From positions 2,983,501 through 3,047,500 of the forward strand of contig NZ_CP031416.1 of the NCBI RefSeq assembly GCF_003367375.1: a stretch of 64,000 nt of DNA, given 5' to 3'. The stretch comes from Gallaecimonas mangrovi (GTDB lineage: Bacteria > Pseudomonadota > Gammaproteobacteria > Enterobacterales > Gallaecimonadaceae). The notes under the pieces are model-generated. The model searched no databases, had not been told where the DNA came from, and worked only from the letters and a program-made list of their open reading frames with translations. This document shows positions 1 to 64,000 of this stretch, one piece after another. Each line of letters begins with the position of its first letter. Positions within the stretch are counted from its first letter, which is position 1. A program made the translations under genes and the position numbers.

Positions 1-182
1 CCAATCTACCAACAACGTCACAGCTTGATAAAAAAGCGCGGGTTAGGCAGCGGTGTTGTTACAAATTTTGTTAGCATTGGCCGCCATAAAAATGCAAAGC
101 CCGGAACTTCAGCCATCATTACGGGCCTGAACTCGATAACAATTAGACGTATTGCGGGTAACACACCCGAGAGGAACATTGA

Positions 183-1013
183 ATGGATCTTTGGGTTGCC
201 TTTCAGGCAATGATTTTAGGGGTTATTGAGGGGATCACAGAGTTCCTACCGATATCCAGTACTGGCCACCAAATTATCGTCGCCGATCTCATCGACTTTC
301 GCGGTGACCGCGCCATGGCCTTTAATATTATTATTCAGCTAGGTGCCATTCTTGCGGTGGTTTGGGAATATCGCCGCACCATTACCAAAGTGGTGGTTGG
401 CCTGCCCAGTGAGCGCCCGGCACAGCGCTTTACCGCGAACCTGCTCATTGCTTTTTTCCCAGCCGTGATTATGGGCCTGTGTTTTGCCGATATTATTCAC
501 CACTATCTTTTTAACCCCATTACCGTTGCGACAGCCTTGGTAATTGGTGGCTTTGTTATGCTGTGGGCAGAAAAACGCCAACACACCATCACCGCCCAAA
601 GCGTTGATAACATGACCTGGAAGCAAGCACTGCAAGTCGGCTGCGCCCAGTGTTTAGCACTTATTCCCGGCACTTCTCGCTCGGGCTCTACCATTATCGG
701 CGGTCTGTTGTTTGGTTTGTCTCGTACTGCCGCCACCGAGTTTTCGTTTTTCCTTGCCATTCCAACCATGCTGGGCGCTGCGGTGTATTCCGGCTATAAA
801 TATCGGCACCTGTTCCAGGCCAGTGATGTACCGGTCTTCGCCCTCGGGTTACTGTTCTCCTTTATCTTCGCCATGCTGGCCGTAAAAGCCCTGCTTAAAT
901 TTATTGGCAAGCACAGCTATAGCGTTTTTGCCTGGTACCGCATCGTCTTTGGTTTGTTTATTTTGCTGACCTGGCAATTTCACTGGATTGACTGGGATAC
1001 AGCCCAGCCATAA
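183..1013 (+). CDS. uppP: Undecaprenyl-diphosphatase UppP (BacA)
   Basis: Inner-membrane enzyme that dephosphorylates undecaprenyl pyrophosphate to recycle the lipid carrier for peptidoglycan and other envelope polymers. The 276-residue protein has the family length. It shows both signatures: [14 protein letters not shown] near residue 16 (with the key Glu and Ser/His) and PGTSRSGST near residue 162, amid several hydrophobic membrane segments. The ATG follows a GAGAGG ribosome site. It converges on the chemoreceptor downstream, with one hairpin terminator between them. The end of an upstream gene could lie in bases 1-28, but too little is present to say. Confidence 0.97.
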
Positions 1014-1038
1014 AAAAGGGCCGTACGGCCCTTTTTTC
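1012..1038. terminator. Bidirectional rho-independent terminator
   Basis: A GGGCCG/CGGCCC stem is flanked by A6 on the left and T6 on the right. It lies between the convergent uppP and chemoreceptor genes, so it can serve both strands. Confidence 0.85.
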
Positions 1039-1055
1039 TTACTACACCTTTCTTG

Positions 1056-2678
1056 CTACACCTTAAAGCGCCGCAACATCGCATTAAGGTCGGTTGCCAA
1101 CTTGGCAAGCTCTTTTGATGCCGTATTGGCCTCGCCTGCCCCCGTTGAGGTTTGATAAGACAGGTCGCGAATACTCACCAAGTTCTGGTCGACTTCCCTG
1201 GCGACTTGCGCCTGTTCTTCGGCAGCAGTGGCAATCACCAAGTTACGGTCGTTAATCGCTGAAACTGAGCTTTCAATGGTGCTAAGGGCTTCACCAGCCA
1301 TGGAGGCCTTGGTCAGCGTTTCGCCAGCGTGGTCAACACTCATTTGCAAGGCGCTAACGGTGTCTTGGGTGCCGCGCTGCACCGAACTAATCATGTTCTC
1401 AATTTCGTTAGTCGATTCAGCAGTGCGTTTGGCAAGATTACGCACCTCATCGGCCACCACCGCAAAACCCCGGCCGGCATCCCCGGCCCGCGCCGCTTCA
1501 ATGGCGGCGTTTAACGCCAACAGGTTGGTTTGTTCCGATACCGCCCGGATCACATCCAGCATTTTGCTGATATTGCCGGTTTCCTCAGCCAGGACCAGTG
1601 CTTGCTCCGAGGCATTGCGGACGTTATTCACCAAGGTCTCTAAGGAGTGCACCGCTTCATCCACTTGTTTGCGGCCACTGGCAGCCGTCTCGGTCGAACT
1701 TTTCGACTGCTCAGAGGTTTGCACGGCGTTCCCAGCCACTTCTTCAACTGCCGCGCTCATTTCAGTCACCGCAGTCACTGCCTGATCAATTTCATCATTC
1801 TGACGGGTGAGCATTTTCATCGCGTCATTGGTGATGGCGCTCATTTGCTCTGAGGCACTGGCTAACTGGGTGGCAGAGCTACCAATTTGGCCCATGGCCT
1901 GGCGCAGGTTGCTTTGCATGGTTTCAAAAGCCTTGAGCATATCTGCGGCTTCATCGTTACCTTGCACTGCAATGTGGCCGGTTAAGTCATTGTCGGCTAT
2001 ACGCCGGGCAATGGTTAAGGCTTCACGCATGGGGCCAACAATGCTCAAGCTAAAGCGCCAAGTCAGTAAGGCTCCAACCAGTAACGACACCAAGGTCAGT
2101 AACACTGTCCAGATTTGTGTGTCTTTGTATACTTGCGCCGCGTTTTGCTTCTCACCCTCGGCCGCTTCAGCGTTCATTTTGGCTAAGGCCGCAGCGTTGT
2201 TAATCATTGGGTAGGCGTAGGTTTTGTTCATCATATTCAGCTGCGCTAACGCCTCTGGTAGATGCCCGTCAATCGCCATTTGCCGAAGCTTCATAGCTTC
2301 TTTTTTGTAGATGTCGTTGTAGTGATTCAAGGTCGCCAAGATACTGCGGCCCTTGTCTGATTTCACCAACTCGCCATACGTCTTCAGGTTGTCGTCAACC
2401 TGAGCGCTGATCTTGTTCCAGTTATCTAAAAAGTGCTGGCGAATATCGGGCGCGGTAAAAACATAAAACTGAAAAGCGGTGATACGCATCCTGGCCATGT
2501 TTTCCGCTAAAGAGCCGGCTACCCCTAAACGGGCCATGGATTGATTTTGAATACGCTCAACAGACTGGTTAATTTTTGAAGCCTGCCAAAGCGCAAAGCC
2601 TCCCATAACGACCAATAACAACAGCAAGATGGAAAATGCCAGCATAGTACGTGGCAAAGTACTCATTTTTCTAAACAT
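1056..2678 (-). CDS. Methyl-accepting chemotaxis protein (4HB sensor)
   Basis: Transmembrane chemoreceptor that should control CheA through CheW. The order is a short cytoplasmic tail, TM1 near residues 10-30, a mostly helical periplasmic region of about 150 residues consistent with a four-helix-bundle ligand domain, TM2, HAMP, and a methyl-accepting domain. That domain carries the conserved hairpin tip ([18 protein letters not shown]) followed by [15 protein letters not shown]. The reading frame stays open to 2795. The chosen Met (about 540 residues) puts TM1 near the N-terminus as usual, but no strong ribosome site decides it; a Met four codons later is also possible. The ligand cannot be predicted. 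Two other receptors lie at 38.3 and 52.4 kb. Confidence 0.92.
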
Positions 2679-2850
2679 TGGACGACCCGTTCTGTAAGGC
2701 AAAACCTGCCTATCGTCCTTATCGGCCTCGGTCAAGCCGCGCTTTAAGACGCTGAACACAAAACACATTTGTTTAAACCACAATAAACTTTGCAAGGCTT
2801 TAGCCGAGCGTGAAATAAAGGTCGCCCCAAATGGCCGTCATTTCCCACAA

Positions 2851-2877
2851 AAAAAAGCCGGGCAAACCCGGCTTTTG
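2851..2877 (-). terminator. Rho-independent terminator of the PAP2 lipoprotein gene
   Basis: Read on the minus strand, an AAGCCGGG/CCCGGCTT stem with a four-base loop is followed by a run of T. It lies just beyond the stop of the minus-strand gene ending at 2895. Confidence 0.85.
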
Positions 2878-2894
2878 ATGAGCGAAATAGAGGC

Positions 2895-4988
2895 TTATTT
2901 AATGGTGGCAATCACCGCCGTGCCGGTATATTTCAGCGAAATACTGACATCGGCATCAGTGCTGACACTGGCGAACTTGCCATACACCTTACTGCCGGTG
3001 AGCAAGGTGTATTGACTGCCGCTCGTTGGCGTAGTGTCGCCAAAATCCAAAACCAGATTACCGCCGGACAGATAAACAATGTCGGCAGCGCTTACCTGGG
3101 TGTCATCGTTATCCATTTCCAGCACCAGGGAGCCATCATCCTGGGTGTAGTTGGCAAGGTTTAGGGCGCCGTCGGCATTCACTTCGACTTCCCCGCCGGT
3201 CATGTAAAGGTCGCCACTGCCAAAGGCACTGCTAGAAGCGGCTTCCAGAGTGCCAGCTTTCACCAAGGTACCGCCGCTGTAGCTGTTGTCGCCGGTTAAG
3301 GTCAGGGTACCGGTACCTTCTTTGGTTAAGAGCCCCTCACCGCTGATATCGTTACGCCACCAGTCGTGGCTACTAAAACCGCCGTCAGAGGCATCCATGT
3401 TGACCGTAACATCACCTACAAAGGCACCGTAACCATCAGCGGCGGTAACCAAATCGATGCGGCCCCAACCGTTGGAGTCATCAATAATGGGGTAGCCTGA
3501 GTCAATCTCGGTGGTGTAAATCACTGCCCGGCGCTGAGCCGCAGTCAGGTAAGGCTGCCGGGAGGCCAGCAGCCGCTCTGCCCCTTCGGGAACAACAGGG
3601 TCTTCACCGGCGCTGCCGGTTTGGGTAAAGCCGTAGGTCAGGCGCTGACGATAAAGCGCTTTCATTGCGGCGTGGTCGCTGTAGTCGTTGTTGTTAAACA
3701 CCTCGGTATTGACGTTGTCACCGTCGGTCAGGCTGCCAGGGCTTACCACAGTAGCGTGGGCGTAGTCATAAAGGCTCTCACCAGCTTGGTCAGCCAGCTC
3801 GCCAAAGTAACTTTGAGCCGTGCTATAAGCGCTTTGGGCATCAGCCAGGATACTGCTTTGCCCCAAGGCATAAGCCGCAACCGCCATGGCATGAATACGG
3901 CCGCCAATGACATCCACTGGCGAATGCATACCCGCCAGAATACGGTCTTCACCCAGTTGCGATCCGCGGGTCAGCATTTCTGAAAAACGCTGTGGCAAGG
4001 CGTAGGCATAGGCCATGGCCGCCAGGTAGCCAGCGTTGGTGTGGCCGCTGGGGTAGGCACCGTCTTTACGCTGATTACTGCCATCTTGATCAAGGTAGCT
4101 GTCTTCGCTATTGGCACGACGAGCACACATCAGCCCCGGCACCACCACCACGCTGGAAGTGTATACGTCATAGGTTTCAGTGGTGCTGGTACCGTCCGGG
4201 TCGGTACAGACGTAACTGGTGGTTCCTTGATAATCGATGGTGCCGCTGTCGTCCATCCGCCAAGGCCGTGGGGTGGAGTAAATATATTTAGAAGCATTGG
4301 TAGAGGCAGGTGATGCCTGGCGAAAATCATAAACCAGCTGGTATACGGCACCTAAGTCACTGCTGGCATCACCGGCATAGGCAATGCCGTCGTTGTTATC
4401 GGCAACATAGTGGCTATTGCTGAGCACATCGCTAGTGGTGGGCACGTTGATGTCGGTATAAGCGCCGGATGCAGCCACATAAGCCTCAGTCAGGGGGCCA
4501 TAACCATCAATCACGCTGTAGTTTTTACTGCGCTGGTCATCCAAGAAGGCTTGAATGGCCTGGGCGTCGGTTCGGTCAGCGGTGACATCCATGACATATT
4601 GGATGTTTTGCTGCCAAATGGTCGCATTGACGATGGTCTGGTTATCCACAAAGCTGGTGTCGGGGCCGTTACCGTTGGCATTTTCCTGCCAGCCATCGAG
4701 ATTTAATTTCCAGACCTTGTTCATCCCCAGCAGCAAATAAGCCATCGGGTTGGTATCTACGCTCCAGCGATAGGTGCTGTCGGCGTTGTTCTCGCCGTTG
4801 TCACTGACCGGTAGCGGATAGGAAACACTGGGCAGCGGTACTGACAGTTCAGCACCCAGGCCAGTAGGTTCGGCAGGTTTACTGCTGGGGGAATCGGGGC
4901 TGTGGTCACAGCCAGCCAGGGTCACTGCACAAGCGGCGGCCAGCGCCACAGACATGGCATGGCGTCGAAAAGGCGTTTCGGCAAACAT
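2895..4988 (-). CDS. PAP2-family acid phosphatase lipoprotein with autotransporter-type beta repeat
   Basis: Predicted envelope phosphatase. A lipoprotein signal peptide ends in the lipobox LAGC, with Asp at +2, which in Enterobacteriaceae favours inner-membrane retention. The PAP2 motifs follow: KYIYSTPRP near residue 238, YPSGH near 313 and DRILAGMHSPVD near 346, giving the expected Lys, Arg, His and Asp catalytic set. About 220 residues later is a GTGTLTLTGDNSYSGGT segment typical of autotransporter-associated beta-strand repeats, then further beta-rich sequence to the C-terminus. No recognisable outer-membrane barrel follows. A TTG six codons upstream is in frame, but the ATG with GGA upstream is preferred. 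Substrate unknown; class A non-specific acid phosphatases are the closest known relatives by motif. Confidence 0.85.
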   Translation of the reverse strand: MFAETPFRRHAMSVALAAACAVTLAGCDHSPDSPSSKPAEPTGLGAELSVPLPSVSYPLPVSDNGENNADSTYRWSVDTNPMAYLLLGMNKVWKLNLDGWQENANGNGPDTSFVDNQTIVNATIWQQNIQYVMDVTADRTDAQAIQAFLDDQRSKNYSVIDGYGPLTEAYVAASGAYTDINVPTTSDVLSNSHYVADNNDGIAYAGDASSDLGAVYQLVYDFRQASPASTNASKYIYSTPRPWRMDDSGTIDYQGTTSYVCTDPDGTSTTETYDVYTSSVVVVPGLMCARRANSEDSYLDQDGSNQRKDGAYPSGHTNAGYLAAMAYAYALPQRFSEMLTRGSQLGEDRILAGMHSPVDVIGGRIHAMAVAAYALGQSSILADAQSAYSTAQSYFGELADQAGESLYDYAHATVVSPGSLTDGDNVNTEVFNNNDYSDHAAMKALYRQRLTYGFTQTGSAGEDPVVPEGAERLLASRQPYLTAAQRRAVIYTTEIDSGYPIIDDSNGWGRIDLVTAADGYGAFVGDVTVNMDASDGGFSSHDWWRNDISGEGLLTKEGTGTLTLTGDNSYSGGTLVKAGTLEAASSSAFGSGDLYMTGGEVEVNADGALNLANYTQDDGSLVLEMDNDDTQVSAADIVYLSGGNLVLDFGDTTPTSGSQYTLLTGSKVYGKFASVSTDADVSISLKYTGTAVIATIK

Positions 4989-5130
4989 TGTTCTTTTCCA
5001 TATCAAAGGGAGACGAAAACGTTTGCCAACATAAGGTCGAGATATTAAAGCCTTGTGACGCTTTTCTTACCTATTGATAAATTAAAGAAAAATAGTTGAG
5101 TAAAGGAAAGCATGGCGAAAGTGGACGGCA

Positions 5131-5496
5131 CTAGGATTCAAGAATAACGGTGGCCATGGCCAGCTCTTTCTCGTCACTCAGTGCTAAATGGATGGACTTG
5201 ACGCCCAAGGCATCAGCCAGTTGCTTGGCTCGGCCGCTGAGCGCTAAATGTGGCTTACCAGCCGCGTCATTACTGACGCAAAAGTGCTGAAAGCTCACAC
5301 CCGCGGCAATACCGGTACCCAGCGCCTTGGCCGCCGCTTCTTTGGCGGCCCAGCGCTTGGCAATAAAAGCCAGGGGTTTACCCCGGCTTTGGTATTGGGC
5401 GAGCTCAGCGGCGGTGAGCAGCCGCTTGGCAAAGCGCTCTGCCGAGCGCTCAAAGCGATTAATACGCACCACATCGTTACCAAGGCCGACGATCAC
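5131..5496 (-). CDS. acpS: Holo-[acyl-carrier-protein] synthase AcpS
   Basis: Transfers 4'-phosphopantetheine from CoA to apo-ACP, activating fatty acid synthesis. The 121-residue protein has the family pattern: a GxGNDVVRI N-terminus with the metal-binding Asp, then [17 protein letters not shown] with the second acidic ligand, and HLALSDE near the end. It is the last gene of the lepA-to-acpS run, and its ATG overlaps the pdxJ stop by four bases, indicating translational coupling. No clear terminator is visible downstream. Confidence 0.96.
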
Positions 5497-6218
5497 CGGG
5501 CGGCTACCATCAGTGCTTTCATATCACGCACCGCTTTATCTAGGCCGTCAAAAAGAGCCCGGGCAATAATGGCGTGGCCGATATTCAGTTCATAAATTTG
5601 TGGCATGGCAGCGATGGGCTGCACATTGTGATAATGCAGGCCATGACCGGCATTGACGGTAATGCCTAAGCTGTCGGCCAAGGTTACACCGCGGCGAATG
5701 CGCTCTAACTCTTTGGCCTGCTCGGCGCCGGTGCTGTCAGCATAATGCCCGGTGTGAATTTCAATAAAGGGCGCTTGGCATTTTGCTGCGGCTTCAATTT
5801 GGCGCGGATCGCAATCAATAAACAGCGACGCTAAGATGCCGGCGTCATGCATGCGCGCACAGGCATCTTTTATCCGTTCAAACTGGCCGGCAACATCCAA
5901 ACCGCCTTCGGTAGTGAGTTCCTGGCGTTTTTCCGGCACCAAACACACAAAGCCGGGTTTAACTTTTTCAGCAATACCGAGCATTTCGTCGGTCACCGCC
6001 ATTTCCAGATTCATGCGGGTTTGGATGGTGTCTTTTAATAAAAACACATCACGGTCTTTAATGTGGCGACGGTCTTCGCGCAGGTGAATGGTAATGCCAT
6101 CAGCCCCCGCTCGCTCTGCCACAAAGGCCGCTTCCACCGGATCAGGATATTGGCTACCGCGGGCATTACGCACGGTGGCGATATGGTCGATGTTGACACC
6201 CAAATGAATACTGCTCAT
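5493..6218 (-). CDS. pdxJ: Pyridoxine 5'-phosphate synthase PdxJ
   Basis: Condenses 3-amino-2-oxopropyl phosphate with 1-deoxyxylulose 5-phosphate to make pyridoxine phosphate, the last step of de novo vitamin B6 synthesis. The length (241) and landmarks fit: [16 protein letters not shown] at the N-terminus, [24 protein letters not shown] and NAGHGL. It overlaps recO upstream by four bases and acpS downstream by four bases. The pdxJ-acpS pairing is standard in gammaproteobacteria. Confidence 0.98.
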
Positions 6219-6895
6219 TGAACTCCTCCTGCGAGTCGAAATAGCTCCCTGCTTTTCAGTGGTTTGTCCCCCAAATGCGGGGCTAGCAGAGCGCGGCAGA
6301 AATGTTTAGCAAAGCGTCTGGTATCGCTGTCTTGCCAGTTATCCTGGGCAATGGCCAGTAAATGCAGGCCAGGATAAGGGCCTTTTACGTCAGCCAGCAG
6401 GCCTTCTTCCGGCACCAATTGATAACGCCCTTCGGCATTAAGTGGCTGGCCGCTACTGTCACGCCACAAATCAATGCCGTAGCCAAGGCGATGGCAAAGG
6501 CTTAATTCAAAGCGGCGCAATACCGGTTCAACTTCGGTGCTCATCAACGCCAGCAAGGTTTGCTGATAAAGGGCAAAAAGACCGTCGGTGTCGGTGCCCC
6601 GAGGCACCAGGCGAATGATAAGTTCATTAACGTAGAAACCGGCATAAAGGGCATTACCGGTGAGGCTATGGGCGGTTTTAACCTCAATGGCGCGGGCATT
6701 TTTTAAATCGCCCTGGCCTGCCAGGGTTAATTCCAACTCCACAAAGGGCTGCATGGCGGCCCTTTTGTGACTTTTTTTTGCGGCCATGCCCCGCACCACC
6801 GCGCCAACACGGCTGTCGTCGGCCAATAACAGCTCGGCCAAGGCCGCATCATCCAAGTAAGGGCGGCGGTGCAGCACATAGGCCGCTTGGGTCAT
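6215..6895 (-). CDS. recO: DNA repair protein RecO
   Basis: Recombination mediator that acts with RecR to load RecA onto SSB-coated DNA. At 226 residues it is slightly shorter than the E. coli protein. An OB-fold-like N-terminal part ([17 protein letters not shown]) is followed by a helical domain that lacks zinc-binding cysteines, as in many proteobacterial members. Identification rests on this N-terminus and on position between era and pdxJ, the conserved gammaproteobacterial order. The start overlaps the era stop by one base. Confidence 0.93.
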
Positions 6896-7788
6896 TAATC
6901 GTCTCCGTAACCCAAAGAGCGCAGGGCGCGTTCATCGTCAGCCCAGCCGGATTTCACTTTAACCCACAGTTCCAGATGCACCGGGTAGTTAAAGAGGCGC
7001 TGCATATCTTGGCGGGCATCGGTGCCGATACGCTTAAGCTTCTCGCCCTTGGCGCCAATGACCATTTTCTTCTGCCCATCGCGCTCAACCAGAATAAGGC
7101 CGTTGATATGAAAGCGGCCGTTTTCTTCTTGAAATTGTTCAATTTCAACGGTAACCGAATAAGGTACTTCTTCACCGAGGTTACGCATCAGTTTTTCACG
7201 GATGATTTCCGCCGCCATAAAGCGGCTGGAACGGTCGGTGATGTGATCTTCCGGGAAGATAAACTCGCACTCGGGAATGTGTTTTTCCACTTCACTGCGC
7301 AGCGCTTCAACCTGGGTGCCCTTTTCCGCACTGATAGGCACTATGGCGGCAAAGTTAAACTGCTCAGACAGCCATTTTAAATGCGGGAACAAGGCGTCTT
7401 TATTCTTAACGTTATCGACCTTATTGACCGCCAAAACCACCGGCTTTTTCTCTTTTTTGAGCTTTTCCAGCACCATCTGGTCATCGTCTGCCCAGATACT
7501 GCCTTCCACCATAAACACCACCACTTCAACGTCACCCAGGCTACTGGCGGCAGCGCGGTTCATCAGGCGGTTAATGGCTTTTTTCTCGTCCTTGTGCAGG
7601 CCGGGGGTGTCAACGTAGATCACCTGCATATCATCCTGGGTATCGATGCCCAAAATGCGGTGGCGGGTGGTTTGCGCCTTTTTGGAGGTAATGGATACTT
7701 TCTGGCCCAGCAGATTATTCAAAAGCGTGGATTTACCCACATTGGGGCGGCCAACAATGGCTACAAAACCACAGCGTTGTTCAGTCAT
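6895..7788 (-). CDS. era: GTPase Era
   Basis: Essential GTPase that binds 16S rRNA and helps mature the 30S subunit. Walker A is GRPNVGKST near residue 13, followed by switch II DTPGLH and NKVD for guanine specificity. The C-terminal KH domain contains [13 protein letters not shown]. The length of 297 is typical. Its start overlaps the end of rnc by eight bases, consistent with the known rnc-era coupling. Confidence 0.98.
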
Positions 7789-8455
7789 TCAATTGCTCCA
7801 GAGCTTGCTCGGCGGCGGCTTGCTCGGCCTTACGGCGGCTAGAGCCTACGCCCATAAAGGGGCTGTCGATACCTTCTACCAGACAAGAAACAGTAAAGGT
7901 TTGCTGGTGGGCTTCCCCTTCCACCTTTTCTACCTGATAGTTTGGCAGAGGTTGGCGCTTGCCTTGCAGGTATTCTTGCAAACGGGTTTTCGGATCCTTT
8001 TGCGCGACACCGGGCTGAATGGCCTCAAGACGCTCGCTGTACCAGCTTAAGATAAGGTCACGAATGGTTGGCAAGTCGGAGTCTAAATAAATAGCGCCGA
8101 TAAGGGCTTCTACGCCGTCGGCCAGAATAGACTCCCGGCGAAAACCGCCGGATTTGAGCTCGCCTGGGCCCAAGCGCAAAAAGTCCCCCAGTTGGAACTC
8201 GCTGCCCAGTTCGGCCAGGGTTTTGCCCTTAACCAAGGTCGCGCGCATACGCGACATGTCCCCTTCGTTCGCCGCCGGGAAACGGTGATACAGAGCATCG
8301 GCTACCACAAAGCTTAAAATCGAGTCGCCCAGGTATTCCAGACGCTCGTTGTGCTGCGAGCCGGCGCTGCGGTGCGTCAGTGCTTGGCGCACCCGTTTTT
8401 CGTCTACAAAGCTATAACCCAGACGGCGATACAGAGTCTCTAAAGAATTGGTCAT
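7781..8455 (-). CDS. rnc: Ribonuclease III
   Basis: Double-strand-specific endoribonuclease for rRNA and mRNA processing. The signature RLEYLGDS and later acidic residues lie in the N-terminal nuclease domain. The C-terminal double-stranded RNA-binding domain runs from about residue 155, ending in [16 protein letters not shown]. The length (224) matches E. coli Rnc (226). It is followed closely by era. A 44-base gap separates it from the lepB copy upstream. Confidence 0.98.
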
Positions 8456-8499
8456 CAGTCTTCCAATAAAGAGGGCGGTTCGTCCGCCCTACAGAATCG

Positions 8500-9420
8500 C
8501 TATTTTATGGGACCTAAGTGTCCAAATCTAATGCCAGTTGGCACCCAGCTCGGAAGCCAGCTATTGGGACTGCGGTCCATTTTAAAACTTATCCAGATAA
8601 AAACGGCCTTTCCAACCAGGTTTTGCTCGGGCACAAAGCCCCAAAACCGCGAATCGGCGCTGTTATCTCGGTTATCACCCATGGCGAAATATTCACCTTT
8701 GGGCACCAGCCACTGCCCTGACGGTTGGCCTTGCTGGCGAAAATATTCACCTAAGCGGTCAGGCAAGGCGCGGTCCACCAAGATATCGTGCTTTACCTTA
8801 CCCAAGGTTTCGGTGCGTCTATCAAGGGGCATAGACCCGAGATAAAACTCACCGCTGCCAATATCGGCGCTGGCCACCGCCTGTAACGCCGGGCAAGGCT
8901 GTTGGCCCTGTTGGCAAGCGGGCTGAATATACAACTGCTTGTCACGGAACACGATACGGTCGCCCGGCAGCCCCACTACCCGCTTAATCAAATCAATGTG
9001 CGGGTCGCGCGGGTCTTTAAATACAAATACGTCGCCGCGCTTGGGCTCGCCGGTGGCAATCAGCTTGTGGCTAAACACCGGATCTTTAATACCGTACGCG
9101 AACTTCTCGACCAAAATAAAATCGCCCACCAGCAAGGTGGGCATCATCGAGCCAGAGGGTATCTGGAACGGCTCATACAAAAAAGAGCGCAGTACCAGCA
9201 CCACTGCAATCACCGGAAACATTCCCCGGCAATTTTCTACCCAGCCAGGCCGGGCCATCAGTTGCGTGCGCTTTTTTTCATCCAGGCCGCCAGCAGTAGC
9301 TTGTTCAGCCTCAGCCAGCACCTGACGGCGGCGCCGGCTTAACAGGAATCTATCCCAAGCCCACACCAGACCGGTAACCAGGGTCAACATCACCAAAAAA
9401 ATCGAAAAATACTGGGCCAT
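8500..9420 (-). CDS. lepB: Signal peptidase I, downstream tandem copy
   Basis: Membrane serine protease that removes signal peptides from exported proteins. The N-terminal membrane segments surround a cytoplasmic loop. The catalytic Ser lies in IPSGSMMPTL, the catalytic Lys in IKRVVGLPGD, and the family box GDNRDNSADSRFWG is present. The 306 residues equal those of the next gene upstream, which is clearly a paralogue in tandem. Both catalytic residues are intact, so this copy should be active. A strong AGGAGT ribosome site precedes the ATG. It differs from its neighbour mainly in the cytoplasmic loop and in the stretch after the Lys box. Confidence 0.96.
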   Translation of the reverse strand: MAQYFSIFLVMLTLVTGLVWAWDRFLLSRRRRQVLAEAEQATAGGLDEKKRTQLMARPGWVENCRGMFPVIAVVLVLRSFLYEPFQIPSGSMMPTLLVGDFILVEKFAYGIKDPVFSHKLIATGEPKRGDVFVFKDPRDPHIDLIKRVVGLPGDRIVFRDKQLYIQPACQQGQQPCPALQAVASADIGSGEFYLGSMPLDRRTETLGKVKHDILVDRALPDRLGEYFRQQGQPSGQWLVPKGEYFAMGDNRDNSADSRFWGFVPEQNLVGKAVFIWISFKMDRSPNSWLPSWVPTGIRFGHLGPIK

Positions 9421-9470
9421 CGGTACTCCTTACACAATGCACGTATTGACTGGGATGTTGCCCTTTTACC

Positions 9471-10391
9471 TCAGTGGATAGGCCCGATGCGGCCAAAGCG
9501 CACGCCGGTGGGTACCCAGCTAGGTAACCAGCTGTCTTGGCCTCGGTCCATGTCGAAGCTCATCCAGATAAAGACCGCTTTACCGACCAAATTAGCTTTA
9601 GGTACAAAACCCCAGAAGCGAGAGTCACGGCTGTTGTCGCGGTTATCACCCATGGCGAAGTACTCGTCTTTGGGCACTATCCATTCACCGGCTGGCAGGC
9701 CAGGTTGGCGTTTGTAATCGCTAACGCGGTCAGGGAAGGCGTAGTTAAGTAAAATATCGTGTTTCACCTTACCCAAGCTTTCGGTGCGTCTATCCAGCGG
9801 GAAGTTCCCCAAATAGAACTCGCCTTTGCCTTTATCAACGCTGGTCACTTCTTGCGGGTCGGGGCAGGTTTTCTCGCCTTCTTTACAAGCAGGCTGAATA
9901 TAAAGGTGTTTGTTGCGGTAGATAATTTTATCGCCCGGCAGCCCCACCACCCGTTTGATGAAATCAACGCTGGTATCTTCGGGGTATTTAAAAACAATAA
10001 TATCGCCGCGCTTGGGCTGGCCAGTTGGGATCACGGTTTTACCCAGCACGGGGTCTTTCAGGCCATAAGCAAACTTTTCCACCAGGATAAAGTCGCCCAC
10101 CAGCAAGGTCGGCATCATCGAGCCGGACGGAATTTGAAAGGGTTCATACAAAAAAGAGCGCAGTATCAGCACCACTGCTATCACCGGGAAAGCACCGCGG
10201 CAGCTTTCTACCCAGCCCGGATGGGCCAGCATCTTCTCACGGCTGTTTTCGTCTAATTCGCCACCGGCCGACTGTTCAGCCTTGGCCAGTGCTGCCCGCC
10301 GTTTCGGCGCCCACAAAAATTTATCGAGGGCCCAAACCAAGCCGGTACCCAAGGTGATCACTACCAATAAAATGGAGAAGTACTGCGCCAT
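9471..10391 (-). CDS. lepB: Signal peptidase I, upstream tandem copy
   Basis: Second signal peptidase I, directly after lepA, the usual place for lepB. It has the same length (306) and architecture as the downstream copy. The catalytic Ser box is IPSGSMMPTL and the Lys box IKRVVGLPGD; GDNRDNSRDSRFWG is also present. AGGA lies ahead of the ATG, and only nine bases separate it from lepA. By position this is the ancestral locus. Whether the two copies share or divide substrates cannot be read from sequence. Confidence 0.97.
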   Translation of the reverse strand: MAQYFSILLVVITLGTGLVWALDKFLWAPKRRAALAKAEQSAGGELDENSREKMLAHPGWVESCRGAFPVIAVVLILRSFLYEPFQIPSGSMMPTLLVGDFILVEKFAYGLKDPVLGKTVIPTGQPKRGDIIVFKYPEDTSVDFIKRVVGLPGDKIIYRNKHLYIQPACKEGEKTCPDPQEVTSVDKGKGEFYLGNFPLDRRTESLGKVKHDILLNYAFPDRVSDYKRQPGLPAGEWIVPKDEYFAMGDNRDNSRDSRFWGFVPKANLVGKAVFIWMSFDMDRGQDSWLPSWVPTGVRFGRIGPIH

Positions 10392-10400
10392 GTATTGTCC

Positions 10401-12191
10401 TTATTTACCCACTTTCAAAATGGCGAGGAAGGCTTCCTGGGGCACTTCTACGTTACCCAGTTGCTTCATCCGCTTTTTACCTTCCTTCTGTTTCTGAAGG
10501 AGTTTTTTCTTACGGGAAACGTCACCGCCGTAGCATTTTGCGGTTACATCTTTACGCATTGCCTTAACGGTAGAGCGGGCAATGACATGGTTACCAATGG
10601 CGGCCTGAATGGCGATATCAAACATCTGGCGAGGAATGAGTTCTTTCATTTTCTCAACCAGTTCACGGCCCCGGTATTGGGCATTTTCCTTGTGGGTGAT
10701 AATGGCCAGAGCGTCTACTCTGTCACCGTTGATCATCATGTCCAAACGCACCATGTCAGCGCTTTCAAAACGCTTGAAGTTGTAATCCAAGGACGCGTAA
10801 CCGCGGCTGGTGGACTTAAGGCGGTCAAAGAAATCCAGCACCACTTCGGCCATCGGCAATTCATAGGTCAGTGCCACTTGGTTACCGTGGTAGACCATGT
10901 TGGTTTGCATGCCGCGCTTTTCCACACACAGGGTAATAACGTTACCCAGGTATTCTTGCGGTACCAGAATGTGCGCCTCAACGATAGGCTCACGAATTTC
11001 TTCGATATTCTGGATAGGCGGCAGCGCCGAAGGGTTATCAACCTGAATGGTTTCACCGTCGGTTTTAACCACTTCGTAGATTACCGTGGGCGCCGTGGTG
11101 ATAAGGTCCAGGTCGTATTCACGCTCCAAACGCTCTTGGATAATTTCCATGTGCAGCATGCCAAGGAAACCCAAACGGAAACCAAAACCCAGCGCAGTGG
11201 AGGTTTCTGGCTCGTAAAAGAGCGAAGCATCGTTTAACGACAATTTACCAAGCGCGTCGCGGAACGACTCGTAATCGTCGGAGCTGACCGGGAACAAACC
11301 GGCATAAACCTGCGGCTTCACCCGTTTAAAACCTGGCAGTGGCTTGTCGGCGCCATTCTTGGCCAAGGTCAGGGTATCGCCCACCGGCGCACCCAAAATG
11401 TCTTTAATGCCGCAAACCACCCAACCCACTTCGCCGCATTGCAGGCCATTGGTGTCTTTTTGTTTAGGGGTGAAGATACCGATACGGTCGATATCCCAGC
11501 TTTGGCCGGTACTCATCACCTTAATTTTGTCGCCCTTTTTAAGGGAGCCGTGTTTGATACGCACCAAAGACACTACCCCTTGGTAGGGGTCGAACCAGGA
11601 ATCGATGATCAGCGCCTGCGGCGGCGCATCGGGGTTACCTTCAGGGGCAGGAATGGCTTGAACGATACGTTCCAGTACTTCGTCGACACCGATACCGGTT
11701 TTGGCAGAACAACGCACAGCGTCGATGGCTTCAATACCGACAATATCTTCAATTTCGGTGGCAACCCGTTCAGGGTCGGCCTGGGGCAGGTCAATCTTGT
11801 TAAGAACCGGCACCACTTCCAAATTCATATCCAGCGCGGTGTAGCAGTTAGCCAGGGTCTGGGCTTCTACGCCTTGACCAGCATCCACCACCAACAGCGC
11901 CCCTTCACAGGCCGCCAAAGAGCGGGACACTTCATAGGAAAAGTCGACGTGGCCGGGGGTGTCGATGAAATTCAGCTGGTAGGTTTCGCCGTCATTGGCG
12001 GTGTAGTTAAGGGTAACGCTCTGGGCCTTGATGGTAATGCCGCGCTCGCGTTCCAAGTCCATCGAGTCCAGAACCTGCTGCTGCATCTCGCGATCAGTGA
12101 GGCCACCGCACACTTGGATCAAGCGGTCAGACAAGGTGGATTTGCCGTGGTCAATGTGGGCGATGATGGAGAAATTACGAATATGCTTCAT
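10401..12191 (-). CDS. lepA: Elongation factor 4 (LepA)
   Basis: Ribosome-associated translational GTPase related to EF-G. The N-terminal G domain carries AHIDHGKST near residue 11, [18 protein letters not shown] and NKIDLP. The LepA-specific C-terminal domain ends in a lysine-rich segment with [16 protein letters not shown]. At 596 residues it matches E. coli LepA (599). It heads the run lepA-lepB-lepB, with rnc-era-recO-pdxJ-acpS close behind on the same strand. Confidence 0.98.
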
Positions 12192-12261
12192 GAGGCTAGG
12201 ATGGGTCCAAATCGATGCTGGGTCGCAAATGCGCCGATTTTACGCTAAAGCGAGAGGCAAA

Positions 12262-12732
12262 TCATCCGCCCAACACCGCCAGTTCCATTCTGTCTTTCTC
12301 GCGGCTCAGTACCTTAATCAGTTGTGGCTCTTCTACCACCTGTGCGGCAAGGTGTCCGGCCCACTTAAAGCCGCCGTAACCACCGGCCACCATCGCCGGT
12401 AAAATCCACAGCTCTGCCAACGCCAAAAGCTGCGTGAGCTGGCTGGCGATAACCGCGGCAACAATCAGGCACAGCAGTGGCAGCAGGTATAACACCAAAG
12501 TGCCGCGCAGCAGGCTTTGCTCGCTAATACCAACCCGCACAAAATCACCCACCGCAACCGCCTGGTCGCACTGCATGTCCAGCACGTCCAGGCGACGATT
12601 AAAGGATTTAGACAACTGGCCACTGCCACAGCTTTCGTTATTCGAGCAACTGTCGCAGCTGGATTGGCGTTGAAACTCAACCTTGATGTGGCGGCCTTTC
12701 ACCGCCACCACCTGCACGTCGCGCTCAATCAT
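12262..12732 (-). CDS. rseC: Sigma-E regulator RseC (SoxR-reducing family)
   Basis: Inner-membrane protein of the RseC/RsxE-associated family, encoded last in the rpoE operon. It has an N-terminal cysteine cluster (CDSCSNNESCGSG near residue 26) and two membrane helices near residues 77-120. The ATG overlaps the rseB stop by four bases. In E. coli RseC acts weakly on sigma-E and in SoxR reduction; the role here is inferred from family and position. Confidence 0.93.
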   Translation of the reverse strand: MIERDVQVVAVKGRHIKVEFQRQSSCDSCSNNESCGSGQLSKSFNRRLDVLDMQCDQAVAVGDFVRVGISEQSLLRGTLVLYLLPLLCLIVAAVIASQLTQLLALAELWILPAMVAGGYGGFKWAGHLAAQVVEEPQLIKVLSREKDRMELAVLGG

Positions 12733-13760
12733 GGGTGCCCCTGCAGTGTCACTTGGCTGGCAACCCGTTCAAGGGCAGCGGAAGGCACTGTGCCCACCAC
12801 CATCACTTCGGTGCCACCATGGTTAATACCCACCAAATTAAAAAAGCCATTTTGGTGGATGGTTAAATCCTGGCGCGGTGCGCTGGGGTTAATGTAAACC
12901 GCAATTTCGGCCAAACCGTCGGAGTACAGCCAGTAATCAACGCCCTCACCGAGCTGCGCTAAGCGGTGATAGTTGGCCACTACCGGCCGAAAGCCCGGTG
13001 GCAGCCAGGTGACTTTGCCCAGCTTTTCTGGCGCACCCTGGTTGGTTAGGGTGGAAGGCGCCGGGAATTTCGCCTTGGCAACCCGCTCAATGTGGGCTGA
13101 AGGTTTATCAAGCTGGTCAACATCCACCACCATCAGCTGCTCAATTACCTCTGCGTCTTGGGCAACACGGTCAACCCGCAGTGGCAAGTGGCTGTCTCTG
13201 TCTATCCAGATCCAAAAGCCATGGCGATATTGGTCTTTAGGCACAATACGCAATAGCTGCGCCGGGTGGCCGGCAATACGGGACACCCCTGCCAACACCA
13301 GATCGTAGTGATCAGCCAAGTCGGCCGGGGGGCTTAGCAGGGCATCGGGAATGGGGCCGCGAATGGTATCGGCACGGTATGAAAACGGCGTGTGGTCCAT
13401 ATCCAGTAAGGTAACCACATTGCCTTTTCGCACCACTTCACGGGGCGGGCCATTTAAAAAGACTAGGTGTTCAATTTCTTTGCCGTCGACCACGCCGTGC
13501 TCATAACGAAACGGCTGTACCCGCCCTTCCTGCACTTTAACCAGAGAAAGCACGTAATCTTCGTGAGTCAGGGCGTGTGATAACGCCTTAAGCCACTCCA
13601 TCGCTTGCGCTTGGTTCTGTTGAGCACTTTGCGATGAAGAAGGTTGGGGTAACTGCTCTACGGCTTGGCTTTGCGGCTGGCTAACAGGGGCTTTGGGCCC
13701 CTGTTGAGTCGGTGCTGACGCTGTTGTTACTGCCGCCAGCACCAGCCAGGGAAACATCAT
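12729..13760 (-). CDS. rseB: Sigma-E regulatory protein RseB (MucB)
   Basis: Periplasmic protein that binds RseA and shields it from DegS cleavage, and senses mislocalised lipopolysaccharide and lipoproteins in E. coli. It has a short signal peptide (MMFPWLVLAAVTTASA) and then a Gln/Pro/Ser-rich linker. The MucB/RseB domain begins near residue 52 (AMEWLKALSHALTHEDYV), and a second domain (VTWLPPGFRPV) starts near residue 250. It overlaps rseA by four bases and rseC by four bases, so the three are coupled. Confidence 0.95.
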   Translation of the reverse strand: MMFPWLVLAAVTTASAPTQQGPKAPVSQPQSQAVEQLPQPSSSQSAQQNQAQAMEWLKALSHALTHEDYVLSLVKVQEGRVQPFRYEHGVVDGKEIEHLVFLNGPPREVVRKGNVVTLLDMDHTPFSYRADTIRGPIPDALLSPPADLADHYDLVLAGVSRIAGHPAQLLRIVPKDQYRHGFWIWIDRDSHLPLRVDRVAQDAEVIEQLMVVDVDQLDKPSAHIERVAKAKFPAPSTLTNQGAPEKLGKVTWLPPGFRPVVANYHRLAQLGEGVDYWLYSDGLAEIAVYINPSAPRQDLTIHQNGFFNLVGINHGGTEVMVVGTVPSAALERVASQVTLQGHP

Positions 13761-14332
13761 TTCGGTTTAGCCTCGCTATCCTCATTGGCCTTTTCATCAT
13801 CCTGCAAACGCAGCTGCTGTGCGTGGTCTTGCAGGTAGGCATTAACGCGGCGCTGCTGCTCGGCCTGGATCAAGCGGCCTTCATGACCACTCGGCGGACC
13901 GGCTTCCAAACTAACAGGGGCGGCAGTGCCCATGGCAGGCAAGGTAGACAGCACCGGGTTAGACGGTTGCGGTACGTCGCTCTTAGCGCCGTATTGCTGC
14001 ACACCCACAACGGCCACCAGCGCCACTGACGCGGCTATGGCCAATTGTGCAACCGGACGCCAGAAACCTTGCAGGCCTTTGGGTTTGGCCTTGTCAGTGG
14101 CCTTGGGGGCCAGCAGCTGCGGCTCGTCGTCCAGGGCAGCAGCAACCCGGGCAGTGATATCCAGCGACATCTGCTCCGGCATTTCACTGCGCATTACATC
14201 ACCAATCAGGTGATAGCGTTGCCAACGCTCGGCGGTGTCGCGGTCAGATTTGAGTTCTTCCAGCCAGGCGTCATCCAGCGCATGCTGGTTATCCACCAAA
14301 GCCGAGAAGAGTTCGTCACGATGCTGTGCCAT
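13757..14332 (-). CDS. rseA: Anti-sigma-E factor RseA
   Basis: Inner-membrane anti-sigma factor that holds sigma-E inactive until stepwise proteolysis. The cytoplasmic N-terminal domain (MAQHRDELFSALVDNQ, then ERWQRYHLIGDVMRSEMP) is the sigma-binding region. A single membrane helix near residues 92-109 (LAIAASVALVAVVGV) leads to a periplasmic tail rich in Gln and charged residues. The chosen Met gives 191 residues and aligns with the family start, although the frame is open 19 codons further upstream, where it overlaps rpoE. The gene lies 13 bases after rpoE. Confidence 0.93.
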   Translation of the reverse strand: MAQHRDELFSALVDNQHALDDAWLEELKSDRDTAERWQRYHLIGDVMRSEMPEQMSLDITARVAAALDDEPQLLAPKATDKAKPKGLQGFWRPVAQLAIAASVALVAVVGVQQYGAKSDVPQPSNPVLSTLPAMGTAAPVSLEAGPPSGHEGRLIQAEQQRRVNAYLQDHAQQLRLQDDEKANEDSEAKPK

Positions 14333-14345
14333 AAGTATTTTACCC

Positions 14346-14930
14346 TTAACGCCTGAGCAACGGTTGCAGCCGTTTATCGATAGCTTCACGAGCCCGGAAG
14401 ATCCGCGACCTGACAGTGCCCACAGGGCAATCCATCACAGTGGCGATCTCCTCATAACTGAGCCCTTCCATTTCCCGCAGCGTGATGGCGGAACGCAAAT
14501 CGTCCGGCAAGGACTCAATGGTTTCGAACACCACTTTCTTTATTTCGTCTGACAGCAACATTCGTTCTGGGCTGTCAACTTCACGCAGCGCATCAGCGCC
14601 GTCATAGAATTCTGCTTCGTCCGCGTCCACATCATTGGCCGGCGGACGACGGCCTTGCGCCACTAAATAGTTTTTGGCGCTATTGACCGCGATACGATAA
14701 AGCCAGGTATAAAAGGCACTTTCGCCGCGGAAATTAGGCAGGGCACGATAGGCCTTAATAAAGGCTTCCTGCACAACATCAGGTACATCGCCCTGATTTT
14801 TTACATACCGCCCCACCAAGTTGGCTAAACGGTGTTGGTATTTGGCGACGAGCAAGTTGAACGCCTGTTTGTCACCACGTTGTACACGCTCAACCAACGC
14901 CAGGTCGTTATCAACGGTCTGCTCAGTCAT
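14346..14930 (-). CDS. rpoE: RNA polymerase sigma factor RpoE (sigma-E)
   Basis: Extracytoplasmic-function sigma factor for envelope stress. Region 2 (QAFNLLVAKYQHRLANLV to WLYRIAVNSAKNYL) and region 4 (LREMEGLSYEEIATVMDCP, GTVRSRIFRAREAI) are complete. The Met chosen gives MTEQTVDNDLALVERVQRGD, matching the E. coli start, at 194 residues. An upstream in-frame Met at 14993 would sit next to the predicted sigma-E transcription start, so it is unlikely. It heads rpoE-rseA-rseB-rseC and is divergent from nadB, the usual arrangement. Confidence 0.97.
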   Translation of the reverse strand: MTEQTVDNDLALVERVQRGDKQAFNLLVAKYQHRLANLVGRYVKNQGDVPDVVQEAFIKAYRALPNFRGESAFYTWLYRIAVNSAKNYLVAQGRRPPANDVDADEAEFYDGADALREVDSPERMLLSDEIKKVVFETIESLPDDLRSAITLREMEGLSYEEIATVMDCPVGTVRSRIFRAREAIDKRLQPLLRR

Positions 14931-14996
14931 CCGAGCCTGTTCTCCCAACATGTTATTCTCAGTTTTTGCGTTCTGACTCGGTACCAGCGCCACCTG

Positions 14997-15024
14997 TATG
15001 ACGTGGTAATTTAAGGGAAGTTCA
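14997..15024 (-). promoter_or_regulatory. Predicted sigma-E promoter of rpoE (autoregulation)
   Basis: On the minus strand TGAACTT (-35) is followed after 16 bases by TCATA (-10). This is the same spacing as the known autoregulated rpoE promoter of E. coli (GGAACTT, 16 bases, TCTAA). The leader to the rpoE ATG would be about 60 bases. Confidence 0.65.
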
Positions 15025-15040
15025 ATTAATCCCTAACTTT

Positions 15041-15070
15041 TTGACTCTTGCTTGATGTTAGAGGGATACT
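15041..15070 (+). promoter_or_regulatory. Possible sigma-70 promoter of nadB
   Basis: TTGACT (five of six consensus) and GATACT (four of six) are separated by 18 bases, about 40 bases ahead of the nadB ATG, back to back with the rpoE promoter. Confidence 0.45.
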
Positions 15071-15108
15071 GCGCCGCATCCGTCTTTTCCTAAGCGCCAT
15101 CATACTGT

Positions 15109-16710
15109 ATGCGAACAGACACTGACCATCTTTGTGACGTCCTGGTTGTCGGTTCCGGTGCCGCCGGTTTAACCCTGGCACTGAAATTAGCAGAGACCGC
15201 CCAGGTCACCGTGTTAGCCAAAGGCCCGTTAAAAGAGGGCTCCACCTTCTACGCCCAAGGCGGCATCGCCGCGGTGTTTGACGAAACCGACACCATAGAA
15301 TCCCATGTTAATGACACTTTGGTCGCTGGTGCAGGAATATGTGAAGAAAATGCCGTGCATTTTACCGCATCCCATGCCAAAGAAGCGCTGGAGTGGTTAA
15401 TTGACCTGGGGGTACCCTTCGATAAAGAAGAAGACGACAACTCGCGTTTTCACCTCACCCGCGAAGGGGGCCACAGCCACAGGCGTATTCTTCATGCCGC
15501 CGATGCCACCGGTAAAGCGGTGCAACTGACGCTGGTCGAGCAGGTAAGACACCATCCTAACATTCAGCTTCTTGAAGCGCACAATGCGGTGGATTTGCTC
15601 ACCGGCCACAAATTTGGCCTCAACTCACCGCGCTGCTTTGGCGCCTATGTCTGGAACCGCGAGAAAAGCCTGGTAGAAACCATTAGGGCGAAAGCGGTGG
15701 TACTGGCCACTGGCGGCGCATCTAAGGTGTATCAATATACCTCGAACCCGGATATTGCATCCGGCGATGGTATTGCCATGGCCTGGCGGGCGGGCTGCAA
15801 GGTCGCCAACTTGGAATTTAACCAGTTTCACCCCACCTGCCTTTATCACCCGCAAGCCAGGAACTTCCTAATAACCGAAGCGCTACGCGGTGAAGGCGCG
15901 CATTTAAAACGCCCCGACGGCAGCCGTTTTATGCCGCAATATCATGACATGGCCGAGCTGGCCCCGCGGGACGTGGTGGCACGCGCTATCGACCACGAGA
16001 TGAAAAAGCTCGGCGCTGACTGTGTTTATTTGGATATTTCCCATAAAGACAGCGACTTTATCACCAAGCATTTCCCGACCATTTACGAAAAGCTGATGAG
16101 CCTTGGTATTGATATGACCAAGCAAGCGATACCGGTGGTACCGGCCGCACACTATACCTGCGGCGGCGTGGTGACCGACATGCAGGGCCAAACCGATGTG
16201 CCCGGCCTTTATGCCATTGGCGAAGTCGCCTATACCGGCCTGCATGGCGCCAACCGCATGGCGTCAAACTCGTTACTTGAATGTTTGGTCTTCGGCACCG
16301 CCGCAGCTGAGAAAATCAACACCGAGCTGGGCCAACTTAGCAGCGTGCCCACCGCCCCTGCTTGGGACGAGTCCAAGGTAAGTGATTCCGATGAAGAAGT
16401 GGTCATTGCCCATAACTGGCATGAGCTCAGGCTTTTCATGTGGGACTACGTTGGCATAGTGCGCACCAACAAACGTTTAGAACGGGCCATGCACCGTATT
16501 GAACTGTTGAAGCAGGAAATTCATGACTACTACGCCAACTTCCGGGTGTCGAATAACCTGTTGGAGCTGCGTAATCTGGTGCAAGTAGCCGAGCTTATTG
16601 TGCGCTGTGCCATGGCGCGGCAAGAGTCACGTGGCCTGCACTATAACCTTGATTATCCGGAACTTTTAGAAAAGTCCGGACCTACGGTTTTGCACCCAGA
16701 CAACGTTTAA
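15109..16710 (+). CDS. nadB: L-aspartate oxidase NadB
   Basis: FAD enzyme that oxidises L-aspartate to iminoaspartate, the first step of de novo NAD synthesis. An N-terminal dinucleotide fold ([15 protein letters not shown] near residue 12) is followed by [16 protein letters not shown]-type sequence ([12 protein letters not shown]) and RGEGAHL. The catalytic segment is around RDVVARAID, and the C-terminal helical domain ends in [12 protein letters not shown]. It has 533 residues. No good ribosome site is seen before the ATG. Its 3' end overlaps the convergent ygfX by 29 bases. Confidence 0.97.
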
Positions 16711-17038
16711 GGCGGCGCCAGTCTGCCTCGCCGAGCTCCGGCCGGTAAATCCAGTACCAACACGAGCCCGCCTGGAACATCACCAGCAGCGGGCTTTTCA
16801 TTGCCCAGCGGCAAGACACAGCCTCGCCATCAAGGCGCAGCGCCCCTGCTTCATTCAACCAAATAAGTTGGGGGGCTTTGGGCAGTTTTACCCACCACAG
16901 GGGCAGCAATAACCAAAGGGCGCGCCAGCCAAGCCAAAGCAGAGCGGGCAACACCAGCAACAGCGCGCCGCGCTCCAGGACGGGCCGCCAGCGCCATTGG
17001 CGAAGATAAAGGTTATGACTTGATACGGGCGTGGACAC
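16682..17038 (-). CDS. ygfX: YgfX (CptA-like) membrane protein
   Basis: Small inner-membrane protein with two closely spaced hydrophobic segments ([13 protein letters not shown] and [11 protein letters not shown]), then a short cytoplasmic domain. Size and position directly after sdhE match the ygfX/ygfY pair of other gammaproteobacteria. In E. coli YgfX has been described as a toxin acting on cell-division proteins (CptA), but that role is debated. The start is uncertain: the GTG chosen gives about 118 residues and overlaps sdhE by 26 bases; the frame is open to an ATG at 17077. Confidence 0.75.
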
Positions 17039-17276
17039 GGTCAAGGATGAACTGCACCATAGCCGCCATTTCGGCATCGGGGCACTGTTGATGACCCATT
17101 ACCCAAGCAAACAGATCCGGGTCGTCCTGGGTTAACAACCGTTCGAAGGTGGCTTTCTCTTTGTCGCTTAAATCGTCATAAGCTTCTTCAACAAAGGGCT
17201 CGAACAGCACATCCAATTCCAGCATGCCACGACGACAAGCCCATTTCAGGCGCGCTTTATTCTTCGGATCGGTCAT
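17013..17276 (-). CDS. sdhE: FAD assembly factor SdhE
   Basis: Small helical protein that promotes covalent flavin attachment to succinate dehydrogenase and fumarate reductase. The 87-residue product contains the signature RRGMLELD (RGxxE motif) near residue 15. The ATG with GGAGT upstream is preferred over an in-frame TTG three codons earlier. It is followed by ygfX on the same strand and is divergent from ygfZ. Confidence 0.95.
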   Translation of the reverse strand: MTDPKNKARLKWACRRGMLELDVLFEPFVEEAYDDLSDKEKATFERLLTQDDPDLFAWVMGHQQCPDAEMAAMVQFILDRVHARIKS

Positions 17277-17389
17277 GTTGCGCAATACTCCGGCAAATTT
17301 TATCGGCCAAGTTTACCTGCTTTCTTCGCGCTATTCAGCCTATTGGCTGCATGCAGTATGATGTCGCCAATCACCAAAGGAGGTATTTG

Positions 17390-18358
17390 ATGTCATCCTG
17401 GCAATCCATCCTCAATCCGCTGCCAACAGAGGCGTTACCATTGGCAGTGCCAGCCTTGGCGCTGATGCCGCTTACCGAGCTTGGCCTAGTGCGTTTACGT
17501 GGCGAAGAAAGCGAAAAATTCTTACAAGGTCAAATAACCGCTGATTTGACCCAGTTGGCCCCCAACCAGGCCACCCTGGCTGCCCAGTGCGACCCCAAGG
17601 GTAAAATGCTTGGGCTCTTTACACTGCTGCGCCACCAAGGCGATGTGTTACTGATTGAAGCACGTGATGCCATCGCCACCCAGCTACCCGGCATGGCCAA
17701 ATTCGCCGTTTTCAATAAAGTGGCGTTAACCGATGCCAGCGACGAGCTATTACTGTTAGGGCTGGCAGGCAATGAGGCTGAAAAGGCGCTAAATGCGGCA
17801 GGCCTTGAAACGCCCAAAGACGCCCTGCACGTTATCAGCAATGACCATGGCTTGGTGCTAAAAACAGCCGATAACCGCTTTATTGTTGCCCTGTCACCTG
17901 ACGCCATGGCGACCTTGGTAAACACCCTAAATGGCAGCTGGTACCAAGCTGCTGCTTGGCAAGGGCTTGATGTTGTCAGCGCTACCCCTTGGTTGCCAGC
18001 CGCGCTGCAAGGTGAATACATTCCGCAGCAGCTGAACATTGACACCTTAGGGGGCATCAGCTTTGAAAAGGGCTGCTACATCGGCCAAGAAGTGGTCGCG
18101 CGCATGCACTTTCGCGGCGGCAACAAAAAGACCCTCTGGCAACTCGGCGGTAAAGCCGCTACTACACCCAAAGCCGGTGATGAAATAGAGCTAAAACTGG
18201 GTGAAAACTACCGCCGCGGCGGTATTGTGGTGGCCGCTTATCAGTTTGCCGAAGGGCAGCTGCGGCTGCTGGCCGTTGCCAATAACGACCTGGAGCCAGA
18301 TAGCCAGTTTCGGGTAAAAGATCAGCCAGACAGCAGCCTTAGCCTTATCAGCGGCTAA
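17390..18358 (+). CDS. ygfZ: Folate-dependent Fe-S protein YgfZ
   Basis: Tetrahydrofolate-binding protein of the GcvT-like fold that helps maintain or repair iron-sulfur enzymes such as MiaB. The conserved motif KGCYIGQE, with its essential Cys, is near residue 229. The 322-residue length matches E. coli YgfZ (326). A strong AAAGGAGG ribosome site sets the start at this ATG, although the frame continues 13 codons upstream. It is divergent from sdhE-ygfX. Confidence 0.96.
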   Translation: MSSWQSILNPLPTEALPLAVPALALMPLTELGLVRLRGEESEKFLQGQITADLTQLAPNQATLAAQCDPKGKMLGLFTLLRHQGDVLLIEARDAIATQLPGMAKFAVFNKVALTDASDELLLLGLAGNEAEKALNAAGLETPKDALHVISNDHGLVLKTADNRFIVALSPDAMATLVNTLNGSWYQAAAWQGLDVVSATPWLPAALQGEYIPQQLNIDTLGGISFEKGCYIGQEVVARMHFRGGNKKTLWQLGGKAATTPKAGDEIELKLGENYRRGGIVVAAYQFAEGQLRLLAVANNDLEPDSQFRVKDQPDSSLSLISG

Positions 18359-18373
18359 AGGCTTGTAAAAAAG

Positions 18374-18407
18374 TGTGCCAAGCAAAAGCGCGTCTTTTGC
18401 TGGCACA
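18374..18407 (+). terminator. Hairpin downstream of ygfZ
   Basis: TGTGCCA/TGGCACA and GCAAAAG/CTTTTGC make a 14-bp stem with one bulged A and a CGCGT loop, 15 bases after the ygfZ stop. There is no run of T after it, so its role as a terminator is uncertain; it might instead protect the mRNA end. Confidence 0.4.
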
Positions 18408-18556
18408 TTCGTCAATTCAAGGCCTTAGCGCCACAGGCTTCTTTAGGCCAGTCATCTTCTGTTACATCCCGACAAGACTTAAAGGCGAATTTTTAGCCAA
18501 TGCTCTTCAGACTTCATGCAACCGGCCTTAGCGCCTTGCTCACCTGGAGAGAACAA

Positions 18557-18907
18557 ATGAAAGCCCTACCCTTAGTGTTACTGGCTGGTGCCCTCACCAG
18601 TACCGCCGCTTTAGCAGATAACAGCCAATTCGTTGCGGCTAACAATACCCCTGAAACCCAGCTTTGTATTAAGGCAGCGACCGCGACCCCAATCCAAATG
18701 CTGATGGCAGTGCAGGAAAGCCGCTTTAGTTACCGCCAACTGGCAAATAGCCTTAAATGCAACGACGTAGCCGTAGGCCGCTTTGCTAAAGCGGCAGGTA
18801 ATGACCGCGTGGCTTATCAATTTTTAAGACGCATGAGTCGCAGCGTCCAAGTCACCGACATGGTGGCGCTTAACAGCGGCACTATTGAAGTCAAAGGCAG
18901 CCGCTAA
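18557..18907 (+). CDS. Secreted DUF3718-like protein
   Basis: Small exported protein of 116 residues. A clean signal peptide (MKALPLVLLAGALTSTAALA) is followed by a mature part with two Cys (QLCIKAA and SLKCNDV), probably a disulfide. The FVAANNTPETQLC pattern resembles DUF3718 proteins of Shewanella and Vibrio; this is by memory of the family, not by search. GGAGAG lies just ahead of the ATG. Function unknown. Confidence 0.75.
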   Translation: MKALPLVLLAGALTSTAALADNSQFVAANNTPETQLCIKAATATPIQMLMAVQESRFSYRQLANSLKCNDVAVGRFAKAAGNDRVAYQFLRRMSRSVQVTDMVALNSGTIEVKGSR

Positions 18908-18943
18908 GTTGTTGGCATGAATCACAAAACTGCCCGCACTCGT

Positions 18944-18972
18944 TTGACACATTTTTTTAACAAGGCGCATCT
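18944..18972 (+). promoter_or_regulatory. Possible promoter of the cyclophilin gene
   Basis: A perfect TTGACA -35 is followed after 17 bases by a weak GCATCT, about 27 bases before the ATG of the cyclophilin gene. Only the -35 is convincing. Confidence 0.3.
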
Positions 18973-18998
18973 TAGGTTCTTTTAAACTGGAACCGAAG

Positions 18999-19550
18999 AT
19001 GCGTTTATTGTTTCTCGCCCTGCTCGTCATCAGCCCTGCCCTTTTTGCCAAAACCCTGATGGCCACCATCAGCACCGATAAAGGCAGCATGACCTTTCAG
19101 CTCTTTGACGACGTCGCCCCGAAAACGGTGGCTCATTTTCAAAAGCTGGCCAATAGCGGTTGGTATAATGGCAAAACCTTTTATCGGGTAGTCAAAGGCC
19201 ATGTTATTCAAGCAGGCTCCGGCGACGATAACGACCCTGTGACCAAAAACGATACGGTGCCAGCTGAGTTTTCCAGTAAACCACACTTAAAAGGCACCCT
19301 GGGCCTGGCCCGCGATGAAGACCCCAACAGCGGCAGCACCGAGTTTTATATTTGCGATGCCGTCAGATCGCACCTTGACGGCCACTACACGGTGTTTGGC
19401 CAACTTACTCAAGGTGAAGAGACCCTGGACGCTATTGCCAACAGCCAGGTGAAGGAAGAGTGGCTAACTTACGGTGATAAAAAAGTGGCCTTTCACCACC
19501 CCAAGGTACCTATCCATATTTTGGCAATTAAGGTTTGGCAGGCCGACTAA
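18999..19550 (+). CDS. Periplasmic cyclophilin-type peptidyl-prolyl isomerase
   Basis: Cis-trans proline isomerase of the PpiA type. It has a signal peptide (MRLLFLALLVISPALFA) and a single cyclophilin domain with FYRVVKGHVIQAGSG, GLARDEDPNSGSTEFYI and FGQLTQGEE. At 183 residues it matches PpiA (190). The signal peptide places it in the periplasm, which distinguishes it from cytoplasmic PpiB. Its 3' end overlaps the convergent lipoprotein gene by 23 bases. Confidence 0.92.
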   Translation: MRLLFLALLVISPALFAKTLMATISTDKGSMTFQLFDDVAPKTVAHFQKLANSGWYNGKTFYRVVKGHVIQAGSGDDNDPVTKNDTVPAEFSSKPHLKGTLGLARDEDPNSGSTEFYICDAVRSHLDGHYTVFGQLTQGEETLDAIANSQVKEEWLTYGDKKVAFHHPKVPIHILAIKVWQAD

Positions 19551-20199
19551 AGCCGCCAGGCAAACTGTTGCCACAGCCTTGTAAGGTCGCGTCCGGCATT
19601 TTAATTTCCACCCGGGTTTCAAAACGCTCACCACTCATGCTGTCGGTGCAGGGCCCGGGGCTCAAAATAGCCGTAAAGTCAGCACTCTGATACAGGGTTT
19701 TGTCGCCCTGTTGGCGGAGGCGGGCCTTGGCTTGAATATGTGACTGGCCATAGTTGCTGGTTAAATCAAGCTCGGTGTTGGTTATTTCCAGCACCCAACC
19801 GGGTTCACTGCCCAGCGCCCGAAAACCGACGCCTTTGATACGTGCCGCATCCCAAGGGGTGGCACTGCTATCCAATTTACAGGCTTGATTTTGCATCCCC
19901 CGATGCAAAACCGCCTCTTTGCCCTTTACCTGCAAACGTAAATCTTTGCCTTGATAAAGCGTTGCATCCCCGCGTTGCGAGCCTTCAACAGCATGGGCTA
20001 CCTTGTCGATATACACAGTTCCGCTCTCGGCGCGGGCTTCTAGCACCAGATTATTACCAATGCAGCTAAACACTTTTACCCGATATGTAGCCAGCCTTTC
20101 GGACATATCTGCCGGTTCCGGTGCCTTAGCCGTGACGTTTTGCGATTGATCGCAACCCGTTAGCACTAAAAGCCCCAAAAACAACATCCGTTTATTCAT
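19528..20199 (-). CDS. Envelope lipoprotein with MliC- and COG3650-like regions
   Basis: Lipoprotein of 223 residues with signal peptide MNKRMLFLGLLVLTGC. The first half (YRVKVFSCIGNNLVLEARAE to LHRGMQNQACKL) resembles the MliC lysozyme-inhibitor fold. The second half (FRALGSEPGWVLEI, later DSMSGERF and TLQGCG) resembles the COG3650 domain found in E. coli YbaY-like and other envelope proteins. The two-part call comes from motif memory. The frame runs 21 codons further upstream, but GGGGAC before this Met and the signal peptide favour the chosen start. Confidence 0.75.
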   Translation of the reverse strand: MNKRMLFLGLLVLTGCDQSQNVTAKAPEPADMSERLATYRVKVFSCIGNNLVLEARAESGTVYIDKVAHAVEGSQRGDATLYQGKDLRLQVKGKEAVLHRGMQNQACKLDSSATPWDAARIKGVGFRALGSEPGWVLEITNTELDLTSNYGQSHIQAKARLRQQGDKTLYQSADFTAILSPGPCTDSMSGERFETRVEIKMPDATLQGCGNSLPGGFSRPAKP

Positions 20200-20377
20200 C
20201 AATGTCCCCAACACTTTGGCTTTTAGCAACCTTAAATAACGAACCACAATCCAGGCTGACAATGACTAATTAACCAACAATTCACGCTATTTACTGCATG
20301 GTAACTTATTGATTTTTTTTATTTCGTAGGGGCTTCGCCGCAATGTTAATCTAGCGCCAACCCCAAGGAGAAAATGT

Positions 20378-21634
20378 ATGAAGCGTATCGTTGTTGTAGG
20401 CGGCGGCGCTGGTGGGCTCGAATTAGCTTGCCGGCTGGGACGCAGCCTCGGTAAGAAGCAGCTCGCGCAGGTGCTTCTTATCGACCAGCATCGTCAACAT
20501 GTCTGGAAACCCCTGCTCCATGAAGTTGCCACCGGTGCCTTCAACCCTGAACTGGGTGGAGCGGATTACTTAAACCTGGCGAGACTCAATCGCTTTCAAT
20601 TCGTGCAAGGCCACTTAACCGAGCTGGACAAAGATAATAAACAGCTCACCCTGGCCCCCAGCCGCGATGGCAAAGGCCGATTCCTCTCCAGTAGCCAACA
20701 CATTCAATATGATTACCTGGTTCTCGCCGTTGGTAGCCAAAGCGCAGATTTTGGCACCAAGGGTGTGGCCGAGCACGCCTTCTTCCTCGATAGCCCTGAG
20801 CAAGCTAACGTTTTTCATGACCACCTGTTGGCCAAGGTACAGGGTCAAACCTTAAGTACCACACCCGCCAAACTGTCGGTGGCCATTGTCGGTGCCGGTG
20901 CCACCGGTGTTGAACTCTCGGCTGAGCTAAGAAGCGCCGAGCGGGTTTTTCGCCACTATGGCGCCAAAAATCTCAGCCTGGAACTGACCTTGCTGGAAGC
21001 AGGCCCGCGCATTTTGCCGGCCCTGAACGAAAAGATTGCCAACAAAGCCCTTCGCGAGCTGGGCAAGCTCAACGTCAAGGTACGCACCAGCGCCAAAGTG
21101 GTGGAAGCAACCAAAACCGCCTTTGTTTTGGACGGCGATGAAAAGATAGAAGCGGACCTGATGGTCTGGGCAGCCGGTATTCGCGGCGCCGACTGGTTAA
21201 CCACCCTGGGCCTTGAAACGTCGCGGCGTAACCAGTTTGAAGTCAACAGCCAGCTACGCACCTCTGACGAGCACATTTATGCGTTAGGCGATTGCTGCGG
21301 CGCGGCGCCACCTCGGGCGCAAGCGGCCAACCAACAAGCCACCTATTTGAATAAGCTGTTGGTGGCGCTCATTAAGGGCGAGACCTTTAAAGACGAGTTT
21401 AAATACCAAGACTATGGCTCTTTGGTCTCCCTGGCCGAACACAGCGCAGTGGGCGGTTTGATGGGATCCTTGGCAAAAGGCACCTTGTTTGTGGAAGGAC
21501 ACCTGGCTCGGTGGATGTACATTTCGCTCTATCGTAAACACCAGTTTGCGATGTTTGGGGTGATGCGCACCATTGGCCTGATGATCGCTGACAAGCTCAA
21601 TGGCTGGGTGCGTCCTCGCTTAAAACTGCACTAA
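20378..21634 (+). CDS. ndh: Type II NADH dehydrogenase
   Basis: Single-subunit, non-proton-pumping NADH:quinone oxidoreductase on the inner face of the membrane. Two dinucleotide folds are seen: VVVGGGAGGLELACRLG near residue 5 for FAD and VAIVGAGATGVELSAEL near residue 168 for NADH. Landmarks are KPLLHEVATG and YALGDCC. The 418-residue length is near that of E. coli Ndh (434). AAGGAG precedes the ATG. Its 3' end overlaps the convergent PAS-GGDEF-EAL gene by 38 bases. Confidence 0.95.
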   Translation: MKRIVVVGGGAGGLELACRLGRSLGKKQLAQVLLIDQHRQHVWKPLLHEVATGAFNPELGGADYLNLARLNRFQFVQGHLTELDKDNKQLTLAPSRDGKGRFLSSSQHIQYDYLVLAVGSQSADFGTKGVAEHAFFLDSPEQANVFHDHLLAKVQGQTLSTTPAKLSVAIVGAGATGVELSAELRSAERVFRHYGAKNLSLELTLLEAGPRILPALNEKIANKALRELGKLNVKVRTSAKVVEATKTAFVLDGDEKIEADLMVWAAGIRGADWLTTLGLETSRRNQFEVNSQLRTSDEHIYALGDCCGAAPPRAQAANQQATYLNKLLVALIKGETFKDEFKYQDYGSLVSLAEHSAVGGLMGSLAKGTLFVEGHLARWMYISLYRKHQFAMFGVMRTIGLMIADKLNGWVRPRLKLH

Positions 21635-23879
21635 GGCGCTCGGCGCCCTGGGCAGGTTCCAGGGCGTCTGGCATCATCGGCTCTGCTAAATAAAAGCCTT
21701 GAATAATGTCGCACTGCATTTGGCTCAGCATCATCAGCGGCGCCTTGTCCTCTACCCCTTCGGCAACCACTTCAATCCCCAACCCATGGGCCAAGGCAAC
21801 TACCCCTGCAACCAGCTTGGTTGAACGCACATCGGTAGCCATCGGCTGCACAAAGCTTTTGTCCAATTTCAGCACATCTGGGGCAAAGTCTTTAAGGTGT
21901 GAAAGGCTAGAATAACCGGTGCCAAAATCATCTACCGCCAAGCGGATACCACGCTCTTTAATGGCCTCAATAAAACACATGGCTTCTTTTGGGTCTCGCA
22001 GTAGCGCCCCTTCGGTCAGCTCCACTTCCAAACGCTCACCGGGCAACTCAAAACGCGCCAACTCATCGGCAATAAAGTCAGCAAGGCCGTGGTCATCGAG
22101 CTGCGCTGCCGAGACGTTAATGGCCATTTTTAAGTGTGGCCACCGCGGCTGCCACAATGCCAACTGCTCAATGGCGGCGCTGGCAACCCAGCGGCCCACC
22201 GAGCGGATAAGGCCGGTTTCTTCCAGCAGCGGCACAAAATCGGCGGGAGACACCAGCTTACCGTCTTGGCGCCAGCGAATAAGCGCCTCAACGCCGGTCA
22301 TCTGCCGCGCTACCAAGCTAAATTTAGGTTGGTAAAACAGTAAAAACTCATTGTTATCCAGGGCGCTACGCAGCCGGTTTTCCATGCGCATCCGCTCAAG
22401 GCTAGGGCCTGCCAAGTCGGTACTAAAGAAGCGGTAGTTATCGCGCCCGGCTTGCTTGGCGGCATACATGGCCACTTCGGCTCGGCGCAGTAAGCCCTCG
22501 GCACTGTGCCCTTGCTCGGGGAATCGCACCAGCCCCAGGCTGTGGGTCAAAATATGCTGCTCACTGCCAATCACCAAGGGCTCAGCCACCCCTTGGCGCA
22601 GATGAGCGATAAGCGCTTCAAGTTCGTCGTCATCGAGACTACGCGGCGCTGCCACAATGAATTCATCGCCACCACTGCGCGCGATGAGCATTTCGTCGCC
22701 AAAACGGCTGCGAAGGCGATGGGCAAGCTGCACTAGGACTTCATCGCCAGCCTGGTGGCCCAAGGTGTCGTTGATATTTTTAAAGCGGTCTAAATCCAGC
22801 AAGCACAAGAAGCCGCTTTTACCCTGGCGCAGCCAACGGTCAACGCTTTGTTCAAGCAGCACGCGGTTAGCAAGCCCAGTTAGCTGGTCGTGGTGAGATA
22901 AATGCCAAATGCGGCTTTTTTGGGTATGGCTTTCGGTGATGTCGGTCATGATGCCGGCAATTTTCATCGCCCGACCATCGTCATCGGTTACCGGGTAAGC
23001 GTTGTCGCGGATCCAGCGCTCATTGCCCTCATGGTCGAGCACCCGAAATTCCAGTTCGGTTTCACCGCGCAAACGCTGGCCGCTGGTCACCACCCGCTGC
23101 ACTTTATCGCGGTCCTGGCTGACAATGGCTTTCAACCAATCGTTAGCGTCTTCTTTCAGTACCAGTGGGTCGCGGCCAATCAGGTTGGCGTAGCCTGGTG
23201 ATACGTAATCAATGTGCCCCGACTCGACATCGAAACTCCAAAACACCTGCGGCAACCTTGATACCAGCGCCTGCATCAGCTTTTCGCTTTGCGCCAACTT
23301 CTTTAACGCCTGGCGCTCCCCCGAGAAATCCATGGCAGCCACCAGCACTTGCTCGCGCTCATTAAAGAGCACCTTTCTGGCCAAGACTTTGACCGTCATG
23401 CCATTTACCAGCGACATCTCCTGGGCAAGGGAGTCCAAGTCGCCATTGGCCAAGGCCTGCAAAAAAAGTTCATGGAACTGTGGGACAAATATTTGGTCTA
23501 GCGAGGAAGCATTTGGAAACAAATTTGCAGCACGCGAATTACATTGAACAACATCACCTTTTTGGCCCACCAGCCATAAAGACATCGGATGTTCATTAAA
23601 GAGACTCTGATAACTTTCCGTTAAGACTACTTGGCGATGGTAAGCACTGAGCTGGTGTTTGGCGAAACGCGAGATAAGGCGATACAGAATAAAGCCGGTC
23701 AGTAGCACAAAAAAAGTGCCTTTATAGCTTTGTAACCAGAAGTTATTGGCAAAGAAGGCGTCAATAACGTAATCGGAGCCCCAAATCCACCCAAGGGCCA
23801 AGGCACCATAAAGGCAGGTGATACGCAAAGGCGCATTCCGAAAACGGCGTTCGAGTAAGACAGTGCGGCTTTTAGTCAT
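21597..23879 (-). CDS. Membrane PAS-GGDEF-EAL cyclic-di-GMP protein
   Basis: Bifunctional cyclic-di-GMP enzyme candidate of 760 residues. Two membrane helices (about residues 18-65) are followed by a weak PAS-like region, a clear PAS/PAC domain (around residues 200-310), a GGDEF domain with intact SGGDEF near residue 404 and an EAL domain with GVEALIRW near residue 528. The EAL domain also carries DDFGTGYSSLSHL, LKLDKSFV and AEGVED, so phosphodiesterase activity is likely; cyclase activity is possible. No ribosome site is evident before the ATG. Divergent from the M50 protease gene. Confidence 0.94.
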   Translation of the reverse strand: MTKSRTVLLERRFRNAPLRITCLYGALALGWIWGSDYVIDAFFANNFWLQSYKGTFFVLLTGFILYRLISRFAKHQLSAYHRQVVLTESYQSLFNEHPMSLWLVGQKGDVVQCNSRAANLFPNASSLDQIFVPQFHELFLQALANGDLDSLAQEMSLVNGMTVKVLARKVLFNEREQVLVAAMDFSGERQALKKLAQSEKLMQALVSRLPQVFWSFDVESGHIDYVSPGYANLIGRDPLVLKEDANDWLKAIVSQDRDKVQRVVTSGQRLRGETELEFRVLDHEGNERWIRDNAYPVTDDDGRAMKIAGIMTDITESHTQKSRIWHLSHHDQLTGLANRVLLEQSVDRWLRQGKSGFLCLLDLDRFKNINDTLGHQAGDEVLVQLAHRLRSRFGDEMLIARSGGDEFIVAAPRSLDDDELEALIAHLRQGVAEPLVIGSEQHILTHSLGLVRFPEQGHSAEGLLRRAEVAMYAAKQAGRDNYRFFSTDLAGPSLERMRMENRLRSALDNNEFLLFYQPKFSLVARQMTGVEALIRWRQDGKLVSPADFVPLLEETGLIRSVGRWVASAAIEQLALWQPRWPHLKMAINVSAAQLDDHGLADFIADELARFELPGERLEVELTEGALLRDPKEAMCFIEAIKERGIRLAVDDFGTGYSSLSHLKDFAPDVLKLDKSFVQPMATDVRSTKLVAGVVALAHGLGIEVVAEGVEDKAPLMMLSQMQCDIIQGFYLAEPMMPDALEPAQGAERLSAVLSEDAPSH

Positions 23880-23965
23880 AAGCTAGTGCGTTATCGGGGA
23901 CAAAAATCCTTGTGTTCCGTAGCCTTAGGTAAACATGTTTTTCATCTAAACAACAGTATGAATCG

Positions 23966-25033
23966 ATGCGGTTAACTATTTATTGTTCAGGCTACACACT
24001 GACACTGACCCGGCTACGGGGCATTGAGCAGTTGTCGGTAAATGATAGCCCTGTCAGTTTATGCAGTACCTCATCATTACACTCGGAACATCGTTTTTCT
24101 GTCGATAATAAACAATGGTCTGCCAACCTCAACTGGCAACCGAACCGCAAGCTTGCCAGCTACCGCTTAACCATCGATGGCCTGGTCGTTGCCAACGGCG
24201 AAAGCGAGATTGAAGGCAACCCCGCCGATGCCGAGCCCCTTCCCAAACCCGAAAAACCACCGAAGCAAAGCAGCCGTAACGGCAAGGGTTTGGGTTGGCT
24301 GGCCTTAGGTTTGAAACTACTCAAAAGCGCCACCGTCATTAAGGCCGCTCTGTTGGGGGCCAGTTTCGCTTCATATAGCTATCTTTTTAGCTGGAAACTG
24401 GCGCTGGTGTTGATTGCCATTTTGGTTATTCACGAATGGGGCCACCTGCTGGCCATGAAACGCTTCGGCATTGCCACTAAGGGCATTTATCTGGTGCCTT
24501 TTGTTGGCGGCGCCGCTGTTCCGGCAGAAAAATTTAAAACCCAGTGGCAAGAGCTTTATGTCGCCATGGCGGGCCCCAGCTTTGGCCTTGCCAGCACCTT
24601 ATTGGCCTGGGCCGCTTACCAGTTAACAGGCAGCGCCTGGCTCGGCGCAACCGTCACCTTAGGCGCCTTTTTAAATCTGTTTAACCTGTTACCAATTCAC
24701 CCCCTCGATGGCGGCCGTGTCCTCAAGGCGGCAGTGGCGTCAAGCCGGTCAAAATCCGCCTTTTACGGCTTACTAGTATGCTCAAGCGCCGGCTTTTTAC
24801 TGAGCCTGTATGCTGGCCTTACACTGCTGGCAGTATTGGTTATCTTTGGCATTTGGGATTTGCTTGACGAAAGGAAAAAAGTCAGTGCTCAATTACCCAT
24901 GGACAGCTGGGGATTAATGGTCGGCACGGCTTGGTATTTAGCGGTATTCTTACCCTTGCTGATGCTGGTTTGGGGTATGGCCGAAAGCGGATTACCCGGC
25001 ACTCACTTTCCCAAGCTACTATTGTCTACCTAA
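23966..25033 (+). CDS. M50-family intramembrane metalloprotease
   Basis: Predicted site-2-type membrane metalloprotease of 355 residues. About 110 N-terminal cytoplasmic residues end in a Pro/Lys-rich linker. Six or so membrane segments follow, with the zinc motif HEWGH near residue 155 and the third-ligand motif HPLDGGRVL near residue 245. Substrates are unknown. It is not the RseP of the sigma-E pathway, because no PDZ domain is seen and it is not beside dxr/bamA. The GAF-GGDEF cyclase starts 23 bases after its stop, so the two are probably co-transcribed. Confidence 0.88.
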   Translation: MRLTIYCSGYTLTLTRLRGIEQLSVNDSPVSLCSTSSLHSEHRFSVDNKQWSANLNWQPNRKLASYRLTIDGLVVANGESEIEGNPADAEPLPKPEKPPKQSSRNGKGLGWLALGLKLLKSATVIKAALLGASFASYSYLFSWKLALVLIAILVIHEWGHLLAMKRFGIATKGIYLVPFVGGAAVPAEKFKTQWQELYVAMAGPSFGLASTLLAWAAYQLTGSAWLGATVTLGAFLNLFNLLPIHPLDGGRVLKAAVASSRSKSAFYGLLVCSSAGFLLSLYAGLTLLAVLVIFGIWDLLDERKKVSAQLPMDSWGLMVGTAWYLAVFLPLLMLVWGMAESGLPGTHFPKLLLST

Positions 25034-25056
25034 ATAATCGCTTTTGGGAGTGGCCT

Positions 25057-26091
25057 ATGCTGGCACCAACAGTGCCCATTAATGAGACTCAACGCCTTGA
25101 ATCCCTCGAAAGAAGTGGCCTGCTTAACGGTACTGATGACCCCCGCTTAAACCGTATTGTTAAATTAGCGTCGCGGCTTTTTGGCACTCCCGTCACCTTA
25201 ATTTCGTTAGTCGCAGCCGATGTGCAGCACTTTAAGGCCCGCCGCGGTTTGGTCGATTTGGCACTGCCCAGACAAACGTCTTTTTGCGGCCACGTGGTGG
25301 CAAGAGCGGCACCCATGGTGATTAAAGACACCAGCCAAGACTCCCGTTTTTTTGACAACCCCTTGGTCATTGGCCCCCCCTTTATTCGCTTTTACGCCGG
25401 TTACCCCATTTATTTTGAAGGTCAGGTACTGGGAACGCTGTGCCTGATTGATAAAAAGCCGCGCCAGTTTGATGACGAGGACATGGAAACCCTGGAAAGC
25501 CTGGCGGCCTGGGTAGAAAATGAAATTCGCCTTAGCGCCATGACCCAGGAAAAGGTCACCCTCACCGGCCAACTGGCTGATGCCCAGCGCCGCGCCATGA
25601 CCGATTCTTTAACCGGCGCCTGGACCCGGCGACTGTTAACCGAGCAGCTATCAGAAGAAGTAGTCGCCCGCAGTCAAAATGGCGCATTAAGCACGGTTAT
25701 TGCCGTTGATTTAGACGCTTTTAAAGCGGTGAACGACCAATATGGCCATGATGCTGGCGACGTGGTTCTGGTGGAGCTGGTTAAGCGCCTTAACGACAAT
25801 CTGCGCGAGAACGACTTGGTTATCCGCTTGGGCGGAGACGAGTTTGTGCTGTTTTTAGGCGCCTGCCCCTTAGCAGAAGCCGAAAGCCTAGCCCAGCGGC
25901 TATTAAACGCGGTAACCGGTTCACCGGTGGTGATTGATGAGCTGCTGAGCGTCAACATCAGTGTCAGCCTTGGCGTCGCATCGAGTAACCAATTGGGGCT
26001 AGAGCCGCTGCTGGCCATGGCCGACGACGCCCTTTACGACAGCAAGAAAAAGGGCCGGCATTGCTGGTCAAGCCGGCATGCCATCAAATAA
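25057..26091 (+). CDS. GAF-GGDEF diguanylate cyclase
   Basis: Soluble sensor cyclase of 344 residues. A GAF domain (about residues 25-165; LISLVAADVQHFKARRG, TSFCGHVV, LGTLCLID) leads to a GGDEF domain with LTGAWTRR and intact GGDEF near residue 259. An RxxD inhibitory site (REND) lies five residues ahead of GGDEF, suggesting product inhibition. GGGAGT precedes the chosen ATG; the frame is open 42 codons further up, inside the protease gene. Expected product: cyclic-di-GMP. Confidence 0.92.
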   Translation: MLAPTVPINETQRLESLERSGLLNGTDDPRLNRIVKLASRLFGTPVTLISLVAADVQHFKARRGLVDLALPRQTSFCGHVVARAAPMVIKDTSQDSRFFDNPLVIGPPFIRFYAGYPIYFEGQVLGTLCLIDKKPRQFDDEDMETLESLAAWVENEIRLSAMTQEKVTLTGQLADAQRRAMTDSLTGAWTRRLLTEQLSEEVVARSQNGALSTVIAVDLDAFKAVNDQYGHDAGDVVLVELVKRLNDNLRENDLVIRLGGDEFVLFLGACPLAEAESLAQRLLNAVTGSPVVIDELLSVNISVSLGVASSNQLGLEPLLAMADDALYDSKKKGRHCWSSRHAIK

Positions 26092-26619
26092 ATAATACCC
26101 CGCAACTAAAACCACCGGCTGCCGCCACATGCTGTTTATTGATGCCCAACGCCATAACGCCAAGGGCTTTTCTTGCCTCAAGTCCCTCGCACAGCCTAGG
26201 TAGTGGCCTTAAACCTGCTATCAGCCGCGGCTCAGGCCGCACTTCATCAAAGCGTTATCTAGCACGGCTATGATTTGGCGACGGTCACAACGTTAAGAAA
26301 AAAAATGTAGGCATTTGCGGCGGATCAATTCGTGAAAACCGAAGTTCCGTTAATCTTGAACTGGATTGACAAGTTCGTGACCTTTTCCACATAAGGAAAA
26401 ACCCCTTTGGCAAACAAAAGCTTGGCCATTGACAGCTCAGTTTTTGAACTTCATTGTGGGACCAATTTAAGAACCTCCTCATAAAGTGCCGCTTGCATAG
26501 ATTGAGGACGGTTCCAGAACAAGGAACCCGGCACAAACGCCAACAAGGGACAAATTCACTGGCGCTATGCTCGGAGAATTTTTTAAACGTTGCCCTTTTG
26601 GCAACCTGGGAAGAAGACA
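26092..26619. other. 528-base gap without a supported gene
   Basis: Only short ORFs without domains or plausible ribosome sites are found. The last 35 bases hold a GTTGCC/GGCAAC hairpin at 26589-26605, just ahead of the ribosome site of the next gene. Two GAACTT boxes occur but lack sigma-E -10 partners. The lower GC content suggests decayed or regulatory DNA. Confidence 0.5.
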
Positions 26620-27048
26620 ATGTCCATACGCACCTTTAAAGGCTCAGATAAATTGATTTACGGTCAAGCGGTTGGAACAGTCATTATTGTGGCTGCGGCT
26701 ATCGTCATCAATAGCACTCAGTACATCGAAGACATGACCGGCCGCGGCTTGTTATGGTCACTGGCAGCGGTGTTGGGAGCGGTGTTACTGCTCAACTGGT
26801 TTATGGACACCAAGGTTCATGGCCTGACCTTCAATGACGACAACCTGGAAATTCGCTATCGTCGTCGTCGCATCCAGTTAGCCCGCACCGACATAACCCG
26901 CATTGAATCGGTAGGCAGCATTCGCACCCCGGCGTGGTTTATTTACGCTGATAACCAGCGTTACTTGGTGCAAACCCAAAATTTTCCCCATTGGATCCGC
27001 TTGCAGATTTTGGATCAGATGCAGAAATTTCGTGCCGGGCTTTGTTAG
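26620..27048 (+). CDS. Small two-helix membrane protein with a PH-like tail
   Basis: Protein of 142 residues, family not recognised. Two membrane helices (YGQAVGTVIIVAAAIVI and LWSLAAVLGAVLLLNWFM) are followed by about 80 cytoplasmic residues (GLTFNDDNLEIRYRRRRIQL, then IESVGSIRTPAWF) that look like a bacterial PH-type beta domain. GGAAGAAG lies ahead of the ATG. Function unknown. It resembles in layout the small protein at 34.8 kb (two helices then a short beta domain), but they are not obviously homologous. Confidence 0.7.
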   Translation: MSIRTFKGSDKLIYGQAVGTVIIVAAAIVINSTQYIEDMTGRGLLWSLAAVLGAVLLLNWFMDTKVHGLTFNDDNLEIRYRRRRIQLARTDITRIESVGSIRTPAWFIYADNQRYLVQTQNFPHWIRLQILDQMQKFRAGLC

Positions 27049-27110
27049 CCGCGACAACGTCGCGGCCTGACTGTCGGTGTTGTTTTCTATCAGTAAACTG
27101 ACAGTCAGGC
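27049..27110. repeat. Two adjacent inverted repeats
   Basis: CCGCGAC/GTCGCGG forms a 7-bp stem with a 3-base loop (27049-27065). GCCTGACTGTC (27065-27075) pairs with GACAGTCAGGC (27100-27110) across 24 bases. No T run follows either one. Confidence 0.6.
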
Positions 27111-27149
27111 TCTTGTAGCATCACTAAGGACTGTCTGTGGTGTAACCTG

Positions 27150-28010
27150 ATGCTTAAGTTAAACGACGAACTTCCCTTTCTCGACTACTTCATTATTGGT
27201 GGCGCGGTATTCCTGCTGCTGGCCTTTATTCTCTTCCTCTGGCGGCGGCATTGGTTTAAGCATGCCTACCAGCGCCAATCACTGTTAAATGAACGCGAAT
27301 TACAGCTGCTGGAGCTGCTTGACCAGGCTTGCGGCAGTGATTACCGCGTCTTTGCCAAGGTGCGTTGGGCCGATGTCATTGGCGTGCAGCCCCGCTTTAA
27401 GGGCGGCGACTTTAAAAAAGCCTTTGAAAAAATCTGCGCCAAGCGCCTCGATTTTGTGTTGTGTCGGCCGGACGACATCGCCGTTATGGCGGTGCTGGAA
27501 TTGGTGCCAGAAGGCAAGCCTAACCGCGCCCGGCGCAAGCGCGACAAGTTCTTGGCCAGCATTTGCCAAGACATTTTGCTGCCGCTGGTGCTGGTTAAAC
27601 TGGACAGCAACACCCAAGCCATCGACATTCGCGGCCAAATAGAAAAAGCCATGCAAGGCCGGCGGCCAGAGCCCGCGGCGCCGCGTAAAGATAAAAAACC
27701 GGCCACCGTGGCGCCAGCAGAAACACCGCATGCCACAGAGGCCAGCATTCCGTCACTTGTTGCCAGCAAAGAAGATGCTGACATCATAGTGCCGCACCTC
27801 AGTAGCCATGAAAGCCAAGAGCAACCCTGCCCCACTTGCGGCGCCGTTATGCACCAGCGCACCGTAAGCAAAGGCCAACACGCCGGTAAGACGTTCTGGG
27901 TTTGTGAACATTACCCCGAATGCAAAACCGTACTGCCAATAAAAGAAGACAACCCGGCGCGGGCAGCTGTCACCAACGAAGGGCTCTTTACCTTAAGAGC
28001 CACCCGCTGA
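27150..28010 (+). CDS. DUF2726 protein with topoisomerase-type zinc finger
   Basis: Membrane-anchored protein of 286 residues. One N-terminal helix ([18 protein letters not shown]) is followed by a DUF2726 domain of about 125 residues ([45 protein letters not shown]). A Pro/Ala/Lys linker leads to a C-terminal four-Cys zinc ribbon ([11 protein letters not shown], then [10 protein letters not shown]), like those at the end of topoisomerase I. DUF2726 is thought to be nuclease-like in fold, but activity is unproven. The ribosome site is weak. A strong terminator follows. Confidence 0.85.
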
Positions 28011-28036
28011 AAAAGGTGCCGCTCGGCACCTTTTTT
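28011..28036 (+). terminator. Rho-independent terminator of the DUF2726 gene
   Basis: AAAAAGGTGCC/GGCACCTTTTTT stem with a short loop immediately after the stop codon. Confidence 0.9.
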
Positions 28037-28119
28037 ATGGCGATATTTCCAACAGGCCATTGCTCCTGATACGCAAAGCCAGTAGGCTGGCGCCCCTTAT
28101 CAACCAAGGGGACATCACA

Positions 28120-29721
28120 GTGCTGAGCACCGCCAATATCACCATGCAGTTCGGCGACAAGCCGCTTTTCGAAAACATCTCGGTTAAGTTTGGTGAAGGC
28201 AACCGCTATGGCCTGATCGGTGCCAATGGCTGTGGTAAATCCACCTTCATGAAAATTTTGACCGGGGAGCTAGAACCCAGCGCCGGTAACGTCTCCTTAG
28301 AGCCCCATACCCGCATGGCCAAATTAGGCCAGGATCAATTCGCCTTTGAGGAATATTCGGTGGTCGACACCGTGGTGATGGGCCATGCCGAGCTTTGGGC
28401 CATCAAGTCCGAGCGCGACCGCATCTACAGCCTGCCGGAAATGAGCGAAGAAGACGGCATGAAGGTCGCCGATCTGGAAGTGCAGTTTGCCGAAATGGAC
28501 GGCTATAGCGCTGAAGCCCGCGCCGGTGAACTGCTGCTGGGTTTGGGCATCCCCCTTGAACAGCACTTTGGCCCCATGGCCGCCGTTGCCCCCGGCCTCA
28601 AAGTGCGGGTTTTGCTGGCGCAGGTACTGTTTTCAAACCCCGATGTCATGTTGCTGGACGAACCAACCAACAACTTGGACATCCATACTATCCGCTGGCT
28701 TGAAGGGGTGCTGCAAGAGCGCAACTCCACCATGATCATCATTTCCCACGACCGCCATTTTCTGAATGAAGTGTGCACCCACATGGCGGACATGGATTAC
28801 GGTGAGCTGCGCTTGTATCCCGGCAACTACGACGAATACATGACCGCTGCCACCCAAGTACGTGATCGCCTCTTGGCCGATAACGCCAAGAAAAAAGCGC
28901 AAATTGCCGAACTGCAGCAGTTTGTTAGCCGCTTCTCTGCTAACGCCTCCAAGGCCAAGCAGGCCACCAGCCGCGCCAAGCTAATTGACAAAATCCAGCT
29001 CGAAGAAGTTAAACCCTCTTCGCGGCAAAGCCCCTTTATTCGCTTTGAGCAGGAAAAGCAGCTTTATCGCCAAGCTCTGGAAGTAGCGGATCTGGCCCAA
29101 GGCTACGACGACCAACTGCTGTTTAACGGCTTTAAGCTCAACGTCGAAGTGGGCGAGCGCATCGCCATTATCGGCGCTAACGGTGTCGGTAAATCAACGC
29201 TGCTCAATACGCTGGCCGGCATGATGGAGCCGAAAAACGGCAGCATTAAATGGTCAGAAAACGCCAATATTGGCCTTTATGCCCAGGACCATGCCGACGA
29301 TTTTGCCATGGACATGAACCTGATGGACTGGATGGCACAATGGCAACAACCGGGCGATGACGAGCAAACCTTGCGCGCAGCCCTTGGCCGCATGCTGTTT
29401 AGCCAAAACGAAATTAAAAAGAAGGTCAAGGTGCTGTCCGGTGGTGAACAAGGGCGGATGCTCATTGGCAAGCTGATGATGCACAAACCCAACATTCTGC
29501 TGATGGATGAGCCCACCAACCACATGGATATGGAGTCCATCGAGGCCCTGAACCTGGCGCTGGAGCACTACAAGGGCACCTTGCTGTTCGTCTCCCACGA
29601 CCGCCAGTTTGTCAGCTCTTTGGCCACCCGCATCATTGAAGTAACGCCGACCGGCATTAATGACTACCTGGGCAGTTATGACGACTACCTAAAGGCCCAA
29701 GGCATTGCCGAGATGCGATAA
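28120..29721 (+). CDS. ybiT: ABC-F ATPase YbiT
   Basis: Ribosome-associated ABC-F protein with two nucleotide-binding domains and no membrane segments. The first Walker A is GANGCGKST near residue 35, with [10 protein letters not shown]. The second is GANGVGKST near residue 355, with [10 protein letters not shown] and [10 protein letters not shown]. The first domain has [13 protein letters not shown] in place of a canonical LSGGQ, as YbiT normally does. The start is taken as GTG ([12 protein letters not shown]), which has AAGGGGAC upstream and gives 533 residues against 530 in E. coli; an ATG 20 codons upstream is in frame but adds residues absent from the family. Confidence 0.94.
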
Positions 29722-29752
29722 AAAAATGGCGCCTTCGGGCGCTGTTTTTTTA
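29719..29752 (+). terminator. Rho-independent terminator of ybiT
   Basis: A6, then GGCGCC-TTCG-GGCGC with wobble pairs, then seven T, directly at the ybiT stop. Confidence 0.85.
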
Positions 29753-29850
29753 GGCTAAACATCAAGTTAGAAGTAAGTACTCACCGGGCCTCAAGGAAGC
29801 TGGCAGCAGGGTCGTTTTTATTGGAAAGGTCCAATAAAAAAGTCAAAACC

Positions 29851-30678
29851 ATGAAGCCTTGCAACCTGTTCACTTCGCTAGCCCTGGTGTCGCTCCTGGC
29901 ACTGAGTGGCTGCGCCACCCACGTCCCCACCGCGGCAGATAAGCAAGTTCCTATTACTGCCAGTAACTACCAACAAGCCCTGGCCGACTATCAATTTAGT
30001 CAGGCCCGCCAGTTACTCGAGCAAGCAGCCACACAAGGTAGCGATGATGCCAAAGCCTATTTGGCAACACACCAGCAATGGCTAGACGCACAATGCGCCC
30101 TGGAAAAAGCCTCCCCCCAAGCGCAAGCCACCAAAGCGCAGCAGCTTCTTAAACCCCATGGCAGCGGTGTGCCCGATTACAGTCAGGCGGCATTTTGGGC
30201 AAAGCGCGCTGCCGATGCCAACAATGCCATGGGCCAGTTTGTGATTGGCTACTTACATGAGTTGGGGCTAGGCACCCGTTTAGATATCAAGCTTGCCGTT
30301 TCCTATTACCATAAGGCCGCCAAACAAGGCCTACTCGCCGCCCAGCGCCGGTTAGCACTGCTGATGGAACGCGGCCATGAAACCGCTTTAAATCTGCCCC
30401 AAGCCGCCTACTGGTATACCCAGGCGGCCAAGCAGGGCGACGCCCAGTCCCAGTTCGACCTGGCGCAACTCTACCGCTTAGGTAAAGGCGTGAAAAAAGA
30501 CTTAACTGCCGCCCAAAGCTGGTATCAAAAAGCCGCCAGCCAAGGCTATGCCAAAGCCCAATTTGAATTAGCTATGCTGCTGCCCGCCAGCGGCACTAAA
30601 GCCCATTATTGGGTGCTAAAGGCTGCTAAACAAGGTGACGTGCAAGCCATTGACTGGCTATCACTGCATCACTCTTGA
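29851..30678 (+). CDS. Sel1-repeat lipoprotein
   Basis: Lipoprotein of 275 residues: signal peptide with lipobox LSGC, then Sel1-type helical repeats from about residue 110 (for example AAFWAKRAADANNAMGQFVI, AVSYYHKAAKQGLLAAQ, AAYWYTQAAKQGDAQSQ, AQSWYQKAASQGYAKAQ). Such repeats mediate protein contacts in the envelope. The in-frame TTG ten codons upstream would lengthen the charged N-terminus; the Met gives a normal signal peptide. A second Sel1 lipoprotein lies at 58.7 kb. Function unknown. Confidence 0.85.
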   Translation: MKPCNLFTSLALVSLLALSGCATHVPTAADKQVPITASNYQQALADYQFSQARQLLEQAATQGSDDAKAYLATHQQWLDAQCALEKASPQAQATKAQQLLKPHGSGVPDYSQAAFWAKRAADANNAMGQFVIGYLHELGLGTRLDIKLAVSYYHKAAKQGLLAAQRRLALLMERGHETALNLPQAAYWYTQAAKQGDAQSQFDLAQLYRLGKGVKKDLTAAQSWYQKAASQGYAKAQFELAMLLPASGTKAHYWVLKAAKQGDVQAIDWLSLHHS

Positions 30679-30822
30679 TGGCAGCCATAGCGGCTCAATA
30701 TCAGTCGGTTCGGTGTGTAAAGAAGGCAAACTCCATCGTAAAAAACGGTTAAGTTGCTCGTATTCACCGGGTTTTCAGGGTCAACTGTTATTATTGTGAC
30801 CCAGTCTTAGCGTGGTAACTGT

Positions 30823-30990
30823 ATGAAATTAAAAACCTTAGCAATCGTTATTCTGGCCAGTTTCAGCCTGGGTGGTTGTATGTTATTCCCGCCGTTCGGC
30901 GGCCATGGCGGCGGCGGTGGTCACGGCGGCGGCCCTGATCATTTCGACAATGGCCACCAGTCTTCCCACCATGACAACGGCCACCACTAA
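30823..30990 (+). CDS. Tiny Gly/His-rich lipoprotein
   Basis: A 55-residue product too short for usual gene-length limits. MKLKTLAIVILASFSLGGC is a convincing lipoprotein signal peptide, with Cys as the first mature residue. The mature part of about 37 residues is Gly/His-rich (FGGHGGGGGHGGG, then HQSSHHDNGHH), suggesting metal binding. A strong terminator lies six bases after the stop, supporting an independent short transcript. There is no clear ribosome site. Function unknown. Confidence 0.7.
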   Translation: MKLKTLAIVILASFSLGGCMLFPPFGGHGGGGGHGGGPDHFDNGHQSSHHDNGHH

Positions 30991-30995
30991 CCCCT

Positions 30996-31028
30996 AAAAC
31001 ACCGGGCCCTTAAGCCCGGTGTTTTTTT
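30996..31028 (+). terminator. Rho-independent terminator of the Gly/His lipoprotein
   Basis: ACACCGGGC/GCCCGGTGT stem followed by seven T. Confidence 0.92.
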
Positions 31029-31082
31029 GTCCTTTTTACCTAGCTCACATTTTCATCATCGCTGATTGTTCCTTTACCCCAA

Positions 31083-31104
31083 GTGTATTAGTGTAGCGAT
31101 ACAC
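31083..31104 (+). promoter_or_regulatory. Probable operator of the YtrA-type regulator
   Basis: GTGTAGCGATACAC at 31091-31104 is GTGTA-N4-TACAC dyad symmetry, and a further GTGTA lies at 31083. It sits about 20 bases before the TTG start of the GntR gene, where an autorepressor would bind. Confidence 0.55.
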
Positions 31105-31121
31105 AAATATGGAGTATCCCA

Positions 31122-31502
31122 TTGTTTGCCTTTGACACCTCAGCCAGCACCCCGCTTTACCGGCAATTGGTTGAGCAAATAAAACGGTTAATCGCCGGTG
31201 GCCAGCTAAACCCAGGCGACACCTTGCCGTCGGTGCGCGAGTTAGCGCAGCGCCACGCCATTAACCCCATGACCATTTCCAAGGCCTACAGCCAATTGGA
31301 AGCAGACGGCTTGCTGGCGCGCCAGCGCGGTAAGCCGATGACAGTCGCCCGCCAGCCGCAGCTAACAGACCCATTGCAGCTGTTGGCCGAGCCCATTGCG
31401 TTATTGGTGCAAAGTGCCCGTCAGCTAAGCCTCAGTGACGCGCAAATTGTCGATGCCCTCAAACAAGGATTGGAGCAGTACCATGACAAGTCAGGTGATT
31501 AA
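31122..31502 (+). CDS. GntR-family regulator, YtrA subfamily
   Basis: Short GntR repressor of 126 residues: a winged helix (PLYRQLVEQIKRLIAGGQLN, then LPSVRELAQRHAINPMTISKAY) followed by only about 50 residues of dimerisation tail. That small C-terminal part defines the YtrA subfamily, which usually controls a neighbouring ABC transporter. The start is TTG, six bases after GGAGTA; no ATG fits. Its end overlaps the ABC ATPase gene by 20 bases, so it heads that operon. Probably autoregulated through the upstream dyad. Confidence 0.92.
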   Translation: MFAFDTSASTPLYRQLVEQIKRLIAGGQLNPGDTLPSVRELAQRHAINPMTISKAYSQLEADGLLARQRGKPMTVARQPQLTDPLQLLAEPIALLVQSARQLSLSDAQIVDALKQGLEQYHDKSGD

Positions 31503-32295
31503 ACTTGAGCAGCTAAGCCAGGCCTTTGGCCGCCAAACAATATTGGACAGCTTAACCACCGAAGTGCATTCAGGAGAGGTAATAGGCCTTTTGGGCCTCA
31601 ATGGTGCCGGTAAAACGACCTTGCTTGAAACCTTGCTTGGCTTTGCCCTGCCAAGCCAAGGCCAAAGCTTGGTGTTTGGTGAAAGCGCCGAACGCATGAG
31701 CGCCAACTGCAAAAGCCGTATCGGCTTTGTACCGCAGCAAGATGAGTTACTGGACGCCCTCACCGGCCAGCAAAACCTTGACCTTATCGCCAGCTTTTAT
31801 GCCAACTGGCATGGCGAATGGATAGCCGATTTAGCCAACAGCTGGCAGGTGCCGCTGAATAAAAGGGCATCGCAGTTATCGCTGGGCCAGCGCCAGAAGC
31901 TGTCGATTTTGGCGGCTATCGGCCATCAGCCAGCGCTGTTGCTGCTTGACGAACCGGTGGCCAGCCTTGACCCGCTGGCCCGGCGGCAATTTTTGCAAAC
32001 CTTGATTGAGCTTATCAGCGACCTTAACTGCACGGTGCTGTTTTCAACGCACATTGTCTCTGACGTAGAGCGCATTGCCGGCCGGATTTGGCTGTTAAAA
32101 GATAAAAAGCTGCTACTGGACGAACCCCTCGACAGTCTTAAAGACAGTATCGTAAAAGTTGGCCCGAAAGCTGATATTGCCGGTGTAGAGCTGGTTTGCG
32201 AGCACGCTGATGGCAGCAAAATTGTGCGCGGTTTTAACGGTGCGGGCGCCTTACATCTTGGCCTTGAAGATCTGTTCATCGAGCTTTGCCAATGA
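31483..32295 (+). CDS. ABC transporter ATP-binding protein
   Basis: ATPase of an ABC-2-type exporter, 270 residues. Walker A is GLNGAGKTT near residue 37, the signature is LSLGQRQKL, Walker B is LLLLDEPVASLDP, and the H-loop FSTHIVSD follows. A GGAG site precedes the ATG. It overlaps the GntR gene upstream by 20 bases and the membrane gene downstream by four (ATGA), indicating coupled translation. Substrate unknown. Confidence 0.93.
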   Translation: MTSQVIKLEQLSQAFGRQTILDSLTTEVHSGEVIGLLGLNGAGKTTLLETLLGFALPSQGQSLVFGESAERMSANCKSRIGFVPQQDELLDALTGQQNLDLIASFYANWHGEWIADLANSWQVPLNKRASQLSLGQRQKLSILAAIGHQPALLLLDEPVASLDPLARRQFLQTLIELISDLNCTVLFSTHIVSDVERIAGRIWLLKDKKLLLDEPLDSLKDSIVKVGPKADIAGVELVCEHADGSKIVRGFNGAGALHLGLEDLFIELCQ

Positions 32296-33527
32296 AAGCG
32301 CTACTTACCACCACAATACGGTTCTGGTCGGGGTATCGCTTTGGTTACTGGCTCAGTGCTGCCGGGTTGCTGATGGCGCTAGTTAACTGGCAATGGCATC
32401 TTGGCCAGCCGCTGTGGGCGCTGTATATCTTTGCCGCTCTGCCCTTTTTTAGCGCACCGATAAACTACCGCCGCTTTATCTGCAGCCATCAATACCTGTT
32501 ATTGCCCCATGGCCGCCACATCGCCATAGCCGCCCTTGGCATTATTGCTTTGGTGCTCGCCCTAGCCTGCTGCTGGGCCTTACCGCAGCTGAGCCTTACC
32601 ACTAGCTGGCTGTTCTTTTCGGTGTTTTTTGCCGGTTACCAATGGCTTTGTACCTTTCGCTTGGGCACTGCCATTGCCTATGGATGTGCCGCGCCTATTT
32701 GGATGCAACCGGCAGCGAACCTGCAACTGTTGCAGCAATGGCTTGCCCCGATGCACCTAACACTGCCGCTACTGATACTCACCTGGAGTGCGCTGATATT
32801 GGCTAGCCGGAAAAAGGGCCAGCGGCGCACTGTCGCAATAGGGAAAAGCCGCGTCAACACGGCTCCCAAAAACGCCCATTTAAATGCCACTGGCACCTTA
32901 CTAACCGGTCAACCGGCACCGTTAGTCGGGGTCTTTTCCCAGGTCTTAATCCCGCTCGGTTTTTACTTGCCGCAGCTGCAGCTAAGTGTTCGCCAACCCC
33001 ATTCTCACCTTTGGTTACAGGCGCTGGTGCTGCAATTTACCTTACTGACCTTTATTAGAAGGGCCACCATCGCTCGCAGCCGCCGGCTGTGGTTAAAAAA
33101 CCCTGGCGACCGCAATGCCCTCTTACAAGTGCTTAACCGCCACCTTATTCAGCGCTTTGCCGTCACTGCAGCCGTCTTTATGGCGGCAACTTTGCTTGTG
33201 GTCGCTGGCGACCCAGAGCAATGGCAGCAACTTCTCGCCAGCACGGCGTTATTTTGCCTGGCAGGCTTTGGCTTTCAGTATCACAGCGCAGCAATCAATA
33301 CCGCCAGCCGTTTGCCGCGATCACTCAGTGTGTCGGCGGCGGTAGTGAGGCTACTACTGCCGGTGGTCACCTTGCTGTATTTCAGTAACTATCATCGGCA
33401 TTTTGCTCTGCTAGCCGCCTTGCTACTGGCTTATCTGCTCGTTGGGCAGCAGCTTTTTAAAAACGCCTTTGCCCAGCAAAACTGGCTTAACAGCAAGCTG
33501 CGCCTAACCACACAAGGAGCTCGCTAA
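32292..33527 (+). CDS. Polytopic membrane protein, ABC exporter subunit
   Basis: Very hydrophobic 411-residue protein with about ten predicted membrane segments and no recognised signature. A positively charged loop (ASRKKGQRRTVAIGKSR) lies mid-protein. The ATGA overlap with the ATPase gene and the position in a YtrA-type cluster suggest it is a permease half. It shares its general layout, including an N-terminal hairpin and a YRR- or YRQ-plus-Arg motif, with the next gene, so the two may form a heterodimer. Confidence 0.75.
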   Translation: MKALLTTTIRFWSGYRFGYWLSAAGLLMALVNWQWHLGQPLWALYIFAALPFFSAPINYRRFICSHQYLLLPHGRHIAIAALGIIALVLALACCWALPQLSLTTSWLFFSVFFAGYQWLCTFRLGTAIAYGCAAPIWMQPAANLQLLQQWLAPMHLTLPLLILTWSALILASRKKGQRRTVAIGKSRVNTAPKNAHLNATGTLLTGQPAPLVGVFSQVLIPLGFYLPQLQLSVRQPHSHLWLQALVLQFTLLTFIRRATIARSRRLWLKNPGDRNALLQVLNRHLIQRFAVTAAVFMAATLLVVAGDPEQWQQLLASTALFCLAGFGFQYHSAAINTASRLPRSLSVSAAVVRLLLPVVTLLYFSNYHRHFALLAALLLAYLLVGQQLFKNAFAQQNWLNSKLRLTTQGAR

Positions 33528-33528
33528 G

Positions 33529-34794
33529 ATGAAAGGATTCATGGCGCTATTAGTGCTTTATTTCGCCCCTTATCCTTGGCTGCGCTGGTTGTACTTACCG
33601 GTGCTGGCACTATGGGCAGTATCAACTCTGAATTTTGCCAGTGCCGATAAGCTGGCCCCTCTGGCTTTGATGCTGCTTTTTTTCATTCCCGTACTATTTG
33701 CCGGCTTTCAGTACCGCCAGCTCTTACAAAAAAGCCGCTTTATGTTGCTGCCTTTTGGCCGTTTAAAAGCACTGGCGGCGCTTTTTGCCATCGCCGTACT
33801 GGCAGCACTCGCCGTATTGCCGTTTAGCCAAAGCCCGGGTTTGGTGACTGGCATCTTTGCCGCCGTCACAGCCACCTTGCTGCTTAGCCAGTGGCTCTAT
33901 GGCAGCCGCTATAGCGTGCTGTTGGTGTTTGCCTATCAATTGCCTCATGCCATGTCGCAATCGCTTTGGCAGCATTTCGCCCAGCAATATTGGTTAGTCC
34001 TTTTGGTGTTAAGTCTTACCGCTTGGCTATGGATGCTGGCCGCCCAGCCACAGCAACGTTTATGCCCCATAAAAAAGCGGCCATTAAGCTTGCCATCTTT
34101 TCTGAGCCGTGGCCGCCCCGGCTACCAATTGCTGTTACCTGAAGGCAGTAGCCTTAACGGCAGCATTGTGGTTTTTACCCTGCTGCTTTGTTCGCTGCCC
34201 TTTTTGTGTCTTTCGATGCTATCACTGCTGTTACCCGGCAGCTGGCAGGCCTTGGTAAAAGATTCGCTGCTGGCTTTTTTGTTGCCTTCACTTCCGCTTG
34301 CCCATAGGCCACGCCGTTCCATGGTGCTGCGGTTACGCTGCTTGTGGTTACGTTTGCCCGGTGGCCGGGAACAATTAAGTGCTTTTATAAAGCCACTCAT
34401 CAAGCGCGACTGGTTGATCAGCAGCCTTATCATTACGGTGTTAATTAGCCTTTGGTCAGCCCTGGCGGCAATGCCTTTAATGGCCACCAGCATTGCCCTC
34501 ATTTTTACCTTGAGTTTGAACACCTTGGTGCAGCTAACCATGCTTTGGACCGCACAAGGTTCCGGCTCTGCTCGCTGGCAAAGTGATGCCAAAACCCTGC
34601 TACTGCTCATGCCGCCGTTAACGCTGTTTTTGTATTTCGGCAGTCAGCAGCACTGGCTGCCGTTATGGCTAACGGTGTATAACCTGTTGCTGTCGGCAAT
34701 GATTTATTGGCGGCTGCAGTCAGGCTTTGGGCACCAGGATTTACTGCGCGTTAAACCCCGGAGGAAGACGAAATGGCAACTCAGTCGTTTTTGA
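33529..34794 (+). CDS. Polytopic membrane protein, second ABC exporter subunit
   Basis: Protein of 421 residues with about ten membrane segments; family not recognised. It begins one base after the previous stop, with AAGGAG upstream. Its size and topology resemble the preceding membrane protein. Its last 22 bases overlap the next gene. Likely the partner permease of the exporter encoded from 31.1 kb; substrate unknown. Confidence 0.75.
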   Translation: MKGFMALLVLYFAPYPWLRWLYLPVLALWAVSTLNFASADKLAPLALMLLFFIPVLFAGFQYRQLLQKSRFMLLPFGRLKALAALFAIAVLAALAVLPFSQSPGLVTGIFAAVTATLLLSQWLYGSRYSVLLVFAYQLPHAMSQSLWQHFAQQYWLVLLVLSLTAWLWMLAAQPQQRLCPIKKRPLSLPSFLSRGRPGYQLLLPEGSSLNGSIVVFTLLLCSLPFLCLSMLSLLLPGSWQALVKDSLLAFLLPSLPLAHRPRRSMVLRLRCLWLRLPGGREQLSAFIKPLIKRDWLISSLIITVLISLWSALAAMPLMATSIALIFTLSLNTLVQLTMLWTAQGSGSARWQSDAKTLLLLMPPLTLFLYFGSQQHWLPLWLTVYNLLLSAMIYWRLQSGFGHQDLLRVKPRRKTKWQLSRF

Positions 34795-35174
34795 AGTACC
34801 GCTGGCAACGCATTTGGCTTCCGCTACTGGTGATATGCCTGGCACTTTTAGCCTGGAACCTTATCAGCGGCCGCGACCTAACCCTGTTTGATGTGCTGCC
34901 GGCCGTGGCAGCTGCGCTACTGCTGATGAGTATCAAACGCGCCGACCCCAGGCGTTATGTGCGCGTCGACGGCGAACATTTGTGGGTGGGCAACAAGCGG
35001 GCACCCCTTGCTGATATTGACATGGTGATGCTGGGTAAAAGCTACTTTTACCTGCCCGGCCACTACCACCAGGGCCAGGAAATTGCCCTAAAATTTGACC
35101 CGGCCTACCAGCAAGCGCTCAAAGAGCACTTACAAGGCTTTAAACCCGACATCACTTTTATCCGCACTTATTAG
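34773..35174 (+). CDS. Small membrane protein of the ABC cluster
   Basis: Protein of 133 residues: two helices (IWLPLLVICLALLAWNLI and FDVLPAVAAALLLMSI), then a short beta-type domain (YVRVDGEHLWVGNKRAPLADI). CCGGAGG lies ahead of the ATG, inside the previous gene. It ends two bases from the convergent polB stop. Family unknown; by position an accessory subunit of the exporter. Confidence 0.7.
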   Translation: MATQSFLKYRWQRIWLPLLVICLALLAWNLISGRDLTLFDVLPAVAAALLLMSIKRADPRRYVRVDGEHLWVGNKRAPLADIDMVMLGKSYFYLPGHYHQGQEIALKFDPAYQQALKEHLQGFKPDITFIRTY

Positions 35175-35176
35175 CG

Positions 35177-37501
35177 CTAAAAAAGCCCCATTTGGCCGCC
35201 AATCAGCTGCTCAAATTCCAGGTTGATAAAGGGCAGTATCGCTTCGGCCACCGGTTGCAGCTGCCGGTCGATATAGTGCTGGTAGTCGATGGGGCTTTGC
35301 TGGTATTCCAAGGGTTCAGGGCCGCTGAGGGTGATAAGGTAGCTGATGCTGCCCTTACCCTGGTATTTCAAGGTTTTCCCCGCCTTTTTATTGTGCTCGT
35401 CAGCCAGGCGCGCGGCCCGCACGTGGGGCGGCACATTCTTAACGTACTGGTCGAGCTTACGCCGTAAGCGCTTTTTATAAACCAGGTCGCTATCGCGCTT
35501 ACCGGCCAGGGTGTCTTCGACCGTCTGGCGAATAAAGTCGCTGGGGTTTTTATCTGCAAACACCAGCCGATAAAGCTCGGTTTGAAACTGCTTGGCAAGG
35601 GGCGTCCAGTCGGTGCGCACAGTTTCAAGGCCTTTAAACACCATTTCACCATTGCTTTTAAGGCCGGCATAACGCTTTTTAGAGCCTGCTTCCGAGCCGC
35701 GGATAGTGGGCATTAAAAAGCGCTGGTAGTGGGTTTCATATTCCAGCTCTAAATGGCATTCAAGGTTAAAGTCATCACGCAGGGTTTGCTGCCAGCGCTG
35801 GTTGATGTCTGCCGCCAGTTGCTGGCCAATGGCATCGGCCTCACTGGCACTCAGGGCTTGGTCCAGCAAGACAAAAGTGGAGTCGGTGTCGCCGTAAATC
35901 ACTTGGTGGCCTTTTTCTTCTACCCATTTGGCGGTTTGCTGCATGATGCTATGGCCGCGCAGGGTAATAGAGCTGGCAAGGCGCGTATCGTAAAAACGGC
36001 AGCCACCGGAGCCAAGAACGCCGTAAAAGGAATTCATTAAAATTTTAATGGCCTGGGAGCGCGGCGCGTCTTTTTGCCTTTTCGCCTCGTCCCTGGCTTG
36101 CCAAAGCTCGGTGATAATGTCGGGTAAAAAGTGCTTGTAGCGGGAAAATTTCGCCTCGCGAAAGCCTGGAATGGCATCGGCTTCGGTTAACCCTTCAATC
36201 AGCCCCAGAGGGTCAATTTTGAAGGTGCGGATAATGCTGGGGTAAAGGCTTTTAAAATCCAGCACCAGCACGTTTTTATAAAGCCCCGGTTTTGACTCCA
36301 TCACGTAGCCGCCGGGGCTTGCCAAACCGCCACCCAAGGGCAAATTGGGGGCAACAAAGCCGGCGCGATGCAGCTTAGGCAAATAAAGGTTGGTAAAGGC
36401 GGCAACCGAGCCACCGGCGCGGTCGAGTTCAAGGCCGGTTAGCTGGCTGCGAAGCGTCAGAAAATCAAGCAAGCGGGTCTTGGCAAAGATATCCCACACC
36501 AGCACGCAGTCTTCCAAGTTATAAGCCGCCAGTTTGGGTTTGTTAAACCGAAAGTCATGCTCTATTTCGGCTAGGCGGTTATCCACATCGTCGGTTTTCT
36601 TACCCCGGCCCAGCAGCGCCTGGGCGACAAATTCCAGGCTAAAGCTGTCAAAGTTATAGGTGGCAATTTTTAAGGCATCGATGCCGTCGATGGCCACTCG
36701 CCCCGGCAGCGACGCAAACGCCTGGCCGTCACCGGTTGATTCACGAGCCCAAAGCGCCTCGCCGCCGCGGCCAAGACGCAGTGTCATGCCGTGGCGCTCG
36801 GCCCTTTTGGCCAGCAGCCGTAAATCAAAAGCCACCATCGACCAGCCAATGATAATGTCCGGGTCCAGCGCCGTGACCTCGGCTTCCAACCGTTGTAGCA
36901 AGGCCTTCTCGTTAGCCACCCAGTCGATATCAACCTCTGCCGCTTCGGGGCTGCCGACCATGATCACCTTGGCCACACCATGGCCGTACAGCCCCGCCGA
37001 AAATAGCTCGCCCTTGGCCGAACATTCTAGGTCGAGGCTCAGCACCCGCAGCGCCGGCTGATAATCGGCGCCTTTAATGCGCACTTGCTGCCATTCATTA
37101 AAGCCCGCTTTGGCTTCACATACGCCGTCAAAGGCAATGCCGCCCCGGGCAAATCGCTCCATCAGGTAGCGGTCTGAGAGTTTAATATCGGCTTCCAGTA
37201 CCTCGATGCCGTTACTGGTCAGTAGTGCCTGGCCCTGTTTGTGGGCTTCGAGGGTTTTAAAGTACAGCATCACCACGCTTTTACGGCCAAAGGTTTGAAA
37301 CCCCAGCGCTTTAGCTTCGGCCAACAAAGCGCCCAACAGCTGCTGCGCTTTTTGCTGATGCTGGCTTTCAACCATCAATACCGGCTGTTCACCTGCCACC
37401 ACCAGTTTGGCCGGGCCGTCAGCGGTGCTGAGCCAGAGATGAATTTCAGTTTGGCCGCGCAGGTCGCGGTGATGGCGAGACAATAAAAAACCGTGGGGCA
37501 A
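35177..37501 (-). CDS. polB: DNA polymerase II (family B)
   Basis: Damage-tolerant replicative-type polymerase with proofreading. All exonuclease motifs are present (LDLECS near residue 157, IIIGWSMVAFD, YNLEDC), as are polymerase motifs A (LDFKSLYPSI near 415), B (KILMNSFYG) and C (YGDTDST near 536). The C-terminus ends in QMGLF, a beta-clamp-binding motif like that of E. coli Pol II. The start is taken as TTG (then Pro-His-Gly-Phe), five bases after GGAGAG, giving 774 residues and the N-terminal alignment expected; the frame is open six codons further to another TTG that lacks a ribosome site. In E. coli the gene is LexA-controlled; no LexA box was recognised here. Confidence 0.96.
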   Translation of the reverse strand: MPHGFLLSRHHRDLRGQTEIHLWLSTADGPAKLVVAGEQPVLMVESQHQQKAQQLLGALLAEAKALGFQTFGRKSVVMLYFKTLEAHKQGQALLTSNGIEVLEADIKLSDRYLMERFARGGIAFDGVCEAKAGFNEWQQVRIKGADYQPALRVLSLDLECSAKGELFSAGLYGHGVAKVIMVGSPEAAEVDIDWVANEKALLQRLEAEVTALDPDIIIGWSMVAFDLRLLAKRAERHGMTLRLGRGGEALWARESTGDGQAFASLPGRVAIDGIDALKIATYNFDSFSLEFVAQALLGRGKKTDDVDNRLAEIEHDFRFNKPKLAAYNLEDCVLVWDIFAKTRLLDFLTLRSQLTGLELDRAGGSVAAFTNLYLPKLHRAGFVAPNLPLGGGLASPGGYVMESKPGLYKNVLVLDFKSLYPSIIRTFKIDPLGLIEGLTEADAIPGFREAKFSRYKHFLPDIITELWQARDEAKRQKDAPRSQAIKILMNSFYGVLGSGGCRFYDTRLASSITLRGHSIMQQTAKWVEEKGHQVIYGDTDSTFVLLDQALSASEADAIGQQLAADINQRWQQTLRDDFNLECHLELEYETHYQRFLMPTIRGSEAGSKKRYAGLKSNGEMVFKGLETVRTDWTPLAKQFQTELYRLVFADKNPSDFIRQTVEDTLAGKRDSDLVYKKRLRRKLDQYVKNVPPHVRAARLADEHNKKAGKTLKYQGKGSISYLITLSGPEPLEYQQSPIDYQHYIDRQLQPVAEAILPFINLEFEQLIGGQMGLF

Positions 37502-37693
37502 AGCAGCTCTCCAAATCAAGGCACCATTAGTTTACTGGTTAAAAACCCAGTATCCAAAATTTTTATTGCACCCTGTAAAACCGCCATAAATTAGCCATCA
37601 CCAATAAAATAACTTGCTGAAAAAAAAGAAAATACAGATTGGCACAGCCCTTGCGACGGTCTGACTACATTCGCAGTAACCCAGGAGTGAACA

Positions 37694-38257
37694 ATGGCTA
37701 ACCTGAGCAATCGCAAAGTCGCCGTACTGGTCGCCGATGGTTTTGAACAAATTGAATTTACCGCCCCGGTTGAGGCGCTGAGAAAGGCGGGCGCTGAGAT
37801 CAATGTCATCGCCCCAGAGCCCGGCAAGGTAAAAGGCTGGCAACATGACCATTGGGGGGATGAGTTCGAGGTCTCTTACTGCCTTAATGACGGCAAAGCC
37901 GAAGACTACGATGCCTTAGTCGTACCCGGTGGCGTGATGAGCCCCGATACCCTGCGCAGCGATGAGCGAGCGGTACGTTTTGCCACCCACTTTTTTGAAA
38001 CCGGCAAACCGGTCGCGGCCATTTGCCATGGCCCGCAGTTGCTGGTGGAAACCGGCGCCCTGCAAGGGCGCACCTTAACCTCTTATCCTGCCATTAAAAC
38101 CGATTTAAAAAACAGCGGTGCCCGCTGGGAAGACCGGGAAGTGGTGACGGACCAGGGCTTGGTAACCAGCCGCAGCCCGGACGATATTCCGGCCTTTAAC
38201 CGTAAAATGGTCGAAGAAATTGCCGAAGGGGTGCACCGCAGAGGCCGCACCGCCTAA
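37694..38257 (+). CDS. DJ-1/PfpI family protein (YhbO type)
   Basis: Cytoplasmic protein of 187 residues in the class I glutamine-amidotransferase-like fold. The nucleophile elbow AICHGPQLL carries the reactive Cys near residue 113, and the conserved Glu is near residue 18 (DGFEQIE). YhbO-type proteins protect against oxidative and carbonyl stress; protease or deglycase activity is debated. AGGAG precedes the ATG. It is followed by a bidirectional terminator. Confidence 0.92.
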   Translation: MANLSNRKVAVLVADGFEQIEFTAPVEALRKAGAEINVIAPEPGKVKGWQHDHWGDEFEVSYCLNDGKAEDYDALVVPGGVMSPDTLRSDERAVRFATHFFETGKPVAAICHGPQLLVETGALQGRTLTSYPAIKTDLKNSGARWEDREVVTDQGLVTSRSPDDIPAFNRKMVEEIAEGVHRRGRTA

Positions 38258-38262
38258 CCATT

Positions 38263-38290
38263 AAAAAAGCCGCTCTGTGAGCGGCTTTTT
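38263..38290. terminator. Bidirectional rho-independent terminator
   Basis: A6-GCCGCTC/GAGCGGC-T5 between the convergent PfpI-family and chemoreceptor genes. Confidence 0.9.
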
Positions 38291-38292
38291 CG

Positions 38293-40221
38293 TTACACCT
38301 TGAAACGCCCCACCAAACCTTGTAGCTCGGTGCCAAGGCTCGCCAGACCCTCGGTTGCGTTAGCGGTTTCCTCCGAGGCTTCCGCCGCTTGCTCGGCAAT
38401 TTCCCGCACCCGCACCACGCTTTGGTTAATGTCTTCTGCCACGGTGCTTTGCTCTTCGGCGGCCGTTGCAATTTGGTGGTTCATGTCTTGAATGCGCGAC
38501 ACCGCATTGGCTATTTCCGTCAGCGCACCGCCAGATTGCTGCGCCAAGGCAACCGACTCATCGGTAAGCGAGCGGCTACGCTCCATTTTCTGCACCGATT
38601 CTTGGGTGCCGTGCTGCAAATTGGCAATAAGGCTTTCGATTTCTTCGGTCGATTCCTGAGTGCGTTTGGCAAGGCCCCTTACTTCATCGGCAACCACCGC
38701 GAAACCACGGCCAGCTTCACCAGCCCGCGCCGCTTCAATGGCAGCGTTTAGCGCCAACAGGTTAGTTTGCTCGGCGACCGCTTTAATGACGTCCAGCACA
38801 GTGCCGATGCTATCGCTGTCGGCTTTTAGGTTTTCCATCGCCTCGGCGGTTGAGGCAATTTCAACCGATAGGGTTTCAATTTGATTGACGGCTTTTTCAA
38901 TCACCTTGGCACCCTCAGCGGTGGTGTGGTCGGCCTCGCTGGCCGCCACAGCCGCCAGCTCGGCGTTACGCGCCACTTCTTGCACGGTGGCGGTCATTTG
39001 ATTAATAGCGGTTGCTACTTGGTCGGTTTCGGCGCGCTGGCGCTGCATGCCAGCGCTGTTTTGCTCAGCCACCGCTGACAGCTGCTCTGATGAACTGGCG
39101 ATTTGCTCAACACTGCCGGAGATTTTGCCCATTACATCGCGCAAGGTGCTGTTCATGTGTGACATTGCCGCCAGCAGCTCGCCCAATTCGTCTTTACGGT
39201 TGCTATGAATATCGGTGCTCAAGTCACCATCAGCAATCACTTTGGCTACCGCTACCGTGCGCCGCAACGGCACCACTATCTGCCGGGCAATCACCAAGGC
39301 GGCAATAATGCCAAGCACTATGGCGCATACCGAGGCTCCCAGCAGCAAGCCAATAGAACTCTCGCCGTCGGCTTCCTGTTTGCGCGACTGCCCGGCCATT
39401 AAGTCATTCACCTGCGCGGTCAAGGCTTTGGCCTCATCGGTCATGCTGCTATTTAGCTGCTCCATGGAATCCACCACGCTATTGAGCTTTTGCACGTGGT
39501 CGCGATAACCCGCCAGGGCTTTAAGGGCTTCGCTAAGGGTGTCTTTGTCGCCACCACCGATATTGAGGCTGTCGGCCAACTTTTGGATACCGGCCATGGT
39601 TTTGTTGGCGGCATCAAGGTTTTTGGCGCTGCCATCAACAATGTAACCGCGCATGTAATAGCGCAGCATCGCCACTTGCTGGTTGATGTTTGAAGCGATT
39701 AGGGCGTTATTAACCACGGCTTCATCGGCCATGACTTGTGCCATTTGGCCCAAGCTGTCATTCAGTTGGGTGACTTTCCCAACCATGACATTACCAATTT
39801 TAACCCAGCTTTTGCGGATCTCGGCTTTGTTGTTGGAAAGGTCGACAAAGCGGGAAAAGTCTTGCTGGTATTGGCCAGTAATAGATTGAATTTTCTTCAG
39901 GCGCTGAATGTCATTGGCAGTCACAAACAGCGAGAGCTTATCGCTCACTAATGCCCTAAGCGCTTTTACGGTGGTTTCGAACTCGGTGGCGAAAGATGCG
40001 TCGCCGCTTATCAGGTAATCGCGGCGAAAGATCTCGGCTTTCAAGGTCATATTGTTTATGTCGCCCCCGATAGCCACTTTGTCACTGCGAGCCAGTACCG
40101 AGTTCAAACCGAGGGTACCGGCAACAGTCACAATTAAGGTCAATACGAGTACGACACCAAACCCGCAGCCCAATTTGGCTGCTACCGATAAGTTATCCAT
40201 CCATCGGGTCAGGTTGCTCAT
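38293..40221 (-). CDS. Methyl-accepting chemotaxis protein with long (HBM-like) sensor
   Basis: Chemoreceptor of 642 residues. TM1 ([17 protein letters not shown]) is followed by about 270 periplasmic residues, nearly all helical, consistent with a helical bimodular (HBM) ligand domain as in Pseudomonas McpS. TM2 ([16 protein letters not shown]), HAMP, and a signalling domain with [18 protein letters not shown] follow. HBM receptors known so far bind organic acids or amines, so such a ligand is plausible. The AT-rich region beyond its start (40222-40949) probably holds its promoter. Confidence 0.92.
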
Positions 40222-40867
40222 TTTATGCCTCTATTTTTTAGCGCAAGCTGCTTTCCCTATAACGACTAACGTAAAAAGAACTTAAACGTTAACCGCCCCC
40301 AAACGGGAAAAAGATAACATCTTTTTGAAAAAGCGACCCGCACAGAAGCGATTGATATATATGAATTATACTAAAGTCGTAGATAATCTTGCCGCGTGAT
40401 AAAGCCGCGCAATAAACAAAAGGGTAACAGCTAATACATTTTATTAAAAATGTGATTTTTCGGTACTTGCAGGCAGGTTTTATTACTAGCAGCAGCGCGA
40501 GATAAAACGCCGGAGAAAATATCGCCTTGAATTTAATTATCACTCAGTAACATTAAAAATTTCACTGCCTTGTGATATTAAAAAAAACAGTTATTAAAAG
40601 TAGATAGAACAGTGCTTGAAATTTTCGTTAAAACACCGTGCACTTTATTAGCACGAAAACATTAAACACTAAATTTAATAACTAAAAATGATAGTAAACA
40701 CTAACAATCAATAATGCCAAGAGCCTTTCCAGGCCTTAACCAACAGCAATAAAACCAAACCATTAAATATCAACAACTTAATTAATAACCGCCATATTAC
40801 ACCGGTAGCACAAACCGGAATTCCGCCCCTTCAGCGTTGCATCCATTTAAAGCACATTAGAAAGTCC
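40222..40867. other. AT-rich gap without a supported gene
   Basis: About 650 bases of markedly AT-rich sequence between the chemoreceptor start and the sigma-E-like promoter at 40868. One 84-codon minus-strand ORF (40289-40543) exists, but it has no ribosome site, odd composition and no domain. Promoter and regulatory DNA for the divergent genes is the likely content. Confidence 0.5.
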
Positions 40868-40895
40868 GGAACTTTTTATAACGTACCCAGTCTGC
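40868..40895 (+). promoter_or_regulatory. Predicted sigma-E promoter
   Basis: GGAACTT, 16 bases, TCTGC. The -35 is a perfect sigma-E box and the spacing equals that of the rpoE promoter in this window; the -10 matches TCTGA at four of five positions. Transcription should start near 40902, about 48 bases before the 33-codon ORF and 230 bases before the Gld-type ABC operon. Confidence 0.6.
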
Positions 40896-40949
40896 AATTT
40901 TCGGTAATAACCAACCACATCCGAGACTCAGCTGTAGAGGGAGTGAACG

Positions 40950-41051
40950 ATGATACTAGGCACGCTAAATAAAAATGTTGCCTTAGCATTGCACTACTTA
41001 ATACGCCGACTTATGCGCCAAGCGAACGCGGTTATTTTCGACACGCGTTAA
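40950..41051 (+). CDS. Possible 33-residue small protein or leader peptide
   Basis: ATG after a strong GAGGGAG ribosome site (about seven bases away), 34 codons including stop. The product has a hydrophobic-then-basic helix-like middle (NVALALHYLIRRLMRQ) that could associate with membranes. It lies just after the predicted sigma-E promoter and before the ABC operon, with no terminator in between. It may be a real small protein, a translated leader, or chance. No family is known. Confidence 0.35.
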   Translation: MILGTLNKNVALALHYLIRRLMRQANAVIFDTR

Positions 41052-41134
41052 GCATTTCCTTTTTCCATTTTTCGAATGGCTGCTATTTGGCATCGCAGTC
41101 AGTGGCGTTTTGCATTTAAATTTCGGAGAACACC

Positions 41135-42049
41135 ATGATCCAGGTTGAAAACCTGACTCGCCGATATGGCGAGCTAACGGCGGTGGATAACGTCAGCTTC
41201 CACATTCCACGCGGTGAAGTGGTGGGATTACTCGGCCACAACGGCGCCGGTAAAACCACCATCATGAAAATGATCACCGGCTTTCTTGAGCCAACTGCTG
41301 GCAGTATTGATGTCGACAACTTAAGCATCGGCCAAGATACCCGCGCCATTCAAAAACGCATCGGCTACCTGCCAGAGAACTGCCCGGTATGGCCTGAGAT
41401 GCGCGTTATTGATTACCTTGTTTACCAGGCGGGCCTGCACGGTGTGCCGGAACATGAACGGGCGGATGCGGTGGCTTCGGCGATCCGCCGCACCGCCCTG
41501 AAAGAAAAGGCCGTAGCCTCAATTCAGACACTGTCACGAGGTTATCGCCAGCGGGTTGGGGTAGCCCAAGCGCTCTTGCATAACCCTGACATTATCATCC
41601 TTGATGAGCCCACCAACGGCCTTGATCCAACACAAATTCAGCACATGCGGCACCTTATTGCCGAGCTGGCCGAAACCGCTACCGTGATTGTGTCCACGCA
41701 CATCATGCAAGAAGTCCAGGCAGTGTGTGAACGGGTGCTCATTATGCGCCGTGGCCAGCTGGTCGTGGATTCACGGCTCGACGCCCTGCAACAGGCCAAA
41801 GGCTTAATGGTTGAGCTCGACAGCCATGCCGAGCAAACCCTAACCGCTTTGCCCGCGCTAACGGTGCTGGAACGAACAGAGCTCAGTAACGGCCACTACC
41901 AGTATCGGCTGGACACCCCTGCCGACACCGCCCCGAAAGTGGCCTCGGCCCTGGTTACAGCCGGGCACCAGCTTTATGCCTTGCAGCCCCTGCGCCGCGA
42001 TTTAGAAACGGTTTTTGCCGAAGTGAATGGGGAGGTTGCCAATGGCTGA
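41135..42049 (+). CDS. ABC transporter ATP-binding protein, GldA-like
   Basis: ATPase of 304 residues with Walker A GHNGAGKTT near residue 35, signature LSRGYRQRV, Walker B IIILDEPTNGLDP and H-loop VSTHIMQE. A C-terminal extension of about 90 residues is typical of ABC-2 exporters. GGAG precedes the ATG. The next gene starts eight bases before its stop. The set ATPase, permease-GldG fusion and DUF4340 protein matches Gld-type systems, which in non-gliding bacteria have unknown cargo. Confidence 0.93.
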   Translation: MIQVENLTRRYGELTAVDNVSFHIPRGEVVGLLGHNGAGKTTIMKMITGFLEPTAGSIDVDNLSIGQDTRAIQKRIGYLPENCPVWPEMRVIDYLVYQAGLHGVPEHERADAVASAIRRTALKEKAVASIQTLSRGYRQRVGVAQALLHNPDIIILDEPTNGLDPTQIQHMRHLIAELAETATVIVSTHIMQEVQAVCERVLIMRRGQLVVDSRLDALQQAKGLMVELDSHAEQTLTALPALTVLERTELSNGHYQYRLDTPADTAPKVASALVTAGHQLYALQPLRRDLETVFAEVNGEVANG

Positions 42050-44909
42050 GCAATGGCAAATAGCCCGTAAGGAATTTCGTGGATTTTTTGCATCCCCGGC
42101 GGCCTTTTTGTTTTTAGGGGCCTTTTTGGCGGTCTGCCTGTTTGTGGTGTTTTGGGTTGAAGGCTTCTTTGCCCGCAATATCGCCGATGTCAGGCCGCTA
42201 TTTAAATGGATGCCGGTATTGATGATTTTTTTGGTTGCCGCCCTCACCATGCGCAGCTGGTCAGAAGAGCAGCGCGCCGGCACCTTAGAATCGTTACTGA
42301 CCAGCCCGGTAAAACCTTTACATCTTATTTTCGGCAAGTTCCTGGCTGTGCTGGGGCTGGTGGCGCTGGCGTTGCTGCTGACACTGCCACTGCCCATAAC
42401 AGTGTCTTTTATCGGGCCGCTGGATTGGGGCCCGGTTATCGGCGGCTATGTGGCCTCCTTGTTCTTGGCTGCCGCCTATATCGCCATTGGCCTTTATATG
42501 AGCTCACGCACCGACAACGCCATTGTGGCGCTGATTTTAACGGTGCTGCTGTGCGGTGTGTTTTACCTGATTGGTAGCCCCGGCTTAACCAATCTTTTTG
42601 GTTATGAAACTGGCGATGTGCTGCGCGATATTGGCACCGGTTCACGCTTTGACTCTATTACCCGCGGCGTGCTTGATCTGCGCGATCTGTACTACTACCT
42701 GTCGCTGGTGGGCATATTCCTGGCCCTTAACTTATTGCGCCTGCAACGGCTGCGCTGGGCAGGAAACCCCAGTACCAAGGTGCACCAAGGCTGGCGCAGG
42801 CTAACGGCGCTGGTGGTTGTTAACCTTATCGCCGCCAACCTGTGGCTGGCCCCCATTAGCTGGGCCCGCATCGACATGACCCAGGGCCAGCAATACACCT
42901 TGTCGGCCGCGTCCAAGCATTACCTCAACCGCTTGCAGCAACCCTTGGTCATTCGCGGTTATTTTTCCTCAAAAACCCACCCATTGCTGGAACCCTTGGT
43001 GCCGCAAATCAAAGATCTGCTGGCCGAATACGCCGAAGATTCCAACAACAAAGTCCGGGTGGAGTTTGTCGACCCGCAAAAAGACCAAAAAGCCGCCCAA
43101 CAGGCCGCGTCTCGCTACGGTATTCAACCCATATCCTTTGAAACTGCCAGCAAATATTCGGCAGGGGTAATGAGCTCTTACTTTAATATCGTGGTGTCTT
43201 ATGGCGACCAGTACAAAGTGCTGGGTTACAAGGACCTCATTGAAGTCAAAGGCCGTGGCGACCATATCGATGTGGCGCTGAAAAACCCCGAATATGCCAT
43301 TACCAGCGCCATTCGCCGGGTCATGAACAAGTGGCAAAACGGCGGTAGTCCCTTTGCGGCCATTAAAGGCCCGGTGACCTTCCATGGCTATATTTCGGCT
43401 AACAGCACCTTGCCGCCACAAATGCAGGCATTGCGCCACCAGCTGGACAAGGTGCTTCAAGACCTCAAGGAAAGCGCCGCGGGCAAACTCAGCGCCGACT
43501 TCCAAAACCCAGAGGCCGATGGCGGCAAACTGGCGGAGCAACTGCACAAACAGTTCGGCTTTACGCCACAAGTCATGGGCCTAACCCGCCGCCGGCCATT
43601 TTGGTTTTACATGACACTGCAAAGCGGCGACAACACCGTACAGGTGCCACTGCCCCACAAGCTGGGGGAAGCGGCCCTTAAAAAGTCCATAACCTCGGCA
43701 CTACAACGCCTGGCTCCGGGCTTTATGAAAACGGTAGCGTTGGCAGCCCCCGAGCATGGCTACATGCAGCGAGGCGGCAACAGCTATAACGAGCTGCGCC
43801 AAGTGCTAAGCAAAAACATGCAAGTGGAAAACGCCAATCTGGCCAGTGGCCAGGTGCCACAAAATGCCGACTTCTTGTTGGTGATGGCACCAGCGCACTT
43901 GGACAACAAAGCCGTTTTTGCCATAGACCAGTTCCTGATGCGCGGCGGTTCGGTGATGGTGGCCACATCCCCTTATCAGGTGGATATCAGCCGCACCTTA
44001 ACGGCCCACCCCAACACCAGCGGTCTTGAAGCCTGGCTTGCCAGCCAAGGCATTAAGATTGAACACAATATGGTGCTGGACCCACAAAATGCCGCCCTGC
44101 CCTTACCCACAGAGCGCAATGTAGGCGGTGTGATGCTTCGGCAGATGCAAATGTTGCCCTACCCGTATTTCCCCGATCTACGTGCCAAGGGTCTTGCCGA
44201 GCACAACCCGGTTACCGCTTCGCTAAATCAGCTAACCCTGAACTGGGCGTCGCCCATTGACCTTGATAACAGTAAAACCAAGGGCCGTCAGGTCAGTGAA
44301 CTGCTAAAAAGCTCCTCCGGCAGTTGGACCTCAACCAGCCTTAATATGATCCCCAACTTTCGGGAAAACCCCAATACCGGTTTTCGTATTGATGGCACCC
44401 CCAAACCAAGAACCCTGGCGGTGGCTGAAACGGGCCGCTTTACCTCGTTCTTTAAAGGTAAAGACTCACCGTTAACCGCCAACGACGATGCCAAAGCCGC
44501 CGAAACGGCCAAGGGCAAAAATCCTAAAGCCGCGCAGCAACCAGGCATTGGTGGCGTTATCAACCATTCGCCGGATTCGGCAAGGCTGATAGTGGTGGCC
44601 AGTAATGGTTTTGCCAGCGACACCGCAGTGCAGCTTATCTCTCAAGGCATTAACACCCTTTACACCAAGCCTTTTGACTTTGTGCAAAACAGCATCGACT
44701 GGTCTTTGGAAGACCCAGCATTGCTGTCACTGCGGGGCCGAACCCACCTGGCTCGCACCCTCGACGGCATGCCGGTTAAGCAGCAGGAGTTTTGGGAATA
44801 CCTGAACTATGGCTTGGTGGTAATTGGCCTGTTGTTGGTGTGGCTGTGGCGCCGTCAAAGCCGCCGCCGTGACCAACTTCGTTATCAACAGATTTTGGCA
44901 AAGGTGTAA
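42042..44909 (+). CDS. Fused ABC permease and GldG-like protein
   Basis: Large membrane protein of 955 residues. The first 240 or so residues are an ABC-2 permease with six helices and the typical MRSWSEEQRAGTLESLLTSP segment (GldF-like). A further helix is followed by a long periplasmic region (GldG-like ABC_transp_aux domain: QYTLSAASKHYLNRLQQPLV, then FADVDPQ-like EFVDPQKD), and a final helix near the C-terminus (YGLVVIGLLLVWLWRR). GldF and GldG are separate proteins in Bacteroidetes; here they are one chain. GGGGAGG precedes the chosen ATG, five codons inside the open frame. Confidence 0.9.
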   Translation: MAEQWQIARKEFRGFFASPAAFLFLGAFLAVCLFVVFWVEGFFARNIADVRPLFKWMPVLMIFLVAALTMRSWSEEQRAGTLESLLTSPVKPLHLIFGKFLAVLGLVALALLLTLPLPITVSFIGPLDWGPVIGGYVASLFLAAAYIAIGLYMSSRTDNAIVALILTVLLCGVFYLIGSPGLTNLFGYETGDVLRDIGTGSRFDSITRGVLDLRDLYYYLSLVGIFLALNLLRLQRLRWAGNPSTKVHQGWRRLTALVVVNLIAANLWLAPISWARIDMTQGQQYTLSAASKHYLNRLQQPLVIRGYFSSKTHPLLEPLVPQIKDLLAEYAEDSNNKVRVEFVDPQKDQKAAQQAASRYGIQPISFETASKYSAGVMSSYFNIVVSYGDQYKVLGYKDLIEVKGRGDHIDVALKNPEYAITSAIRRVMNKWQNGGSPFAAIKGPVTFHGYISANSTLPPQMQALRHQLDKVLQDLKESAAGKLSADFQNPEADGGKLAEQLHKQFGFTPQVMGLTRRRPFWFYMTLQSGDNTVQVPLPHKLGEAALKKSITSALQRLAPGFMKTVALAAPEHGYMQRGGNSYNELRQVLSKNMQVENANLASGQVPQNADFLLVMAPAHLDNKAVFAIDQFLMRGGSVMVATSPYQVDISRTLTAHPNTSGLEAWLASQGIKIEHNMVLDPQNAALPLPTERNVGGVMLRQMQMLPYPYFPDLRAKGLAEHNPVTASLNQLTLNWASPIDLDNSKTKGRQVSELLKSSSGSWTSTSLNMIPNFRENPNTGFRIDGTPKPRTLAVAETGRFTSFFKGKDSPLTANDDAKAAETAKGKNPKAAQQPGIGGVINHSPDSARLIVVASNGFASDTAVQLISQGINTLYTKPFDFVQNSIDWSLEDPALLSLRGRTHLARTLDGMPVKQQEFWEYLNYGLVVIGLLLVWLWRRQSRRRDQLRYQQILAKV

Positions 44910-44914
44910 CAGTG

Positions 44915-45982
44915 ATGCGCAAACCTCTTTATGTATTAAGCGCCCTGCTGGTAGTGCAATTGCTGCTGGCGCTGGGCCTCAACTTGGGCCACAAAGGGCT
45001 ACAGGCCGGTGAAGCCAGTAAAACGCTTTTGGCCTTAAAGCCTGCTGATGTCACCGAGATTGTGCTTAGCAACCCACAAAAATCGGTAACCCTGGCTAAA
45101 AAAGGCAGCGATTGGTTACTGCCGGGCAGTAATAACTTCCCGGCCGATAACAACCAGGTACATAACCTGCTCAATAATCTGTTGGCCCTTAACCACACCG
45201 GCGCGGTGGCCGACAATAATGACGCCGCCAAACGCTTTAAAGTGGCCGCCAACGACTTTGAGAAAAAGCTGGTACTCAAGCACGGCAACAACATATTGGC
45301 CACGGTGTTTGTGGGCACCTCAGCCTCCATGCACCAGGCCCATGTTCGCTTAAAAGGCCAAGCCAATATCTACCTGGTTGATTTACCCAGCTACCAGTTA
45401 GCGGTGGATAAATCCCATTGGCAAAACCACCGTTTACTGAGTATCGACGGCGATAAAATCGCCAGCATCAGTACCGGTAAACTGACCTTAACCCAGCATC
45501 AAGTAACAGCGCCGAAAGGGTCGGATGCTTCGATGACCAAGGTCTTTAACTGGCAGCTAAGCCCAATGCCCAAAGGTGATGTGGTGAATAAAGACGCGGC
45601 CCAAACCGCCATTAACCAAATTGCCTATCTTCGCACCGGCGTGCAGCTGGGGGATAAAGCCAAGCCTGACTATGGCCTTGATAAGCCGGTGCTTAGCTTG
45701 AAGGTAACCCGCACCGATGGCAGCACCGTTAGCTACCAATTAGCTAAAGAGCCTAAAGGCGGTTACATCTTGAAATCGTCTTTGCGGCCGCAATACTTTG
45801 CGCTGTCTGCAGGCCAGGCCCAGGCGATGCTGAACGCCTTTAGCCTCAGCAAATTGGTGCAAAACCCCAAGGCGAAACAAGCAAAGGTGGCAAGCACAGC
45901 GCCCAGCCCATCGATGGAAAAAGCCATCGGTAAAGCTGACGCCATTTTTAAAAAGGACACCCGCACCCTCGTCAAACAGTAA
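44915..45982 (+). CDS. DUF4340 periplasmic protein of the Gld-type ABC system
   Basis: Protein of 355 residues: N-terminal membrane anchor (PLYVLSALLVVQLLLALGL), then DUF4340-type beta-rich sequence (ADVTEIVLSNPQKSVTLAKK, DWLLPG, RLKGQANIYLVDLPSYQLAV). DUF4340 proteins regularly follow GldG-like genes and probably form part of the same envelope complex. It starts five bases after the previous stop; a GTG one codon earlier is also possible. It ends the operon, with a terminator beyond. Confidence 0.88.
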   Translation: MRKPLYVLSALLVVQLLLALGLNLGHKGLQAGEASKTLLALKPADVTEIVLSNPQKSVTLAKKGSDWLLPGSNNFPADNNQVHNLLNNLLALNHTGAVADNNDAAKRFKVAANDFEKKLVLKHGNNILATVFVGTSASMHQAHVRLKGQANIYLVDLPSYQLAVDKSHWQNHRLLSIDGDKIASISTGKLTLTQHQVTAPKGSDASMTKVFNWQLSPMPKGDVVNKDAAQTAINQIAYLRTGVQLGDKAKPDYGLDKPVLSLKVTRTDGSTVSYQLAKEPKGGYILKSSLRPQYFALSAGQAQAMLNAFSLSKLVQNPKAKQAKVASTAPSPSMEKAIGKADAIFKKDTRTLVKQ

Positions 45983-45994
45983 AAAAACATAAGC

Positions 45995-46021
45995 AAAGGC
46001 CACCGCAAGGTGGCCTTTTTT
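45995..46021 (+). terminator. Rho-independent terminator of the Gld-type operon
   Basis: AAAGGCCACC-GCAA-GGTGGCCTTT followed by more T. Confidence 0.92.
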
Positions 46022-46199
46022 ATAACGCTTTACCGCAGCTAAAAACCGCTTTAACGCGAAAAAAGCAGACAAAACTGCTCAATGAAACAGGATGCCTACA
46101 ACCACGCTGGTCAGACCGGATTTAAAAGGATATGGTGGTTTTAGTGTCGGCAGCAGCTGGCACTTTCATTGGTGAGGCGCGAAGCACAAGGATGTCGAC

Positions 46200-47786
46200 A
46201 TGAGGTTAAGGCTAAATCCTACCGCTCCGCTAATATCAGCCCTGCTGGCAGTATTAACGGCACTGCTGTTTTTCACCCTGTTCTGCCTCTTTATTTTGGC
46301 CGGGGCAAGACATGAACATCAGCAAGCGGGGCAAAGGGCATTAGACAAATTTGACGAGGTGTTTAGTGAGGTCAACGCCGTCGCCGACAGTTTAATTAGC
46401 CTGCACAGAGACAGTTGCGATATTAATAACCTGCGCGATATGCAACGGGCCCTGTTTGATGCCTCCTACATGAAAGACATTGGCTTTTTTATTGATAATA
46501 AATTGGCCTGCGCCACCAGTACCGGGGAATTAAGTAAGCCGATTAAGATAGCGGCCCCTGATTACGTTGATGCCCAGCACCGTGCCTTCTGGCTACATTC
46601 GCGCATTATTCTTTTTAAACACAAAACGCCGCACTATGCGCTGATAGTCAAAATTGGCGACTACAACTTTGTCTTGGAACTAAAAGCCATTCTGGCCAAT
46701 ACCCTCACCCAGCAAAATCAGTGGCAACTGCTGTATACGCCGGCGGCGAATAAGGCGCCGGTGACGCTGGCTGGCAATCCCCATCTGTTTGAACAGAGCG
46801 TACAACACCCACACAGTTTGCTGAGCTCTGCCACCTTGTTTAGTGACTGTTCCAGCCGTTACCCCAATTACTGCATTGTGGTACGCCAGCCCTTTGCCGC
46901 TGTTATCGCCCGTAACAGCACCTTGCTAATGGTGGCCTTTATTGTCAGTCTTATTGCCGCCACCGCGGCTCTAATGGCGCTTAACATCATCAGAAAACGC
47001 CAAAAGTCGGTGCCATACCGAATCCGCCAGGGCCTTAAAAACAAAGCTTTTTATTGGCAGCTACAGCCCATTGTTGACCTGCAATCAGACAACATCATTG
47101 GCGCCGAAGTACTGGCCCGTTTTCGCGACCAATATGGCAGCCTGGCCCCGGATCAGTTTATCGAGGTGGTTAGAGAGCTGGGCATGGCTCCCGACTTTAC
47201 CCTGGCCATGTTTAATACGGTGCTACCGGCCCTGGAGAATGAAACGGCATTAGCGAAAGGTTTTCGGGTCAGCTTTAATATCTTCCCCCACACCTTAATT
47301 GACGCCGACACCATTAAAGCCCTTGCCCGCCTGCCGCTGTTTAACCAAAGCCGTTTTATGCTGGTGTTGGAGATCACCGAAAGCGAGTACATTGACCAAG
47401 CCCAGGCCCAAGCCAATTTGCGCTATTTACGGCAGATGGGCCTTGGTATTGCCATTGACGACTTTGGTACCGGTTATGCCAATTTGGGCCAACTGATGAA
47501 AATCGATTCTGACCTCATCAAAATCGACCGCAGCTTTGTTATGGATATGGAAGAAAACAGCATTCGCTCTTCCCTTATTCCCCACATCATCAGCATTGCC
47601 CGCCAGCTTGGGGTGCGGGTGGTAGCCGAAGGCGTTGAAAACCAAGCCCAGTGCCAAGCGCTAAAAAAACTTGGCGTGCACTACGGCCAAGGTTGGTTAT
47701 TTGGCAAACCGATGCCGGTATCGCAGCTAGCACAACAGGTGGCTATGCAGCACAAAGCCACCGACAAAACAGCAATCAACGCCTGA
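46200..47786 (+). CDS. CSS-motif EAL phosphodiesterase
   Basis: Membrane cyclic-di-GMP phosphodiesterase of 528 residues. TM1 and TM2 (near residue 250) flank a periplasmic CSS-motif domain with Cys-Ser-Ser (DCSSRYPNYC), which in PdcC/YjcC-type enzymes responds to disulfide status. The EAL domain has AEVLARF in place of EAL near residue 302, so the Glu is kept but Ala is Val. NIFP, LEITESEYI, DDFGTGYANL, IKIDRSFV and AEGVEN are intact, so hydrolysis of cyclic-di-GMP is likely. Free-standing gene. Confidence 0.92.
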   Translation: MRLRLNPTAPLISALLAVLTALLFFTLFCLFILAGARHEHQQAGQRALDKFDEVFSEVNAVADSLISLHRDSCDINNLRDMQRALFDASYMKDIGFFIDNKLACATSTGELSKPIKIAAPDYVDAQHRAFWLHSRIILFKHKTPHYALIVKIGDYNFVLELKAILANTLTQQNQWQLLYTPAANKAPVTLAGNPHLFEQSVQHPHSLLSSATLFSDCSSRYPNYCIVVRQPFAAVIARNSTLLMVAFIVSLIAATAALMALNIIRKRQKSVPYRIRQGLKNKAFYWQLQPIVDLQSDNIIGAEVLARFRDQYGSLAPDQFIEVVRELGMAPDFTLAMFNTVLPALENETALAKGFRVSFNIFPHTLIDADTIKALARLPLFNQSRFMLVLEITESEYIDQAQAQANLRYLRQMGLGIAIDDFGTGYANLGQLMKIDSDLIKIDRSFVMDMEENSIRSSLIPHIISIARQLGVRVVAEGVENQAQCQALKKLGVHYGQGWLFGKPMPVSQLAQQVAMQHKATDKTAINA

Positions 47787-47888
47787 TTATCAAAATATTT
47801 TTGATAGTGCTTAGTGGCTAGCTCACTTTTTCTGGCTCGGTGAAACCGGTAGGGTGTTGCCATCCCCCACCTTTAAACAGGTTTTAGT

Positions 47889-48542
47889 ATGAATATCACC
47901 GACTACGCAAAGGCTCGCTACTCAACAAAAGCCTTTGATCCAGAAAAGAAAATTCCAGAAGAAAAAGTAGCACTACTGAAAGAGCTGGCCCGCTTCTCCC
48001 CTTCCAGCGTGAACTCACAACCCTGGCACTTTATCTTGGCCAGCAGTGATGAAGGCAAAGCCCGCATTGCCAAGGCCACCCAGGGCGGTTTTGCCTTTAA
48101 CGAAGCGAAGGTTTTGAACGCATCCCATGTATTGGTGTTCTGCGCCAAAACCGGCATCGATGAAAACTACATTCATGAGCTGACCGAAACCGAAGACCAA
48201 GACGGCCGCTATGCCACACCAGAAGCCAAGGCAGGCGGTTTAAAAGGCCGCAACTTTTTCGTTAACCAGCACCGCTTTGTCTACAAAGATGCCCAGCATT
48301 GGATGGAAAAGCAGGTGTATATCAATGTCGGCACCATTTTGCTTGGCGCCGCCACCTTAGATATTGATGCGGTACCGATTGAAGGTTTTGACCCGGCGGC
48401 GCTTGACGAAGAATTTGCGTTACATGCAAAAGGCTACACCAGCGTGGTTATTGTTGCCCTGGGCTATCACAGCGAGGAAGACTTTAATAAAAAGCTCCCC
48501 AAATCTCGTTGGCCAATGGCACGCATTTTCAGCGAATGCTAA
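47889..48542 (+). CDS. nfsB: Oxygen-insensitive NAD(P)H nitroreductase NfsB
   Basis: FMN flavoprotein of 217 residues that reduces nitro compounds and quinones. The family landmarks are YSTKAFDPEKKIP at the N-terminus, SPSSVNSQPWHF, GRNFFVNQHRF, and GTILLGAATLDIDAVPIEGFD near residue 155. Length equals E. coli NfsB (217). Single-gene unit followed by a strong terminator. Confidence 0.95.
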   Translation: MNITDYAKARYSTKAFDPEKKIPEEKVALLKELARFSPSSVNSQPWHFILASSDEGKARIAKATQGGFAFNEAKVLNASHVLVFCAKTGIDENYIHELTETEDQDGRYATPEAKAGGLKGRNFFVNQHRFVYKDAQHWMEKQVYINVGTILLGAATLDIDAVPIEGFDPAALDEEFALHAKGYTSVVIVALGYHSEEDFNKKLPKSRWPMARIFSEC

Positions 48543-48546
48543 AGCG

Positions 48547-48577
48547 AAAACACCGGCATTCAGGCCGGTGTTTTTTT
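48547..48577 (+). terminator. Rho-independent terminator of nfsB
   Basis: AACACCGGC/GCCGGTGTT stem followed by a T run. Confidence 0.92.
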
Positions 48578-48723
48578 GCGCTTTTACCCCATGGCGAGCA
48601 GCGGTCTTTTTAACTTGCAAACCCGATCACACTCTGGCTTTCCCGCCACCCCAAAGCGTTAAGAATTAATTAATCTTTTGCCAATAATGTTTTGTTTTCA
48701 TAAAGATAAACTTGCTGGCATCC

Positions 48724-49263
48724 ATGACAATAAAAACTACCTTGCTTGCATCTGGCTTTGTGCTGGCAAGCTTTGCAGCCCATGCAGGCTCTGACACATG
48801 GGAAACCATCAGTAATGTCGGCACCAATGGTCTCATCGCTACAGCATTACTGGTGCCAGCGGTAAATGAAGACTGGGACGGGCTATACCAAGCGGGCTTT
48901 AGTATCGGTGCCGCTGCCGCCACCAGCGTGGTAACCAAACAGCTGGTGCACGAAGAGCGCCCCGACCACAGCGATAACCAAAGCTTTCCTTCTAACCACG
49001 CCAGTGCCGCCTTTGCGGCGGCAACAACGCTGACCATTCGTAACGGCTGGCAGTGGGGAATACCGGCCTATGGGGTGGCCACCTTGTCGGCGGTAGGCCG
49101 GGTAGAGGCAGACCGCCACTATTGGAAAGATGTTATTGCAGGTGCCGCCATCGGTACCGCCGCTGGCTGGTTTTTTACCCATAACATTACCGACACCGTT
49201 GCCATCAGCCCTTGGTTCGATAAATGGGGCACCAGCGGCATTATGGTTTCAATGCGCTGGTAA
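48724..49263 (+). CDS. Periplasmic PAP2-family phosphatase
   Basis: Exported 179-residue phosphatase: signal peptide (TIKTTLLASGFVLASFAAHA), then the PAP2 motifs KQLVHEERPD, FPSNHASAAF and GRVEADRHYWKDV, with Lys, Arg, two His and Asp all present. Substrate unknown; small PAP2 proteins often act on lipid phosphates. The Met is chosen over an in-frame TTG four codons earlier. The ribosome site is weak. Distinct from the large PAP2 lipoprotein at 2.9 kb. Confidence 0.88.
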   Translation: MTIKTTLLASGFVLASFAAHAGSDTWETISNVGTNGLIATALLVPAVNEDWDGLYQAGFSIGAAAATSVVTKQLVHEERPDHSDNQSFPSNHASAAFAAATTLTIRNGWQWGIPAYGVATLSAVGRVEADRHYWKDVIAGAAIGTAAGWFFTHNITDTVAISPWFDKWGTSGIMVSMRW

Positions 49264-49356
49264 GCACTTAACCCTTAGATTTTGTTATTCTTTTATAGTG
49301 AAGTGCAGGGGCTTTAGGGTAAAGTCACCCGCATTGAAGCGGTAAGGGAATACACC

Positions 49357-50868
49357 ATGCGTTACTTGCTGTTAGCGCTGTTTGGCCTATCCAGCTTGGC
49401 CAGTGCTCAGGACTTTTTCCATGGCAACGGCCAAGTGGCCAACGCCCCCATCACCATTACCCTCAGTAAAGCGGCCAATGGCCAGCTGAGTGGCCACTAC
49501 GCCTACCAAAAATACCAAAAGCCCATTGCGATTGAAGGCCAGCTAAGCGGTGACAAGGTCAAGCTCCACACCACCGGCCAAAAAACCGAAGAAGAGTTTG
49601 ATGGGCTGCTGGTAACCATTGACGGCAAGCCGGTGCAAATATCCGGCAGTTGGTCGCAGCAGCAACGCTATAACTATGCCTATTTTGCCGTAGGCACCAT
49701 GCCTGACCCTTACCGTGACCATCAGATAAGCTGTCAGGAAATGGCCCAAAGTCCGGCATTAGTGTTTAAAAGCAACGTGGATTTAGGCTCAGGTTCTGCC
49801 TCACCCAACAGCATTGATTACCAATGCCCGCACAGCCTTGCCTCACTTGCCTTTATCAAGCCCCTTTTAGCGCTAGCGGGCTTTATTCAGGAACCCTTTG
49901 CTTTGCCACAGGCCTGTACCGGCACCATTGTTTTCGCCCAAGCACGTTACCAAAGCTTTGACTTAGCCCGCCTCGGTTATTACCCGCAGTCGGTGAAGTC
50001 TGCGGCCAACAGCCAGTTAAAGGAACGGTATTTTCGCCAGTGGAGCTACCAAAGTCTCTTTAACCGCGACATTTATAACCGCTTTGAAAACATGAAAAAA
50101 ACTGTGCTTCCCCAGTTAGCAGCCTGGTATCAGCAAACAGCGGCCGTGAACGCCAGCACTGCGGCCACCTATGCCAGTAACGCCCTAGCGGTTATCGCAG
50201 ACTCGGCCTATGGTGCTTTTCCCGGTAGCTATTCTGGCCGCTGGCAACCAGAGCCGTTGGTTGCTCACACCGAGGATGCCATTAACGGCAACAGCAACGC
50301 TTTTATAAAAGCCCTTGCCAAAAGTCGCGACCAGCAAAAACGCAATAGCCTGCGCTGGCTGCTCGTTAGCCGCCCACAACCGGCCCTTATTCAGCAACTG
50401 CTGGCCAGTATTGAGCAAGTTAATACCAAAGGCCGCGGTGAATCGCCCTTGTCATTAGCGGTAACCAAGCCCAAATTGCTGGCCATGCTGTTAGCAAAGG
50501 GCTTTGCTCCCAACCAGCAAAATAGCTTTGGTAAAACCCCGCTCTTTTACGCCATTGAGTATCAAAATAGGGCGGCAGTGGCACAGTTACTGGCCGCTGG
50601 TGCCGACGTAAATCACCGCTACCAGATGCAGGATATGGATGACATTGAGTACCAATGCGATAACACCATTACCCATTGGTACCGCACGCCCTTAATGCAC
50701 GCCGCCCAACACAGCGATGTGGCCATGCTGGCCGAGCTGTTAAAAGCCGGCGCCGACATTAACGCCAAAGACAGCCTGGGAGATAACGCCGCAGCGTACG
50801 CTAAAAAAGCCGGTAAGGCAGATAACCTGGCGTTTTTGCAAAAGCAGATGCGGGCGCATTTGCACTAG
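49357..50868 (+). CDS. Secreted ankyrin-repeat protein
   Basis: Exported protein of 503 residues: signal peptide (MRYLLLALFGLSSLASA), a beta-type N-terminal region of about 100 residues, a middle part with several Cys resembling no family known to me, and C-terminal ankyrin repeats from about residue 370 (GESPLSLAVTKPKLLAMLLA, TPLFYAIEYQNRAAVAQLLA, TPLMHAAQHSDVAMLAELLK). Ankyrin repeats bind proteins; the partner is unknown. AAGGGA lies ahead of the ATG. Confidence 0.85.
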   Translation: MRYLLLALFGLSSLASAQDFFHGNGQVANAPITITLSKAANGQLSGHYAYQKYQKPIAIEGQLSGDKVKLHTTGQKTEEEFDGLLVTIDGKPVQISGSWSQQQRYNYAYFAVGTMPDPYRDHQISCQEMAQSPALVFKSNVDLGSGSASPNSIDYQCPHSLASLAFIKPLLALAGFIQEPFALPQACTGTIVFAQARYQSFDLARLGYYPQSVKSAANSQLKERYFRQWSYQSLFNRDIYNRFENMKKTVLPQLAAWYQQTAAVNASTAATYASNALAVIADSAYGAFPGSYSGRWQPEPLVAHTEDAINGNSNAFIKALAKSRDQQKRNSLRWLLVSRPQPALIQQLLASIEQVNTKGRGESPLSLAVTKPKLLAMLLAKGFAPNQQNSFGKTPLFYAIEYQNRAAVAQLLAAGADVNHRYQMQDMDDIEYQCDNTITHWYRTPLMHAAQHSDVAMLAELLKAGADINAKDSLGDNAAAYAKKAGKADNLAFLQKQMRAHLH

Positions 50869-50906
50869 GCGATTGCTCGCAATAACAGTAAAGGAGACGC
50901 CATAAA

Positions 50907-51365
50907 ATGGGCTGTATTTTTTGCGATATTGTTGCCGGTAAAGCGCCCTGCCATAAGGTATGGGAAGACGAAAGCCACCTAGCATTTTTATCGATTTTTC
51001 CTAACACCCCTGGCTTTACCGTGGTGATCCCGAAAGGGCATCACGGCAGTTATGCCTTTGCACAAGACGACAAGGTGTTAACGGCGTTGCTGCTGGCCAC
51101 CAAAGAAGTGGCAAGACTGTTGGATAAAGCCTTTGATGATGTCGCGCGCTGCGGCATGTTCTTTGAGGGCTACGGTGTAGATCACCTGCACAGCAAACTG
51201 TTCCCTATGCACGGCACCGGTAACGATGCCAAGTTTCAAGCGATTGAAGCGGTGAAAGACACCTTTTTTGAGCGCTATGAAGGTTACTTATCGTCTCACG
51301 ATAGCCACCGCGCCGATGACCAAACCCTGGCCGCCCTGGCAGCAAAAATAAGGGCGGCCCGGTAA
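50907..51365 (+). CDS. HIT-family protein
   Basis: Nucleotide-binding hydrolase of the histidine triad superfamily, 152 residues. The N-terminus CIFCDIVAGKAPCHKVWED is typical, with a zinc-type CxxC. The triad is HLHSKLF instead of His-x-His-x-His, so the third His is Lys, while the first two (including the nucleophile position) remain. A further His follows three residues later. GGAG precedes the ATG. Substrate unknown. Confidence 0.88.
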   Translation: MGCIFCDIVAGKAPCHKVWEDESHLAFLSIFPNTPGFTVVIPKGHHGSYAFAQDDKVLTALLLATKEVARLLDKAFDDVARCGMFFEGYGVDHLHSKLFPMHGTGNDAKFQAIEAVKDTFFERYEGYLSSHDSHRADDQTLAALAAKIRAAR

Positions 51366-51367
51366 CC

Positions 51368-52210
51368 TTAAGCCTGGATAAATGCCAGCACGTCCTTATT
51401 AAATTTGTCAGGTTCCAACTGCGCCAAACCGTGACTGCCACCTTCATAAATTTTAAGGGTGGCGTCTTTTACCAAGGTTGCGGTTAACTCTGCCGAGGCG
51501 GCAATGGGCACTATCTGGTCATCATCACCGTGGATCACCAAGGTGGGTTTATCAATGGCCTTAAGATCGTCGCTATAGTCCACTTCTGAAAATTCGCGGA
51601 TACAGTCGTACTCACCTTTAATACCGCCTTGCATTCCCATCAACCAAAAAGAACGCTGCAGGCCTTCTTTTATCTCAGCGTCCTGGCGGTTAAAGCCGTA
51701 AAAAGGCACCGTTAAATCCATAAAGAACTGGGCCCTGTTACTGGCGGTGCCCTGGCGAATACCGTCAAAAACATCCAGCGGCGTACCGGCGGGGTTAGCC
51801 GGCGTTTTCAGCATCAACGGCGGCACGGCGCCAACCAGCACCATTTTGGCCACGCGGCTACTGCCATGGCGGCCAACATAATGGGCAATTTCACCGCCGC
51901 CGGTGGAATGGCCAACCAAAATGACGTCTTTTAACGCTAAATGGGCAATAAGCTCGGCTAGATCATCGGCATATTGGTCCATGTTGTTGCCATCCCAAGG
52001 CTGGGATGAGGCGCCATGACCGCGGCGGTCATGGGCAATAACCCGGTAACCGTTGAGGCCAAAAAACAGCATTTGCGCATCCCAGGCATCACCGGCCAAA
52101 GGCCAGCCATGGGAAAAGACAATAGGCTGGCCTTGGCCCCAATCCTTATAAGCAATGCGAGTACCGTCTTGGGTGGTAATAAACTGATGGGCAAGACTAT
52201 CAATAGACAT
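51368..52210 (-). CDS. Alpha/beta hydrolase, non-heme chloroperoxidase-like
   Basis: Hydrolase of 280 residues. The catalytic Ser lies in VGHSTGGGE near residue 100, the acid in [10 protein letters not shown], and the His in GGSHGL near the C-terminus. The overall pattern ([28 protein letters not shown]) is that of cofactor-free haloperoxidase/esterases. AGGAGC sets this ATG, although the frame is open 15 codons further. It is convergent with the HIT gene. Confidence 0.92.
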
Positions 52211-52347
52211 GGTCGCTCCTGGGTGAACAGACATGATGAAACTGGTGCCGGGCACCAGTGCTGTCTATTCACGCTACCAAAGCTAAAAGGGGCGACATAG
52301 TTAATCAGCAGAAGCCTTAAATCACTTTAAAAACAAATGGATAATGA

Positions 52348-52393
52348 AGGATGTTAACCCACATTCCTCCTTAAATACCGGGGTTAACATCCT
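52348..52393. repeat. 13-bp perfect inverted repeat
   Basis: AGGATGTTAACCC (52348-52360) and GGGTTAACATCCT (52381-52393) are separated by 20 bases, between the hydrolase start and the chemoreceptor stop. There is no T run. It might be a terminator remnant, an operator or a mobile-element end. Confidence 0.7.
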
Positions 52394-52407
52394 GAATGGC
52401 TGGCACG

Positions 52408-54111
52408 CTAGCCAAGGCGGGCTTTCACCTTAAACTGGCTCATTAAGGTTTTCAGTTCCAGGGCCTGGCGGTTTAGGTCATCGCAGGCAGCTTCGGTGTC
52501 GGTGGTGCTGGCCAGTACAATTTGCCCAGCGTCACGAATGTCCACCACACTGCGGCTAATTTCGTCGGCGGCAGCCGATTGCTGTTCACTGGCGGTAGCC
52601 ATCAAGGCATTGGCATCATTAAGGTTGTTCAGTGCCTCAAAACCGCTGGAAAGCTCATCCTTGGCCAGATTAATGTGGCGAGAGGTCTCCATGATTTTCT
52701 CGCTGCTTTGATAAATCACATCCACCGCGCTACTGGCATTGCCTACCAAATTGGCAATAAGTTCCTGAATTTCCTTGGTTGCATCCTGGCTACGGGACGC
52801 CAGCGCCCGTACTTCATCCGCCACCACCGCAAAGCCACGGCCTTGTTCGCCAGCCCTGGCCGCTTCAATGGCGGCATTCAGTGCCAGCAGATTGGTTTGT
52901 TCGGCAATGCCATTAACGATGTTAATAAACTCTTTGATTTTGTCGGTGCTGGTGCGCAGCTCGTCAATCATTTCCCGGGATTGGTCGGTGCTGGCCACCG
53001 CCGCTTCTGAAAGCCGCTGGGTTTTGTCCATGGTGTGGCTGCCCTGGCGAATGGCGCCGGAGGCCTGATTGGAACTGTGCAGAGTATCTTGGGCGTTTTT
53101 CGCCACTTGCGAAATGGTTACCGACATTTGGTGAATGGCACTGGAGGCCTGTTCGGTATTTTGCTGTTGCTGATTAACCGCTTGGCGATTTTTGCGGGCC
53201 ATTTGCGATAAGTGGTCGGCAGATTGTGCCATCTGCCCAGAATGGCCCATGATGGTAGACACCATACGGCTTAAGGAATTAGCCATTTGGTTCATGCACA
53301 GCAATAACTTGCCGAGTTCGTCTTTACGGTTCACTTCAATATCCACATCAAAGTTACCGCTGGCCATTTGTTCTGCCACTTCCCGTGCCTTCGCCACATA
53401 AGTGACAATTTGCCGGCTAATCACCACGCTGGTAATAATGCCCACCAACAAAGCAATCGAGGTGAGAAGAATGCTTTGCCAAAGCGCATGGCGCTCATCG
53501 GCCTCGGCATTCATTGCTACCGCTTCGCCAATGCTTTGAATTTTATCAATATAAGCGACCAGCTCTTTATTAAGGCCTTGCTGGCGCTGCTCAAGCAGCG
53601 TTGCCTCCGATCTCAATGACGCTGGCTCAACCCCACTTTTGATTTTGTCGATAAAGGCGAAGGCGTCTTTTTCAAATGCATCGTGGTGCTCAACAATCAG
53701 CTGTAATTGGCTAAAGAGCTGCTGTTCTTTACCTTCAAGCTGGTCAGACAAACTGTGGTTAATGGCGGTTTTTAACAGTTGCTCGGCATTACCGATATTA
53801 CGGTCAAAGTCGGTGAGCATGGTTTTGTAACGGCTAAGTATTTGCGGCACATCGTCTTCTTGGCCAGTAGTGGGGATCTTTAACGCCCGGTAGGACTGTT
53901 CCAGCAAGGTCGCGCTTTGAATTTGCTTAACAGTAATGTGGCTGGTGAGCTGCACCAGGGGAATAGTTTCATGCGCGATACCCTTGATGTCCCGTGCTAT
54001 TTTGCCCATTTTCGCCATGCTGAAGGCCGAAATAATAATGGTGATCATCAGCACTATGCCAACCAGCAGCACAATTTTAATGGCGACGGACTGATCCTTT
54101 ATCCACTGCAT
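52408..54111 (-). CDS. Methyl-accepting chemotaxis protein
   Basis: Chemoreceptor of 567 residues: TM1 near residues 10-30, a helical periplasmic region of about 160 residues, TM2 ([20 protein letters not shown]), HAMP and the signalling domain with [18 protein letters not shown] and [15 protein letters not shown]. The C-terminus ([11 protein letters not shown]) has no CheR-binding pentapeptide. AGGAAAGG precedes the ATG. Ligand unknown. Confidence 0.93.
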
Positions 54112-54260
54112 ATCCTTTCCTCACGTCCTTGAATGCCCCACCTACGGCTTTTCCTCTGCGAACAAAGTCTTAGGTGCCCCTACTGATAGCAGTGTAGACG
54201 TTACACAAGAACTTGGCGTTCAGGCTGTAGTAAGCATTAAGGATGCTAAGAAGGTTATTT

Positions 54261-54289
54261 AAAAAAAAGGCCAGCACGAGGCTGGCCAG
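54261..54289 (-). terminator. Rho-independent terminator of the transporter operon
   Basis: On the minus strand GGCCAGC/GCTGGCC is followed by eight T. It lies about 40 bases past the transporter stop. Confidence 0.85.
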
Positions 54290-54326
54290 AATCACAACGT
54301 TGAGCAAGCACACGTTGCCAAGAAGG

Positions 54327-55628
54327 TCAGAACAAAAACGTCAAAGCGACGTTAAAAAGCAGCGCTGCTGCAAAGCCAATGGGAGCGGCTTTAAATAACA
54401 TTTGCGGAAACAGAGCCTGGCGTTTTTCTTCGCTGCTACACGCCGCCAGAACCAAGCTGCCGCCCGATGAAAAGGGCGAGATAGAGGTTGCCTGCGCACC
54501 CACCACGATACTGATGAAGATGATCATCGGGTCGATATGCAGCGACTGGGCAATACCAGGCACCAAGGGGAACAGAGCCGGGGTAACCACCCCCAGGGTG
54601 CTGGCAAAAAGCGACATAAAGGCGCCGACAATACCGAACACGATAGGCACCAAATACACCGGAATAGAGGTGCCAATCCAGGAACCCAAGGCTTTAATGG
54701 CGCCAGCGTGAATGGCAACCGAGATCAGCATGCCAACACCACAAATCATAATGATGGTGGGCCAAGGCAAGGAAGCAATGGCTTTGCGCTCGTCACCCAG
54801 TTTCATCACCAAGGCGATAACCGAGAAGATACTGGCGATAAGGCCGATATTAATTTTGCTGTTAAGGAAGGTAACGGCGGCATTGTGCGGGGCTACCAAG
54901 TGGGCAATGGGGAATACCAGCACCACCAGCATCATGATGACTGTTAACCACAGGGTTTTCTTTTGCACCGCATCAAAGGGCCGCGGCGTATCCACATCCA
55001 ATACTGACTGGCTAATGGTTTTGCGCTGCTTACCGGTAAACACCATCACCGCGATCACCAAGATGGGGATTATAAAGGTGCTGGCAAAAATACCGGCTGA
55101 GTTCAAAAACGCTTGGTCATCACTCAAGCCAGCATGGGTCATCAAACCGCGGAAAATAATGCCGCTTTGGCTCGCCACGAAGTTGGCCCCCGCCAGCGCG
55201 CCGTAGTTTACCGACATGGCGCCCACCACCATGCTCATGCCGGTACGTTGGCAAATCAGCAGAGTCAGCGGTGCCATAAAGGCCAGTACGGTGTAATAGC
55301 CAGCACCCAGGCCAGCAATCAAAGTGGCGATAAAGAAAATGGCAAAGGGCAGCAGGTGCGGCACATTGCGACACCGGTAAAGCAGGTGTTCCGCCAGCCT
55401 TTCCAGGGTGCCGTTGATGGTAGCGAAGCTGTAAAACAGCGACACCGAGAAAATGATAAAGAAGATTTTTAGCGGCCACAGTTTGATAAGCTCGTTCGGG
55501 CTCATACCCATCACAAAGCAACCAATCAAGTAGGCAAACGCGATGGCATACAAGCCAATGTTTATCCGCGTTTTATAGCCCAGTCCTATTGCCAGGACGA
55601 TGGCGGCCACCACCATGAGACTTAACAT
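54327..55628 (-). CDS. MatC-like dicarboxylate-type carrier
   Basis: Inner-membrane transporter of 433 residues with about twelve helices. The first part (FFIIFSVSLFYSFATINGTLERLA, split by helices; ATLIAGLGAGYYTVLAFMAPL) resembles the MatC N-terminal family of malonate/dicarboxylate carriers within the ion-transporter superfamily. The motif SPFSSGG near the C-terminus also fits these carriers. AGGAA lies before the ATG. It follows the amidohydrolase gene by 33 bases on the same strand, so the two form an operon for uptake and breakdown of one compound, probably a carboxylate. Confidence 0.8.
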   Translation of the reverse strand: MLSLMVVAAIVLAIGLGYKTRINIGLYAIAFAYLIGCFVMGMSPNELIKLWPLKIFFIIFSVSLFYSFATINGTLERLAEHLLYRCRNVPHLLPFAIFFIATLIAGLGAGYYTVLAFMAPLTLLICQRTGMSMVVGAMSVNYGALAGANFVASQSGIIFRGLMTHAGLSDDQAFLNSAGIFASTFIIPILVIAVMVFTGKQRKTISQSVLDVDTPRPFDAVQKKTLWLTVIMMLVVLVFPIAHLVAPHNAAVTFLNSKINIGLIASIFSVIALVMKLGDERKAIASLPWPTIIMICGVGMLISVAIHAGAIKALGSWIGTSIPVYLVPIVFGIVGAFMSLFASTLGVVTPALFPLVPGIAQSLHIDPMIIFISIVVGAQATSISPFSSGGSLVLAACSSEEKRQALFPQMLFKAAPIGFAAALLFNVALTFLF

Positions 55629-55661
55629 AGGGTTTCCTTTTTATATTGTTTTATTGGCTTT

Positions 55662-56501
55662 TTAAGCCAGTTGGAACAAGGCCTTTGGATTGTCTACCAA
55701 GACCTGTTTTTTTTCTGCTGTATTACTCAATAAGGCGTCCATCGCCTGGTATTGCTCCTGGTATGAGGTTTGATCCTCAAACTGGGTGTGAGGCCAATCA
55801 CTGCCCCACAAGAAGCGGCCAGAGCCGCCCATAGCACTGCGCAAGAGCGCGTGCATTTGCTTGGCCCGTTGCAATCGTTCACTAGGCGAAAGCGCGGGGT
55901 CATTGCGGTAACTGGCGGAGAGTTTCACCCACAGTTGCGGGCTCGATAACTGCGCCAAAAAGGCATGATGCAGCGGGTTATCAGGGTTAATACCGTCGGT
56001 TGGACGACCAAAGTGGTCGATAACGACATTGACGCCGCTTTCGATAATGTTTGGCAGAAAACTGGCCAGCTCATCCACATGACACTGAATTTGCAGTGAC
56101 CAGTTACGCGCTTTAAGGCGTTTAAAAAAGTCTTGCCAAAGTGGCGACTGATAATCACCGGCAGATTTGCCAATCAAGTTCAGCCTGACGCCAACAGCGC
56201 CTTGGCTATCTAGTTGCTCAAGTTCGTTGTCAGTGATGGATGGCTCCACCACCACGATGGCCCTGAGCCGGTCAGGAACGGTAGCAGCGGCGGCCATTAA
56301 GTAGTGGTTATCGGTACCTAAAAAGCTCGGTTGTACCAACACCCCATGGGACATGCCAAATTGGTCGAGATTGGCCAGGTAATCTTGCACCGTCGCTTGG
56401 TAGTCAGGGGTATAACGGCGGCCAGAGACCATAGGCAGACTGGGCGTAAACACGTGAGCATGGCAGTCAACAGCGCTGACCGCTAAGCAAGAAGGTTTCA
56501 T
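55662..56501 (-). CDS. Amidohydrolase-family lactonase (LigI-like)
   Basis: TIM-barrel hydrolase of 279 residues. Landmarks of the 2-pyrone-4,6-dicarboxylate lactonase-like group are present: DCHAHVF near residue 13, GVLVQPSFLGTDN, QCHVDELAS, VVIDHFGRP, and WGSDWPHTQFE with the catalytic Asp. The actual substrate is not readable; lactones or related carboxylates are likely. It is the first gene of an operon with the MatC-like carrier, divergent from a GntR/HutC regulator. Confidence 0.85.
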   Translation of the reverse strand: MKPSCLAVSAVDCHAHVFTPSLPMVSGRRYTPDYQATVQDYLANLDQFGMSHGVLVQPSFLGTDNHYLMAAAATVPDRLRAIVVVEPSITDNELEQLDSQGAVGVRLNLIGKSAGDYQSPLWQDFFKRLKARNWSLQIQCHVDELASFLPNIIESGVNVVIDHFGRPTDGINPDNPLHHAFLAQLSSPQLWVKLSASYRNDPALSPSERLQRAKQMHALLRSAMGGSGRFLWGSDWPHTQFEDQTSYQEQYQAMDALLSNTAEKKQVLVDNPKALFQLA

Positions 56502-56686
56502 GGTAGTCCCCTCGAATTAAGCCCTAATGACGCGCACGAACGTCAGGCAAAATTCATTTATTCATATATATGTTTAAAGCAAAATATCCTCGATTTCGTA
56601 TAAAAGTCAACCTTGGGGGCCCTTTTTGGCCGCGAGTGGAGTAGGATTGGCCAAGTGAGCGGACCACTAAATCATTAGATAATTAA

Positions 56687-57424
56687 ATGAATACAAGCAC
56701 TTTAGAAAGGGATAACCGGCTTCCTCTTTATCAGCGTATTCGTGACGACATGCTCGAGCGTATTGCTAATCGCCAATGGCTTCCCGACCATGCCATTCCC
56801 ACCGAAGCCGAACTAACACAACTGTATGGTGTGGCCATTGGTACCATTCGCAAGGCGGTTGATACCCTGGTAAACGACGGCCTGTTATTGCGGGTACAGG
56901 GCCGCGGCACATTTATTCAGCGTCCTAACTTTGGCAGTTCGCTGTTTCGTTTTTTCCGCCAGCGCGGAGCCAGCGGCAGCTACGAGGTACCACAAAGCCA
57001 TATCATGGCCCGCGGTGTCGAGCCTGCCAGCAGTAAAGTGGCCATCGCCTTGCAATTACCGGAAGGCCAGCAGGTTATTCACTTGGAAAGGCAGCGTTTA
57101 CTGAGCGGCCGTTTGGCTTTTATTGAAGACATTTGGTTGGATGCCAGCCGCTTTGCTGAACTGATGGATATTGAGCTAAGTGCCTTTGGTAACCTGCTCT
57201 ACCCGTTTTATGAGGAGCGTTGCCAGCAACTGGTGGCCAGTGCCCGTGAAACCTTGACCATTGCCAGCGCCAATGACGATATTGCCAAGCGCCTGGACAT
57301 CGCCAAAGGGGCACCCATTGCCATTATTGAAAGGTTAGCCATGGATTATGGCCGTCAGCCGTTGGAATACCGGCTGTCACGCTCTGCCGCCGATAACTTC
57401 TGCTATCAAATCGAGATTTCGTAG
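56687..57424 (+). CDS. GntR/HutC-family regulator
   Basis: Repressor-type protein of 245 residues: an N-terminal winged helix (PLYQRIRDDMLERIANRQW, then PTEAELTQLYGVAIGTIRKAVDTL) and a C-terminal UTRA ligand domain (ALQLPEGQQVIHLERQRLL). Its divergence from the amidohydrolase-carrier operon suggests that it controls that operon and senses the substrate. No ribosome site is evident. A TCATT/AATGA imperfect dyad overlaps its start codon and could be an autoregulatory site. Confidence 0.92.
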   Translation: MNTSTLERDNRLPLYQRIRDDMLERIANRQWLPDHAIPTEAELTQLYGVAIGTIRKAVDTLVNDGLLLRVQGRGTFIQRPNFGSSLFRFFRQRGASGSYEVPQSHIMARGVEPASSKVAIALQLPEGQQVIHLERQRLLSGRLAFIEDIWLDASRFAELMDIELSAFGNLLYPFYEERCQQLVASARETLTIASANDDIAKRLDIAKGAPIAIIERLAMDYGRQPLEYRLSRSAADNFCYQIEIS

Positions 57425-58462
57425 TCAGTGGCTAACCACGGTGTTACGGCCAGTATTTTTGGCTTGGTATAAGCGCATATCCGCCTGGCGGTAGAGACTG
57501 TCAAAGTCTTTGCCGTCTTTTCGCCACTGCGCCAGGCCAATACTGACAGTAAAATCAATTGTTTGGCCATTAAGCAGCAAGGGGCTTTCGGCGACAGTGC
57601 TGCGCAGCTTTTCTGCCACCAGCATTGCCCCTTCAGCGTCGCAATGGGGCAAAATCAAACAAAACTCTTCACCGCCCACCCGAAACAGCCAGTCTTGCTC
57701 ACGGGTGTGGCGGCTTAGCAGCTTGGCAAAATACCGCAGTACTTCGTCGCCGCTTTCATGGCCAAAGTTATCGTTAACACTTTTGAAGTGGTCGATATCA
57801 ATCAGTATCAAGGTGAAAGGGCTGCGGCCATGTTGCTGGCACAGCTGCGCAAAGACGTCTTCGAGGTGCAGCCGGTTATGCAGGCCGGTTAAAGGATCTT
57901 GCGACGCAATTTGCCTTAGCTGCTCCATCATCTGGTTGCGCTTACGCTCATAAACATGGCTGATAGCCCAGATAGACAGATAGGTCAGTGCCGCATTAAT
58001 CCCCACCGCTACCGTCATATTGCCGCCATGGGGCGGCTGCACCCACAACAGCGCCACCACCCCGACTAGCCCAACCAGACCGGCTAACACACCGCCCCAA
58101 AAAAGCCCTAACAGCAGCAAGCTACTGGACGGGATCACCAGCAGCCAATAAAAGCCGTCGTTGAGCATGGAACGGGTAAGGATGCTGTCAATGACGGTGG
58201 CGCTGATGATAATCAGCAAAGACGCCGACCAGCCGCGCAAATAAGGGGTGTCCGGCAGGCGATAAAGAAACATGGCGCAATAAAACACCATCAGTACTTC
58301 AACAATGGCGATGGTGTTCCAGCCGTGAGCGCGAAAATTCAGTAGCGCCAACGCCGCCGCCACCAAAATAACCACCCACAGTACCACTCGTAACAAGGCC
58401 CGGCGAAAAACCGTTTTATCTTCCCAGAGAACAGGTGGCGGCGCCGAAAAAGGGGAAGACAT
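57425..58462 (-). CDS. Membrane diguanylate cyclase
   Basis: GGDEF protein of 345 residues. Six or so N-terminal helices form a membrane sensor of unknown type (about residues 20-185). The GGDEF domain has DPLTGLHNR, active-site GGEEF near residue 260 and an RxxD inhibitory site (REQD) five residues ahead. GGAGT precedes the chosen ATG; the open frame continues 93 codons upstream but without membrane-protein character. Its stop is adjacent to the stop of the GntR/HutC gene. Confidence 0.92.
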   Translation of the reverse strand: MSSPFSAPPPVLWEDKTVFRRALLRVVLWVVILVAAALALLNFRAHGWNTIAIVEVLMVFYCAMFLYRLPDTPYLRGWSASLLIIISATVIDSILTRSMLNDGFYWLLVIPSSSLLLLGLFWGGVLAGLVGLVGVVALLWVQPPHGGNMTVAVGINAALTYLSIWAISHVYERKRNQMMEQLRQIASQDPLTGLHNRLHLEDVFAQLCQQHGRSPFTLILIDIDHFKSVNDNFGHESGDEVLRYFAKLLSRHTREQDWLFRVGGEEFCLILPHCDAEGAMLVAEKLRSTVAESPLLLNGQTIDFTVSIGLAQWRKDGKDFDSLYRQADMRLYQAKNTGRNTVVSH

Positions 58463-58729
58463 GCGAAAGCACTCCAAGAAAATTTGACCGCTAAAATTAC
58501 CCTTTCGTGCTGACGATTTCCATGGCCTCATCGCTATTAACGCTGTTTTAGCGCACATTGCCGCGCGCCGCCGTGCAACAAGAGGCGCTAGGCCCAATAA
58601 ATTGTTGAGAAAATTATCTATTCGCGTTTTATAAAATGCTGGTGTTTTGACAGGATGATAAGGTGATAATGGTTCGCAACTCGCCTTAAAACCGAGCCCG
58701 CTAACCCTGTCTGCAAAGGATTTTAAGAG

Positions 58730-59500
58730 ATGGCATCTCACCTGTTTCGTTGTCTGGTCACCAGCTCACTTTTGTCCTTACTCAGCAGTTGCGCCTTATT
58801 GCCGCCCGCCGCCAGTAATAACACGCCGGTGATGTCGCGCAGCGGCCTGACCTATCAAGCCGAACATGGCGACATCAAGGTGCAGGCCGAACTTGGGGAT
58901 GATTATCTCAATGGCGTAAACGGCCCCATCGACTACACCCAAGCCTTAAAATGGAACCAGCTAGCCGCCGACAATGGCCAGGGCCAAGCCATGACTAACC
59001 TTGGTATTCAATACCTTAAAGGCTTAGGAACCCATAAAGATCTGCCGTTAGCACTGTCGTGGTTTCAGCAAGCGGCCGTTGCCGGGGATTACCGGGCACC
59101 ACGGTATTTAGGTTGGTGCGCCGAACAAGGTATTGGCCAAAAACCAAACCAGCGTTTAGCGGCGCGCTATTACAAGCTGGCCGCTGACCGCGGCGATATC
59201 AGCGGCCAATATGACCTAGGCCGCATGTATGAACAGGGCCAAGGCGTTCATAAAAGCTATACCAAAGCCCGCAAGTGGTATAAAGCCGCAGCAGAAGCTG
59301 GCAACCTAGCGGCGGCGCCGGCCATGGTGGCCTTGGCCAACCTGTATGAAAATGGCCTTGGCGTCGAAGCCAATACCGGTAAAGCCCAAGCATTGTTGCT
59401 GCAAGCCGCCTCTTTGGGCTATCAGCCCGCCAAAGACAAGTTAGCCCCAGGGGCGTTAAAGGCTGCACCGAAGAAAAGCGTGAAAAACACACAACAATAA
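58730..59500 (+). CDS. Sel1-repeat lipoprotein
   Basis: Lipoprotein of 256 residues with lipobox LSSC and a series of Sel1 repeats (ALKWNQLAADNGQGQAMTNL, ALSWFQQAAVAGDYRAPRYL, AARYYKLAADRGDISGQYDL, ARKWYKAAAEAGNLAAAPAM, QALLLQAASLGYQPA). The C-terminus is Lys-rich. It resembles in layout the Sel1 lipoprotein at 29.9 kb. AAGAG precedes the ATG. Function unknown; Sel1 lipoproteins often scaffold envelope proteins. Confidence 0.87.
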   Translation: MASHLFRCLVTSSLLSLLSSCALLPPAASNNTPVMSRSGLTYQAEHGDIKVQAELGDDYLNGVNGPIDYTQALKWNQLAADNGQGQAMTNLGIQYLKGLGTHKDLPLALSWFQQAAVAGDYRAPRYLGWCAEQGIGQKPNQRLAARYYKLAADRGDISGQYDLGRMYEQGQGVHKSYTKARKWYKAAAEAGNLAAAPAMVALANLYENGLGVEANTGKAQALLLQAASLGYQPAKDKLAPGALKAAPKKSVKNTQQ

Positions 59501-59539
59501 GGTTAATCTGGCAGCAGAGTTATTACCTGATGCTAAATA

Positions 59540-59908
59540 ATGCCTATTTGTGTTTTACGGACGAATCACATCAAATGCCTTGCCGTAGCCCTGCCTTTAC
59601 TAATGCAAGGCTGCGCCTCAACCATGCGTTACGCCTTTAACGACGACCCAAACCCCTGCACTCAAGTGCCCTACCTTTATGGCGGCGTGCGTATCGACGT
59701 TGAGATGTTTAAAGCCAGTGTTGCCAAGGACAGCAGTGTCAGCACTACCGCAGGGACCTTTAGCCTGATTGACCTGCCCTTCAGTGCGCTGTTAGACACC
59801 TTATTGCTGCCAGTGGCAGTGCCAATGCAGTTAAAGGCAGACGATAAATGCGAGCAACAGCAAAAGGCTCATTCCACACCGCCGTTAACCAATAACAGCC
59901 ATCCATAA
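59540..59908 (+). CDS. YceK/YidQ-family lipoprotein
   Basis: Small lipoprotein of 122 residues: lipobox LMQGC, then YLYGGVRID, and FSLIDLPFSALLDTLLLPVAVP, the hallmark of the DUF1375 (YceK/YidQ) family. A Gln/His-rich tail follows. It starts 40 bases after the Sel1 gene and may be co-transcribed. Function unknown. It is the last clearly chromosomal-type gene before the integron region. Confidence 0.85.
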   Translation: MPICVLRTNHIKCLAVALPLLMQGCASTMRYAFNDDPNPCTQVPYLYGGVRIDVEMFKASVAKDSSVSTTAGTFSLIDLPFSALLDTLLLPVAVPMQLKADDKCEQQQKAHSTPPLTNNSHP

Positions 59909-60527
59909 AAAGTTTTACCGCAAAGCCACATGTTAGGTAGGGTTAAAAAGTCAGCATTTCACAAATGCGAAATGGGCAGCGGTAAAAGCCTCCCGGATGG
60001 GTAACAACTCAGGATGAGAAAGGGAGATTGGGAACCACACTCAAGGGCGGTAGCGTGGATTTTGGTTTGATATGTTTGCCATAAGCTTGTTGCCGATATG
60101 GAGTCTTTTAGCTTCCTTGTTGTTCCTTTATATGCCGGGACTCGCCCCGGCAGGCGCCCTACTTTTGTTTACTCAGACCATCCATGGTCCTCGCCCTAAC
60201 GGGCTATCGTCGCAAGCGCCGATATTCAAATTTGCTCCTGGCAAATTTGTCGCGATGGCGTTGTGGGTGATTAGAAGGTGTGTCCTTACGCTTACTGTTT
60301 TTATATACAGTTTATCTATTGCACCCATCTCAACAGGGCCATTGTGACAACGCGCTAGGCTCGCTTTTACTGGAACGACCAGTAATAAGTTGCTAAAAAA
60401 TAATATGATTTAACTCATCCGATGTGATGATAACGAGCGCATGTCTCGCATAAAAACGAGACCGCTCGTTTTCATCGAGTCAAAGAAACTGTATGAGTAG
60501 AGAATAAATAGGGATATCAGTTGGTTA
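59909..60527. other. Gap between the chromosomal genes and the cassette array
   Basis: No supported gene. A 91-codon ORF (60072-60347) covers a stretch that looks like dispersed repeat DNA (GGGACTCGCCCCGGCAGGCG, then CGCCCTAC). Two CAAATTTG palindromes occur at 60227 and 60242. A strong hairpin at 60433-60469 precedes the first attC-like site. No integrase gene is found. Confidence 0.5.
60433..60469 (+). repeat. Strong hairpin at the left edge of the array
   Basis: ACGAGCG-CAT-GTCTCG pairs with CGAGAC-CGCTCGT, giving a 13-bp stem with a CAT bulge and an 8-base loop, followed by TTTT. It could end transcription entering the array. Confidence 0.6.
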
Positions 60528-60592
60528 GCATAACAAATAGCAACTAATCTGATGAGTGAAAGCGAGCGCGCTCGCTAATAAAACTGTTATGT
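60528..60592 (+). other. Leftmost attC-like site
   Basis: GCATAAC (R'') and GTTATGT (R') bracket 65 bases with a perfect GCGAGCGCGCTCGC palindrome in the middle. The R boxes mismatch at one base and the inner L boxes pair poorly, so this may be a degenerate attC or the array boundary. Confidence 0.5.
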
Positions 60593-60610
60593 GTCAATCA
60601 GAGTAGGCGC

Positions 60611-60853
60611 ATGGAAATAGACTACGAAAAAATTGGAAGCAAAGAGGAGCTTATCGCTCTTATTGGTAGGCTATGCGCTGAGGATACTTCCAAGTGGGAA
60701 AATGTATCTACATTATCTTTCCTTGAGGCTATGGCTTCTTGGCTAGAAAGTTCTGGTAACCTTTACAAAAATCTCAACCTGGACACAGATTCAGAGCTTC
60801 CTAGCTGGCAGATATTCGCTGATGCAATCCAGGCTGCAACTATCTATGAGTAA
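60611..60853 (+). CDS. Cassette 1: DUF7660-like protein
   Basis: Acidic cytoplasmic protein of 80 residues (YEKIGSKEELIALIGRL, then WENVSTLSFLEAMASWLES and WQIFADAIQAATIYE). This pattern fits the DUF7660 family, which is common in integron cassettes; the match is from memory. It fills the cassette 60587-60928. No strong ribosome site. Function unknown. Confidence 0.7.
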   Translation: MEIDYEKIGSKEELIALIGRLCAEDTSKWENVSTLSFLEAMASWLESSGNLYKNLNLDTDSELPSWQIFADAIQAATIYE

Positions 60854-60861
60854 TCATCAAC

Positions 60862-60934
60862 ACATAACAAACAAAGGCAGCATCGCCCTGCGGGCTGGAC
60901 GCGCTAACGCTCGCCGCTGCTTTGGGCGTTATGT
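60862..60934 (+). other. attC site 1
   Basis: R'' ACATAAC and R' GTTATGT are exact complements. The inner L boxes, CAAAGGCAGC and GCTGCTTTG, pair with one extra G on the left, the extrahelical base expected of attC. Length 73 bases. The first half begins nine bases after the cassette 1 stop. Confidence 0.85.
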
Positions 60935-60949
60935 TTCTTGGAGGCAGTA

Positions 60950-61627
60950 TTGAGTTTTGATTTGGACAAATGGATTGGTGAGTTAAGAGAAGCAATAAAC
61001 TCTTACACATCGCTTCATGATCCTATATTTTGTGGTAATGCCATGACCGAGTACTATGAAAATAGTAACTTAATAAAGTGCATTGCTTTAGGAACTGCCG
61101 TTCAAGAAAAAGAGAATACTGGGAAAGAACTTTCTAAAAAAGAGCTACAAGCCGTAGCTGATAAATATACTAAAGAGTTTTCTGATCAAGCCTTTAATGG
61201 GCTAATGGTTTATCGGCGTCAAATGGTAGTAATAGCATCAACTATTTTTGAAGCTTTACTTAACGACTACTTAAAGTGTTACTTTGGTTCTTATCCTCAA
61301 AAAATGTATAGCTATGTAGGTGTTAATGGAACCATCAATTTTAGAGATGTTTTAGACTATGACAGCAAACAAGAATTGATTCATCATTATTCCTGTGTAG
61401 CATCTAAACGTTTCACTTCAAAACCTTGGAAAAGTGTTCTTAAAAATATGGAAAAGCTCCTTAAGCTACAGGTTAATAAAAAGGAATGCATACTCAAAAT
61501 GTTATCAATTAGAAATGAAATCATTCATGAGGCATCCAAGGCCAATATTGAAAATGACGATGTATTCGACTATTTCTATGCTGTAGAGGATTTCGCAACA
61601 TCTTTGCCAGCAATAATCGAAACATAA
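60950..61627 (+). CDS. Cassette 2: HEPN-motif protein
   Basis: Protein of about 225 residues, mainly helical. It contains RNEIIHE near residue 192, the R-x4-H signature of HEPN domains, many of which are RNases in toxin or defence systems. Earlier helices carry ASTIFEALLNDYLKCYF and FRDVLDYDSK. The start is TTG five bases after GGAGG; a TTG four codons earlier overlaps that site and is rejected. AT-rich, unlike the chromosomal genes. No partner gene (antitoxin or nucleotidyltransferase) is seen beside it. Confidence 0.75.
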   Translation: MSFDLDKWIGELREAINSYTSLHDPIFCGNAMTEYYENSNLIKCIALGTAVQEKENTGKELSKKELQAVADKYTKEFSDQAFNGLMVYRRQMVVIASTIFEALLNDYLKCYFGSYPQKMYSYVGVNGTINFRDVLDYDSKQELIHHYSCVASKRFTSKPWKSVLKNMEKLLKLQVNKKECILKMLSIRNEIIHEASKANIENDDVFDYFYAVEDFATSLPAIIET

Positions 61628-61721
61628 CAAGCAAATCAACGCGGACTAATAAAGCTTGGCTTGGTTCGCTGCGCTCACAATTTTAGCCAAGCTTTATTAG
61701 CCTGTTATTTGGGCGTTAGGT
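61622..61721 (+). other. attC site 2
   Basis: R'' ACATAAC overlaps the cassette 2 stop; R' GTTAGGT closes the 100-base site. The centre has a perfect 16-bp stem CTAATAAAGCTTGGCT/AGCCAAGCTTTATTAG. R'' matches the TTATGT at the start of cassette 2, as expected for a native cassette. Confidence 0.9.
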
Positions 61722-61733
61722 GCCAGTCAAAGT

Positions 61734-62114
61734 ATGATTCCTTTATCAAAACATGATTTAAAATCAATTGAGAACCTAGACTCTGTTTCAGATGAAGAAA
61801 TCCTTGAACACTTGCCTCAACTTTTAGAGTGGTTAAAAGACTGCAATTGGCCAGTATTCCAGCCAATTTGCCAGAGGATTTCTAAATTAAATTCAGGTTT
61901 TAACACTGAAATACAGAATGTCCTTAATGGCAGTGACACCATTTGGAAATGCAATATTGTTGGTCACCTTTTTCCATCAATGGATCTTCAGAAAGTAGAA
62001 TCATTTAAGTCACCTTTGCTTAATTTAATAAACAAAGCAACAATGCAAGACTACGAAGAAGGTCTAATAGACTATGTAGAAATTCAGCTTTCAAGAATTG
62101 CGAAAGGCACCTAA
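61734..62114 (+). CDS. Cassette 3: DUF5071-like protein
   Basis: Protein of 126 residues. HLPQLLEWLKDCNWPVFQPI matches the WLxDxNWPV core of DUF5071, a family seen near polymorphic toxin and cassette loci, where some members may act as immunity proteins; that role is inference. Its stop codon lies inside the R'' box ACCTAAC (62109-62115), which extends to a nine-base match with the cassette front (GTTAGGTGC). No ribosome site is evident. Confidence 0.7.
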   Translation: MIPLSKHDLKSIENLDSVSDEEILEHLPQLLEWLKDCNWPVFQPICQRISKLNSGFNTEIQNVLNGSDTIWKCNIVGHLFPSMDLQKVESFKSPLLNLINKATMQDYEEGLIDYVEIQLSRIAKGT

Positions 62115-62188
62115 CAAACCGCTGTAGTCGGTCGTGGACCTCACCCGGTTTATCGGACACGCATCAATAACTGACAAAGAGGTCATTG

Positions 62189-62551
62189 ATGCCCGCTTAC
62201 AAGACCGGAAAACGTACCCAGCAGTACAGCCTTGAGTTCAAGAAGAAGGCCGTGCAGTGGAGCCATGAGCCACACCGCAGCGTCAAGGAAGTGGCCGAGG
62301 CGCTGGACATTCACCCCTTCATGTTGTCTCGTTGGCGCAAAGAATCCCGTGAAGGTAAGTACGGCATGGCCAGCAAGACCCCGAAGCCCGAAGGCAAGCT
62401 CAAAGAGCAGGATGAAGTGAAACAGCTCAAGAAGCGCATTGCCGAGCTGGAGATGGAGAACGACATCCTAAAAAAGTGGCAACGTTTCCAGGCGGAGGAA
62501 CAACGCAGCGGTATCGCTTCATCCAACGCCAGCAAGGGCAAATCCCGGTAA
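62189..62551 (+). CDS. IS3-family transposase OrfA
   Basis: DNA-binding subunit of 120 residues: a helix-turn-helix (YSLEFKKKAVQWSHEP, then VKEVAEALDIHPFMLSRW) and a C-terminal leucine-zipper-like coiled coil (QLKKRIAELEMENDILKK). An A6G slippery run at about 62469-62475 is placed for -1 frameshifting into orfB, as usual in IS3 elements. AGAGGTC lies ahead of the ATG. orfA looks intact. Confidence 0.9.
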   Translation: MPAYKTGKRTQQYSLEFKKKAVQWSHEPHRSVKEVAEALDIHPFMLSRWRKESREGKYGMASKTPKPEGKLKEQDEVKQLKKRIAELEMENDILKKWQRFQAEEQRSGIASSNASKGKSR

Positions 62552-63357
62552 AAGCGCTGTGTGCCAGGCTGAAGGTCTCGCGCAGTGGCTACTACGACTG
62601 GCTCAAGCGCCAACCAAGCCAACGTCAGCAACAAGACGACGCTTTGCTAACGGCTATCCGCCGCCTATTTGAGAAGGCAAAGCAACGCTATGGCAGCCCG
62701 AAAATCCATCGTGCCTTGCGCTTGGAGGGTATTCGGGTTGGCGCTAAACGGGTGGCAAGGCTGATGCGTGAAGCGGGGCTAAAAGCCCGTGTGGAGCGGG
62801 TTTACCGGCGGATGAACAAGCGCCGTGCAGAACTGAAAGTGCTGCCGAACCATCGCCTGGCTATCCCAAAGCGAGCGGCCCAAACCAGCAGTGGTCCAGT
62901 GATGTTACCTACATCCGCTTTGGCCGCCGCCATGTGTTTTTAGCGGTTATCGTGGACCTGTGGTCACGGAAAATCATCGGCTGGGCGCTGCATGAAAAGC
63001 TCAACGCCGAACTGAGCACGGTCGCGCTTTATAAAGCCATCAAGCAGCGTAAGCCCAAGCCAGGATTGATACTGCACACCGACAGGGCATTGAATTCCGG
63101 CGAAAGTGATGCAGAAATGGCTCAATCGATATGGTATTCGCCATAGCATGAACCGCCCAGGGCAATGCACGGATAATGCAGAAGTGGAGTCGTTCTTTAA
63201 GACGCTCAAAGCCGAACTGATACACGACAATCACTTCGGTACGGTGGCGTCACTGCGCCAACAGGTAGGCCATTACATCCAGCATTTTTACAACAAGGTG
63301 CGGCTACACAGTAGCCTCGATTACGTATCACCGATACAGTACGAGCAAGCCGCTTAA
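62476..63357 (+). pseudogene. IS3-family transposase OrfB, frameshifted
   Basis: DDE integrase-type transposase. The N-terminal part (VKALCARLKVSRSGYYDW) is in the -1 frame relative to orfA. The frame breaks near 62865; adding one C to the CCC run restores AIPKASGPNQQWSSDVTYIR with the first catalytic Asp. It breaks again at 63085-63098, where one G and one C missing would restore HTDRGIEF with the second Asp. The last part (RPGQCTDNAEVESFFKTLKA) carries the Glu. Three single-base losses make it inactive unless they are sequencing errors. Confidence 0.85.
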
Positions 63358-63383
63358 TAACAACTGCGTGTCCGTTTTATCGG

Positions 63384-63596
63384 GTGAACATCATCTTTAT
63401 TACAGTAGTTGTTATAACCTGTTTTTGTTTGCTATGCGTATTTGCTTTAGCTTTTTGGGGTAATGGAGCTATTGAAGCAGAAAAAATTCCAGTGATGCAG
63501 CAAAATTTATACAGTATGGCAAGTTTTGGGTGGCAAGCTGGTTTTGGCGCTATTTTAGGTCTTATCGGTGGACAGGTCACAGCAGAAGAAAGTTAA
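63384..63596 (+). CDS. Cassette 4 remnant: small membrane protein
   Basis: Protein of 70 residues with two hydrophobic segments (IIFITVVVITCFCLLCVFAL and GWQAGFGAILGLIGGQV). The GTG start codon lies in the terminal repeat of the IS, so the IS has replaced the natural 5' end and perhaps the first codons. No ribosome site. The stop falls inside the R'' box of the following attC. Function unknown; may not be expressed. Confidence 0.6.
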   Translation: MNIIFITVVVITCFCLLCVFALAFWGNGAIEAEKIPVMQQNLYSMASFGWQAGFGAILGLIGGQVTAEES

Positions 63597-63693
63597 CAAA
63601 CGCTTCATGATGGGACGCAAAAAGCTTGGCTTGCGTCACTTCGTTCCTTAATTTTAGCCAAACTTTTTCGCGCCCCATAAGCGGGCGTTAGGC
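63591..63693 (+). other. attC site 4
   Basis: R'' AGTTAAC and R' GTTAGGC bracket 103 bases. The central stem (AAAAAGCTTGGCT with AGCCAAACTTTTT) resembles that of attC site 2, as expected of one integron family. The partner of this R'' (GTTAACT at the front of cassette 4) is missing. Confidence 0.85.
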
Positions 63694-63712
63694 ATACGGA
63701 AAATCCGTGACC

Positions 63713-64000
63713 ATGGAAATGAAATTCGATATTACACGATCTTTTGAACAGGATCTTAAGAAACTAGCACCGAAAGAAAAGGATCGAGTTGTAGTTGCAA
63801 TTGATAGATATGCGGCAACATTTGATACTGCGCTTGATGTCTCAACCCAACACGTCTATCGCCCTCATAAATTGAATATGCCAGATGGATTGGATTCAAG
63901 CCTTTATGTTCTTCGAGTTTCACCTCAAATACGAGTGATTCTAACAATTGAGGAAGACCCTCTTTTTGATCAAAAAATCGTCACGCTGTTTCGAGTTGTG
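63713..64000 (+). CDS. Cassette 5: RelE/ParE-like toxin, cut by the window end
   Basis: 96 codons open to the window edge. The pattern (FEQDLKKLAPKEKDRVVVAI, YVLRVSPQIRVILTIEEDP, VTLFRVV) fits the RelE/ParE toxin superfamily, small ribosome- or gyrase-targeting toxins common in integron arrays. No antitoxin lies upstream; it would have to be beyond the window or absent. The family call is from motif memory. No clear ribosome site before the ATG. Confidence 0.6.
   Translation, partial: MEMKFDITRSFEQDLKKLAPKEKDRVVVAIDRYAATFDTALDVSTQHVYRPHKLNMPDGLDSSLYVLRVSPQIRVILTIEEDPLFDQKIVTLFRVV

Follow-up and report, generated by a model that had tools for sequence, protein, structure and literature searches.

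A sigma-E-type promoter and a candidate leader ORF ahead of a Gld-like ABC operon in Gallaecimonas mangrovi

CutF, the leader of the cutFOG operon of Rhodobacter capsulatus, has a proline-rich C-terminus followed by a stem-loop before the next gene and is thought to act by ribosome stalling (PMC9973294). The Salmonella gene mgtA is preceded by mgtL, a short proline-rich leader, which is Rho-dependent and senses the proline level (described in PMC5021804). In the tna operon of E. coli the arrest of a short peptide, TnaC, controls the operon behind it in response to tryptophan (PMC3902921). Polyproline stalls in E. coli can favour both Rho-dependent and intrinsic termination, prevention of termination being discussed too, and EF-P-dependent attenuation was shown with artificial constructs (PMC5021804). 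For sigma-E promoters the published consensus consists of the -35 element GGAACTTTT and the -10 element GTCAAA (PMC1804206).

The stretch of DNA analyzed here, called the window, comprises 64,000 nucleotides and belongs to a single-contig genome of 4.07 Mb. From position 40868 onward it carries on the + strand a promoter motif GGAACTT-16-TCTGC, an ORF of 33 codons, gldA, a gene for a fused GldF-GldG protein and a gene for a DUF4340 protein, in this order:

40868 to 40895, + strand: sigma-E-type promoter motif with the -35 element GGAACTT (40868-40874), a 16-nt spacer and the -10 element TCTGC (40891-40895); letters GGAACTTTTTATAACGTACCCAGTCTGC
40937 to 40943, + strand: ribosome-binding site GAGGGAG of the candidate leader ORF, 6 nt before the ATG
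40950 to 41051, + strand: candidate leader ORF of 33 codons (ATG at 40950, TAA at 41049-41051), proline-free, in a position that matches the polyproline leader ORFs of relatives
41022 to 41064, + strand: weak, imperfect hairpin (41022-41053) with the U-rich stretch AUUUCCUUUUU (41054-41064), spanning the end of the ORF
41135 to 42049, + strand: GldA-like ABC ATPase of 304 aa, ATG at 41135, 83 nt after the 33-codon ORF
42039 to 44909, + strand: fused GldF-like permease/GldG-like protein of 956 aa, assigned by NCBIfam model matches
44912 to 45982, + strand: DUF4340 protein, encoded by operon gene three

The Gld-type ABC set is complete, with a GldA-like ATPase, a GldF-like permease and a GldG-like protein. 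The best NCBIfam models (TIGR03522, TIGR03518 and TIGR03521) all matched below their equivalog cut-offs and we therefore call the system Gld-like, as distinct from the GldAFG system proper of Bacteroidota. In our joint reading, which we regard as probable with appreciable room for doubt, the segment from 40868 onward is the control region of this operon, and the window holds a diverged example of a type of control region in which a sigma-E-type promoter and a leader peptide precede a Gld-like ABC operon. Divergent from the operon, a methyl-accepting chemotaxis protein with a helical bimodular (HBM) sensor domain is encoded at 38293-40221 on the - strand. The about 600 nt between this receptor gene and the promoter (40222-40820) are AT-rich, with 34% GC vs 52% in the window, and a search of the span 40200-41400 revealed no Rfam family in this stretch or elsewhere in the span up to an E value of 1.

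The 33-codon ORF and its strong GAGGGAG ribosome site were found as the initial annotation had described them. The product, MILGTLNKNVALALHYLIRRLMRQANAVIFDTR, contains a short hydrophobic stretch and no proline, and no frame of the window leader has two consecutive proline codons. The arrest-prone or regulatory codons of leader-peptide attenuators are thus absent from this ORF, and for that reason we do not class the window as a proven attenuator. The 33-aa sequence was matched neither in four further genomes of the genus nor in Pfam and NCBIfam, which speaks against the small membrane peptide suggested earlier, and no close relative was found for a coding-constraint test. At the DNA level the matches of the window leader elsewhere were few, short and AT-rich; blastn against the leaders of relatives gave nothing, and in a multiple alignment the leaders had no DNA in common apart from the gldA start. 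The window ORF and Shewanella leaders (L061, L173) have a similar C-terminal DTR; homology was weighed as the cause and rejected, three residues being too few. A scan of the + strand detected no terminator, in line with the initial annotation, but an imperfect hairpin with a U-rich tail (-12.2 kcal/mol) overlaps the stop codon of the ORF. Over 62 nt this hairpin was not better than shuffled sequences (z -0.67), and in a tighter cut of 56 nt z was -2.4. With no Rfam match and no significant fold, the idea of a regulatory RNA was not upheld.

To compare the region with relatives we used 80 ATPase-bearing loci from named genomes and additional loci from whole genomes at the level of order, class and phylum. 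A short ORF, often with a ribosome site, lies between the promoter and gldA in many relatives. With starts assigned by eye from the sequence, these leaders are about 14-50 aa long; examples, each closed by a stop codon, are VLKMIPYLWRLPPPC, VSRTVPYLWRKPPPF, MSRRTDPSSPRFVPVILSRPPPR, MTDARSTVLSTNNGFLYHPPPPPPI, MTGHDSRLHHCPLVTPIPPPS and MCLSIDRRPNCARPPPY. Polyproline stands beside the stop codon in leaders that end in WRLPPPC, LSRPPPR or YHPPPPPPI. SD-preceded ORFs with PPP were found in 13 of 109 regions, compared with a mean of 0.67 (maximum 3) in shuffles and none on the other strand. Three prolines at most two codons from the stop occurred at 7 of 20 near-clade loci (shuffle mean 0.46, maximum 2; other strand 0). 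Between pairs of leaders the prolines are largely kept, and synonymous changes are in modest excess. Strong hairpins at the leader end are present in Shewanella fodinae (z -3.4) and Thalassospira mesophila (z -4.2). At two Shewanella loci the loop of ACCCGC...GCGGGT contains the leader stop codon, and a T-rich stretch follows the hairpin. In Thalassospira a long stem has the PPP codons in its loop. The hairpins that overlap the leader ORF in these genera appear terminator-like. The leaders of three further loci (L050, L053 and L090) have a GTCACGG stretch in common, located in hairpin-forming sequence between the leader stop and gldA. No published description of polyproline leaders at Gld-like operons was found in the open-access literature searched.

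A quick tree of 133 ATPases, with SH-aLRT support, placed the window in a clade of 25 members (SH-aLRT 93), 16 of them with the promoter and 13 with a PPP leader. Within this clade the window belongs to a sub-clade of 10 members (support 82), and the nine others all have PP or PPP leaders. The same-genus genome G002 (L003, 1386-1466) contains only a distant Gld-like operon with 52% ATPase identity, a polyproline leader (MFYSMNRRQAVARPPPRPPRRQPRVG, followed by the stop codon) and no GGAACTT site. Since only this distant version is present there, the operon of the window was probably gained separately, and the genus seems to hold two versions of independent gain.

These leaders bear on whether the window ORF has a function at all. 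A long untranslated leader behind a sigma-E promoter would also give an envelope-stress-controlled operon, the 33-codon ORF then being a remnant or a chance frame without regulatory role. Such an arrangement would account for an ORF without proline, without a relative and with a weak hairpin, and the PP or PPP leaders of the nine other sub-clade members would indicate that the feature may be lost in the window. We nevertheless consider it unlikely, because the ribosome site is strong, because an SD-bearing ORF of at least 30 codons arose in this stretch in only 34 of 2000 dinucleotide shuffles (1.7%), and because the place and spacing of the ORF match those of the relatives' leaders. As relatives carry a leader ORF at the same position, often with a polyproline end, a leader peptide seems the better reading of the window ORF. 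The initial annotation had regarded an ORF that is not conserved beside a conserved operon as evidence against its proposal; the peptide sequence does behave in this way, whereas the layout does not.

The promoter motif GGAACTT-16-TCTGC, previously noted for its sigma-E spacing, is present at 40868-40895 and is the only match in the 64-kb window, where 0.05 are expected. Its -35 element, spacing and -10 element are of the sigma-E type, the -10 having GTC and, as final base, C in place of A. The exact pattern GGAACTT-N15/16-TCTG has two sites in the 4.07-Mb genome, one before gldA and the other 75 nt upstream of bamE; the reversed pattern, used as control, also gave two sites and there is thus no excess. 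The shorter pattern GGAACTT-N15/16-TC has 19 sites, likewise with no genome-wide enrichment over the reversed control. Six of the 19 are one repeated sequence, which we take for rRNA, and another, as GGAACTT-N16-TC, is located upstream of bamB. The names bamE and bamB are from NCBIfam models, the bamE match being below its equivalog cut-off. BamE and BamB are members of the sigma-E regulon in enterobacteria. The rpoE gene itself lies inside the window (14350-15030, - strand; gene at about 14.3-14.9 kb) behind its own sigma-E-type promoter TGAACTT-16-TCATA. Because of these sites upstream of the accepted regulon genes bamE, bamB and rpoE, and of the match to the published consensus (PMC1804206), the RpoE of this genome very probably reads the GGAACTT/TC pattern. 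From the motif, a transcription start would be expected near 40901-40902.

Conservation in relatives, which the initial annotation had proposed as a check, was found for the promoter: NGAACTT-16/17-TC occurs at most 400 nt from gldA at 20 of 91 non-redundant loci, preselected for ATPase similarity, vs a mean of 0.94 (maximum 5) in shuffles, which model real intergenic DNA incompletely. Two control stretches at the same loci gave 0 matches (first 400 nt of gldA) and 4 matches (800-1200 nt upstream). The sites ahead of gldA belong to Gammaproteobacteria, Betaproteobacteria and Verrucomicrobiota, and outside the gammaproteobacteria other ECF sigma factors may read them. An ECF sigma gene adjoining the operon in relatives was also considered, and no RpoE-like frame was detected in the loci searched. 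Loci of the Puniceicoccaceae type (L071, L075 and L087) have a longer leader ORF of about 49 aa in common, MKSESVSF...MFPTPTTPAGFA..., behind GGAACTT-17-TC.

Transcription of the operon from another promoter, with the motif arising by chance, would fit the missing enrichment of the core pattern and the -10 without a final A. We consider this very improbable in view of the same pattern before bamE and bamB, the recurrence at gldA in further genera and phyla, and a scan of the + strand that showed no sigma-70-type site between motif and gldA. Sigma-E control of the ABC operon, as originally proposed, is supported by the patterns at bamE, bamB and rpoE together with this recurrence, and promoter control of the window's operon is probable. 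A role of the ORF product in the ABC system, as a small membrane peptide or a partner peptide, would suit the co-directional ORF, its good translation signals and the short hydrophobic stretch. We regard such a role as hardly credible, as the sequence is not conserved between relatives and the relatives' leaders are often rich in proline and arginine and are not membrane-like. Of the initial interpretation, sigma-E control was retained, and the small membrane peptide and the small RNA found no support.

For the leader-peptide control region that we favour, the following course can be proposed. RNA polymerase with RpoE would start near 40902 and the transcript would contain a translated leader ORF first and the operon after it. 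In relatives the ribosome would slow or stall on the last, polyproline codons of the leader, and its position would decide whether transcription ends, at the hairpin downstream or at a Rho site, or gldA is translated; transcription, translation, stalling and the direction of control are all inferred. Stalling at the polyproline end appears the likeliest mode of leader action in relatives. The window ORF is on balance likely to be translated, and stalling at it may be lost. Since its peptide is proline-free and its hairpin weak, the leader here would be a remnant or an arrest peptide that has diverged, and promoter control would persist. More tentatively, and with less confidence than doubt, the relatives may represent a widespread new class of polyproline leaders that couples sigma-E-type transcription of Gld-like ABC operons to the speed of ribosomes on prolines (EF-P or prolyl-tRNA supply), the lineage of the window having swapped the arrest sequence for a proline-free one. 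To our knowledge Gld-like ABC systems are common outside Bacteroidota and no role has been found for them; a recurring envelope-stress promoter at their operons would be the first physiological lead for the system. Through the recurring polyproline leader, a connection of envelope stress and translation speed with a transporter becomes open to test, and the leaders add candidate natural targets of EF-P-dependent attenuation.

We know of no described sigma-E regulon that includes a Gld-like ABC operon, and no paper on such a case was found in the open-access literature searched. With enterobacterial sigma-E regulon promoters (PMC1804206) the window shares the -35 element GGAACTTTT and a GTC-type -10; the difference is the target, a Gld-like ABC operon. 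The leaders of Gld-like operons resemble mgtL as short proline-rich leaders, and translation of mgtL controls the transcription of a transporter gene. They differ in the gene, and Rho-dependent sensing of the proline level belongs to mgtL, for which we know of no sigma-E promoter. TnaC is likewise a short leader peptide ahead of a controlled operon; arrest belongs to TnaC and is proposed for the relatives' leaders, and no TnaC sequence is recognisable in them. The nearest known case is CutF. It is an exported copper sensor with a signal peptide and CxxxC, whereas the relatives' leaders show neither; its stem-loop hides the ribosome site of cutO, whereas at some Gld loci the hairpin looks like a terminator; and the window ORF, unlike CutF, is proline-free. 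CutF and the leaders of the relatives are alike in being encoded by an upstream frame, in their proline-rich C-terminus and in the stem-loop that precedes the next gene.
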